In this document: in pieces, positions 1 through 64,000 of the stretch
How positions within the stretch are numbered: the first letter of the stretch is position 1
How the letters are laid out: every line of letters begins with the position of its first letter
NCBI RefSeq assembly: GCF_964199755.1
Contig: NC_133897.1
Coordinates: 137,088,125-137,152,124 of the forward strand
Direction of reading: 5' to 3'
DNA: 64,000 bases
Source: Larus michahellis
Lineage: Eukaryota; Chordata; Aves; Charadriiformes; Laridae
The notes under the pieces: model-generated
Databases searched by the model: none
Seen by the model: only the letters and a program-made list of their open reading frames with translations
Told to the model about the DNA's origin: nothing
Made by a program: the position numbers and the translations under genes

Positions 1-3000
1 GGACTCAAATAGAAGCTCACAGAGAACTTTTAGAACATAGTGATAGCATTAAGAAGCGCACAAAGCACAGCCATGGCTTCCTGGATGAGGGAACAGGAGT
101 GAAGACAGAGCTCTCAACTTTCACATCCTAATCAAGTAGCTAATGCATTTTCCCACAAATAGGAAGAAGCACCCTCAGCCCTCTTCATCCACAAAGGGAT
201 CCAGATTCACTCTCTCACCATGTAGGGGCATGTAGTGAGGCTGGGGTACAGGCTGTGCAGGGAGGAATGAAAGAGGAATGGCAAGCAAGAAAGAGGGAGA
301 AAGACTGTTTTCATATTGTATCTGGTGCCTGTTTAATAAAAAAATGTAGAGAGTGGGGAACAGCTAGCAGAACTCAGGTCTTCCCCTCCCAGCCAGCTGC
401 TCTCATCCCCATGTTATGGAGCCATACTGTTCAAGATCAACAGGAGAAGAGTGGTTCTTTCACTCTCAGCTAAGAGGATTCCCTGGTGTGCAGGGTAATC
501 TCTTGAGGAACATAGATTTGTGTCCCTTAAATAAAAAAAAAAAAAAAAGACTTAAAACTTGAGAGGGGAGCCTGTCGCCGTGGGATGAAGGTGAAGATGT
601 GAAGTAGGAAGACAAGGAAGGTAGCACGCAGACTCTGGGGCTGGCAGTGTGGCTTGTAGGGTTATCTCCTCCCTGCAGCACTAGGTGCACTGTCCTTAGA
701 GCTGATGCAGACACCGTGGCTGCTGTCAGCCCCATCTTCTAAGCCTCCAGAGCATCTGCAAGGAGTGAGGTGAGAAGAGACAGAGCAAGGCTTATCCTGC
801 TCTTCAAATCCCAAACCCATTTTTAAAAACACAGGCAGTAAAAAGGCCTGTGCTTTTAAAATAAGGAATACATTTCAGACAGATTACAAGAAAGGACATT
901 CAGTTCAAATCAAAGACAAGGTCACTCACTGTCATTGCCTATATGCAAGAGAAGTATCCACTTTGGGGACAGTCACTTTGCAGATTCCATCAACAATATG
1001 GACATAAGGCTCAATTCTGAGGCCTGAGCGTAGGTATGTAGTGACTTTTGAGACACCACAGGATTTCTGAAACACCTGCAAGATGCTGACAAATGCAACA
1101 CAAATATATAGGGAACCTGTAGCTGAATCAAAAGGTCTGCATGGGACTTCTGCTAACACCTACATTTGGGCAACAGACTTGTGCCCTAAATGTCAGTTGG
1201 CTATATTGAGAGCTTAGATATTGAGGACCCATGTAGACAACTACCTATAGAAAACTACAGTTCAGTCTCTTAGTCCAGAAATAATTCCCATATTAAAGGT
1301 TTGAGATGAAATATGAGAAGACCCTGCAACCTGGCACACCACCTAGAGAGCCAGCTAGAGATATTTAGCGCCCTTTAAGATGCCTTCAGATACATCACCT
1401 GGATCTTAGCTGCCTCTCCAGAAGAGCTGGAGCTTCCCACAGATTCTGTGTCATCTCTGACAGTCCATGCAGGTGCCTTGAATACCCCAGTGTGCCTCAG
1501 AGGGCAGTGAATACCTTTGTGTAGGAAACTAAATAAAGATTCTAATAAACTTAATTCATCCGAGTTGAGATGAATGTCTGCTCATGAAGGCAGCAACACT
1601 AAACTTGCCAGACCAGAGACTGGACTCAAATGCAGTCTTCAGAAGCCTTTCTTATAGACAACAGTAGCATTTTAAATTGTGTTCAAAGAAGTTGCTAATT
1701 TTATTCATTATTCGGTTTTTCATGTAGTTTTTTGTGCATGTAAATGCACAGCGTATTCACACACATGTACACATACACACAAGGCCTCTGTTTGGAAGTT
1801 CTGCTTGAAAGACCACAGTCAGTATCTTCAAACTTCTCAAATTCTGCTCACAGATGGGTTCATGCCTCCCTGTCCTCTGCTGCCTCATGTTTTTGCAGCC
1901 CAGCGGAGGACCTCTCTTCCTCTGCTAGACTTTAAGTACAGCCTTTTGCATGGAATCTCAAAAGGTCAAGCTCAAGTTCTGAGAAGGCAGAAGAAGCCAG
2001 GAGAGTGACAGGGGACCATGCACCATCCTGGCAAAACCCATACATTAGCTGTGGTGCAGTAGCGTGTCCCCCTGTGCTGCATGCTGTGATGTGGGGAGGA
2101 TGGAGAGTTTTGTGCGTTACCGCTGAAGAATAGACAAGAAACTAAAGTGGCCCCAATTTTTAGTTTTTTAATAAAAAGATGCTTAAGCAATGTCGTCTTC
2201 TTTGTTAGATAACTAAGGACAGGAGTAAAAAATAGGCTTTTCCTTTTTTAAAAAAAATGGCCCAAAATATCTAGTTTGACCCCGTTAACATCTAATTCTG
2301 AACATCATGGTTTAACAGGGATAGCAAACACAGCGCAGAACTATGAAAAGCAATAGCTAGGTATTCTAATGGAAAGAAAGTAAAAGTAAATCTTATCCTC
2401 AAAACTACAGATAAAATCAAAATTATTTTTTAGAAAAAATAGTTGTAGGGAATTAATGTGTACCCCTCCACTCCTGTGGCATTCTATTAGACCTTGTTAC
2501 ATGATTATTTTTTTTCCCCAGTTTATTTGAATATTCCTTCAATTCTTCAGACTGTGTCAGAAAAGTGCCATTGAGATTACTGCCTCGTTTTAATACATCA
2601 CTTTATTTGCTTTACTGAATAATGCACAGGACTTTGTGTGACCATAGTTTATTTTCCAGTAACATGTTTTTTTATCATATATTGATCTTGACAGCTTTCC
2701 TGAGTTTAAGAAAACAAGTTTGTCAGAACTGGGAAAAGACAGATCAGGAAAATCTATCATATATGTTATATAATCTATCATATATGTTACAGCTATGGTC
2801 TTCGTTTTTCAGTAAAAGGTACTTTTTCTCATGCAGCAGACAGAAATGGATGCAGCAGACTGATGCTAGCATCATGATGCGTATAGAGGTACTTTCCGGC
2901 TCTGGTACGTTAGAAGCTTATTAACGTTTTATAGTCTTTCTTTCCAAGGACATATCATAAAATAGGCTGTAATTAATTCAGCATGAACATTCAGAAATGA

Positions 3001-4072
3001 AGCTATCCAAAGTCAAGAAATGTAAGTAAAATAAAAGGCTAAAAAGCTTTTTTGTTTTCATTTTGATGCCAGTAGAAAGATATATTAGGCCCCAGATTGT
3101 TCAGTTTATTTTTGCACTTAGTTTCATTGAATGTAATTGAAATTCTCACGAGAGAAAGGCAAATGGATTTGGCCCAGTGTGTTTCTGAACAGACTGTTGT
3201 GAGAAAATGATACAGACACTTAAATGCATCTCCAACTTCTTTATAAAGACATCATTTTCCACATATATCAAATTTCACGCATACTGATTGTCTCTAGACA
3301 ATTTAGAGAAAGCCAGTTAGACTTAGTACACTTTATTTTGACTTTCTGTTCCTTTTTAAAATTTGACTCAGTAGAAGAGAGGCTCTTTGGGAACCATTAC
3401 TTCTTTGGCTAGATCATCATAACTTTTACAGTCCGTGTGGTCAAGTCTACACAGCCTACACTTTACCATTACAGCATCATATTTTATATAATGATACACG
3501 GACAAATGAACAAATACTTGAAAAAAAAAAAAGAAGCAATAATCAGCATTATGAAAAACTGCTTCTGTCAGTGTGTTGAATTGCCCCAGCAGGACCATGC
3601 AAACAAGTCCATCTCAGCCAAGGCTACTTCAACCATTCTAAGATTCTGAAGACTTTCAAAAAATTTTGGTTCTTTCCTTCAACTCAAAATGGAAGATAAA
3701 CGTGGAGCTTTCTGTCTCGTTCCCACACATGGAATTTCTGTCCCAAAACAATGCTCACTATCATCAAGCATTTAGCTCTGACTTCACACCAAGTCATAAA
3801 TTAGCGATTTTATGCCTTGCAAGGGGTAGAAATGAGATTTTTTTCCGCTTACAGGGAGAATACAAAGGTTTACAGTCCAAATCAATATACAGCTATTAAT
3901 ATTAATTATTGATGTGATTAATATTATCATTACTCATTTTGAAGGGCTGTTTGAGTAGTTTTTAGATGTCTCTAACAATTATGAATCCTACTTTTTCTCC
4001 TTCATGCCTATTTATAACTAGACCCTTAGCATCCTAGTAGACTTATCTAAAAGGCAGAAGATATTATCTTTA
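1..4072. other. AT-rich non-genic sequence, no feature recognised
   Basis: I see no supported gene, RNA gene or recognisable mobile element here. The open frames are short, lack family resemblance and occur on both strands, as expected by chance. There is an A-run at 533-548, a short CA-rich stretch near 1758-1785, and a 21-bp-spaced tandem duplication of a 19-bp unit at 2751-2790 (unit begins aatctatcat). The rest is unique-looking AT-rich DNA typical of bird intergenic or intronic sequence. Confidence 0.6.
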
Positions 4073-4086
4073 AAAGTTAAGATTAG
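4073..4086. repeat. Left target-site duplication of U4/CR1 chimera
   Basis: The 14-bp word aaagttaagattag occurs here and again, without mismatch, at 4701-4714. The second copy directly follows the CR1 3' tail. A perfect 14-bp direct repeat flanking the block is the expected footprint of target-primed reverse transcription and shows that everything between entered as one unit. Confidence 0.85.
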
Positions 4087-4148
4087 TTTTCAATTAGCAA
4101 TAATCGCGCCTTGGATTAACCTCATTGGCTACGATACTGCCACTGCGC
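4087..4148 (-). pseudogene. U4 snRNA 5' fragment, antisense to the fused CR1
   Basis: Read on the minus strand this is the 5' domain of spliceosomal U4 snRNA. It begins gcgcagtggcagtatcgtag at 4148 and ends in attgaaaa at 4087. Against the vertebrate U4 sequence as I know it, it covers nucleotides about 7-68 (62 nt) with no gaps and two substitutions, one consistent with CpG decay. It includes the U4/U6 stem II region and the 5' stem-loop. It lacks the first six nucleotides and the whole 3' half (central domain, Sm site, 3' stem), so it cannot make a functional snRNA. No U4 promoter elements (PSE/DSE) are apparent beside it. It directly abuts a CR1 tail and shares its target-site duplication, so it is a retrotransposed fragment and not a decayed snRNA gene. 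The identification rests on recall of the U4 sequence. Confidence 0.88.
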
Positions 4149-4700
4149 TGCAACAGATCCAGAGAGGTGATTCTCCCCCTCTACTCTGCTCTGGTGAGAT
4201 GCCACCTGGAGTACTGCGTCCAGCTCTGGAGTCCTCAGCACAAGAAGGACATGGACCTGTTGAAGTGGGTTCAGAGGAGGGCCACGAAGATGATCAGAGG
4301 GCTGAAGCACCTCTCCTATGAAGACAGGCTGAGAGAGTTGGGATTGTTCAGCCTGGAGAAGAGAAGGCTCCAGGGAGACCTTATAGCAGCCTTCCAGTAC
4401 CTGAAGGAGGCCTACAGGAAAGCTGGGGAGGGGCTGTTTGCAAGGGCATGTAGCGATAGGACAAGGGGCAATGGTTTTAAACTAGAGCAAGGCAGGTTTA
4501 GATTAGACATTTGGAAGAAGTTCTTTACAATGAGGGTGGTGAGGCACTGGAACAGGTTGCCCAGAGAGGTGGTGGAGGCCAGGCTTGATAAGGCTCTGAG
4601 CAACCTGATCTAGTTAAAGATGTCCCTGCTTACTGCAGGGGGATTGGACTAGATGACCTTTAAAGGTCCCTTCCAACCCAACACATTCTATGATTCTATG
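4146..4700 (+). mobile_element. CR1 LINE, 5'-truncated 3' end (part of U4 chimera)
   Basis: This is the 3' end of a CR1 non-LTR retrotransposon in plus orientation. The reading frame from 4125 to 4613 carries the end of ORF2 downstream of the reverse transcriptase core, with typical words such as [23 protein letters not shown] and [11 protein letters not shown]. It is followed by the conserved 3' UTR block (ggattggactagatgacctt, then gtcccttccaaccca) and two copies of the terminal octamer attctatg. The 5' boundary is fused to the antisense U4 fragment; the junction lies in 4145-4152 and is blurred by shared gc/gctg bases. The element is dead because it lacks endonuclease, reverse transcriptase and promoter. 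CR1 is the main LINE of birds and reptiles and mobilises by target-primed reverse transcription. Confidence 0.93.
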
Positions 4701-4714
4701 AAAGTTAAGATTAG
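4701..4714. repeat. Right target-site duplication of U4/CR1 chimera
   Basis: This is the second perfect copy of aaagttaagattag, immediately after the CR1 octamer tail. Its partner is at 4073-4086, on the far side of the U4 fragment and not at the CR1 5' junction. Confidence 0.85.
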
Positions 4715-7700
4715 CTGCAGATCAATTTTTCTGAACACAATGATACAAGGTGATCCTAAATTGATTTTCCATCCATTTGGGATGAATACACTCTGCATTT
4801 TCTGGCTCCTGTCTAATATTACATGAATCTGGCATGGTCTTTCAGGGATTGAAGATCCAAGTATTGCCTTTGATTCACTAACTAGGAAGATACTGGTGGT
4901 AACTCACCATGCATCAGCTGCTTATGTTTTCTGTCTGTGTATAGTCTCTTCCCTTTATCAGTTTATTTTACTTTGAAGCAGGCTCCTAATTAGTTAAAAA
5001 AGCTACCTCAGATTGACTGTGGACAGACAGTATAGAGACAAACCACCGTGCAGGACCTGCTAACTCAGACACGTGTCCAAGACACTACAGGCAAACAGGG
5101 TCACCCTTCACCTCCCCATGGGAAGTGCCCTTCCATCATCTCACATGAAATAACTTCACGCAGTGTAGGACTCTAGAAAGGGCTAAGTCCTCTAGACTGA
5201 GAAGATGTGGCTGAAGGTCCGGTGGAGAAAATAATTGTTGCAAAAGGAGAAAGAAAAAGGAACTACAATACAAAACCATTTGTGCCCCCAAAACCATTTG
5301 TGTCCAAGAAAAATAGGACAGCGATAGCAATTTCAGTAACTGAATGGTATTTGCCTGCTTGAGTTATAGAGTTATAAGGGAAAACTGCAGTTACTGGAAA
5401 ATGTTATTTGCACTTGCAGCTTGACATTTGAATAGGCGGAAAAGAAAAATGTATCTATCTCATGCATTATATATCTGGTCAAAATATTGCTCCGCTGTTC
5501 TCATTAAAGAAAATTCTCGAATGGTATGGTTAAAGCAGGTCTCGCTTTGCTTCTACATTCCCAATATTACCTCAGATACATAATTTCTTTAAATAAGGAA
5601 TATTTAGTCACATACAGCCCTCATCCTAAACAAGTACTGACAATAAATAACTTGTGACCTCCCGGCCTCACTCCCACACACACAGAGACAAAACACCTCA
5701 TTCCAAATGACAAGAATAAAGGCAATTAAAAGTTAAGTTGCCCATCAGTATGCATTATTTATATCTCGCCTCACAAGGACACAGTGTATTATTACCACAA
5801 CTGCTGTACTCCCCACGCTACTCCGCACCAGTGTAAATCCCAGCCTCCCAATGTGCCCTGCCTGAATTTTCTGTTCTCTTTGCTGTTAACTGTGCATCAA
5901 CAGCTTAATGGTGGATCACAGCAGCTCCAAAATGAGGGGATGAAGAAGCCAGAGAAGATACATTTAAGAAGTTTCTCAGTGAGTTTTTGTTTGCTTCATT
6001 TTCAGTGTTTCAAATCTGCCTGGGTGAAGTGCTCTGCTTCTGAGAACAGGGTCGAAGTGCAGCTACAGTTGGAAGATTAGTTTTCTTCAGCTGCATAAAG
6101 CATTTGCTATTGTAGAAGAAAATCTGACTGAAAAAAATAAAAAGATTTTAACATTGCCCCTCCCTGCTCTCAATTTCCAGTGATAACAAACAGTATATAG
6201 GAGAATCCAAAGTCACACATCTACATTATAAAAAAAAAAACAAAACTGTTTTGTATCAGTATTCATTTCTATACTCAATCTCAGAGGGGGTTTTTACAGT
6301 TCTAATCATTTAATTCATCAGTAATTTTAAAATGCCTCAATAAACTGTATAAAAGGAAATAAAATAGCATAGCAAAACTGTAACACAGCCTGCCTGAGTG
6401 AGAAACAGCAGCTTTTACAGAAAACCCACCCATTTGGAAATGCATGCCCGTTCAGCTTTCTTCAAAAGGGAAGCTTAACTGTCAGACCCTGACTAATGCT
6501 GTAATTTAAATCCTCGGATTTTGGCTACTAATAAAAATTTGTTTGCAGCCGATGAATATATCGACATACCGCAAGTGGTACTACTCTCTTTTTGCCACGT
6601 GAGGGCAGTCATTTCGTGTCTGCTAATAAAATGCTACTCTTCAGAAGCAGTTTCTCAGGTTTGCAGTTAGGCGGTTCTGAGCCAGACTGTGTCATTGATA
6701 CACAAAATCAGAAAACAAACACAAACTATCTCTTCTGAATAGCCAAGCTGATCTGAAATTCATCTCGGTCAGTCTTTGGGAGAGAAAAGTAATGAGCTAC
6801 AACAAAATCAGCAATCAAGGGATAAGTGCTCAAATGAGAATTCAAAAAGAACAGCTTAAAGGATACTGAGGAAAATTAGATGTTTTCAATCAGCTAGGCC
6901 TGAAGGATTTGCTCTGAAGTATGCAACGCACTTGCTGAAGCAACCTCAGCATTGTTAGTAGTTGTAGTTGAACAAAATGAATAGAGGATGGGTGATGTTC
7001 CTAAAAACAGGAGAAAAGTGAAAAATGTGGAATGTCTTGAAAAAAGGGCAGAATTAGGAAAAGTCAAAACATTATGGATTAGCCAACTCTCTTCAGAACT
7101 GTAAAATACTGAAATAATAAAGAACTTTGGAAGCTCTTAAAAGGTATAAAGGAAATCAGCAAATGACAACCTGGGCTGCCAACATAAAAACTTTGCCACA
7201 CCATTCTAATGTCACCTGTGATAGAATACAGGGTCTTGTGCAAAAAGAAGTGGTTGTCATATGTCTTGGCTTTTGTCACATCTGAACAATAGCTCACATA
7301 GCTTTAGTGAAAGAAAATTAGGGAATGATGGTTTATCTAAAGCCATAGTTCAGACAAAACACGCTTGAAAACGTGTATGTAAAGAATAGTTATCAAAGAA
7401 TTTATAATTTGAATGTAGGACAGAGGGAGACCTTATTAAATCTGCAAAGGATGTGAGGCTTAAGGTGAGGTGAAGGGTTTGTCTGTCACAGTCAGTAGTT
7501 CATTCAAAACACATTATAGATTTTTGCTTCCTTAATAAACTTTGTATCTTGGATTTCCTGTTGATTCTGCCACTCCATTCAACAAACTACTCTGTTCTCA
7601 TTCAAAAGCCCCCACCAGCCACTGCCTCATGATGTTAATTCAAGCACATTCTGGAATTACTCTGCAAGGCCCACACTTTACCCTTTGAGCTTCTTTTTCA

Positions 7701-8407
7701 AAATCCATTTCTGCTCTACCATTAGACAGAAGAAAAACCCTCCTTTTCCCCTAGCCACTCCTGCTGTCCCTGTATTACAATCGCCACAAATCTTCTTGCA
7801 TGTCTTGACGGTGAGCTGAACAAATGTCATTTGCTATGAACCCATGTTACTTACTTTAAACTTTGTATACTCTTACGTTGAGATTCTTATATTAATTGCA
7901 GGGTTTTTTTCTGAATCTTAATTATTTGACATTTTCAGTAGAAAGACACGTTGATTTACAACATAACCAAAGTCATTTTTCAAGCAAACACAAGTTTCGC
8001 AGCAATTAGACTGCTCTCCTTGATCATACTTTGTCATGCCATAAGTGGTTTGCATGTGCTCTGTAATAAATGTAAACTATGCATATACAATGAGGATAGT
8101 CCTTGGATTTAATCACTTATTTTCTGTATATAGAAGCTACTGAAAAGGCCTTATTGACACTAGGCAAGAAGGCAGCAACAGGAGGTGAGTGGATGAGAAA
8201 GACCCCTTCACTTCAGTGGCAATTACTGCCCTGAACTTTGATCCTATACTGGTAGCTTAAGAAGTATGAATTCAGTTCCACTAATGGAAATAACTTTGGA
8301 AATATTATTATTGGGAATGATGAACAGTCATAAATTTTACTAAAATAGTAATATTACATTGAAAAGAGAAGCCAAATGTTTTTCTTCCTTCAGAGATACC
8401 AGATTCT
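4715..8407. other. Unique AT-rich sequence with a candidate CTCF-like motif
   Basis: No gene or mobile element is recognised. Small items seen are an 18-bp tandem duplication around 5272-5306 (unit aaaaccatttgtg...), an A-run near 6229-6240, and a CTCF-like word at 6595-6608. Open frames are short and have no family resemblance. Confidence 0.5.
6595..6608 (+). promoter_or_regulatory. Candidate CTCF-like motif overlapping an E-box
   Basis: The word ccacgtgagggcag matches the commonly used CTCF core CCASYAGRKGGCRS at 12 of 14 positions and contains the E-box CACGTG. The two mismatches fall in the YA pair. Motifs this short occur by chance, so this is only a candidate. Confidence 0.2.
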
Positions 8408-8409
8408 AC

Positions 8410-8477
8410 AATATGGGGGTTGGAACTAGATGATCTTTATGGTCCCTTCCAACCCTAATGATTCTATGATTCTATGA
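8410..8477 (+). mobile_element. CR1 LINE 3' UTR stub
   Basis: Only the last roughly 70 bp of a CR1 are present: ggttggaactagatgatctt, then ggtcccttccaacccta and two copies of attctatg. It is severely 5'-truncated and has no coding sequence. The word tcagag occurs on both sides (near 8391 and 8482) and could be a short target duplication, but this is weak. Confidence 0.85.
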
Positions 8478-8478
8478 A

Positions 8479-10964
8479 GCATCAGAGGATAGAAAAGATA
8501 TTCAGGTTTTTTACTTTTATAGTTCCTTACATGACCTTCAGACAATCTATCTAAGAGATCTCCTTTCTCTTGAAAGCACAAGGGAAAGCTTGTGACAGTG
8601 TGAATGCCAGAAGGCTTGGCAGCTCTTGATTGAAGGCAGCATCACATTTATTGACACTGGGGATATCTACTGTTCAAAAGGATTCAGGGATCTGAAGTGC
8701 TGGTCAGGTTGATAAGGTTTTATATTGTATTTAGAGCTGCCACTTAATATGAAGTAGGGATATTATTAAAATCTGTATTGTATTTGCAATGGTAGACTGC
8801 CAAGGTGACCTAGAACACTGCGAGGGAGGGGGGAGAGGGGAATTGTTTGCTTTTCATGTTGTTATCCCACACCAAAATGAACCGCAAAATAATTTCAGGT
8901 AATCTAGCCACAAGACTGAGGGCTACACAGTTTTAACAGGACACTGGACAGGCCAACCAACCCAGCAAAGACTGGACATTATTGCCTTACCCAGGAAAGA
9001 ATTTAGCACTGCGATTTCAAAGAATTATATTTTCTGAGACGACCTGGTTGTACACATTCATTGCTAAAAGAAGAGCTCAGTGGCTCAAAGTTTTTAAATA
9101 TACTTTCCCATCTTCCTTGAGACGAAGGGGAGTGACTGCTAAACTTAGGAACAGGCCTTCTGAAAGCCCAGAAAAGAGGTTGGAAAGCTTTTTGAATAGA
9201 GATAGCGAGCCCGGCCATAGTGTAGTCTATACCCTTTAGACACTCTGGAGTTCATCCACAGCAATGATGCAGCTAACTTTCGTTGCAAGAAAAGTGTCTT
9301 TAAGGTATTCATATAGTACTGAGAATAATATAGTCTATATTGCATTGTAAATAAGTACTCACTAACAGACAATTATTCTTAAAGACTCTAAATTACAAGA
9401 ACACTTCACCTCAAAATACACTTTCCCTTATAACTTATGAATCTGATTCTCCAATACTTACTCAAATAAATCTATTAGTGAAATCTTTCCTGGGCAGAAC
9501 TATGGTCCTTTGTAATATGTTGAAACATGTTTCAGGATTGGTGTCATCTACTGAGACACTAGATTTAATTCCATGTAGTTTGTGAAATATTAAATTATAT
9601 GCCTCACAAAGCATTATATCTCATTACTGTTAAATTTGAAAAAAAAAAAAAAAATTCATAGGAATAGCCGGAACAGGTGTTCAAAATTTTGGAGCTAATA
9701 ATCTTTCCATAGTATTGATAAAGGTCTGTTTTATCACCTTTATAATTTTCATTATGATTTAATTTGCAGTTACTTTTGATGCAAATCATTATGCTTTTTG
9801 ACATCTTAAAGGAATGTCATCAAATACTTAATCACAAGTTTTTACTGTATTTTGAGTTATTGGCAGCATGTCCATTCTTGTGTATCTATTCAGGAGAAAT
9901 AGAGCTAGCTGTATGTTGCGCTGAGAGGAATGTAATCTCTGTTTTTAGTAAAACCTATACATTAGCATTAATAATTGTAAAATATTCTTCCCTCTTCTAG
10001 AAATTTCAAGAAATATTGTATGACTGGTTTAGATCATCAGTTAATGTAAGCCTATACTATCTTAGGATGGGATTCAATAGTCCTGAAGTGGAGGCACACA
10101 TGATCTAATATCAAGCAAATGTGGGCAAATTATACATTGCTCGAAGAAAAGTGTAGTTTATGCTCTCTGAATAAGACCACATGCTTCTTATAAAAAGTCA
10201 ATCAAAACACATATTTCAGAAAGAAAAAAATATTTGCATTACTAATAAGTCTAATAATTCAATAATTAAGAACTTCATATAAAATAATGAACAAAAGAAG
10301 AAATAAATTATTGCATTCATTATGCTGAAGTGGGAGGAAAATTATAGGTCATTATATACTGCAAGAGACATCATTTCTTAGGTTTAAAATGTGCCTTAGG
10401 GAAGAACTAGTGGTTTTTGGATAAAAGCAGAACTCAATTAAAGAATGCAAATCCCTCAAATTTATAAATCATTCTTTTTCACATTTGAATATACCACCAC
10501 TGATCATATTTAAAAATTGGCCCTGCACAGTGGAATTCATGCTGTTTGGAAGACATCAGCTTGCTGCAACATCTGTCATCCCTTTACTGTGGATTAAGGG
10601 AGGTGGTGAGGGAGGTGGTGAGAAGTAACCACTGTGCTGTGGCAAGCCTTATCAGCAGTGGTAGAAACCAGTGTTTTGAAAGAGTAATGAGCAGTTGGAT
10701 TTCCCATACCTGAAAATTAAACTCCTGTCAAGTCTACCAGTATCTCAGGCTTTATAATACTTATTTTTATCTTCACTTTAACTAACATAAAACACTGAAC
10801 AAAATATGTATAAGTGACTTTTGCCCTTGTGAAGAATGAGACTGGGTACAGCCACATATTATAGTCTTCATTTTTGCCACTAAAGGATAGCTCTTGCAGA
10901 CTTGCCCCAACTCTAAATAGGAAAGGATGGTCTTAGTTCTGAAAACTACCTCATTCTCACTGTC
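8479..10964. other. AT-rich non-genic sequence
   Basis: No supported gene or mobile element. There is an A-run at about 9639-9653, a G-rich word near 8823-8840, and a small direct duplication of gggaggtggtga at 10599-10622. The remaining sequence appears unique. Confidence 0.5.
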
Positions 10965-10965
10965 A

Positions 10966-11215
10966 CAGAATCATAGAATCATAGGGTTGGAAGGGACCTC
11001 TGGAGATCATCTAGTCCAACCCCCCTGCCAGAGCAGGGTCACCTAGAGCAGGTGGCACAGGAACGCGTCCAGGCGGGTTTTGAATGTCTCCAGAGACAGA
11101 GACTCCATCACCTCTCTGGGCAGCCTGCTCCAGTGCTCTGCCACCCTCAAAGTAAAGAAGTTCCTCCTCATGATTAGGTGAAACTTCCTATGCTCAAGTT
11201 TGTGTCCATTACCTC
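10966..11215 (-). mobile_element. CR1 LINE, 5'-truncated, minus orientation
   Basis: Reading leftwards, this is a CR1 3' end. The terminal octamers appear as their complement (catagaat) at about 10971-10985. They are followed by the complement of the conserved 3' UTR (gttggaagggacctctggag, atctagtccaacccccctgc) and of the end of ORF2 (ctgggcagcctgctccagtgc, then aagttcctcctcatgatta). Similarity fades near 11215, so only about 250 bp of the element survives. Confidence 0.92.
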
Positions 11216-12197
11216 TGTCCACCCAAGACCCTCCCTGGTGCTAAATCAGAAACACAACATATTGCTACACAGTGCCCAATGCAACATCTTTGAGCTGCCA
11301 ACTGCTCACAAGACAAGCTTTGCTGTATTTGATGCTTCAGATGCACAGCTGTACAATGACCTCCACAACATTTTCTTTAGTCATTTTTTGACTGTCTTGG
11401 TTATTCAGATTGGTAAACTCTTTGGGCAAGAAAGCAGCCCATTCAAGGTCAAGCTGGCTATTGAAAGCTCAGCATCAACAAGGCACAGGTTTGATGCTGT
11501 TCTGCTACAGTGCCTGGCTGCTAGCATGCTCCCTGGCATGAATTTGGCTGGAACCGACTAGCTTTTTCCCAACCAGTGCCCACAGTTAGTTTAGGGGACA
11601 GTATGAGCCAAGCTGGCAGAGCGGATGACACTACCCTGCTTGGGGGAGCAGAAAGAGTTCAGCCACACAAAGCAACGTGCAGTGAACAAGCCCTGGAGCC
11701 CTGACTTTATTTCTTTTCTACCACAGACGTAAACAACTGGATTCTTTCAGTTTTGCTCCTTCAATTCAGCATAAAAAAAGAAAAAAAAATTAAAATAAGA
11801 CAGAATCTTTTCTCCATTTTATAACTAAAAGTAGGCATTTTCTTGAAGAAATGGAATAATAAAAATAAATGGACATAAAACATGCAAGATAAATGAAAAC
11901 ACCTGCAAACCCACACCATCAGTCTCATTGCGAGCTACACCTAAACTTCAGAGTTCGAGAATAGCAGATGGAATACCGAATTTTTTCTATCACTCCCATC
12001 TTGTAGTATTAAAAAAAAAAGGAGCTTAAAAGGAAAAAATTATAACATTTTCTCAATGCTTTGAAGTAAAATTGTTTAAAAATTTGAGACAAAATTTTGC
12101 CTCAAATTATTTTTTATTACAGATTTTAACCTATCTTGGCAAGAACAATTGTTTGTGTAGAGTGCATGTACAGTTTTGTACATACTTGCAGAGAAAC
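11216..12197. other. Non-genic sequence with one chance-like 127-codon frame
   Basis: A frame from 11178 to 11561 (plus, 127 codons) starts in antisense CR1 sequence and continues into unique DNA. I do not recognise its translation as any family, and because its start is inside the LINE I do not call it a gene. The remainder is A-rich and shows no element. Confidence 0.4.
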
Positions 12198-13477
12198 TGT
12201 TAGAGGAAAATAGATCATGCCAACTCCAACAGCCCAAGAGAGGGGAGGCTGCTGCAGCTTCATGTCCCCAGGTCCAGCCAGTAAGGATGACAAGGATGTA
12301 TTTCCAGTAGGCACTCACACGTATACCAAATACACCACATACATACACACATACATACATACATACATATACAACCAGCCAGACACACAGGTCACAGACA
12401 GTCAGGGCACCCACATGAACACAGATGGCATGAACAGTCTCATCATGCCCCTGTCTCTAGCTGAGCAGGACAGAGGTCCACTAGTGGAAATACATATATG
12501 TCCATGTACAAGGTGGATCCCTGCAGCAACTGGGCTCAGACAGCCTGACTAGTAGCTGCCCTGGATCCCAGTCTCCACAGTTGCTGACACCTGAGCATAC
12601 AAGTCCCTGAGGCTGCAACCCCGCTCCAGTTGCTGGTACAGACCATCCACTCTCACACACACATGGAGAGAGCTGACCAGGGCCCTCTCGGGTCCCGTAG
12701 CTGACCCTCTATGCTCTCCCACCTCGAGACACACAGGCACTCTCACACCCACAGCTGGCCCTTACAGACCCACTCACCCCCTTGCTCCCAGACCACTTCA
12801 CCAGCTCATCTGGCGTGATCTTCAGTGGTGATCACATGCTCATTCCCGTACCCACACTCACTCCAGCCACTGCACCATGGACATACGGGACCTCCAACCT
12901 GTGGTCTGACTCCAGTTGTTGCACTCATACACACAGGAATTTAATAAGAAGACAGGACAGGCTGCACTGATAAGGCACAGGGCGTGGCTGGACAACCACA
13001 CCAACTAGCCAAATATTTACATTTTTCCCTTATCTCTCTATTCCCCACACTTGCTCCTCCACAAGCCACCTAAATCCCTCCCTTTTTCACCTTTGGTTCC
13101 TCCCTGAAATCCCATAAGGACTCCTGCTCTTCCCCTGCATCCCATCATGTGTCCCACCACTAGGAAGTAACCTTCCTTAGTCTGAAACGTGCTCCCAAGG
13201 ACTCATGGTGATGGGTTTGATGCCTGGATGCTGGGGCTGAGGGTCTTCTGGGGAAGTCCTGGGAGGGGCCCAGACAAGGTGTTCCTCCAGAGTCCTTAAT
13301 CTGGGTTCCTGCCTCCCATTGTGCCTCTGTGCTTCACTAGGCTTGTGAAGATGGGTCTTTGATGCAATGGGGCTGGCAATAGCCCAGCAGGGTATTATTT
13401 GGACTCCCCCAACCTACTGTGGTCTCTCTGTGCTCCTTTGTGGGTGTTCAGATGAGCTTCTATCATACAACCTAACA
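12198..13477 (-). mobile_element. Solo LTR-like element, family 1 copy A (long form)
   Basis: The block begins TGTTAG and ends CTAACA, the inverted TG...CA ends of a retroviral LTR. The flanking pentamers gaaac and taaac agree at four of five positions. The same ends and several internal blocks occur at 35860-36713: agcccaagagaggggaggct near the left end, cagatggcatgaa, a block around gacaggacaggctgcactgataaggcacaggg, and the ccccacacttgctc segment. The left third has (acat)n at about 12336-12375. No gag, pol or env coding is visible, so I read it as a solo LTR about 1.28 kb long. Minus orientation is tentative; it rests on TATA-like and AATAAA-like words on that strand. It carries about 0.4 kb absent from copy B. 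Confidence 0.6.
12336..12375. repeat. (ACAT)n-type microsatellite inside LTR copy A
   Basis: An imperfect acat/acac tandem tract lies within the LTR. Copy B has related AC/AT-rich tracts near 35966-36015 and 36161-36187, so the simple repeat may be an ancestral part of the LTR that expanded separately in each copy. Confidence 0.8.
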
Positions 13478-13482
13478 TAAAC

Positions 13483-14285
13483 CAGCATAATGGGACATCA
13501 AATCTCTTGGATTCAGCAGCTGGTGTATAATAAAAGCTTTTGAGTGTCTCACTACAAAAGGCTGTGATTGAAAATCTTATCACCTTAATTTTATTTCTCC
13601 CACAAACATATATACAGTGCTGTTTGCATGCTAATGCTGTTTGCCTTATTTCAGTGTTTAGATTACTGCAAACTAGATTTAGTGTAATTTTGACTAAATC
13701 ATTTCTTAATTACTAAGTGACGCTTCTGCAAGTTGTTCTGAAGGTATGAGAAACAGTACAAATGCACTGAATCCTGAAGCTTTACTTTTTGTTGTTAAAA
13801 GTGAGGGGAGCTCCAGAAAGACTAACATTTGCCATATATCTGCGCTGTTCAACCATTACGGACATGGAGAGCCCACAAAACAGCTTATGCCAGTTTCAAG
13901 TACAATATATTTAACAATGATTGTCTGATAAGAGGAATATGGAGCAAAAGTAAATTAATAGATAGTTAATTAAATGGACTGCACTCTCTATTGAAGCATT
14001 GTTATCTCTCTGGAATCTGTCCATTTCTCTAGATCTTGCAACATCATTATTTTTTCTCATGCTTCTACCTAATTCATGTTACTCAGCAGTCACAACAAGC
14101 CAGAGCAGCACAGAGCTCTGCTCCACTTGTTGTCCACATTCTAAATGATGAGCTTTAGTTAACACATGCTTCAGCAAAGCATAACAACAATTTCTAATAG
14201 GCTTATGGCACAGATACTTAAATTATGGTTCCTCTCATCTTTCCTTACTTGCTGATTTAAATTCACATAATGCCTGTAAATTCAG
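13483..14285. other. Non-genic spacer
   Basis: No gene, RNA or mobile element recognised between the LTR and the next CR1. It is AT-rich with short unremarkable frames. Confidence 0.5.
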
Positions 14286-14572
14286 TAGGGCCTGTTGTGA
14301 CAGGACAAGGGGCAATGGTTTTAAACTAAAAGAGGGTAGATTCAGACTAGATATAAGGAACACATTTTTTACGATGAGGGTGGTGAAACACTGGCACAGG
14401 TTTCCCAGAGAGATGGTAGATGCCCCATCCCTGGAAACATTCAAGGTCAGGTTGGATGAGGCTCTGAGCAACCTGATCTAGCTGAAGATGTCCCTGCTCA
14501 ATGCAGGGGGGATGTTGGACTAGATGACCTTTAAAGGTCCCCTCCAACCCAAACCATTCTATGATTCTATGA
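14286..14572 (+). mobile_element. CR1 LINE, 5'-truncated 3' end
   Basis: CR1 in plus orientation begins within the last part of ORF2 (gacaggacaaggggcaatgg, encoding the DRTRGNG-like segment). It continues through the conserved ctggaaacattcaaggtcag block and the 3' UTR (ggactagatgacctttaaag), ending in two attctatg octamers. About 285 bp remain. It resembles the copies at 4146 and 38700 in its final segment. No clear target duplication was found. Confidence 0.93.
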
Positions 14573-17500
14573 ATTAATAAAACCAAATAACAAATGTTTG
14601 TGGCCATACTGCTAGCTGAATTAAAGTGTCATACACTACAGCATGGCCTCCAAAGTGCCATAACTATCCTCCCTTTATTTGAAGGACTCATCCTTATTTT
14701 AAGAGATCACCTTTATTTCCTTTGTTGGTAGCATGACGAAAGGGAACACTGAAAGAATTAGTTTTGCAGGGTAGCATTATACACTATAACTATTTCCTTA
14801 AGCCTAAGGAAACCTAGTCTCTTAATAAAAATCAACCACAAAGCTCTAAAAAATGTTCTCCTTTATGTTGTCTTAAATCTGTACCTAAAACAAAAATCAT
14901 TGTTGTGGCTCCCTAGTTTGAGACTCCACATGTTAGAACTTGATTTTGTCCCAAGGGTCTGTTTTTTTTTATGTTTGTAACCAAGGTAAGGAAACTGGCA
15001 TATAAAAAGAAAAATCTGGAAAGGTTAATTAATCACTGTGTAAACAGCTAATATGACCAATCATACATTTTACTACAAATGCTTAGTGAGTATCACATTT
15101 AAGGTAAGGCTTTGAAAAGGCTATAGTTAAAAGAGGACTTCTGCCTCCTGGGACAGCCTCCACTGTCTTGTACGAAACTACTGAAGAATCAAAGGACTTC
15201 AAAACCAGGCACTGGAACCAGATAAGAGAGGATCTCCCTTTGGGCTCATGACTAAGACTAGGTGTGAGTTGCAAGAGATTTTTGGAAGACAATTTGAGGT
15301 GGAAAACTACTTCACTCCCACCCTCCACTGTTGCAACTGGTCAAGAACTGAAAATCTGGTTACTGAAGCGAAGAACTGGGGATGAATGATATTGTGCATC
15401 TTCATTGACAAGGCAGAGGTCCCTCTGACAGGCTGCATCTAGGCTATCTTAGTCAGTGACTACTTCACTACCCTGACAAATATGGTGCTCGATATCAAGT
15501 GCTATCTGCTTCATATTGATATTGAATAATATATGTATATACATGCTTCTCTATAAGATGGGGAACCTTCAATTTCTTTAGGATTTTCTTTTACAGAAAT
15601 TACGAAAACCATCATTAAAGAAGATTCTTTAAAAAATACATTTCCAGAATACAAAGCTGCCTACAAAGCTGTAGCTGGGATAACCCAATACATTCAGCTA
15701 GTTAGTGAGTAAAGATTTCATTTTTTGTATTTATCATAGGGTAAATGCTATCTATTACAGACTACACTATCTGGGGACTATCTCTATAATATCAATCAAT
15801 TACAGAGATTGGCATGGCAATAATAACCAAGGTAGAGACAGGCATTATTTATTTTTATCTGCTTTAGTTACACCATCCCATGGATCACGAACATGATGTA
15901 TATGATGTTGGTAAAATGTTATGAAGTCATGCCCTAAAGAGAAGATATACTTTCAGGAGAATATGCTTTGTTCTTTCAGTAATGATAAACATTTTGTGTG
16001 ATATGTATGGCTGTACTTTTTACTATACTTTATGCAGCAGTTTCTCTATTGCTCACAGGGGCTGTTTGGAGTAGGACGGCATGCAGGCAATGGAAATCCT
16101 CTGAAGAATTCTAACAAAGCATCTAGGAACAAAGCTCTTGGGTTGGGGTTTTTGTTGGTTATTTCCAACAAATGCGAAAATGCAGAAGCTCACAAGGTGT
16201 CTGCTGCAAAAGCAATAAAGTATACAGTCATATCATTTGGATACATTCATATGAATGATTTGATTGTAATAATATACTAAGAGCACCCATGTCTAAAGCA
16301 TTACCTCTTCATATGACAGAGCTTTGTTTACTATCAGTTTTCTTTCAACTAAGAAACTCACTAAGAATAACTGAAAAAATATTTTCCTTTGTGGCTATTG
16401 GTACTTCAAGCAATTAATATATCAAAATAATTTCTGATAGTCCTACCTTATTAATACTTAAAGAAAAAAAACAAATCCACTATTTGACGGATTACTTTCA
16501 CAAAAAATCTACGAAACTGCATCTGAAAGTTTGAAAAAATAAAAAGCATACTACATTTAACTGGTCTGCACTTTGACAGGCAATTACCATCTCCAGCTGA
16601 TAGTGTTAACATCAACTCTGCAAGATATTATTCTGTCTGCAAATTAATGGAGAATAAAACCAAATATTCACTTCCAGCTAACTGTCCATTTCCTACAGAG
16701 CAAAATACATTATACGTCATAAAATGATCCTGCCAATGATGTAAGAATATATTTCATCTTCCTTTCTCATCTTGCAAAATTTCAGGATAATGGGAGCTAT
16801 GTCATTTTGTTAGGTTTAGACACTTAGAAATGTTGTGCACATCCCTTTATCTCTACAGCTGAAAGCAGCTTAAAATGTTTTGTTACTTTCCAATATTGCA
16901 TTTGTACCATGAGAAGAAACTGCAATTTTTAGTCCCTCCAGAGGTGAAGATGGGTTGGAAGAAACTTTCCATGACTGAGAAGTATTCCTATTTCTTTAAT
17001 GACATAATGCATTCATTGATGGTTAAGTACCACAGGAAAGCTTATGACAAATTTTTTTTTCACAAATTTAATACACCTGAAAAACATATAGCTAAACAAC
17101 AAAAACAAAAAGTAAAGGAATTTAGTTTAGCAATATACAGTAGCTCTTAAACTTCATTCTAGTGTCAGCAACAGAAACACAAAAAGCAAACTCTAATACA
17201 ATGTAACCATTTTATCAAAAAAGTATTTGGCATTTATTTTATTTCTCACAAAACTATTAGAATCATTATAGCGCTGGAGCCTGACAAAAGACTTATTATG
17301 GATTGTTTGCATAAGGAATATTTTAATTGAGATTCAGTAGAGTATGCAAATTAGGAAATTAATAATTTATCTATCTTTAAATTTTCTCAAGTTCTTAAAA
17401 AGTTTAAAATGTACTATGCCTATTCCTACCTCAAATGCAGTGCTCAAAATAACTATTTGCCTACTAAATAGCCTTGAAAAAAATTGCAGAAACTTACTTA

Positions 17501-18358
17501 ATATTAGTTCTGTTAAGGTTGAACATCAAACCAATTTCAACTACATATGTAAGTTATTAAATATTTTTGGCTTTTAAAGTTTTGAAATACACTAAAACTG
17601 GAAACCTATCTAAATACCAATTTGAGAGATGTTGACTTGCATATATAAGAGCAAGAAAAAATAGATATGAGAGAAAAAGTCTTAATATACTGAAGGAAAT
17701 GGTGTTTTTTCCACAATTACCTTTTAAATAGAATCTATTCTTCAATTTTCCTTGTACCTTTTTGCTTTTTTCCCATCCCTGTGGAAGTTTCCCCAAGACC
17801 TCTGCAAGATCCCAGTAGCTCTGAGAGTATATTCCTAACCACGCAGGCACTGATTTTTAGTGTTCTGTGAAAGTCAATTACACTTTCTTACTGCTTATAT
17901 TGTAACCTAGCAAAATTAATTATAGATCAGGAATCTGATTTTACAGCTTTTTTTCTTCTTTAATACCAGTGTCCACCAGCTCTACTAGATTATAGGCAAT
18001 AGGGATGAGGATTTTACCACAAAGGACAAGTCCATTGCTCCTTTCAGCCAATACAAACCAACTGATTTGAATCCAATTTTTCTCAAGCTGCCATCAGTAT
18101 CAGCTCCTGACTTTGACGCAGTTTTTGGCATATGCATAGGCCTTTAACAGCTGCTTTAGTACCACTGTTCATGCAATGTCACAACAGAAATACTATGAAT
18201 ATTATACTTTTTAATCTTCAAGAAATTTACAGGAATATAATCTCATATACTTTCCTATAACGGTGTAGGGATCTCTGGGCTTGCACTTTTCAACAAAGTT
18301 GCTAATAATATGGAGCATTAAAATGTCAATATGGTCTGAGACCATGCTGTTGGGTTTT
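14573..18358. other. AT-rich non-genic sequence
   Basis: No gene, RNA gene or recognisable element. Frames up to 97 codons occur on both strands without family resemblance. There is a T-run near 14962-14970 and otherwise unique-looking DNA. Confidence 0.5.
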
Positions 18359-21098
18359 CACAGAATCGCAGAATCGCAGAATCACAGAAACTTCAGAGTT
18401 GGAAGGGACCTCTAGAGATCATCTAGTCCAACTCCCCTGCTAGAGCAGGATTGCACATTACTCAGGACTGCATCCAGGCGAGTCTTGAAAATCTCCAGAG
18501 AAGGGGACTCCACAACCTCCCTGGGCAGCCTGTTCCACTGCTCTGTCACCCTCGCTGTAAAGAAGTTTTTCCGTGTATTTGAACAGAACTTCCTATGTTT
18601 TAACTTGTGCCCATTGCCCCTTGTCCTGTCACTGGGAACCAATGAAAAGAGTCTGGCACCATCCTCCTTCAACCCACCCTTTAGATACTTGTATGCCATA
18701 ATAAGGTCTCCCCTCAGCCTTCTCTTCTCCAGGCTAAAGAGTCCCAGTTCTCTCAGCCTTTCCTCATAAGGGAGGTGCTCCAGTCCCTCAATCATCTTAG
18801 TTGCCCTTCGCTGGACCCGCTCCAGCAGTTCCCTGTCCCTCTTGAACTGGGGAGCCCAAAACTGGATGCAGTATTCCAGGTGTGGCCTCACCAGTGCAGA
18901 GTAGAGGGGGAGAATGACCTTCCTTGACCTGCTGGCCACACTCCCCTATGCAGCCCAGGATTCCATTGGCCTTTTTGGCAACAAGGGCACATTGTTGGCT
19001 CATGGATAATTTACTGTCTACCAGGACCCCCAGATCCTTCCAGAACTACTGGAAGGACTCAGAACTACTTCCCAGCAGGTCCACCCCTAACCTATACTGG
19101 TGATTAGCATTCTTCCTCCCCAGGTGGAGGACCTTGCACTTGCTTTTGTTGAACCTCATTAGGTTCTTCTCTGCCCAGCCCTCCAGCCTGTCCAGGTCAT
19201 GCTGGATGGCAGCACGGCCCTCCGGAGTGTCAGCCACCCCTTCCAGTTTGGTATCATCAGCGAACTTGCTGAGGATACACTCTGTCCCACCATCCAAGTC
19301 ATTAATGAATATACTGAACAAAATTGGACCGAGTATTGACCCCTGGGTACACCACTGGTTACAGGCCTCCAACTAGACTCTATGCCACTGATCACAACCC
19401 TCTGAGTTCTGTCACACAGCCAGTTCTTGATCCACCTCACTGTCACCTCATCTAGCCCATACTTCCTCAGCTTCCTAATGAAGATGTTATGGGAGACAGT
19501 GTCAAAAGCCTTGCTAAAGTCAAGGTAGATGACATCTACAGCTCTCCCCTCATCCAGCCAACCCGTTATAACATCATAGAAAGCTATCAGATCGGTCAAG
19601 CATGATTTACCCTTGGTAAATCCATGTTGACCACTTCCAATGACTTCCTGTTCCTCAACGTGTTTGGAGATGACATCCAGAATGAGTCACTCCATTACCT
19701 TCCCAGGGACAGAGGTGAGACTGACCGGTCTGTAGTTCCCTGGCTCCTCCTTCTTGCCTTTTTTAAAGATTGGAGTGATGGCAGCCTTCCTCCAGTCCTC
19801 AGGCACCTCCCCTGTTCCCCATGACCTTGCAAAGACAATGGAGAGTGGTCTAGCAATAACATCTGCCAGCTCTCTCAGCACTCGCGGGTGCATCCCGTTA
19901 GGGCCCATGGACTTATGAATGTCCAGATTGGCCAAGTGGTCTCTGACCCGGTCCTCCTCAACTGAAGGAAAATCTTCCTCTCTCCAGACCTTCCCCCTTG
20001 CCTCCAGGGTATGGGATTCGTGAGAGGCAGCTTAGCAGTGAAGACCAAAGAAAAGAAGGCATTCAATAGCTCTGCCTTCTCTGTGTCTTCCACCACTAGG
20101 GCACCCGTCTCATTCATCAGTGGACCTACATTTTCCCTAGTCTTCCTTTTTCTGTTGATATACTGATAGAAACTCTTCTTGTTGTCTTTAACTGCAGTGG
20201 CCAAGCTGAGTTCTGATTGAGCTTTGGCCCTTCTAATTTTCCCCCTACATAGCTTTGTTATATCTTGATAATCCTCATAAGTTGCCAATCCCTTTTTCCA
20301 GAGAATGTAAGCTTTCCTTTTTTTCCTGAGGTCCAGCCAAAGCTCTCTATTTAGCCAGGCTGGTCTTCTTCCCCGTCGGCTCGTTTTTCGAGACATGGGG
20401 ATGGCCTTCTCCTGTGCTTCTAAGAGCACCTGCTTGAAGTATGACCAGCCTTCCTGGGCACCTTTGCTCTTCAACACTGCCTCCCAAGGGACACTCTCGA
20501 CCATGCTCCTAAACAGGCTAAAGTCTGCCCTTCGGAAATCCAAGGTGGCAGTTCTGCTGGCTCCCCGCCTTGCCTTTCCAAGAATTGAAAATTCTACCAT
20601 TTCATGCTCACTGTGCCCAAGACGACCTCCAACCTTCACATCCCTCACAAGACCTTCTCTGTTAACAAACAGTAGGTCCAGTAGGGCACTTCCCCTAGTT
20701 GGTCCTTCACCAGCTGTGTTAGGAAGTTGTCTTCCACACACTCCAGGAACCTCCGGGACTGTTCCGTCTCTGCTGTGTTATATTTCCAGCAGATGTCTGG
20801 GAAGTTGAAGTCCCCCACAAGAACAAGGGCAAATGATTGTGAGACCTCTGCCAGCTGCTTATAGAATACTTCATCAGATTCTACATCCTGATTAGGGGGT
20901 CTATAACAAACTCCCATCACGATGTCTGCCTTGTTGGCCTTCCCCTTAATTCTTATCCATACACACTCAACACTGTTATTCACACTGTTAAGTTCCAGAC
21001 ATTCAAAACTGTCCCTAACATAGAGGGCCACCCCGCCACCTCTCCTTCCTTGCCTCTGCCTTCTGAAAAGTTGGTAGCCATCGATTACCGCACTCCAC
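18359..21098 (-). mobile_element. CR1 LINE, near-complete ORF2 with frameshifts
   Basis: This is the longest element in the window, about 2.7 kb on the minus strand. Its 3' tail is at 18359-18390 as degenerate cagaatcg/cagaatca octamers. Going leftwards on the minus strand, ORF2 begins inside the AP-type endonuclease (RRGGGVALYV; GDFN at 20815-20804; a SEHE histidine motif near 20610). It continues through the linker, then reverse transcriptase ([33 protein letters not shown], catalytic FADD at 19264-19253), and ends with the C-terminal domain ([27 protein letters not shown]). The frame changes near 20700, 19960, 19690, 19345 and 18950, so it is inactive. The endonuclease N-terminus, ORF1 and promoter are missing. 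CR1 ORF2 makes the nick and copies the RNA at the target. Confidence 0.95.
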
Positions 21099-22058
21099 CT
21101 AAAATAGACACCTAAATTACACCTAAATAGACAACTTTGTCTTTTTTCTGACATTACATAGGGAGTGTAATAATTCTTTCATTTTTTCACTCTTTCTTTG
21201 AATACCAAAGGCAGCAGACTATCACATCAATCCATCAGTTTCTGCATTACAAAAAGGGAAACCCTCCTGAGAGCATGAACTGGGGAATGGATGGATTCCA
21301 TCAGCTACACTCTGTACAAACAGCATTTACACAGCGAGTCAACTACACAGCTCTTGCTAAATCTTTTTGCAAAAATTGTAATCAAATAGTAACTAAGGTC
21401 TCTTCTGAGCTGGAAGATTCCCTTTTCTCTATAGTATATATATCCTGATGACTCTTGCAGTTGGGGCAATCCTTTGTAGTTATGCTACCATTTTACAGAC
21501 ATCCACATTGGCTGATCTTATGCTGATTGGTGTGATTTTGGTAACACGGCTTTCATGGAGTCCAAATTTGATCTTTCCTTCCCCTTTTTGTTTCAGATTC
21601 TCTTTTCTGGTTTGGGATTGGGTTTTTTTCTTCTTTTTCTTTTTGGTATTCTCTCATACTCATGCTATCCAAGACTTAACTTTCTTCAGTAAGTTTTCAC
21701 GTGGGTTGACAAATTTCCTTTGCTTGGCAAATTTTAATTACTTCAACAAAAATTAGTCCTTTGTGTTTGTGATCTGGGACAAGTCACAACCTGATCTTTT
21801 ATAAAACCCCCAGCATTCTTGCATCATTAGGTCAGCTGTATCCTCTTTTTCTATCTTGCTTTTACACAGACTTTAAAAAGGTTCACTTTTATGTATACCA
21901 TTCTAGTTTTTCAATTTACGGACAAGAAAAAGAGAAAAAAGAAACAAAACCCGAGTATATATAAACTGTTTTCCCATGTTCATATATGGCATTCCTACAG
22001 GAGTCAACAACTCAAAGTACGGCAGCTTTGAAGTAGAAACACGTCACAAATATCACTC
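21099..22058. other. Non-genic spacer
   Basis: AT-rich sequence between the CR1 5' truncation point and the LTR that follows. A short direct repeat (cacctaaa / cacctaaa) lies at the CR1 edge near 21096-21128. T-rich tracts occur near 21590-21650. No gene is recognised. Confidence 0.5.
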
Positions 22059-22063
22059 CCGAC

Positions 22064-22839
22064 TGTTCTTTGCTGGTGCCTGCTCATTGTGCTCTTTTAC
22101 ACTGTCGGTTGGTGTGACAGCTGCACCGTGTGACTCTGGGCAAGTGAACAGCACTGTGGTTCAGGCATCACCGAGAAGTGGCCCTGACTGACACCAGCCT
22201 CGCTGTGCAAACCCTGAGAACTGTGCAGGGCCACATCTTCTCAGGAACAAAGGAGTCTAGGCCATGTCTTATCAGGAGCCAACAGTATCAACCGAGCTGG
22301 AACCAGACATGTCTAAAACTGCTACAGCTGCACACCTGCACATACACCAAAGGTTGGGGAGGAGGTTGACTACGAGTCAGTCACTTTACGTTATAAAAGT
22401 CCGTAGCCCCTTGGAGAGCATTGAGCTCTCCTGTACGGCAGCGATTTCCTCCTTGAGCAGGGCCACCTCTCAAGGCTACTCCTTGAGGCATAGAGACCCC
22501 TTACCTGGCTTCTTTTATCTATAACGAGGAAAGCAAGTAGGCCTAAGAGTATATTGTAAGCTAGCAACATTTATATATATCCAGCTATAGCTTATTAGAA
22601 ATGTAGTAAGTAGTAAAGCATTTGACTGCTGTCTAAATCGTCTAATCACTAATTAGCACTTAAATCATCATTTAAATCATTGTCAAATCATTCTCAAATC
22701 ATTGTTAAATCACTGTTTAATTAACATTCAATTATGCTTAATCGCCATTTGATTATCATTTGATTTTCATACCATCATTGATTAATTACCATTTGATCAT
22801 ATTTTGATCATCAATAAAACCTTTTAGTTAACCCCAACA
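22064..22839 (+). mobile_element. Candidate solo LTR, family 2
   Basis: The block runs from TGTT at 22064 to AACA at 22839 (776 bp) and has the order expected of an LTR on the plus strand. There is a TATA word at 22392-22397 (ttataaaag), a GC-richer stretch after it, then AATAAA at 22813-22818 close to the 3' end. The flanks ccgac and atgac agree at only three of five bases, so the 5' boundary is uncertain. Base composition is two-part: a balanced left half and a very AT-rich right half made of degenerate aaatcatt words. No internal retroviral genes adjoin it. It is unrelated by eye to the LTRs at 12.2 and 35.9 kb. Confidence 0.5.
22632..22815 (+). repeat. Degenerate aaatcatt tandem-like repeat in LTR
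   Basis: Words of the form aaatcattnt recur about every 11-14 bp: taaatcatca, taaatcattg, caaatcattc, caaatcattg, taaatcactg. They are followed by related atttgat words in the opposite sense (catttgatta, catttgattt, catttgatca). The two senses are complementary, so the transcript of this part could fold back on itself. Confidence 0.7.
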
Positions 22840-22844
22840 ATGAC

Positions 22845-25800
22845 TTCTCTTCACAATTTACCTGCGACAGTTAAGACATTTTTTGGGAACAGACTGATAA
22901 TTCAGCTCTTCTTACTTAATCAGATGTCCCAGAAAAAAAACACCACCCAAAACAACAAAACTTTAGAGAAATATGAATTTATAGTGCATGCTGCTACCAA
23001 ACAGCAAGGTCTGGTTTTCATTATTATTTTGCTTCTTTTCCTGAGGCTTACACACAAAGGTTAGCAATAAAATATAGATTCTGATGCAAGTAAAACCTTC
23101 ACAGTAATAAAGCCCTGGATCTAGAGAGTTCAAGATAGACAAGGCAACCACTGTAAAAATATTCATGCAAAGTGTTCAGACAATGCATATATTGTAAATC
23201 AAACAAGGGAGGAAAGAAATAGAGCTGCCCAGTCCATTCTAAGAGAAAAAAACACGCTATTGTTTTTTCATGGCATTGTTAGAGACAAAGAATGCTGAAT
23301 AAGTGATAAACTTAGCTTTTGTGTGATGAAGTACACCAGCTGTATTTCCAAATTTTAACAGTCAACTGGATGATTTTCAGTAACCTTTGAAATTAAACGT
23401 TTGCCTTAATTCTTCAATGATGCTCTTTCACATAGCATAATTTGAATAGCTGCATACAGCAGCTACTTATTCTTGAACAAAGGAGAAGTTTTTAACGTCA
23501 TGCTGCTTCAAATTAACATCATTTGAGATATCAGGCATCACTGAAATTATGCTTATGTGATATGACACATCATAAATTGATGCAAAACAGCCTAAAAAAT
23601 ACCAATGTTATGAGTCTCTTTATTACATGTTACTGGCATTATCAAAATAGGCTAGGACTGCCCTATAAAATCAGGAGAAAAAGCCTTTCCCAAAGAACTA
23701 TTTCTCTGAACAGTAAATAAACAGAGAAATGGAAGAATATGAACCTGGCTACACAGGAGAAAAAACATTGGTGGGGAATGTCCCCCATACAAATATGGTT
23801 TACAAATTATTCACCTATACATGCACAGAAATATTGCATATATTAATTCTATCAAGACTATTTTTTTACTTGCTCTGTTTTAGTTTCCTCAGTTGAAGGT
23901 ATTCTCTGACAAAGGATAGAGAAAGCTCCCTGGTAACTTGCAGGGAGAAACAACTTTTCTTCAAGGTGAAGAATGGCTACATTTAATTACCTTGAAACAT
24001 TCTGTTTCTAAGGCCTGTTTTTCATATGCAGGATTAGGATAGAGATCCTTCCACTGTAACCCTCTTATATAAATGTTTCCTTCCCTGAGGCTGTATTCAA
24101 TTTAGAACTGGAATAACAAAGAGTCAATAGAGGCCTGACAGGGACAGGCACTCAGGGGTAAATTTTTGCCTGGTCATTATTTTATTTTTGGTGAAGTTTT
24201 AAGAAAACTTTAGGAAAAGCTTTAAATTCATACCCAGCCATCATATCTACCTAGAACGGAGAGCTGCAGCAGACTTTTTCAGCAGATTCCAAACCATTAG
24301 TGGCTGAACCCCTATCAAAAACACAGAAGCATGAAGCAATGTGAATGCCGGTTACCTTTTACAAAAATAAAGATTAATTCAGGCTTGTCTCTGCTTCCTG
24401 GGACAGTCTAAATATCTATGCCAATGCCGAAGTGGTGCACTTGGTGAAAAAAATCTTTGAATTATTGAAGACACTTCATTATGAAAAACAACCATTTGGA
24501 GGGATAAAGTAAGGACCTTCCTTCTGATTTGCTCTGCTTTGAAATAACACAGTCATATCAGGTTTTATGGGAAGTTTATTACTTCAAAAAAATCAGACAA
24601 TTATCTAATTCTTGAGATTTACTAACTAAAATTAAAACTCTTCATATATATTTAGATGACATAAGCTAAATAAAATTAAATAATTTGGCAGATATTCAGG
24701 GTTGGTTGTTCTTTCCTTAAAATAAAGTTGATATAAACCTATTCTGCTATTTAATCATATACCACAAGAGAGGATCTTGTTTACATCAAAAGTCTCACTA
24801 TATAGAGAAATTTGATGTGTGTTGAAAAAAGTGACTACGGGAGGCACAAAATTTAGGTTTTTAGTCGAAGATAATACACTTTGTAATTCTTCTTTCTTTT
24901 TGTGAATTGTTTGAAATTTGAGAGAAGATTGGTTCAATACATTATAAATTTCCTCTGCAAAAAATACCTCCCAAATGTACCACCTCTGTCAGAATGCTGT
25001 TTGAACAGCTTTGCGTGTCATAAGGAACAAGCATTCAACAATCTTTTGAAAACTGCTCTCCATCTGGAAATGAAGACCAGCTCCAAAATATTGTCTTTCA
25101 TTGCTGCAAAAACAGCAGCTGTTGAAAAACTCAAATTTAAACAGTAATGCAAACAGAATTTAGGTTGAAGAAAAGAAAAAAAAAGAAAAAAACCCCAGTC
25201 ATCTTCTGATAAGCATTAGAGTGGGGAAAAATACCACACACTTAACAGAAAATAGAGTGGTTAAGGCACTCAGAATTCTCAGTTCATTTTCCAGCTTTGT
25301 CACAGACTTCTGATTTGGCCTTGTTCAAATCTCAGTGTGCTCTAGCTCTTCATCTGTAAAGCAGAAATGAAAGACTCCTTTTTCTTTTTTTCTGTCCCTC
25401 TGTGCATTAATTATTCAGACTATGAGATATCTGAGATATACATATACACCTATATATACACTATATATACACTAATCACTTTGTATAGATGCATAAAATG
25501 ATATGCTTTTTAGTGATGCCAGCACCAGTTAGGGCTTCTGCAGGCTGTAAAACAGAATCACTTTAGGGCTTAAGTAAGCAGACACAAACTCTAGGCTGAG
25601 TAGGGTTTAGGCAAAAGCCAAGGATCTCTATGCTCAGTCAGGAATTTTCCTGAGTATTCCCAGGCCATAATTTTAGGTATACAAGGAATTCTAAGGACAG
25701 TCAAGGAGGATAAGCAGTCTCTGGAGAGCCACTCCAATTCAGACTTGCGCAAAATGTAGATACAGGTGGTCAAGGTAAGGCAGAATCTAGGCGACAAGGA

Positions 25801-28800
25801 TCTTGGCTTTATGGTTATGCTTATGTACAACATCCAAGACATTGTGGGGACTTCTTTTGAGAACTCCTAACACTGCAAGAAGCTCGTTCTCACTACCAAA
25901 GATCATCAAAGTACCTTCACTTCCTGGTGCATATTTCACCTCACATCATGAATGGGGGGAGGGGAAGCTACTGCACACAAGGGAATGAAAATTAGTTTTG
26001 GTTCTAGAGATTCAATAGAGATATTGCCTGCTCCACATTTTAGACAGCATCTCAAAGTTTGCCTAACAGAGTTCTCTCTCAATGAAGACTGCAGCAATAA
26101 CAACAAATCTCTTAGTCTATCAATTTTCTCTCTTTTAAGATTAAAAGTACAACAAACCATCCAGCTTAATTAAGATTGTTGTAGCTGCAAAACTATCAAA
26201 CAGACATTATCTGTGCAAAATGTTCACAGGTAACCAGCATTAAACACCTAAGGTGTGGAAAAGTTGCAGCTGCTGTTTGTAAAAGCATTTCCTTTTATGT
26301 TTCATTAAAGGATAAATTTCTTTGACATCTCATAACTAAGTATTGCAAAACTCATACTACAAAGGTATGTTCCATTTTGGATGTAGTTTTAATTTAGAAA
26401 ATGTTTTGTACAATAATTACATAGAAGATCACAGCCCAAAGTCTCTTAGAGACATTCGAAATAAAGTAAGTGTAAAAATTGAGAGTTTATTCCCCATCTA
26501 AGGACAACTTTCAGCTGAAAAGCCCTGCAATATAGTGGCAATATATCTGCTAAATCCTTGAAAATTCAAATTCTAGAGCAAGCTAAAAAATGAATGGTAT
26601 TATTGATGTATGCAGTAGGTGTTTTAAGAAACCAAGGGAAGGGAAATTTAGAGGGAATAAAAGTTAGGAAAGACCGAGCTTCTGCTCTGTCCTCCCACCA
26701 CTCTACCAAAATCTCAGAACTAGAAGTATTTCCTATTCCCCACTGACTTTTAACCTGCTGACTATGCAATTTTGTCATTCCTTCATTTTTGTGAAGCCAC
26801 GTTCTTAGTCTCGGCCCACTTCTATTACGGTGGCCTTTAAAGTAGCTTTCTTAACTCCTGTCTTTAGCTTCCTAGAGTTCTGTCCTTACGCTCCTTCTGT
26901 TGTTCTTCTATATCTAATTTCAACCATGGCTCCATGGTCCTTCTTAAAAAAAATTCTAAAATATGTTTGGTTTTGGGTTGTTTTTTTTTTTTCCTCTATT
27001 TAGGCATGCAATCAAAACTCTCATTTAAGTTCTTATGAATTACCACAATGTCCTTATTTGGCTTTGGCACATGCCCTGCTTGTATGAAGCCAGAGCATTC
27101 TTACAATAATTAACTTTCTACCCCATGACTTTGATTGTAGTATGCATTTCTGTGCATTCCTGTAACTCCTTTCTTTACATTGAACTGCTTTACTCATTTT
27201 CAGAATGGTCTTCACCAAGTACTGTTTCTTAGTCAACAGCATGAGGTCCACTCTCACTCCTGCGTGGCCTATATTTCAGGCCACTTGTTATATTTTCAGT
27301 ACAAGCACATTTGTGGTTTCACATGCAAAGCTCCTACCTGGGCCTTCTTCACAAATCATCTCATCGCCATCCCTATTCCCTTTCTTTTTATGATGCCTTT
27401 AAAAAATGTGTACTTAGGCTGCCCCTGCGTTACAATTCTTGCCTCTTGGGGAAGACTAGGACTGAATTACCCAACTGTATCCTACTATCCAGTGTCCTGA
27501 TCATTTGAATGTAAGCTACACAGGGAAACATCTTGTTTTGTGGATCTTTTTCTACTTTGCCTAGCCCCATTGGATCCTGATCTAGGATCAAAGCTTTTTC
27601 ATGCTATGGCAATTCAAATCACATTTTTTATTGACATTTCTAGTAAAATTGCAATTTCAAAAAGGAGGTAGCTTGTATTATGTATACTGATTATATTCTG
27701 TTCAAAGAATGATAAAAAACGTAGTTGCTTATGAAACTGAGGTGAATAAAACTGTAACTCTGGACATCTGCTTCAGAGGTCTGATTTCGCAAAACTAGAA
27801 GTAAGATACATTTGGCCTATAAATTTCAAGTTACAAGTCCGTGCTATTCAGCTACTTATCCACTTAATTAATCTTTTATTGCTTTGAAATAGCTAGCATA
27901 CACTGTCCAAAGGCTCTTTTGAGATGGAACATGCTCTGCTGCTCTACTGTCATGTAATTTGATGCTACCTCTGGAAGATACTGCCTGCGTGGATATTCAA
28001 GACTCATTTTATATAATCTTATCTGTTTGAGTGTTCATATCTATACAGGCACAATGAAATTCCACACATCATAAAATTTCAATGTTCAACCTATTGTACA
28101 ATTTTATTCCCCTGTTTACCACAGTAATATCTGAGCTCATTCAAACAGAAACTAAAACTCTCTCAAGTTCTTCCCTGGTAATCCTTTCTTTTTTGGCTGG
28201 AGAAAAAATGTTTGTAGAAGGTTTTTGTGAACGTTGTACTTTCCATTCAGCTATTGTTGAAATTTGTACTAGTTTTGCAGTCTCCTTTTTCTTCCCATCC
28301 TCCAAAACGAATATCCTATTAACCTGTTGTTGAGAAAGTCATCTCCAAAAGATTATTGTTTCTTCTGTTTCATGACTGACACACTTTGCTCTAGGAACAT
28401 AAACATACTCAAAGAAATCCACAGTCACAACAGAAGATTGACTTAAAAGTGGAGGCATTGAGCTTGTGAGTGAGCACAAGGAGCAGTTACAGAATTTTCC
28501 AATACACTCTCAAAAATGAAACAGCAAAATTAAACCAAAAAAATTATGAGTCAATTACTTTTTTATAAAACTATGTTTTGGAGGAAAAGATTCACTGCCA
28601 TTGATATGGAATCACTAAAGTACTCAGTTTGGGAAATAATTATTTTTAGGCAGAAAGGTCCAACACCTCAACTGCATTAATCAAAACCACTGACCAGCTT
28701 TGGGCACAACACTTACCCGTAAAAATCATGAAATACCTGTACAACAATGAGAAGATTTCTGAGGAAACAGGTAGATGTCTTAACTGATGCAAAAACATTC

Positions 28801-31079
28801 CTAAGGATGACTACCACCCAACTCAAACTCCAAATGTCCAATGTTGTTCTGACTGCACTAAATCAGGAAGAATTACACTTGTACAAGAAAAGGCAGGAGC
28901 AGGGACCTAAACCAAAGTTTCAGTAGATGGTACCCAAAGAAAAAGCTGAGAATTGCAAATGCCTTGAAAACCAGGAGAACTGCATATGCTTAACTGCCAC
29001 CTACTCATCAGCATTTGAAAAACTACAAGCAACCCACAAGCTTCTGTTATTTGGAAAACTAAGATTAGCCACCATCCAAAATTGAATATTTTTTTTTTTA
29101 CTTCTGAACTGAAAATTTTTGCCTAAGAATGGTGAACAGAAAGGGATACAGACAGGGAAACAGGAATCAAAGCTAATATACGGAACCAAAGCTAATATAC
29201 AGAATCAAAAAAGGCATTCTTCAGTTTTAGAAATTGCTTTAGGCAAAGTTTTAGAGGTGCTGGCAAGTTACTGAGAAATCTGCCTAAAACTCAACTCGTG
29301 GGTTGTGGTAGATTTGGGATTAGGAAAAGATTTATTACCTCTGGTCAGACAAACAGCATTCTCATGTTCTTTGACTGGTTTTAACTGTTTTGGCAGTGAA
29401 TGATAACATAAAGTACACAGGATCACTGTGGCACATTTTTGCTGTCAAATTCTCTGCATCTGAAAAGGCACCAGGTTTTGGCAACTCTCACAGTTTTTGT
29501 TTCTTTCTTCCCTATTATGCACTGCAACTTTTGATTGTTTGGTTTTTTTAATTAAAGATCTTATCTGTGTTGCAGGATGCTTTCTGCTGCACTGCAAAAT
29601 GAAAAGTGGAGAGGACAATCTTTTGAACAAATTTCTTTTTAAAGTCTTGTATGTAACAATAAACCTCTGGACTACTGTCTCCAGTCTTAAATGGGTTCCT
29701 CCACTAAAATACATAGGTGTAAGGGAAGGAATCTGAAATAAAATCAGGGTTAAAACTTTACAAAATTTTAAATCTGTATCAATGACAGTCAAATACAGGC
29801 TGTACATTACATGCTAAATATGACTGCAGACCAAACTCCTGGGAGTATTAGTGAGTAAGACAGAAAGGCATCGAATTAAAAATGAAATGTGGACACGGCA
29901 CACAGATATATACTGCGAATAGCCTATCTATTATAGGAGTTACTCACCACTTTGGAGTGGACTCTTTTACTCTTGATTATAACTTTATAAATTTTAACTA
30001 TTTGACTATAAATGTCAGAATTGTGTGAGCTTCAAAATGTAATTTAATGTCATAAGAAAATTCTTTTTTCCAAAAATTGTCAGGGTAACTCCAATCAGAA
30101 TAAAAATAAATATGATGATCTCTCTTTAGTCCACATGAGGAAACTGGTGAGGAACTGAACTAACCACTCAGATTCAAACATATCAAAATCCTTAACAGTC
30201 TGAAAACTGCACATGCTCAGAGAGAACTGAAAAGCTTTAGCAACAACCACTTCTAAGATCCCACTCTCACAAAGCAGAGTCACTCCAGAGCAGAGTCAGT
30301 AGGACTTTTCATTAACTACTTATTTCATTAACGTACGAGCTCTGGAAACCTGAAGTTTATGCCTCTTTTGTTTTCTGACAGCCAGCTCCATCTATCTGGC
30401 ACCACGCTGCATGGACAAGGAAGATGCAGAGTTCAAAGGCAAAGGAGACATGAGCAAGGAAAGGGTTCTGGTAAGAGGAGTACATTGGCTCAGGCTTTTC
30501 AGAAAGAGATGAAAGGATATGGTGACAAGCCAAAATGACACTTGGCAGTTGTGACAACATGAAGAGGAAGTGAGACTGAACTACAGATCTAATTTCTTTG
30601 TTCCACCATATATTTTTAGGAAGTGGATCTGGAGAGGAGCTATGTTAAATACTACCAGAAAGAATGACGAACAAGTTACATTATAAAAGAAACAAAGGGA
30701 AAGGAAGGAAAAATGGAATTCAAGAAAAAAACTGGAAGCACCAGGATGCAGAGAGAAAAAGAAACCAGGACCAAGCAAAACAGGACTTAACTTCCCAAAA
30801 GGGTCTGGCAGTGGATGGGGGTGTCTGGGAAAAGACACTGCAGAGAAAGCGATGATTACTAAACTAGGAGATTGAGATGAAGATTCCTAGTAACTAACTT
30901 CTGTGAGGATTGGTATGAGAAACCTGAAGATGGGAATTAGGTTGAAGATCCAAGAGGATGAAAAGATGGAGTTAGAAGAGGGCATGAATACGTAATTCCA
31001 GATTCTCCAATTTTAGCTTTTCCACTGTTGACAAATAGTTGTGGAATCCAGAGGTAAAGTACTACATCTCACTTTAATA
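22845..31079. other. Long AT-rich non-genic stretch
   Basis: More than 8 kb without a recognisable gene or interspersed repeat. Items seen are an (AT/AC)n tract at about 25437-25475, an A-rich tract at 25172-25192, a T-run at 26982-26992, and a roughly 20-bp tandem duplication at about 29167-29204 (unit around aagctaatata). Frames up to 120 codons occur but show no domains. Very old elements or conserved non-coding sequence could be hidden here; the eye alone cannot tell. Confidence 0.5.
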
Positions 31080-31080
31080 T

Positions 31081-31165
31081 CATAGAATCATAAAATGGTT
31101 TGGGTTGGAAGGGACCTTTATAGATCATCTAATCCAAGCCCCCTGCCATGGGCAGGGAAAACTTT
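31081..31165 (-). mobile_element. CR1 LINE 3' UTR stub, minus orientation
   Basis: The complement of the CR1 3' end is present: catagaatcataaaatgg, then ttgggttggaagggaccttt, atcatctaatccaagccccc and tgccatgggcagg. Only about 85 bp survive, with no coding sequence. Confidence 0.88.
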
Positions 31166-31179
31166 CACTAGATCACTAG

Positions 31180-32680
31180 ATATCCATTCACATAAGTACA
31201 CATACTGAAGACCGATGTAGGTATCAGAATTGTCACATGACAGTGTTTTTTTTCTTCAAAAAGAACCAAATCACCATAACACATCTGAAAATGTGAAAAA
31301 CCTAAGACTGATAAGTCAAGCGCTAAGAAAACATTACGGCTAACACCAGAATTGAGAATTCTAGTACAATCCAAATTTCTCTCCCTGTGGCATATGCATT
31401 ATAACAGCATTACATTATTATAAGCTATTTTTCCCACTTGGAAGGATGCTTTATATTACAATGTTAGTAATGTATTTTTAAGCACAGAAAATGCTACTGT
31501 GGGACTATTATTCCTACAAAGTTTAGAAAATGTAAAAGCAAGCAGCGAAGCTGACAGTGGAAAATGAGAAAACCCAAGCAGGTTGCTATTAAAGCGTTAA
31601 GAAAATCAGACTCCTTTGTACTAAGACAATGCTGGAAGCCCCAAGGCGGGGAAAAAAGAAGAACACATCTGTTCCTATTGACGTCAAGAGGCTAAGGGCC
31701 AGGCTCTACCCTTGTACACACACAACTTCCATTACCTTCAGCTGAAACAACTTGTAATTTAGGGTAGAATTGGGTCTTGTGCATAAAAGTCAAAACACTG
31801 TATTAGAGACACAAGTGCCATAAATTATCAACAGTGCATTTTGCAGGTGCCTAACAATGTTGTACAAACTGAAACGTTGACAGTCCCTGCCTTGAAAACT
31901 TGAGTATCCTAGTCTAAGGCAGTATGCAACCGGCGTTAAGAGGAGGATACTGAGACACACTGGCAGAGGCTGTCTGCATCCAGAGTTTGGTTATTCTAAA
32001 CTGTTTACAGCCAGATCGTGCTACTTGAAAATTCCTGTTGCTGAAGATTAGAAACTAATGTACTGAATGCAGCGTGACTTGTTTGCTTTTTAATTCATAT
32101 TCTTTTGATAGAGTTATCAAGTAATCAATCAAAATTTACTTAAATAATTATTCCCTCCCAAAAGGTTTGGAAATGATTGCAGGCATATATCACTACTTCA
32201 AATATATTTTCTTGATTATGGTTTTAGTTATAAGAAAGTCTATTGGGGTATTGCTGACATTGCAGTTCCTCTTACAATGTTCTTCATCATATTATTATTT
32301 TGGGGTCATCACACTACCTCTGAGTCACTATTTCTACTACACACATTACACCTCAAAAATACAAACAAAAAATTGAACAAAATGTGTTCATTTACTTAAT
32401 TTACTTAAAGGCATATCTATACACAACAAGCTATAATGGCAATGAAAGAATAAAGAAACAAAAAGTAAGGAATTGACACAGTGGTCAGGGAGTCATGGAG
32501 CTTAGTCTATTTGCTTTTTAAAAATATCTGCTGAAACAATACTTCCAACATCAACACTTTTAAGTACTGTTTCTTCTTGATCGAAAGCATATAGCAATTT
32601 TTATTTTGTGCATAATTTTATTTGTGGGATCTGACATTATTTCATCTATATAGTGTCAGAAGGATCAGATGGACATTAAC
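31180..32680. other. AT-rich non-genic spacer
   Basis: No supported gene, RNA gene or element between two CR1 fragments. Short unremarkable frames only. Confidence 0.5.
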
Positions 32681-32691
32681 TTATTAACTTA

Positions 32692-33977
32692 ACCAACCTG
32701 ATCTCTTTCTATGACCATGTGACCCAACTTCTGGACGCGGGGAAGGCTGTGGACATTGTCTATCTGGACTTTGGTAAGGCCTTTGACACCGTCCCCCACA
32801 CCATTCTCCTGGAGAAGCTGGCGAATCATGGCATAGACAAGTGTACTCTTTGCTGGGTTAAAAACTGGCTGGATGGCCATGCCCAGAGAGTTGTGATTAA
32901 TGGGGTGAAATCCTCTTGGCAGCCAGTCACCAGCGGTGTCCCTCAGGGCTCAGTTTTGAGGCCAGTTTTGTTTAATATCTTTATCAATGATGTGGATGAG
33001 GGGATTGAGTGCACCCTAAGTTTGCAGATGACACCAAACTAGGTGGGAGTGTTGATCTGCTTGAGGGTAGGAAGGTTCTACAGAGGGACCTGGACAGGCT
33101 AGATCGATGGGCCAAGGCCAACTGTATGAGGTTTAATAAGGCCAAGTGCCTTATTAAGTGCCAAGTCCTGCATTTCGATCACAACAACCCCAAGCAACAC
33201 TACAGGCTTGGGGAAGAGTGGCTGGAAAGCTGCCCAGCGGAAAAGGACCTGGGGGTGCTGGTGGATGGCCAGCTTAACATGAGCCAGCAGTGTGCCCAGG
33301 TGGCACAGAAGGCCAACAGCATTCTGGCTTGTATCAGGAATAGCGTGGCCAGCAGGAGCAGGGAAGTGATCGTGCCTCTGTACTCGGCACTGGTGAGGCC
33401 TCACCTCAAGTGCTGTGTTCAGTTCTGGGCCCCTCTGTACAAGAAGGACATAGAAGTGCTGGAGCGTGTCCAGAGGAGAGCTACCAGGCTGGTGAGGGGT
33501 CTGGAGACCAAGTGATATGAGGAGAGGCTGAGGGAGCTGGGCATGTTTAGCTTGGAGAAGAGGAGGCTGAGGGGAGACCTCATTGCCCTCTACAACTACC
33601 TGAAAGGAGGTTGCAGAGAGGTGGGTGTTGGCCTCTTCTCCCAGGTGAATAATGACAGGACCAGAGGGAATGGTCTGAAGTTGCGGCAGGAGAGGTTTAG
33701 ATTAGATATTAAAAAGAATTACTTTACTGAAAGAGTGGTCAGGCCCTGGAACAGCCTGCCCAGGGAGGTAGCTGAGTCACCATCCCTAGAGGTATTTAAG
33801 AAACGTCTAGATTTGGCACTTCAGGGCATGCTCTAGTGGCAGAGATTGTAGGTTGTTTGTTTGTGGGTTTTGTTTTGTTTTTATTTTTTTGTTTGTTTTT
33901 TTTTTTTGGTGTGTGTATGGTTGGACTCTATGATCTCAAAGGTCTTTTCCAACCATGAAGATTCTATGATTCTATGA
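32692..33977 (+). mobile_element. CR1 LINE with reverse transcriptase region and variant 3' tail
   Basis: A roughly 1.29-kb CR1 in plus orientation starts within the reverse transcriptase ([42 protein letters not shown]). A frameshift near 33005-33020 precedes the catalytic FADD at 33021-33032. The C-terminal part follows ([20 protein letters not shown]), with an in-frame stop at about 33513 and a last piece from 33543. The 3' UTR differs from the other copies: about 70 bp of T/G-rich simple sequence (33853-33920) precedes a tail of ggactctatgatctcaaagg and attctatg octamers. The heptamer ttattaa lies just before the 5' end (32681-32687) and at the 3' end (33978-33984), a possible target duplication. 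This suggests a different CR1 subfamily from the copy at 4.1 kb. Confidence 0.93.
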
Positions 33978-33985
33978 TTATTAAG

Positions 33986-35854
33986 AGGGATAACTAAGGG
34001 TTCTTATGATGCATTCTCACATTGCATTTCAATATCATGAAGACTGTTTTGATATCCAGCAGGGACTGCACTTACTATATTCTCCATCAGAATTGTAAAA
34101 TATTGTTCAATATCTTAGACTGCGCTGCTGGTGACATGTGACAATTGTTTTTTCCGTCATTTTTTGAATGCTTATGTAAAATTTTTGCCCAGATTTGTTA
34201 TAAAAACTGGTAAAATTTCATAAGGACTGTTTATTCATTGTCTTGATTTAGTTTAAATGCAGTCTGAAGAAATCCAGAAAAACTCTGTTATTAAAGTGTA
34301 CATTAGTACATAGTTTAATATTAAAAGGAAAAAAAAAACCTTATAGCAAACTATGATAAATAAACTGGTTATAATAGAATTATCTATTGTTGTCCAGGAA
34401 TAACATGTTGGCTTGCACTGCAGAGACTCCAAAAGCATTAGAATTTTGGAATACATGAAAAGAACCTAACGTAGCTAACAGCCACATAAGCAGTAGTGAA
34501 TTAATTCCTTGTTTTGCTTTGCTTGCCCATGCAGCTTTTGCTTTACCTATTAAGCTATCTTTATCTCAACCCTCGAGCTGTCTCACTTTTACCCTTTCAA
34601 TTCTTTTCTTCATCCCGTTGCAGATGGTCACGAGCTAGCAGCTCTGTGGGGCTGAGCTGCCTACCTGGGCTAAACCACAACAGTTCTCCACATAACATAT
34701 GCCTTCATTAATAGGACGTCTTGTAAATCAGATCCACTTTTACCAGCCCTCGTGGTCTATGCCATTTTTACCACTGATACCAAGCAAAGTGGTAAAAAAG
34801 CTGTCAGCTCCAGCAAAGAATTCTCACATATGTATATGTGAGCAAAAGTGTGATGAAGTATTTCCAGGAGAGCTTCAGAAAGCTCCCATAAGCTATTAAA
34901 TACTGCTATACAATCTATGGCATAGATTTTTTGATGCATTAAATGCCTAGGTAAAATTGAAATGAAAAGTAGGCCCATGGGAATTTACCTTACTTTGTCT
35001 CTGAACATAGACCAAGAACTCAGAAAACAGACACACATTCCCTAAGTTACACTGAAGTCAAACCCAGAGGCAATGTACGAAGTGATCTTGTTCGCCACTT
35101 TACTGTTGAAATTCACAGCTCATGTATACATGCATACATGCATACTTATCCTGTTTACACACTTCCTACAAATTATTCTGTGGATGGACTTGATTCTTAC
35201 CTTTTGTTCTTATTTTTCAAATTAGTTTATGGCTGGCCACATACTTACTATTTGGCCACTTGATGTAAATGTTTGCAAGTTGCTGATTAATCACAAAGAA
35301 GAAATAGCTTTCTGTAAAGCTATTTGTTAATTGTAACACACTTTCTACTGAGAAGTGTCACTACAGCAAACTCAAACAGGTAAGGTGAGATAGTCAGGTC
35401 AACAAAATTCCATATCTATACTAGCCTCAGTTTATAACGTGATAAGTGTACCCCTTTAAAGCTGAAATGCTCAGATTTTGGTCAATTTGTATCTATATTT
35501 GCATGTATTTTAAACTGATTGAATGCATGAGTACTAAATTGAAGATTATATTCTCTGAGTAGAATAGGCTCTCTGAATGTTGCTAAATGATGCACACCTA
35601 TATGTTTTTCTACTAAAATCAAATTCTGTAGGTGTCTCGCCCAAGTGTCCTTCCTTTTTTTTTTGTAATAACGTATATTGAATAGTACTAATTAATAGTC
35701 TTGGACCAGGAGTGTTTACTTCTCTTGACTCTGGATTTACTGCTGCCAAAGAAATAATAGTAATATTATTATTAATAATAATATAATAATTACAGTAATA
35801 ATAATTCTACTTTTGCACAGATCAATGATTTTCTAGTACGCTAGTCATTTAGTG
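33986..35854. other. Non-genic spacer with (AAT)n microsatellite
   Basis: No gene or interspersed repeat recognised. An AAT/ATT-rich simple repeat lies at about 35757-35810, and short atac-type words lie near 35124-35144. Confidence 0.5.
35757..35810. repeat. (AAT)n / (ATT)n microsatellite
   Basis: An imperfect trinucleotide tract of tat, att and aat units about 50 bp long, just upstream of LTR copy B. Confidence 0.8.
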
Positions 35855-35859
35855 GATTG

Positions 35860-36713
35860 TGTTAGGAGTTGCTGAACTATGTAGCCCAACAGAAGAGAGG
35901 CTGCCATGGCTCCATTTTCCTAGGTCTGATCAGTAGCGAGTCTGAGCACATATTCCTAATAGGCACACACACATGCTATGTATGTATACACAAATATATA
36001 TATACATATATAAAAAAATATGCACAGGGCCAACCACACAGATCAACACAGACACAAACACTCAAGCAAACACAGATGGTATGAATGATGTAATCCTGCC
36101 CTCCTCTCTGGCATGGGTCCCTATGACCTGAGGTGTGACTTGTTGCTGGCACTTACAGCCCATACACATACATACACACACACACAACAGGGAGTCCTCT
36201 CTCCCAGTAAAAGAGTTAGAAATAGAGTTTAGTGAGAAGACAGGAGAGACTGCGCTGATCAGGCACAGGGCACACAGCCCAACAAGCATACTGACCAGCA
36301 GCTTGCTTACACAGGACTAGCCCTATTTACCTCCTCATCCCACTATTTCCCCACACTTGCTCATTCTCATATCACCTTGATCCCTTCTTTTCCCTGCCTT
36401 TGTTTCTTGCCCTAAACAAATAACAAACCTCGTACAATCCCAAAATGTTCTTCCTAGTATGCATCCCGTAATGCATCCTGTGCCCCTAGGCAGTAACCCC
36501 CTCAATCTCTGAGGGATCTGTAGAGCTTTTTGGTTGGCTCTTGTGTGTCCCCCCTGAGCCCCATGGGGCTAAGGCTTCCCTGGGACAGCCCTGGGAGGGA
36601 CTGGGCAGGGGCTCCCTTTCTCTGACCCAGTTATTGGGGCTCCCCTGCCTGCCCACGTGGCCCTGAGCTCCTCCGTGTATGTGAAGATGAGCCTTTAATC
36701 ACCTAACCTAACA
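35860..36713 (-). mobile_element. Solo LTR-like element, family 1 copy B (short form)
   Basis: This is the second member of the family seen at 12198-13477, in the same orientation. It starts TGTTAG and ends CTAACA; the flanking pentamers gattg and cattg agree at four of five positions. Shared blocks, in order, are agcccaacagaagagaggct, cagatggtatgaa, gacaggagagactgcgctga with tcaggcacaggg, ccccacacttgctc, ccctgggagggactggg, and gtgaagatgagcctttaatc. It is about 854 bp, shorter than copy A mainly between the gatgg-atgaa block and the gagaagacagg block. No retroviral genes adjoin it. Orientation is tentative, as for copy A. Confidence 0.6.
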
Positions 36714-37002
36714 CATTGTAAACAGAGATTAAGTATCACTGTTGAAATGCTGCCAGTCCTGCACATTCAGGTCTGCAATGCCAATCAATAGAAGAGGTTT
36801 GAGGCAGGGAGTAAACACAAGCAGCCCAAAATCAGTGCAACTGTGGGACTGTACAGGCACAGGGAATCAAATCAAAGGCACTGGCACAGTTAAAAGCCTT
36901 ACCATAACCACTATAAAAATAAACACAATGAATTTCCAAAAGGGAAGTCAAGCTCAGAGTTTTTATATTTCATCTGAACGACAGAGATTAAGACCCTGAG
37001 AT

Positions 37003-38820
37003 TCAAGGATCACCTCCTCCAAGCTCAGGAGCTCCTAACGAAGAGAAAGTTAGGCAAAAATGCCAGTAGGCCTACAGGGATTACAAGGAGCAAGGACAGG
37101 TAGCCTGGGAGGAATACAGAGAAACTGCCTGAGCAGCCAGTGATCAGGTTGGGAAAGCTAAAGCCCAGGTAGACTTAAATCTGGACACAGACAACAATGG
37201 CAACAAGAAAAGCTTCCACAGGTATGTCAGTGATAAAAGGAAGACTAGGGAAAATGTGGGCCCTCTTCCGTAGGAAACGGGAGACCCGGTTACTCGGGAT
37301 ATGGAGAAGGCTGAGGTACTCAATGACTTTTTTGCCTGTCTTCACTGGCAAGGCCTTGGCTCTAGCCACACCGCCCAAGTCACAGAAGGCAAAGGCAGAC
37401 TCGGAGAATGAGGTACCACACACTGTAGGAGAAGATAAGGTTCAAGACCATCCGAGGAACCTGAAGGTGAACAAATCCATGGGACCCAATAGATGCATCC
37501 ATAGGCCCTGAGGGAACTGGTGGATGAAGTTGCTAAGCCACCATCCACCATATTTGAGAAGCCATGGCAGTCTGGTGAAGTTCCCACCAACTGGAAAAGG
37601 AAAAACACAACCCCCATTTTTAAAAAGGGAAAAAAGGAAGACCTGGGGAACAGGCCAGTCAGTCTCACCTCTGTGCCCAGCAAGATCATGGAGCAGATCC
37701 TCCCGGAAACTATACTAAGGTACATGGAAAATAAGGAGGTGATCAGTGACAGCCAATGTGGCTTCACTAAAGGCAAATCACATCTGAAAAATTTGATGGC
37801 CTTCTACAACAGCGTTACAGCGTTGGTAGATAAGGGGAGAGCAACTGACATCATCTACCTGGGCTCGTGCAAAGCATTTGACACTGTCCCACATGACATC
37901 CTTGTCTCTAAATTGGAGAGACATGGATTTGGCAGATGGACCACTCAGTGGCTGGATGACCACACTCAAAGAGTTGTGCTCAACAGCTCGATGTCAAAGT
38001 GGTGAGCAGTGACGAGTGGTATTTCTAAGGGGTCAGTACTGGGACTGGTGCTGTTTAACAACTTTGTTGGTGACATGGACAGTGGGATTGAGTGCACCCT
38101 CAGCAAATTTGCTGACGATACCAAGCTGTGGGGTGCGATTGATATGCTGGAGGGAAGGATGCCATCCAAAGGGACCTAGACAGGCTTGAGAGGTGGGCCT
38201 GTGTGAACCTCATGAAGTTTAACTAGGCCAACTGCAAGGTCCTGCACCCAGGTCACACCAATCCCAAGCACAAATACAGGCTGGGCAGAGAATGGCTTGA
38301 GAGCAGCGCTGAGGAGAAGCTCAACATGAGCAGGCAGTGTGCACTTGCAGTCCAGAAAGCCAACCATATCCTGGGCTGCATTAAAAGTGTGGCCAGCAGG
38401 TCAAGGGAGGTGATTCTGTCCCTCTGCTCTCATGAGACCCCACCTGGAGTACTGTGTCCAGCTCCGGAGTCCCTAACATAAGGACATGGACCTGTTGGAG
38501 CAGGTCCAGAGGAGGGCCACGAAGATGATCAGAAGGCTGGAGCACCTATGCTATGATGACAGGCTGGGAGAGTTGGGGTTGTTCAGCCTGGAGAAGAGAA
38601 GGCTTCAGGGAGACCTTACAGCCGCCTTCCAGTACTGAAAGGGGGCCTATAGGAGAGATGGGGAGGGACTCTTTATCAGGGAGCGGAGCAATAGGATGAG
38701 GGGTAACTGTTTTAAACTGAAAGAGGGGAAATTTAGATTTGATATTAGGAAGAAATTCTTCACTGTCAGGTTGGTGAGCCACTGGAACAGGTTGGCCAGG
38801 GAAGCTGTAGCAGATGAAGA
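37003..38820 (+). mobile_element. CR1 LINE, internal fragment missing both ends
   Basis: A roughly 1.8-kb CR1 in plus orientation begins in the linker between endonuclease and reverse transcriptase (aaaaatgccagtaggcctac; aaggacaggtagcctgggag). It runs through reverse transcriptase ([38 protein letters not shown]; catalytic FADD at 38108-38119) to the C-terminal domain (ttcagcctggagaagagaag, near 38581). There are several frameshifts and stops, including a YLGSCKAFD where YLDFxKAFD is expected, so a catalytic aspartate region is damaged. Unlike all other copies it stops before the 3' UTR: similarity ends at about 38820 and there are no octamers. A tandem duplication of gaagatcctt marks that edge, suggesting a later deletion or rearrangement. 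Confidence 0.93.
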
Positions 38821-39430
38821 TCCTTGAAGATCCTTACCTTCATGAGATTCCTATCCCCTTTTCCACTTTCCTCTACCACTACAGACACCCTTCCTAACTA
38901 TACCGAGTCAGCTGAAGTGGCTCTTCTCCTGTTTCAGACCTCACCACTATGGAAAACATCAACATCTCCAACTCACGTCTACTTAAAAACCTTGCTTAGG
39001 TACCACTTGGCTAGCCGGTCAACAGGGCAGGTGCAGCGCCTTGGAAATGCCTGTACTCACATTTGTGTTTTCCTGGGAGCTCATCCAGCAGGACTTTTCT
39101 TCACCAGACACATCCCTGCCTTGCTTGTGAAATACGAAAAGCTCTCCGACTACCATGATTTGGTCACACGCATTATCTATCCGAACTGGACTGCGTGGTG
39201 TTATTTATGCAGCAACACGGCCGTGCTTGTCCTGCATAGAGGATGGGTTCATGGGATTGTAAACTGTGACAAGAATCCAGCCCTCTTTATGAGCCTGTCA
39301 GTCACCCAGTACGCACACAGCACTCTGTAGGTAACAAAAATAGACATGCTGCCTACTGGTGGATCTTAAAAATATCAGGACGCCCTTGGAAAGGGAGAAG
39401 TGTGTCCTGATGACCTTGAGCTTAGTGCCT
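38821..39430. other. Spacer upstream of the CpG island
   Basis: About 600 bp between the broken CR1 and the CpG island. A 168-codon plus-strand frame covers 38824-39330, but its translation has no recognisable domain and begins at the CR1 edge, so I leave it uncalled. It may contain distal promoter elements. Confidence 0.4.
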
Positions 39431-39734
39431 TTCCTCTGCTCTCCTCTCCCAGGCACAGCGCAAGAGCCACTGGCAAAGTCCCCTCCGCCCCAGAAACACC
39501 TGCATTTTTTAGGGGCACAGGCCTCGGAGCGCTTGCATGCCCTGAGGCCGGGAGGGAAGTGGGGAGACCCGGGCGCCCACACACAGGCACGAAGGATTAC
39601 AGCGGATTTTCCTTCAAAAACAGACACAGACACACACATAGAGCTCTCCCGGGGGGAGGCTCTCCCTTGGCTCCGGCCTTGCACCGCTGCGGGATCCTGC
39701 CCTCCCCCGTTCCTCGCCGCCTCAGCCCGGTACG

Positions 39735-39765
39735 GCCGGGTTGGGCTGGGCTGGGCTGGGCTGGG
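39735..39765 (+). repeat. (GGGCT)n pentamer tract in CpG island
   Basis: Four to five tandem gggct units (gggctgggctgggctgggct) followed by gggcgg. The regularly spaced G-triplets could form a G-quadruplex on the plus strand; this is inference from the pattern alone. Confidence 0.75.
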
Positions 39766-40129
39766 CGGCGAGGCCTCGGTGCCGGCCACCGGGGGCGGCG
39801 GTTGACAGCGGCCGTTGGGCGGGAACGTCGCGCACCCCACCACCCGCCGAGGGGGGACTCCCGTGAGGGGAAGGCTGGAGCGGAGGCGGAGCGGCCCATC
39901 CTGCCGCCGTGCCCGGGGAGGGACCCCCGACCCGCCGCCGCGCCGCCGGGGGACCGCGGCGCCCCTCGCAGCCCTCCCGGGCAGCGGGGTGTGTGTAGTA
40001 CGGCAGGAGTGGCGGCCCCTCGGGTGGAGGGGGGAGCGCCAGGGCCCCGCAGCGCTCGGGCGGCCGGGAGGAAGGGGCCGTCTCCCCCTCCGCGGCGGGA
40101 GCGGAGTGCGGCGGACCGGGGAAGGGGGC

Positions 40130-40362
40130 GGGGAGGATGACTTCATGCCGACGGAGCGCCGTGAATTTAGGAGCAGCAGCTGCTGCCGCCACCGCCGCCG
40201 GCGGCGGGATGTGGGGGTGAAGCGAGAGCGGGAGCTGCCGCCGGCTGAGGGAGGGGCAGCGCCGGGCACCTCCGCTCCGCTGGGCCCAGGGGATCTGGGC
40301 CGCCACCAGCAGCCGCTGCGGGGAGGGAGGGAGGAAGATGCGCTGAGCCGGTCGCTGGAAAG
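40130..40362 (+). other. Putative first exon (3' boundary only), probably 5' UTR
   Basis: The sequence gctggaaag followed by gtgagcggg at 40362/40363 is a strong splice donor (AAG|GTGAGC) at the edge of the densest CpG region. The exon start is not defined; the left coordinate given is nominal. An ATG at 40145 has an open frame running through the donor, giving about 72 codons starting MPTERREF and rich in Arg. It lacks a good initiation context (t at -3), and the residues look like translated GC-rich UTR. I therefore favour a non-coding first exon. A short coding first exon remains possible. Confidence 0.5.
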
Positions 40363-40880
40363 GTGAGCGGGAGCTGCCGGAGGTGTGTGAGGGGGCGGGC
40401 GGCGGAGGCTGCGGCGCTGCCCGGTGGGGGTGCCGCGACGCCGCCGCTGCGAGCCGCCTGCCTCTGCTCGCCCGGTTCCCGGGGAAGGCCGGGCTGGTGG
40501 CCCGGGGAACAGGCGCCGTGCTGCGTGTGCGCAGGCAGAGTCTGGAGCCGTGCTCGGGCATGTAGCTTCCTCCTCCCGCGGTTTCCTCCAAAAGCAGAAA
40601 GGCTGCCCTCTCAGAAGCGCCACAGCGTTGCGTTTTTATCTCTCATTGCCAGGATGTGCGGTGGCTCGCAGCCAGCTGGCTGCTTGGCAGCCCGGGCTGC
40701 CTTCTTTACCCGTGCCAGGAGGGATTGACACGCGTGGAGGGGCATTTTTGTCTGCGGCGTGGCGCAGGACGGGCGCGAAGGCGGGAAAGGAGCGTGGAGC
40801 ACTGCGACAGGTGCGGGACTGCGCCCCGGGCTTCCTGCTGCGCTCTCCAGTCCGATGTGCCTCCCTCAAGTGACGGGGAA

Positions 40881-43800
40881 GACATCTTAGGGCAGAAGGT
40901 TTTCAGGGGAACAGAATCAAAAAAAGGATGTTGTCTTCTTTACCTTCCTGGATTTGGGAGTCGCTTCACAGGAAACTAAGGGGAGTGTAGAAGTTGGAGA
41001 ACCAGCCCTTATACCAAAATGGATTCTGTTGACTTTTGGGGGGACTTATGCTTGCGGTTTTTTCCTTTTTCCATTTTTGTCATCTAGCACAAGGTTTGAC
41101 AAGCAAAATAGCAAAATTCAAATGCCTTTGTTTGCTAAATGGAAGAATTAGTGAGTTGCTCATCCATCATATTGCCTTCAGAGTGAAAAAACAAGTACAT
41201 GGCAGCATTGTAGCTTGGTCATTGGTGTTGCACGCTGTTTGTGGTACATATACAGGTGTTAACATTAGATGAACAGTCTTTTGGAATTGAGTAGAAGTGA
41301 AAAGTCTGTCTGGCCTTTGTTTGATATGTTGGTGATTTTTGGTTTTATGTTTTTCTTTGTTCTGCTTTAAAAAAGGTTGCGCTAAAGCAGGCATGTCAAT
41401 ACAGGAGGCTAGGGTTGGTGTGCAGAGGCAGATCATTAGAATGAGCACTATCTGCATGTAGTAGTGGTTAATGGCTCTATGTGGTTTGGTTTGGAAGTGA
41501 AAACAGCGATTGTGCCTCTGGGAAGAAAAGGATAGGGTATTAATCTGCTTTTAATGAAAAAAGAAAGCGGGATGTTGGAAGCTGAAGGTTATTTTATTCA
41601 ATGTCTATTTACTTATACGTTCATCTTGAAGCATCCTGTTATCCTCTGTGTTCACAGAGCAGCTCATGCAGTTGAGGGATCTCCAGTTGTGGTTGAAGCC
41701 TCTAGTCATGGCACTAGTGTGATAGAAGTAATACTTGGGCAGGTGTCCTGGTTTGAGGACATGACAGGAGGTAACAGCCAGTTGCTTGGTCTGTTGTTGT
41801 TATTTCTGGGAAGATGTTTAAATACATGTTTGTGCCCCAGTGCTGTTGCTGGGTATGCAGAAGGCGAATGATGGATATAGAGACAGGAAATGTGTATAAA
41901 AGACAATTGAGGCTTCACAGGGCTGAAACAAAGAGTGGCTCGTGAATTGCAGTGTGAGAAATCAGTTCAACAGACAAATCTTTGCTCTGAAGAACAGTCA
42001 TTAACTATGACCCTGTATAAGCTTGATCCTTTTAAGCACTCCATGGCACTGCCAATGTATGCATTTCAAAGTAGAAAAAAAATATATCTCATTCCATCAA
42101 ACCTGTGTCTTTTGGGAGTCTGAGTTATGACATCTCTACTGTTTTTTCCTGTCTAGAAAAGAGCAAGGTTGGCTGTCTCAGCAGTTACAATGTTGTAGTC
42201 ATTTGCTGATTTCTTCTCTAACTGCTTGTGGCTGGAAAAAGAAACCAGGTAGTTGAGTTCAGATACTTCTCATATTAGTCCACCTACTCTATATAAAGTC
42301 AATTTCCTCACTGAAGAGAGCATCGAGTAATGGTCTCCCACTTTGTTCTTGTAAGTACAGGGTAGTATGAGTACTAACTAATGTTCACACAACATTAGTG
42401 CAGTAAATTTAGCTGTTTGTGCTTCCTGGCGAACCTAAATAATGTTTCAAAAGACTGTTAGTTAACATTTTTTATAATAATGTGGTGTCAGGGATGATGG
42501 AGTAGTTGACCAAGAGCATTTTGTAGATGAGAACGTACATCTGATTGGTTTGACACTGAAAACTTGAATTGCTTTTGTTTTTATGTGTGCTTCTAAGACA
42601 GATGGTGTAATCATGTAAAATGGACATGTGCACATGCACTCTTGCATTAAAAAAAAGTATATCTAATTATCAGTGTGAATTTAGTTCACTAGTGTAACTG
42701 ATGTAAATCTACTTCATACAGACTTCTCTCCCAGATCTTCTCTTCCTCCTTCTGTTACAGTAACTTCCATACCTCTGCCAAGCAAAGAAAAGCATCTTTA
42801 TTGTGGTTAATCTGGGGCAACAGCCCTGCTGACTGGAAGAACAGCCTAGTTGGCCAGCTGGGTAATGCCACACAGGCTGGGTAGCAGCTGAGATTTAGCT
42901 GCCTTTTCCTCAGAGGGTCTGCTATTTTGGAACTCTTCATCTGGGTTAGCTCTTCAAATTTGTAAGAGCTTAATTATCTTTGAGATTTCTAGGCCACGGT
43001 CAGCCTTTGAACCAGCAGGTTCATTTGACCAAATTTATGAGTGGGGGCCTGATGGGTATATTTGCATAAGGCTTGTTTCCTTGGGAGAACAAACTGGAAA
43101 ACCCAGTAACCTTGAATGCACTTGAAGTTGCAGAGGTTTGATTTCACTTGTGATCCTTTCCAAGGGCTGAAATGAAACAGTTCAGTTAAACGTTCTCATA
43201 ATAATACAAAATATATTAAAGCTGATGTTTCTAAGTGCTGTTTGAACTAACTGAAATAACCACGTTCCAGAGCAAGCGTGTGACTCTTTCGGTTCTGTTG
43301 TTACCAGGCTTTGAGTTGGATTAGTTTCCGCAAATTAAGAATTCCTTAAAGGAAGGCTTGAGCAGAGTGTGAGTGGACTGATATTATACAGTGAATTTAA
43401 GACTGTACTTTGGAATGTGCAAGCAATCAATAGTATTTTAACAGTAGTGATACCATTTTTTTCTTTTGAAGAATGAATGTATTGACGCTTTTCCAAATGC
43501 ATGCCCTTTACGTGCAGTAGCTAACATTTCTAGGTGAGAAAAAATTTCTGTCTGAGAAATAAATGCCAGCCATAAACTTAGTCTCCTACTATGCAAATAG
43601 ATTTCACGTTGGACTCTTTAATTATTGTCAATAGAAGATCTTTCTTTATGTGTAGGGGCAGTCAACTGCAAAGGTAGCAGTTGTTAAGGAGAACTAAGAG
43701 TTTTATCCACGTGTAATGTATTAGTGATGGGAACAAGGCAAGCGGTAAGTATCTTTTTATCTTTAATTAGACCTAATCAAGTAAGTCAGCCCCTGAGTTT

Positions 43801-46800
43801 AATATCTGAAATATGGAGATAGAAGTGCAGAGTTCATGTATGCTTCTTGCAAAAGCAAGCTGATTTAACGCCTTTCTCTTCAAGAGGACTGCACGTGACA
43901 GCAACACAAGCATGATTCCATTTCCATGTATTAGTTACACGATGCACTGAGAGGTTAGTTTAAAGTAAGTTTTCGTATTGCATGCTCCTACAAAATGACT
44001 CTGTTAAAACACCATTATAAAAAAAGGGATCTGATTGTACAAGAACTGTATGTTTCCAGTATATGTCCCTATCTTTAAATATAAACATATTGGAGGAGAA
44101 GGTAACACAAAGTGGACTCCCTCATAGAGTTGGTGCAAATGTTCTAGCTAAATGCCAGATAAAATAATTTCATTTTTCTTCCTTTAGTTATTACGGTACA
44201 ACCAATAACATATGATAGTGATTTTTGTCTTCCCTAACATACTTAAGATAAGCTGCATTTCTGAGCTGGTTGCATTTGTGAGCTGGTCGCATTTCTGCAG
44301 TGGTGAAATGATTCCAGGGTCTCTCTGCCGTTCTTCCCTGGGTAAACCAAGTATAAAACATATACTCTGCAGAAAAGCTGCAGTGTAACAATTTCCGTGT
44401 CAGTCAGGGTGTAGATTAGTTCTCTCTAGTAGAATTTGTTTTGTTTTCTAACCTTTACTAAAATGAGTTTTAATATTGGCTACACTGTTGTTCTTTGCTT
44501 TTAAAGGACTCTCGGGCAACTTAACCTGCCCTGTGTTCAGAAGTACTGTAAAGCAATTGTCTGGCCTTTGCCCAATTATGCATCCCTTACTACACTAATG
44601 TCCTAGTGATTCATCAGATGTGATACGCAAATAGGTCTAACTCCAACCTACAATTTTAGTTTCTCTTACTTTGTTTGTTTGGGGTTTTTTTTGTCACATC
44701 TTTGTTCTATCAACTATTCCAAAAGACCCAAAGGTATATCAAAGTTATCTTGGCATCTGTTAGCTAGCCTGTAAAATGTGCTGCAGCTTTAATGAGATCA
44801 TATACCTCTTAATATATCTATATAATTATATATATTACATAATATATATTTTCTAACTATTCACTCATTTGCCTTCTAACTCCTACAGAATTTCCATTTA
44901 CACATATGGTGAGCACGTAACTGTGGAGAAACGATTTCACCACCTGTTGTTTTAAAATAGCACAGATGCTTATTAATGGTCCTTCCATGATGCTGTTTAT
45001 AGCACATGTTAAAACTCACTTAAAATACTGTGGATCTTATTGGTAAAGGATATTATTACTTCAGCAGCAGCCTTAAATTGTTTCCTGTTCAGCATCTCTA
45101 CTGAACTTGTTGATTATTCATAGGTAGGAGAGAGGTAAACTTCATAGATGGAGAAATGAGCTGGAGCTTAATGAGAAAGCTGTCAGTGAATCCTGTAAAG
45201 GTGTTCTGTGGAAGTGACTACTGCTATTTGGATAGCTGATGAACCTCAAGAACTGCAAAAAGTATGAGTGCACACATTCTTTGCACTCAGAAGTCTTGAA
45301 CTCAGTTGATGTCAACTCCTTCAGGCCAAGGCTCAAAAGCAGAGTTTTCACACTTCAAAGCCAGGGAAAATAAACAATAGCGGAACTTGAGCCTTGATCA
45401 AGAGTGTCTCCTAATACTTTTTTTTTTTTGCCTTTTTTTTCATGGAAAAGTCACTTCTAAACTAACTAAACTAAATTTAGGTAAACAAATGTTCCATCAG
45501 TTTCCTGTTTTCTTTGTGTGACTTGGAATCTCAACTTTGCTTTCGGAGAATTTCTGCAGTTCTGCCTAATAATTTCTGGTCTGTAACTCTCTAGATTTGT
45601 CTGAATTTTTATTTTTTTTTTTACTAACCTGGTCAAAGTAGTAATTAAAAATATGTTTCTACTTCGAAATCATCCATCCTTAAGTGGACCAAGAAAAATT
45701 CTTGATGTTAAGTAGCAGTTCACTATCATTCTCACTTTACTGAGATGTAAGTTTAAAAAGGAAATCAGGATAAGCTCTGCTACTTTCAAACTTCCCAAGG
45801 TGCTTACTTGCCATACAGAAAGTTCTTGATATCTCTGTATTGCTAGTGAATTCCAAGAGAGCACTATTATACGCTGCAAAAAATATATATCACAAAAAAA
45901 GAATGAAACGTGTGTCTTAAGTTTAGCAAAAGCTCTTGGGAACTTAAGGTGAGTGTCTTTTTTTGCGTGTGTGATTTTTAATTCTTTTTTTATAAATATA
46001 TATAAAGACTTTTTTTTTCCTGTGATGCATGACACATGGCATTGGTTGGGTTTAGTATAGCTAGTAAATTAAAAAATAGTTGTTCACACTAGAATGGTGA
46101 CTGTCAGATGCCTGTTCAAACTGTACAGGATAGATAAAAACTCTTTTTATTCAGAAAACCTGTGTGGCATATTGTTATAGATGTAGCCCGCAAGAATATA
46201 AACGTGCTATTAAAATAAGACCACTGGCAAAATTCCAGTAAAGAATGCTTAAAGTCGTAATGCCTAAATTAAATGGAGTAATCATCTTGTGATACAATCT
46301 CCCAGTGTTTGGTCCTCGGCATTGATTAGGAGTTCTTTAAGCATAAAGTAGTGTTTGCACAATTACATTTATCACAGGGGGCATCGCGTCCTCACAGAGT
46401 GTGTTTGGTTGATCTGATTTATATTCTCAGTTTCCACAGTATCTTTTCATAGTTATATGATTCAATGCATGTGGAGTGTAAGGAAGTCAGTCCCTTTATT
46501 TTGCCTTAAAGTTTGTTGTCTAACGATTCAGTTGGGGGCCCCTTTAATTCTTGTGATATGAGAAAAGTTAAACTGTTGTTCCCTTTTCAGTTTCTCACAA
46601 GTCATGGTATTGCGTATCTGTCACGTTCTCTTTTTCCTCAAGAACAGAATCGTCTTGGTCTATTTACTCCTTCTGGATATATAGAGTCTGTTCCATATCC
46701 AATTTATTTGTTGTCACTTTTTTTATATACTTCCTGCAAACTTACTTCTGATGTGCAGCGGTCAGAATTTAGGAACTCTGTTTAGTAGCATGATAATTTC

Positions 46801-49800
46801 TATCTCTGTTCCATTCCTTTCCCAGTTTCTTTACTATGTATATTTCTTCCCGTTACTAATTACACGTTTCATTTGGATTGATCTCTTGTGTCCCTGTTAC
46901 GTTCATTTTTATTGTAGGATCAGTACAATAATATGTTTGCAGTGAGACTGGAAGGAACTGGTGCCATTAGCAAGAGACATAGAAGTTGATAGTTGGATAT
47001 AAAAAATTTGTATTTTAAACGTAAGAAAGAACAAACTGTAGTATGTAGTCTTATAGAGCAAGACAGATTCAGCCGTAAACCCTTCCTTTGTTTTGTGTTT
47101 TAAAATAGTGGGATGATGGCATCTTTACTGACTTGGGCTAATGTTTGTGAGCTCAGACACGGCAAGCAGAAAATAAAAGATTTGTTGATGCATATAAGAA
47201 TTGGAGCATGTGAAAAAATTTTAGCCTCTAAAACGCAGGCATAATGTAAAACACTATTTTTAGTTTGGGCTTTTTTTTGTTAATAGACTAGTGCATTTTA
47301 AGTAACTGTTATTTGTAAAGTCTCATGGAGTCAAAGCGTGATAAGAGATGTGAATGGAGTATGCATGACTATAGAAGCTGTATGACTTGAGAAAGAGACA
47401 TAGCTTATAAAAATTGTTGACAGCATGCCTTAAAAGCCTAAGGAAATGACAGCTTTTTGTCAGTGAAGTAAGCCCTTTCTATCATGTATTTGTTTATGCA
47501 CAGGCTACTAATGTTTTCATTCAGTTCTTAAACACCAAAACCTTTTCCAAGCAGAATATTTATCCTGAACAGGGAGTCCTCTAAGTTATCCTGAATAGCT
47601 AGAGGCCTTGTTGAGCACTTTTTTTTTTAATGTGTTTATTTGCCTGCAGGGAGTTCAGGTGTTGATCTGTTGAATGGCAGCTACAATATTATGAGGTAGT
47701 AAAGAACTGTATAATGCCAGTGTCATTCACTCTGAGTGGCAGTGGGCAAAAGTAATGCCACTACCGTTATGTGTCCTTTCAGAGTGTAATTTTTGTATCT
47801 ATATCTAATGTGGTACTACTAGGGCCTGACTGAGGGAATGGCAATATTCTCTTTAATTTTACAAAAGTAAAAAAATTGGTAAGTGGTAAAAAAACAGGTG
47901 CAAAGCCTTCACCCGTCCACAACATGTGCACAGCGCATCTCCAGAACAAGTACAGTTTGAATGGGTATTTATAGAAGATGAACACGATAGCGATACACTC
48001 AGAGAAACACAGATACTGTATAAGAAATTTAAGCATGTAACCTCACTTCCTCACTGATACTCTGGTATTCATTATATGTTCATGTAACAATAGGCTTTTA
48101 ATATATAGAAAGCTAATACTGGGGAATGATTTCATTAGCACATAAGGAAGGAATTGCATGAAGATATTTTGCATGGTATGACGCATTAGCTAATTGTCAT
48201 TCTAGAAGAAGACACTTTTCAGTTGTACACTCTGCACATTTATGTAATTGCTATACAGACCAAAGAGCAAGAAGAAGCATTTCTGTTACCCTCTTTTTCT
48301 CAGGTACTGGGGAAATGTATTATTTATGTAGCACCCTTTATCATGAAGCACTTGCCATCTTCATTGACAACATTTGCAAGTAAAGGGTGAAAGCTGTTAT
48401 TTAAATGTTGTTTTCCCACAATTGTATAGCTGATAAGACTGCAGATCAGAGAGTTATTTATGTTAATCTCCAGAAAAAGGTACTGATTTCTGATGACTGC
48501 TGCAGCACGCTGAACCGTGCTATTTCCTTCCAAGCAGAAAATTCTCTTTGCTATCACCTTTGTGCCTCATAGAAGCAATTTTTGAAGGCCGCTCATCTGT
48601 TATGGACTGTAGCTCTGCTTCTTAAGCAGTGTTTCTAGTGGGACAACACACCGTGCAAATGTATTTCATGTAAGTTTACTAGATCCTCCAAGTACACTCT
48701 TTGTTAGCATTTCTGTTCTTCTGTTTTCCTCTTGCCACCTTGGCATGGCTAAGCCAGGCACTGATATTCCTTTTCAAGTTTTGTAAGTTTGGTGGGGTTT
48801 TTTACTGAATTTTGTCAAGAAGTAAAATTTTTGAGATTATAGTTGGGTCTGTCTTGCTAGCACAGTATTTTCTAAATGTGTTCTTCACTAGTCTCTCAAG
48901 CATTTATTTGGAACTAAGAGATTGCATACCTTAAGCAAATTACAAGGCAGAATTCTAGAAAGCAGACTTCGGCACTGTTCAGCAAAACTTCAGCATCCAA
49001 ATGACTGCCTATCTTCCTGTGGTGGTGTGTTGCATTCATTTCCTACTGCAGTGGGAGGAAAAAGTGACAAGAACATTCCAAATTTCCCCTGCTTTGCTTT
49101 CCAGGCTGTGTCATTTGAGCCAATTACTGAATATTGTGTTTTCTTTGAGCCTTAGGCAGCACCTAAGCACCTCATTTTGGTGTCTAGGCATGCTTTTGGC
49201 AAGTAAGCTCTTCTGTCCAGCTCCTCCTGAGAGCAGCAGTTGCCTGTGTCTCCGTGCTCAGTAGTGATTCATTACACTCTCCTCTCGTGGCTGATCTTCA
49301 ACACCTTCTTTCATAATTCTATTCTTGCATGAATTTTTGTGACAAGTAAGGGGGTTTTGAGGGTGTGTGGTTTTTTGTTTTTTTTGTTTTTTTTTTTTTT
49401 TTTAGTATGGAACAGGTATCAGCAGGTTCAAAGTTGCAGTCTTTGCTTTACGTTAAACGGTGTCCGTGAATACTGCTGAGCACTAGAACAGTTTCATATA
49501 GGACTGTTGACTGTTGCCAAAAATTTTGGTACACTTTTGGCTTGTCTCAACTTGTTCTTCCAAACGAGTCTAAAATTTGGTGTGGGAATTGGTGTGGGTT
49601 AGGTGCCGTTTCCCAGTAGGTAATTTGAATGTTGTTTAAAAAATAAATTATCCTATTAGAAGAAGCCTTTTAGTTTACCTGACATTCCCTTGGTGTGGTC
49701 ACTGTTGAGGCAGGGCGGATTTTCAGCTAATTTGTCTGGGTTTTCTCTGTTCAGACCGATGAAAACAGTAGAAGCTTTCCCTGCGTCCTGGGAGATCTGT

Positions 49801-50608
49801 CTTTCAACTGATATTCCTTCTGTGACACTCTTCTTGAACACTTACTTAATCATATCTGCTGTTTGTTCTGTTGAAGAAATTTCAATTTTCCATCTTCCTT
49901 TCTGAAGTATTCTTGTTCTGCTCAGACAGAAGTAATTCCAGTGAAGTGTTCTAAATTATCTCGATTCTCTGAACGCATTTGAATGCCTTGTCAAGAAAGG
50001 CAGATATACAGAAATAATTTGGAGTATCATGGCTTTCATAGTAACAGTTGTAGAGGCATTCCGTGGCTTTACTCTCTACATGTGTTAATTTTGTGTTGAG
50101 ATGTGAACATCCAAGAAAAGTCACAGTTTAGCACCTCCATTTTCTTGATTCTCCCTGTGTAGTGGTAATTGATAAAAGTAATTAACATTCTGATAGCAGT
50201 GGACAAAATACTGGACTTTTATTTTCACCAAGAGTTGTCTCTTTTAAGAGGTTCTTATGTAAGTAAGGACATAATTATGGACAGGTTGGAAAGGATAACA
50301 TAAATAGGAATTAACTGTCACCAGAATAATGTCAGGCTGCATCTAGTGAGGGTCTTTCTGGGTAAGTCTTAAAATAGCACTTAAACTTCTTAGCTGCATA
50401 CAAATATTAATGTTGATATGTCAGTTGTTTGTCCAATGGGTAAGTTTTTACCTCCTTCTCCACACAGAGTACCTTCTCTGTGGAACTAATGAGTGCAATA
50501 CCAGTATGAGGGAAGTAATAATTCCTTTTATAAAGATTATTAATAGCAAAATTTGAGTAACCAAAAAGTAAAGGTAGCTGTGATCTCTGCTCTGAACTTT
50601 TCCTCTCT

Positions 50609-50656
<48 letters not shown>

Positions 50657-53600
50657 CCTGCATGTGTATGTATTTGAGGAGTTGTCAGGTGCTTTTATCT
50701 TATAGTTTGGCAATAAAGAATTCTTGCAAACTAAGGAAAGAATGCTTCTGTGTTGGGTTGTTTTGGTTTTTTTTTGTTTTTTTTCTTTCAGGTTCCTACT
50801 TTTCTCTCCAACTAGCCAGCTGATTTAAAGCTAGTCTTACACTTGACATGGAGGCTGCTTATGTTCAGCGCAGCTGATGTAGCACTAAATGAGAAAGTAT
50901 TCAGGGAAGCATGAAAAGATTCAGTAGGATTAAATAGCAAAGCATAAGGGTTTTTTCCATGCAGGAGCAGCCCTTGAAAGCTAAAAGCAAGCTGAAGAAA
51001 GCAGCATTAATTGTGGGAAGTTAACATGTAAAATGGGAATCAGAAGAGAAGATTCTTCAAATCATTTCAGCTACTGAAAGCATTGAATCAGAGGTCTTCA
51101 GTTTACAAGTGATTAAGTATAAAGAGTGATGAAGAAGCCTATTAAGGACAGAGTAAAGAAAAGTTGTTGAAGTGGCTATTATGTATCTCCCCATAATCAG
51201 CTGTCCCTGAAAAGGGTCTCTTCTCTCCTACCCTTGCGTGTGGCTTTAGACATATTCGATCAGAATTGTTGGTTATTTAAGGTGGCATGAATGACATCTA
51301 AGAGTGCAACATAGATGAAGTCAGTATCCATGTGCTTCTATAAATAAAGAAGATTGCATGCAAGGCCTTGCTGAATGCTGGCTTGTCTGTTAACTGAAAG
51401 AGCTAACTATTCACAAGTTAATTCAGGTCGTCTTCCTTCAAGCACTCTACTGTTCAAAACTGAACCAAAGCAGAACATAGGTCACTTCCTGTTTGTGTCT
51501 CTGCTTCCCTGTTTTACTGACTGCTTAGAGAGCTTCACGTGGAACACATTCTGGCTTTTTGCTTGGCGTCACCTGGGAAATCTGCAAGGAACTATATCTG
51601 ACAATTATCAGTTACTCCTGAAGGATCCTTTGTTGTCCTCTGAAAATCCTTTTGTCTCTGAACACAAGAGGAATAAACTTAAGACTGGAATAAGCTCTAA
51701 AATGCCACGCTGAGTGCCTCACTATCTGCACTTGGGTTGTCCACAGCACACCTACTTGGACTGTGCACAAGTGCACATCCCTTCCATGGAAACTGGAATG
51801 GTGATGCAGAAAACGGGAATGTCTAGATCTCATCCTGACATTTAATCATTACAAGTCTGCAAAGTACTCATGAAACATGCAACTTTAACGTAACGAGGAT
51901 CTCTCAGTCTCACTGACTGGCATGTTTTGCTGCTTTGCTTGCTACAGGCAAGCCTTCTTGGAGTTTCTTCTCATCTCAAAATGACAGAAGCTACTCTTCT
52001 GCCTGCACTGAGCAATACTCCAGCCCTTTTATTTGCTGGAGCAGCTCCAGCAGAATCTCTCAGACAGTACGGCTTAGCCCTAGCCTTCTGATGAGAATAC
52101 CTGTTTTGGAAGTAATTTCTGTTTTCACAATTGCTTGGAAGAGGATGTCCTTGGTGCTTTCTCATTTATCTGAAGCAGAAGGAAAAGTACATTCTTATAT
52201 GTGAGGCTTGTCTCAACACACAAACGTTCTGCCAGGTGCTTTGAGGGAGCTAAAATGGTTTTACTTCAAATAACCCATTTCAGAAAGTAGTTTACCAACT
52301 TGTCATTTGTAGTCTTTACTATTTAAAGTGCCCTTCTGACAAGATAATTCATATAACTGAAATAATTTTGACTTCTTCCTCAAGCTTCTTAGGAGAAGAC
52401 ATAGGCAAGAAAGAATTTTTATTGCCTTGGGAGACTTTTCTACAAGCCTTTGAAGTCCATTTATTTCTGTGGAACTTCTATGGCGCCCATCTACTCTTCT
52501 AATGACATCTGTGACCAATTTGCTAGTCTGTTTCTGTAACTATACTTACATAAGCTACCAAAAAGAGTGGAATTTGTTTGTCCAACATTGTTGGGTAAAA
52601 CTTGCTCAAAAAAAAAAAATAGTGCCACCCAAATTCAAATCAAACTGTCCACCATTTCTTCTTCCATGTTCCTGTACACTTTGCTTGGATAATTTGGAAA
52701 AGCAAGGAAAGTAGAGGAGTCAAAAGAAAGCTAATATAAGGCCTTTTATCAAAAAGGATAAATATAATGATTTAGTTAGCAAGGTCTAGTGATCTGATAT
52801 GACTCACAGGCAAAACAGTAGAAAAAGCGATATTCGTTTTACTTATAGCTTTGAAGGACAGGATTATAATTAATGGAAATCACTGATGGTTAATAAAAAA
52901 AAGATCCTGTCAAAGAGACCTTGACATGCTGGCTTTAAATATTTTGGAGGTTACAAGTTTGGCTAAAGGAAATAGGCTTAATAGCGTATTTGACTCGGTG
53001 AAAACTGAAGTTAATGCTATTTCATGTCTGCCATCTCAAATACGTCTTGTATGTTACCTGCCAGTCTTGCTAGTTAGTTTGAGATACCAGGCAACACAGT
53101 AATAGAGTTACAGGAAAACATATGATGTATGAAGTTCATGTCTATGTCTTACCCAGTGGAACATTTTTGTACCTGTCATATAGGTGTAATGAATGTTCCC
53201 CAGCAAGTTCACGGTAGTGTTTAGATCAGTACTGGCCCAGACCATAAGCAGCTGCTTCTAGGGTCACTGTGAAAAGATTTTTAAAAGATGGAGTAGCTCC
53301 AAGAGTCTTACCTGCTTAGAAAATATCAACAAGTATCTGTATGATGATGAATATCTGGTTTTGCCTTTCTTGCTCAGTCTCTGCAATATTTGTGGGTGTT
53401 CCCTTGTCTCTCTCTCCTCCCTGACCTCCCCACACATCAAGAAAGAAAAGTAAGAGGGAAGTTTTCCCTACAGTAGAAAGTAGAAACAGAATTCAGAAGT
53501 GCTCTAATAGAGCTGTGAATATCTGGAGAGCAACATGATTTCATACAGCTTCCAAATTTGTTTTCCTATTGGTAACTTACTTTGATACACAAACATTCAG

Positions 53601-56230
53601 TCTTTTTCTCAAAATAAAACTCAAAAATAAAGACCTGTATGATTAGTGCTTTTTCGGCTGTTTATATGCAATGCATCTGTCTTCATTGCAAATTTATGTA
53701 TTAAATCCACCAAAATGATCGCTTTCTTGATGGAAAACTATGAAACTGTTGAAACACTGAAACTGGGCGTTTCAGTTTCTTTCCATGTGACTCATCACTT
53801 TGTTTGCCTCATTTAAATGTTTTACACTTCATTAATTCCTTGTGATTACATTGTGTATCTTGGTTCTTTCTACTTTGTTTGTACTGGACAATATGAACTT
53901 TTTTATTTGTCCTTTTGCATCTTGAACTTTGGTACAGACTGTTCTCCATTACAGCTTCTTGTTCCATGTACAACAGGGTACAATTCTTCTAGAGATCAGC
54001 ACGTTACCAAAAAATCAAGAGGGGTTCTTGATGTCACATTATCTTCCCTGCTTCTCTTGTAGTAGATATAATGAAGACTTGACTGCTGTGAAAACAGCAG
54101 ACTGCCAGCTGTGCCGCATGCATGTTACCTAGTAGCATGAAGAGAACCTCTTGTATAAGTTGCAGTCAGAGGATGCTGACTGGGTCTTTCAAATTAATTA
54201 TTGAAAATAGCATAAGAAACACGAGATGAAGAATTGCAAGAAAAGGTCACCAATTAGAATGAGGAAGATCTTTTTGAGAAGACTCTGAGAGGCAGCTTTT
54301 AAAAATACAAAACAACAGCCCCCACCCCCTCAATTTATAAACTACTTGTTTTTCAGCGCTGTGGCCAGAACTCTGTATGAGGGTTGCCTTTGTAGAATCC
54401 TTTTATCTTCAGCCTCCAGCAGTTCTAGCTCACTCTGTTCTTGTACCCCTCCTGATTCTTTTTGTTTTCTCTCAAAGGACAGATGTGAAGGTCAGCTCTG
54501 TACTCTAGACCATGTACTATATACATCTATTGCTTTTTTTCCCTAGCTTTTTCTATAAATTAATATTGTAAAAACAAACTCACTCAAAGGCCTTAAAAGC
54601 TCATAACTGAAATATACTAATGAGGAAACCTCACTGCAAAAAGGCATTATGATGTAATTTTTTCCAAATGCTGCTAACAGATGGAAATTCTTACTACTTT
54701 TCTATTTTGCTACTTCAAAACCTGATTTTAAAATAAGATCTTATTCCAGTGCCTGCTTGTTCTGTATTCCTGAGGCTTTCTCTTGTGTGACAGTTTATCA
54801 TGGAGATCATTGTTCTGCCTCCTGTAGTATGCTACTCAGCTTGTAGGTAAGATGTATGTGTAACACTTTACCAGGCAGAATATGTGTATGTGTTAGTAGC
54901 AAAATACATAGCAGTATTTCTTTCAGCTATCATTAAGCTCAAGGCCAAAGAATGGGTGTTCTTGCAAATTTAGAAGTTAAATATGCAAATCCTCATCTTC
55001 TCTTGAGAAATTAAATATTTTTGACTGTATGGGTAGAATCTGATGAGAATTCGACCAGTGAAAATTCTCCAGTAAAGTTAATTAAAGCTGGTATCCTGAG
55101 AACGCTTTGCATTAATTTTGTATCAGATTATACTTCTAATTTCTGCAACTTTAATTAATCAAATCTTAATGGTTACCCAATGCATAGTGCTGTTTTGGGC
55201 TTAAAAAATATCAAGGGTATGTTCCTAATTGAATATTGGGATTTGGGGAGGGGATGAGTAGATATCGGTCCCTCTTTCCAAAGTGGAAATAGGCTCTTAG
55301 TCTGAGCAGGTGGAAGAGAAAGAGTTAAAGGGCAGCTTGTCCTTCAGGACAAGAAATGGCAGCAGAAGGCAGACAGCAAAGTAATTAACAGGTCTTTCTC
55401 CAGAAGAGAAGGTTGCCTTTACTGTGCCTAATTACACAGACTGTAATTTAAAACATGCTGTCTTGATCTCAGTTGGATCTTTCAGCGCCTGATTCATGCA
55501 GGCAGTCTGCTTGAGTTTTAGGCCTCTGAGCAGATATCTAGGTAGTTTTTGCCTGAGACCACAAGCTGAGAGGACAGATTGCCTTGTGAAGAGTTAGAAC
55601 TCTCATCCTTTGTGGATTAGTGTTGTAGATTAATCCTTTGTAGATGAATGGCTTTGGCCTGTAATGTTAATGTTTTGAATTGTATCAGGATACAAAGGAG
55701 TATCAACTTTAGTCTAAACGTGGGCTGTTATCCTCCAGCAAGTAGAGAGCTAAAATCTGATTTTTATAAACTCTGTGCAGATGTGTGATTAAAAAGAAAA
55801 TATCTAGTTACTTGTATTATATATCAGGAACAGGTAAGTCTAGAATACACCAAGACTCACTATTCATCTGTGAGATGGTGATAGTGACAGCTTTTAAACT
55901 CACTAATCATGTATCAAACAATGTTTCTGTCAACCAGTACTCTTCACTTCTACGGTGCTTTTAGTGAGACTGGGCTCTTGAGCCAAGAAAATGTCTGGGA
56001 ACTACATTTACCTTTTAATTCAAGACTATAATTTTTCCTATTTTACTTAAAAATTATAAGCATTTAGAACTGCTGGCCGGACTTTTTCTATGGGCGTATC
56101 ATCTGTCTCTCACCTAAGACTGTCTATGATCTGGTAACTACGACTCTGATCCTAAACTCATTGCAGTCATTTGGACCTGTGGCATACCTGCTCAAGTTTA
56201 CTGACATAATTGACATACCCGCTCAAGTTT
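40881..56230. other. Probable first intron, repeat-poor
   Basis: If the promoter call is right, this is intron 1 of the rightward gene. It contains almost no interspersed repeats. Items seen are a 17-bp-unit tandem repeat at about 44248-44298 (unit gcatttctgagctggt, three copies), an AT-rich tract at 44812-44860, T-runs near 45418-45428 and 49376-49403, the poly-T tract at 50612-50652, and a 33-bp-spaced duplication (catacctgctcaagttta) at about 56182-56233. A segment beginning tgtcctggtttgaggac at 41748, with a TATA-like tataaaag near 41896, could be an old LTR edge but is not supported further. No exon is recognised. Confidence 0.5.
50612..50652. repeat. 41-base poly-T homopolymer
   Basis: An uninterrupted run of 41 T follows a short CT-rich lead (tcctctctctc). 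Read on the minus strand it is a poly-A, but no retrocopy or SINE body is recognised next to it. Its exact length is uncertain because homopolymers are prone to sequencing error. Confidence 0.9.
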
Positions 56231-56244
56231 AGTGGAGGCTATGA

Positions 56245-56660
56245 AAGCTATTGAGGCCAGAGCACATGATATACAAGCAGGAGCTGAGGGAACTGGGTTT
56301 GTTCAGGATGGAGAAGACACTAAAAGGAGATTTAACTGCACCCCCAAGGAGGGGTTATGGAGATGATGTAGAGTTTCTTGGAGATGTATAATAAAAGGGC
56401 AGGTGGCAATGGTCACAAGTTGCAGTGAGAGAAATTCCAAATACGTGAAAGGAAAATCTTTCACTGCAAGAATGGCTTAGCACTGGTACATGTTGTCCAG
56501 AATGCCTGGGCAGCCTCCATCCTTGGAGATACTCAAAATTCATCTGGAGTGCCTGAGCAACTGACTGAAGTTTGAAGTTAGCCTGGCTTTGAGCAAGCAA
56601 TTGTTCAGCTTGATGGCCTCCAGATGTCCCTTCCAGCCAAACCTTTTCTGTCATTCAAAG
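56245..56660 (+). mobile_element. Ancient, degraded CR1 LINE 3' end
   Basis: The plus-strand order matches the end of CR1 ORF2 and the 3' UTR, but heavily mutated. In order there are gaggccagagcac, gagctgagggaactgggttt, gttcaggatggagaagacac, aggagatttaactgc, ggcaatggtcacaag, cactgcaagaatggcttag, ctgggcagcctccatccttg, and gatggcctccagatgtccct then tccagccaaacc. Octamers are reduced to a ctgtcattc remnant. It is much older than the copies to the left of the CpG island. Confidence 0.8.
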
Positions 56661-56664
56661 ACAT

Positions 56665-59600
56665 CTCTTGATTTACTAGGTGTGCCTATACAGACCTATC
56701 AGTCCTGACTCAAGGTCTGAGTGTGGAGGTAGGGTAGCATCTTCTATTGCCTCATGTCAAGAAAGAAGGACAACAGACTGTTCTCAACCTCAAGGAACCT
56801 GAACCCGCGTCTAAGCAGAAGACAGAACCATCAGTATGAAAGGTAAGTTGAAATTGGCTTATTGTGTACGAGCACAATTGCTTTCCTTCTGGTCCTGCGC
56901 TTTTGCAGACAAGCGGATGCCTGTCTCTGTAGTCTTATGATTTGTATGCTGAAAAACAGGAAGGCTCCACTTCTGGATCATGCTCCTTAGATTATTTCTG
57001 TTAGTTTTAATTGACTCTGGAGTAAAATACATGAGCAGTTCTGGAAGTCCTTCTAGGTGTTACGCACAAGACAAGCTTTTCTGTCACTTAATGCTTATTG
57101 CACAGGAATAAGCTGATCTAAGATCATGCAAGAGGCAGAGTTTCCAGTAGATGTGCCCCACAGAAAGTGTCCAAATGCAGCAGAAAAATACTCAAGTGCC
57201 AAGACGATATGGTTCTCTAACTTCTACGTGAAGAAGAGAGCTATGGCAAGCTGGCATTCTGAATCTGTAAGACATGACCACAGTGTTCTTTGTGAAGAGA
57301 TTGCTTCTGTTTTCCTCATGCTGCCATGCAAAATGAAATTCTCACTAACACAATGAGACATAAACCAAATAAGCAACTCCATATTTAGGTGTTAATGAGT
57401 TTGTCATTGTTTAATGTACCTTACTCTGGTGCAGAAAAACACAGATATGTGACATTGCAAACTAAACTTATCCTTCTATCAAATCCACCTACGTAGAAGA
57501 TATTCAAGAAAAGCTCCATCACATGCTGAAATCTGTGAAAGTTAAAGCAACCCTGGGAAGTAAATGAATTTAAATTAATAACTGTATATCATACAAACTT
57601 AACTGGTGTGGGACAAGAAACAAGAGAAATCAAATGAAGAGTGTACAAGTCCGTGACTTCTGTTGGATTTTGCGTTGGTGTTTGGTTCAGGTTTTTTTTG
57701 GTGAAATTTGCCAATGCTGTTGTAGGAGACCTTGTAGCTTCCGCTTCTGAAGTGGATTCACTTTCAACAATTGTCGAAGTCTCTCTCCATAGGCTTGTTA
57801 TGGAAAGCTAGTGAAAAATACTTATCCTGGGTAGAGGAAACACCTTTTTTTTTTTTTCTTTTTTTTTTTTCCTGAGACTCGGAAAAGAAGATATATTTGC
57901 CAGTATTGTTCCTAGTGTCATAACATGAAGTAATCACTTTATACAGAATACAGGGATTTTTTTGTGCAATCATCCTGCACTAATGTAGTTTATACTTTGC
58001 TTTTACCTAGTTATAATTCTTGCTTTCTTATAACAAAACTAGCATAGGATTATAGCTACAAAATTCTGTACTGATCTATTTGGTGTTGACCATGCTCAAC
58101 ACAGTATTTTCAAGACTTCTTCACAGCAAATACAAATAGCCTTGCAACATAGCATGGTTTTGTCTTTGGGTATTTTAAGGAAAAAGATACTCGGCCTTAT
58201 AATATCATACTGAGAGTAATTTTCTTAATGAAGCACATGAGCTGACTTAAAGCTACTTATTCTTTTAGATGTACCTAATTAGTTCTTTGTTTCTAAGAAA
58301 GAACCTTCTCTTTATCTAGTATCAGGCATGGTTCTGTCTCTGAAGCTCCTGTGCCTGATTACTGTTGGTTTAGAGTGCTCAAGATTAGTAGGAATAAGAA
58401 CCTAATATGAAGCTGAACTGAGCAATAATTGTCTTAAGTTGTAAGGTTTAGCTCTGAAATACTTGATTACTGCTGTTGAGGTATCTGAAAGACATAATGC
58501 TATGCAGCTTCATAAAAACTTTTTGTGGTAACATTAGAGTACGCTAGAGTATTTGATTACATGCTTAATAATCAGACTAAACCAGTTTGCCTTTGTTGGC
58601 AACCTAATCACCATCTCGATTTAATCAAATTAGAGGTGGTGGTTTGTTTTGTTTAGCTTATCTGTTTTTTTGGGGGGGTTTTGTAGTGGTCTTTTTGGTT
58701 TTATTTCTTTTTTCTTCAAGTTATCATTTAACTGTAAAGTCGACTGAAAATGTTTCAAATAAGCTTCACTGGGTAAGATGCATTTGTTTGGTGTTGTGTG
58801 TGATGAGTGGGAGAGGTGTGGCTTTCTCCTGGGAGTATGAGTGTTTCTTTCGTTTGTTTTTAAAACTAAACAAAACCCCTTCTTTCTGCTTATATTCCTA
58901 AGGCGAATATGGTGACTACCTCCTTCTGTGCTACTGTTTTTGTCATGACGGTGGCATAGCTCTTCATTTTAGTCCTGTCTTCATATAATATCCTTGTTTG
59001 ATTGTCAGACTCAGAGAATCTGTGCACCTTTACACACTTTCTGTGGTCCAGTTGTACAGAAGAATCCTTCTGTATTTATTATTTTGTGGGGAAAATTTGA
59101 TTAAGTTTGATTTTGCTTTGTGTTGAACCCAGTAGCTTTGGTAGTCCCTTAAATGGTATACCTAGGTATGCCATACAGGAGAAAAATTTACTTAAAAATA
59201 GCTTTAATGGACCTAAGAATCATAACTTTGTGTAATGTGATGTATGCGGAGTTTCAGGCAAATAGCCAAATTCCCTTTAACTTTACAGATAAGTTTGCCT
59301 CATTTGGCAGGCAAATCAAATAGTTAAAAGATTTGTAGTGACTCCCAAAAAACCATCTTGGCGACTGGATACAAATGTGTTATTCCAGCAATGACATCAT
59401 GCAGAATATCTCTGTGGAAAGGAGGGGACACACGTCGAGACAAGTGGATTCAGCAGGGCTTCACACAGAAGTGAAGTGCTCAGAGTCTGGGAGCCTTCAT
59501 CCAAAGGTCAGCTCTGGGGAAATAGTTTTCTATTTTAGTTAGCCTTCCAGACTCTTGATTGTATGGGTTTTTTTCCTTTCATTTTTTTGCAAGTAAAAGT

Positions 59601-61425
59601 TTAAATTTAATAATTAATAATAGAATTTAATATTTAACATTTTCATTTATTTTAATATTTGAGTATTAATATTTGAATAATCCCTGTAGGCAGTTGAGCA
59701 AGAAGAGTGGCAAAATAAAAAAGGGGGAAAATATTGCTTGATTCTGAGAGTCACACTTAAAGATATTCCTGACAAAGTGTTAACAAGCAAATTGCTTGGA
59801 GGAGGAGCATTTTGGAAAGAAAGATTTAAAACAGAAAGACCCTGAGGCTGAGCAGGGTATACTTAAGAGATCTCTCTCATCCGAATGTTATTTCACTCTG
59901 ACTGTGCTGAAAAGCTCTTCTGAAATGAAGACACATCTTGTCTCTCCGTTTTTAGTGCAGCTCTGATTTCACTGGAGTCTATGATGAAAACAAATATGGA
60001 ATATTATCTGTTATGCAAGCATCAACACTATTTGTTTGAAAATGCTGGTGCTGTTTCTGCTGAATCATGAGGAGGCTGTAGGTATAAAGTATGTAGTAGC
60101 AATGGAAAACTTTGTTCAAGGGAAGGGTAGAAAAGATCATTTTTGGTGGTTGGGATGGCAAATTTCAAAGACATTGCACTAAAAGTTAAAATTTACTTAC
60201 CAAAACATTGGCTATGAAGCACATGTTCAGTGAAGCTTTTAATCCGGTGCAAACAGTCATGTTAGAAAATGTGGGCATTAATTACCTAGTAGTAGAAAGA
60301 AAGATGTCTTGGTCCCTCCCCTCCCCTCCTGCTCCTTCTTCCCATAGTGTTTTTTACAGTATGAGTGAATTTCTGACGCGGATGAAATCAAAGTGTTTTT
60401 TTCATCAACTTCAGTTTGTAACTGTAACTTCAAATTTCATGTGTGGTGACCTTCATTTCAACATTACGTTAAGTGAAATTTTCAGAATTGATAAGATGCT
60501 TCGGTTTGCTAGTTTATTTCACTACTTATTCCAAGATGCTTTTTAAAAAGGCTGGTTCTTACTAATTTCTGAAGCATAAGGTCCTTTATAGCATCTCATG
60601 TTGGTCACCTGAAACTGAAAATATAAGTCTCTATATACTGTGTTCATTCACCCAAATTTGGCATGTTACTTGCATGTGGGTGTAGTCTTTTTACCTGTTT
60701 TTCCTGTGGAGTATTTACTTTTTAAACAAGTTAATCAATGTTTAGAGTTAATCTACAAGCAAATGTGTCACCTCTTGCAACGTGCTTGCATCCTTGTTAT
60801 TTCTTGGTCTTCTGAGAGGCATTAATTCAATTCAATGATGTGGTGTGATCTTGAGAAAATTTTGAGTAATTTTGAGATCTTGAGTAATTTTGTTTCTGTA
60901 GCGAATGCTTTCTTGGAAGTAACCTAAAGGCTTGAAAAGCTGGTATATATTCCTCCTCTACTCTTCTTGGTACAGAAACCTAAAAATGTCAAAGCTAATC
61001 TCATATTTAAGTTATTTAAAATAAGAGAGAAAAGATTCCTCATGCTCCCTTATGTAAAACAAGGACTTCAGTCTTGGGGAAAAACACATTGCTTCTGCTG
61101 TCTGTAAAAGTCACGAGATTTTCTTGGTCTCTGATGGTAAAGACAGGGAAGTAGAGAATAGTGCCTTATTATCTGTCTCTCGTGATATTAACATACTGGC
61201 CACATAGCCTTTGCTTGGAAACTGCTTCGTATCAGCTGTGAGATATCAGGGATGTGAAATGGGTGAGATCATTGCATGCCTCTGATTTCCCGGTCTGAAG
61301 TGAAAGAAAGTGACAGAAGGGCAGTCTCAGCAATTAGTGAAGTTTAAGGAAGACACTGGAAAGCACAGTAAGTGCTTCTCATGGCCATTTATATCCACTT
61401 AGTACCTTGTGATGAATAGGAATTG
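56665..61425. other. Probable intronic sequence
   Basis: No gene or mobile element recognised. T-rich runs lie at 57847-57872, a very AT-rich stretch at about 59603-59680, and short direct repeats of ttgagtaatttt at about 60861-60890. Frames up to 112 codons show no domains. Confidence 0.5.
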
Positions 61426-61429
61426 TATT

Positions 61430-62273
61430 GGTGGATATACAGGATGTTGGTGCCCAGGTGTTGGCGGAGAGGTGGCTGCAGGGGTGGCCCATGAGAGACA
61501 GAGATGGTTCCGGTCAGCTCCACAGACCACTGCAGGGCACTGCTGAGCCCAGCAGACAAGATGGTGGCTCCTCTGGGAAAACATATTTAAGAAAGGGCAA
61601 AAAAACCACCACACAGGCAGAGGAGGAGCAAACAAAAAGAGTGAGAAACAGCAGTGGGAACATAAAAGTAGAAAAAGAGGAGGTGATGCTCCAGGCACCA
61701 GAGCAGAGATTCCCCTCCAGCCTGTGGAGGAGGCCACAGTGGAGCAGATATTTGCCTGCCAGTATGTGCCACACCAGAGCTGCCTGATAGTTCCTGAAAG
61801 AACTGCAGCCTGTGAAGAGCCCACACTGGAGCCTGTGGGAAGGACCCATGCTGGAGCAGGGGAAAAGTGTCAGGAAGAAGCAGTAGCAGAGAGGAACTGT
61901 CATGGATTGACCTGACTGTACTCTCCCATTCCCCATCCCTCTGGGCTGCTGAGGAGGTGGAGAGGAGGTAGTGCAGTCAGGAACTGAAGGAGTGAAGCTG
62001 AGCCTTGGAAAAAGAGCGGGGGGGTGGAGGGAAGGTGTTGTTTTAACTTGTCTTTGTTTCTCACTATCCAAATGTAATTTAATTGGCAGTAAATTAACTT
62101 TCCCCAAGTCGAGTCTGTTTTGCCAGTTCTGGTAACTGGTAAGAGATCTCCCTGTCTTTATCTCGACCCACTGTCTCTTTAGTCTTATTTTCTTGTCCCT
62201 TCCTTTTGAAGACAGGGAGTGGGAGAGCAGCTGGGGGGGCGTCTGGCAGTTCAGGCAGTGTCAACACACCCCA
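61430..62273 (+). mobile_element. ERVL-type solo LTR
   Basis: The sequence has features I associate with avian ERVL LTRs, in order on the plus strand. First comes cagcagacaagatggtggct followed by a TATA-like aacatatttaagaaagggc (61578-61596). Then a purine-rich region has repeated ctggagcag / cctgtgg words (about 61680-61870). Near the 3' end lie ttaattggcagtaaattaac, tccccaagtcgagtctgttt, gatctccctgtctttatctc and gggagtgggagagcagctgg, closing with gtcaacacacccca. There are no flanking gag/pol genes. The 5' edge is uncertain, no target duplication was found, and U3 may be truncated. Frames through it (119 and 197 codons) are not genes. Family assignment is from memory of the LTR class. Confidence 0.75.
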
Positions 62274-64000
62274 GGTGGTTCTCTAAAGCTAATTATTTTA
62301 GGTACTAAAAAATTTTTTTTTTTTTTAAATAGACAAACATTTTGAATATGAGGCAGTTCTTGTACAGCTTACAGAAAATCTACTAAGCTCACGGACCCTA
62401 CTGGTAGTAAGTACATCTAGATATAAGTAGTTGTGCAGATGGAGTGAATATTTAACGGTACCCATCTTGGCAGGCCTATCTAGGTATCTTTACATGGATA
62501 GATGAGGTCATTTTGAAGGTTTCCTGACCCTGAACACTCAAACTGTTGTATAGGAAACCTTCCTGGTATCTACTAATTCTCTCTGGTATTATGGTCCTTC
62601 CTACGTTCATCTAGGTCCAAAGGTGGACAGTTTCAGTTGCAATGGAGTAGAGGCTTACAGCTAGTTGTCAGCATCTCAAGATCTTTGCCAGGAGGAATAA
62701 TGGCTGTAAAGGAGGTTTCTTTCTCTTTGCCAGGAGGCACTTAGTTTACTGTTTCTTTCTGCTCAGTCTTAGAGTCCACTTGGGTTTATTTTATGCACTT
62801 TCTCACAACAGTCTGCCTATATGTCTTTTCTCTTCCGTGGTTCTCAATTACTTAATTCTTTTATTCTCTTTATTTCTAAAGTTTAGTTTTTACTTGAACG
62901 AGGCACTTCTGCAGTGACTGTAAGAGATGCGTGTGTGTTTTTCTGTTGCTGTAGATTTGGATCAACATCTTTTATATAATTATCTTCTTCCTCTTTGAAC
63001 TTTTACCTGCAGCTTGCCTTTTATGGAAAAAGATGGTATCCAGAAACTCACATCTGTAGGAGATTCTTATTCTTGAGAGGTTGGGGTTTTTCCCCCCCCC
63101 TTTTCCAGGGTTTCAGAATTGGAAATCCTAGGAAATATTCTGCCCACATATGCATTCTTACTGCAAGCACACAGCTGGTGTTTCCTTTCATTGTCGACAA
63201 AACAGCAGCAGGTAGATAAAAGGAGGGATTCTGTGCGTTGCACGGCCTGTGAAGGGTCAGGTAAGCTGTTCAGGTCAAGTATGGAAGTACTCATGTGGTC
63301 TGACAACATGAATTCCTCTCAGGAACTTTGCACAGTAGTAGGGGCTTCTGTAAGTTTTTCTGTTTCTGCTCGTATCCAGAAAACATGGCTTGTACTTCAT
63401 TGTATTTTGTTGGTTTTATGCATGTTGGAAGAACTGTGTGTTCAGATTAGTCTTGGGTTCGTTTAACATTTCTTGGTAGTCAGCAACCGCTGTGAGAGTT
63501 GTGAGCTAAAATTAAGAGCTTGGGCTGCAGAAAATGTGTTAGTTTGGTTGGATAACTTTTCCTGCCATGAGTATAAAATGTCTACTGTATGCTTTTTTAA
63601 TAAGCCATCTCTTAAAGTGATTGAGCGATTTGTTATGGTTGGCTGAAATGGATGAGCTCTGTGAGAGAAAATTCTACTTTGTTTATATGCTTCCACCACC
63701 CCTTTTGGAAGTTGCCCACCCTGTTATCTTCCTCCATTTGGCCCTTTCTTTTAGATGAAGAATTCAGACATTAGAGGGATAAGAATTAAGTATTTGACCT
63801 TTGGTTTGGCTTGAAACGGAGGACAAAAGCCCCTCAGATTCAAAGCTGTAACTAGCACTGATTTTTAAGTAGCTGTGGTTTGCAGAGCCTCAATTGCTGT
63901 TGGTTATAATATTCGTCAGGGTACCTGGGTTTGCATCTAGAAATGCATATTAAATCTGAGTGTCATTAACAGATTGTGTAATGCAGCACAATTGCTAATT
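62274..64000. other. Probable intronic sequence with a weak exon candidate
   Basis: No mobile element recognised. T-run at about 62312-62325 and C-run at 63092-63101. A splice-acceptor-like pyrimidine tract ending ttttccag at 63108 is followed by 152 nt open in one frame and a strong donor cag|gtaagc at 63260/63261 (an alternative donor, cag|gtagat, lies at 63211/63212). The translation has no recognisable domain, so no exon is called with confidence. Confidence 0.4.

Follow-up and report, generated by a model that had tools for sequence, protein, structure and literature searches.

An antisense U4 snRNA piece joined to a 5'-truncated CR1 inside one 14-bp duplication, probably formed by twin priming

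Inverted, 3'-truncated chimeras of U1, U2, U5 and U6 with L1 were explained by twin priming in 2015 (PMC4476161), and U4 was listed in 2026 among the RNAs known to form L1 chimeras (PMC13174262). In the text of the latter, which concerns mammalian L1 only and gives no orientation for U4, the 5S, tRNA and U5 pieces in L1 chimeras are mostly antisense, a bias read there as a possible sign of twin priming. In the template-switch U6-L1 type described in both papers, an RNA piece sits on a 5'-truncated LINE and both parts have the same orientation. For a bird, it was proposed that the PittSINE family arose when a tRNA was joined by template switching to a SINE mobilised by CR1 (PMC5729268). A single 5' inversion is reported in chicken DT40 cells for human L1 and two zebrafish LINEs, which are not bird CR1 (PMC4245944).

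A chimera with CR1 as the LINE is present at 4073-4714 of the window, that is, the whole 64-kb stretch of DNA that was analysed. It consists of an antisense U4 piece, the dinucleotide TG and a 5'-truncated sense CR1, all inside one perfect 14-bp direct repeat:

4073-4086, no strand: left target-site duplication AAAGTTAAGATTAG (repeat search); its last two bases, AG (4085-4086), double as U4 nt 69-70
4087-4148, minus strand: antisense copy of U4 snRNA nt 7-68 (Rfam RF00015, 71 bits; 62/64 identical to the presumed U4 gene L001, AG overlap included)
4149-4150, no strand: TG, fitting neither U4 nor CR1 (comparison with L001 and with the CR1 copy L008)
4151-4700, plus strand: 5'-truncated sense CR1 3' end (BLAST to CR1 copies in the window and to L008)
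4685-4700, plus strand: two ATTCTATG octamers forming the CR1 tail and abutting the right duplication (sequence; the avian CR1 octamer is ATTCTRTG, PMC8665684)
4701-4714, no strand: right target-site duplication AAAGTTAAGATTAG (repeat search)

These parts, their order and orientations, and the breakpoints between them are direct observations, and the chimera is real. Judged from the ATTCTATG octamers, the genome is bird-like. An earlier reading of the sequence alone (the sequence-only reading) had described an antisense U4 fragment running without a gap into a 5'-truncated sense CR1 with its octamer tail, enclosed by a perfect 14-bp repeat at 4073-4086 and 4701-4714. The repeat search bore out the repeat, and the arrangement stands except for the gapless joint, where TG intervenes.

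The insert resembles the chimeras of PMC4476161 in that an antisense, 3'-truncated snRNA lies between one duplication and a 5'-truncated LINE. It differs from them in involving U4 and a CR1 element, whose tail is made of octamers, and from the material of PMC13174262 in that the latter is mammalian L1. For the L1 chimeras of PMC4476161, priming is placed at an internal site of the snRNA that is complementary to the target; the corresponding match in the window insert is AG, 2 nt. Both PittSINE and the insert would involve a CR1 reverse transcriptase joining a second RNA in a bird; in PittSINE, however, the two parts read as a single SINE with its head and its tail, which gave rise to a family of repeats (PMC5729268). 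Template switching in the usual sense, as in U6-L1, was rejected for the window insert because its parts lie in opposite orientation. The sequence-only reading knew of no described inverted U4-CR1 chimera. No inverted snRNA-CR1 chimera is described among the best 10-20 matches listed per search of the open-licence literature; the kind of chimera and the mechanism are, however, already known, since PMC4476161 models inverted snRNA-L1 chimeras by twin priming and PMC13174262 lists U4-L1. As far as those matches show, the novelty lies in CR1 as the LINE in an inverted snRNA chimera, by a mechanism known from L1.

The U4 piece was identified by an Rfam scan of the 64-kb window, in which RF00015 (U4) scored 71 bits on the minus strand against a cut-off of 46, and no other family exceeded its cut-off. 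The Rfam match reaches 4031, but this extension was rejected as homology, being a whole-model fit, and the local alignment ends at 4085. A family search of the genome (1.405 Gb, 616 contigs) yielded the presumed U4 gene L001 (130.5 bits) and one further U4 match, L003, under the cut-off. Local alignment of the insert to L001 gave 62 identical positions out of 64 over nt 7-70, with a score of 59 compared with a maximum of 13.5 in 1,000 shuffles, so that the claimed 62-nt match to U4 nt ~7-68 survives both alignment to a U4 gene and comparison with shuffled sequence. The other match, L003, comprises at 1501-1852 a diverged U4 copy (41 bits) and, after it in the same orientation, sequence that resembles 7SL/SRP RNA but is likewise diverged (22 bits). 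Neither score reaches the cut-off, and the locus gave no CR1 match.

U4 lies antisense to CR1; U4 is truncated at its 3' end, and CR1 is truncated at its 5' end with the 3' tail kept. At the left joint, the final AG of the target is also nt 69-70 of U4, and the U4 copy therefore begins at nt 68 or 70. The boundary had been placed at the target's AG beside U4, which holds, with the correction that these two bases belong to both sequences. The overlap is only these 2 nt, and matches so short are common by chance. U4 nt 65-71, a range that spans the inner U4 breakpoint, are predicted to be unpaired by single-strand folding. At its other end the copy stops at nt 7 in the alignment to L001, six bases short of the RNA 5' end as had been noted, and is followed by TG and by CR1 from 4151.

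BLAST matches to other CR1 copies begin at 4151, and CR1 extends to 4700. The CR1 part is identical to L008 in 497 of 574 alignment columns and is without 24 nt internally relative to that copy. At the inner joint L008 reads GGCCAACAG, with GGCC preceding AACAG. By these comparisons the TG at 4149-4150 fits neither part, since the next U4 base would be A and L008 has GGCC at this place; it may be filler added where the two parts meet, or the CR1 template may have differed from L008 here.

The two copies of the 14-bp repeat border U4 and CR1 on their outer sides, and no direct repeat of at least 12 was found at the inner joint in the repeat search. Fourteen is the longest run common to both flanks, whereas runs did not exceed 12 in 19,765 random window pairs lying 300-1,200 bp apart. 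The U4 match and the repeat are both real. U4 differs from the gene at 2/64 sites and CR1 at 8/256 sites where three other CR1 copies agree (20/417 and 18/530 by two other counts); these divergences, although based on few sites, are similar and allow U4 and CR1 to be equally old. From this layout, the chimera very probably arose in a single event.

A second copy of the chimera was sought in the genome with a 121-base DNA query covering the left and inner joints. Very common words were skipped in this search and the assembly is possibly incomplete; no second copy was found, the three matches falling on the window itself, on the U4 gene and on a single copy of CR1. The joint thus occurs at a single locus, with no second chimera to serve as source as far as this search reaches, and a repeat family or SINE with a U4 head was rejected on the same grounds. 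The result also bears on the idea that a CR1 RNA already carrying antisense U4 at its 5' end, transcribed from a locus with an adjoining inverted U4, was retrotransposed as a whole. Such a fusion transcript would yield one duplication with any orientation of the parts, and 5' transductions are known for L1 (PMC13174262); yet no other locus with the joint was detected by the query, and the AG overlap at the target would have to be a coincidence. This origin is considered very improbable.

The duplications of CR1-clade elements are reported to be about as long as those of L2-clade elements, which peak at 3-5 bp (PMC4245944), or CR1 elements are said not to show duplications (PMC2169234). A 14-bp duplication is thus unusual for CR1, and falls within the 10-20 bp reported for L1 5' inversions in human cells (PMC4245944). 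Among 17 ordinary CR1 copies (20 rows after dropping the window insert and the two U5-CR1 loci L030 and L031), no long duplication was recognised by the flank-run test, the 5' ends of old copies being poorly fixed; common flank runs were of 4-8 nt, not above those of mismatched flank pairs (up to 11 in 380 pairs).

Ordinary copies also provided the background density of CR1. About 18 copies were counted in 284 kb sampled (21 rows minus three T-rich or doubtful ones), corresponding to roughly one 5' end per 16 kb, a lower bound as four reference copies were used. None of 18 CR1 copies checked had an inverted CR1 segment upstream within the up to 1,200 bp searched, the search beginning at the first BLAST start, which lies inside the element for several copies and reduces the true upstream sequence covered. 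Two reverse transcriptase matches (PF00078) were obtained in a Pfam search of ten open frames, at 19159-19686 (minus strand) and 37505-38005 (plus strand) of the window, upstream of CR1 copies.

Other snRNA-CR1 joins and their orientation, which the sequence-only reading had named as a check, were looked for in the same genome. Genome matches numbered 3 (family search) and 12 (DNA search) for U5, 14 for U2, 5 for U6 and 27 for U1. Gene-like rows or clusters were set aside (5/12 for U5, 4/14 for U2, 10/27 for U1, plus the U4 gene), leaving 41 places presumed not to be genes: 2 for U4, 7 for U5, 10 for U2, 5 for U6 and 17 for U1. These lists are incomplete, since none of the five U6 matches, all of them treated as non-gene, looked like the plain U6 gene that a genome must have. 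Twenty-seven of the 41 places were read: 2 for U4, 7 for U5, 9 for U2 (one of two alike on C38 was omitted), 5 for U6 and 4 for U1. In the join test, the window insert as well as L030, L031 and L014_5647 were kept out of the reference records, the low-complexity filter was on and matches of more than 99.5% identity were excluded. The strand assigned was that with more records, the fewer opposite-strand matches coming from flanking CR1 copies in the reference records; at L050, opposite-strand matches had equal E-values.

In 11 of the 27 places read, the snRNA lies next to the 5' end of a CR1, eight times in sense and three times in antisense orientation; such joins recur in this genome. The antisense joins are the U4 insert of the window, U5 at L040 (nt 42 to 4) and U2 at L046 (nt 42 to 3), the latter two having the same layout as the window insert. 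The sense joins are with U5 (L030, L031, L039), U2 (L050, L051) and U6 (L053, where the U6 piece is nt 1-106, L054 and L055). The parts are spaced between a 4-bp overlap and a 6-bp gap, except at L050 (22 bp) and at L051, where a 63-bp overlap of the snRNA and CR1 alignments leaves the exact joint uncertain. The sequence beyond the insert is alike in L054 and L055, which probably represent one event; the shared sequence would be a duplicated locus or a dispersed larger unit.

By this test, a CR1 join is absent from 15 of the 27 places, among them L047, where U2 is followed by a weak CR1-like tail that failed the join test and was not counted. A CR1 match at L061 was rejected as a T-rich run. 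L043 was left out of the count for the position of its U5 piece: at 1501-2061, U5 nt 6-43 directly follow an internal CR1 piece on its downstream side. The two are on the same strand and there is no CR1 tail, an arrangement that neither simple route explains.

The 15 places show that snRNA retrocopies without CR1 exist, as would be needed if the window locus had received two independent insertions, CR1 and then a U4 retrocopy or the reverse. However, both parts of the insert lie in one perfect duplication with no repeat of at least 12 at the inner joint, and 11 of the 27 snRNA places are joined to a CR1 5' end while such ends occur only about once per 16 kb, a rate of joining that is not due to chance. 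Two separate insertions are thus regarded as extremely unlikely.

The sense joins, in which, as in the U6-L1 type of PMC4476161 and PMC13174262, an RNA piece sits on a 5'-truncated LINE, are consistent with a reverse transcriptase that left the CR1 RNA and continued on the snRNA; the inverted joins are consistent with priming from the second cut. For the window insert, one retrotransposition event by the CR1 machinery, with twin priming on U4 RNA as second template, is the best explanation and a very likely one. We infer every enzymatic step, and the RNA nature of the template, from the sequence. The CR1 endonuclease would nick the lower strand, and CR1 RNA would be reverse-transcribed from its 3' tail leftwards, the copy breaking off after ~550 bp. 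The upper strand would be cut 14 bp away, and its free 3' end (...GATTAG) would pair by AG with CU of U4 RNA (nt 69-70). Reverse transcriptase would then extend the upper strand towards the U4 5' end and halt at nt 7. Joining of the two cDNAs, perhaps with TG as a 2-nt filler, would leave antisense U4 followed by sense CR1 in one duplication. Such a course of events, already proposed in the sequence-only reading and supported here, would account for the single 14-bp duplication, the inversion of U4, its internal 3' breakpoint at a 2-nt match to the target and its near-complete 5' end. Two matching bases, AG, do not suffice as proof of priming.

In all three inverted cases the snRNA copy stops near the RNA 5' end, at nt 7 of U4, nt 4 of U5 (L040) and nt 3 of U2 (L046). 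This bears on the alternative that, while the CR1 cDNA was being end-joined to the upper strand, a repair polymerase copied a stretch of U4 from DNA, either from a gene or from some other copy. A DNA filler could have either orientation, and the 2-nt overlap and 2-nt filler would suit end-joining, but nothing would make filler copied from a gene end six bases or less from the 5' end of the mature RNA, as it does in all three inverted cases. Moreover, the pieces derive from abundant RNAs, whereas the 1.4 Gb yielded a single gene-like match to U4. The ends at 2-6 nt from the RNA 5' end argue for reverse transcription of RNA, and DNA filler is judged improbable.

Twin priming on the snRNA would also suit L040, where the U5 piece breaks at nt 42; the antisense U5 breakpoints given in PMC4476161 are at 36, 43, 46 and 48. 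U5 nt 38-44, which cover the inner breakpoint of L040, are predicted to be unpaired when folded as a single strand in the same way as U4. Against a common scheme, L040 has only a ~5-nt repeat (GAGGT, by eye) and L046 none that is clear, so that a long duplication is not common to the inverted cases; the common-run counter gave 5 nt for L040 and 6 nt for L046, at other offsets. The sense joins L030 and L031 share flank runs of 7 and 5 nt, no more than expected by chance.

The inverted snRNA chimeras in the cited papers involve mammalian L1 (and SVA), and CR1 belongs to another LINE clade. The CR1 cases suggest that LINE integration is generally prone to priming on bystander RNA from the second cut. 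In the bird CR1 setting twin priming may be rare, since none of the 18 CR1 copies checked has an inverted CR1 segment upstream and a single inversion was reported in DT40 cells. Set against these 0/18 inverted CR1 segments, the three inverted snRNA-CR1 joins would indicate that snRNA is preferred over CR1 RNA in the second priming. It can be proposed, quite tentatively and with doubt outweighing confidence, that bird CR1 uses both the template-switch and the twin-priming routes, and that upper-strand priming favours abundant snRNA over CR1 RNA at a few fixed unpaired snRNA sites. If duplication length decides second-end priming, inverted CR1 chimeras should have longer duplications than ordinary CR1; the 14 bp of the window insert agree with this expectation, and L040 and L046 do not.

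Some features of individual loci are worth recording. At L050, a CR1-like piece (2-176) lies inverted ~90 bp upstream of the sense U2-CR1 join, and may be separate from it. Matching to U2 stops at nt 42-44 in L044 (294-333), L045 (294-337) and L046 (303-342), of which only L046 is joined to CR1, in inverted orientation. In all three sense U5 joins, L030 (1504-1569), L031 (1495-1563) and L039 (1501-1567), the sequence matches the compared U5 gene up to nt 69, and L041, a U5 piece without CR1, also stops near this position. U5 nt 69 may be a recurrent breakpoint or the end of a U5 fragment, and variants differing past nt 69 could blur its position by a few bases.
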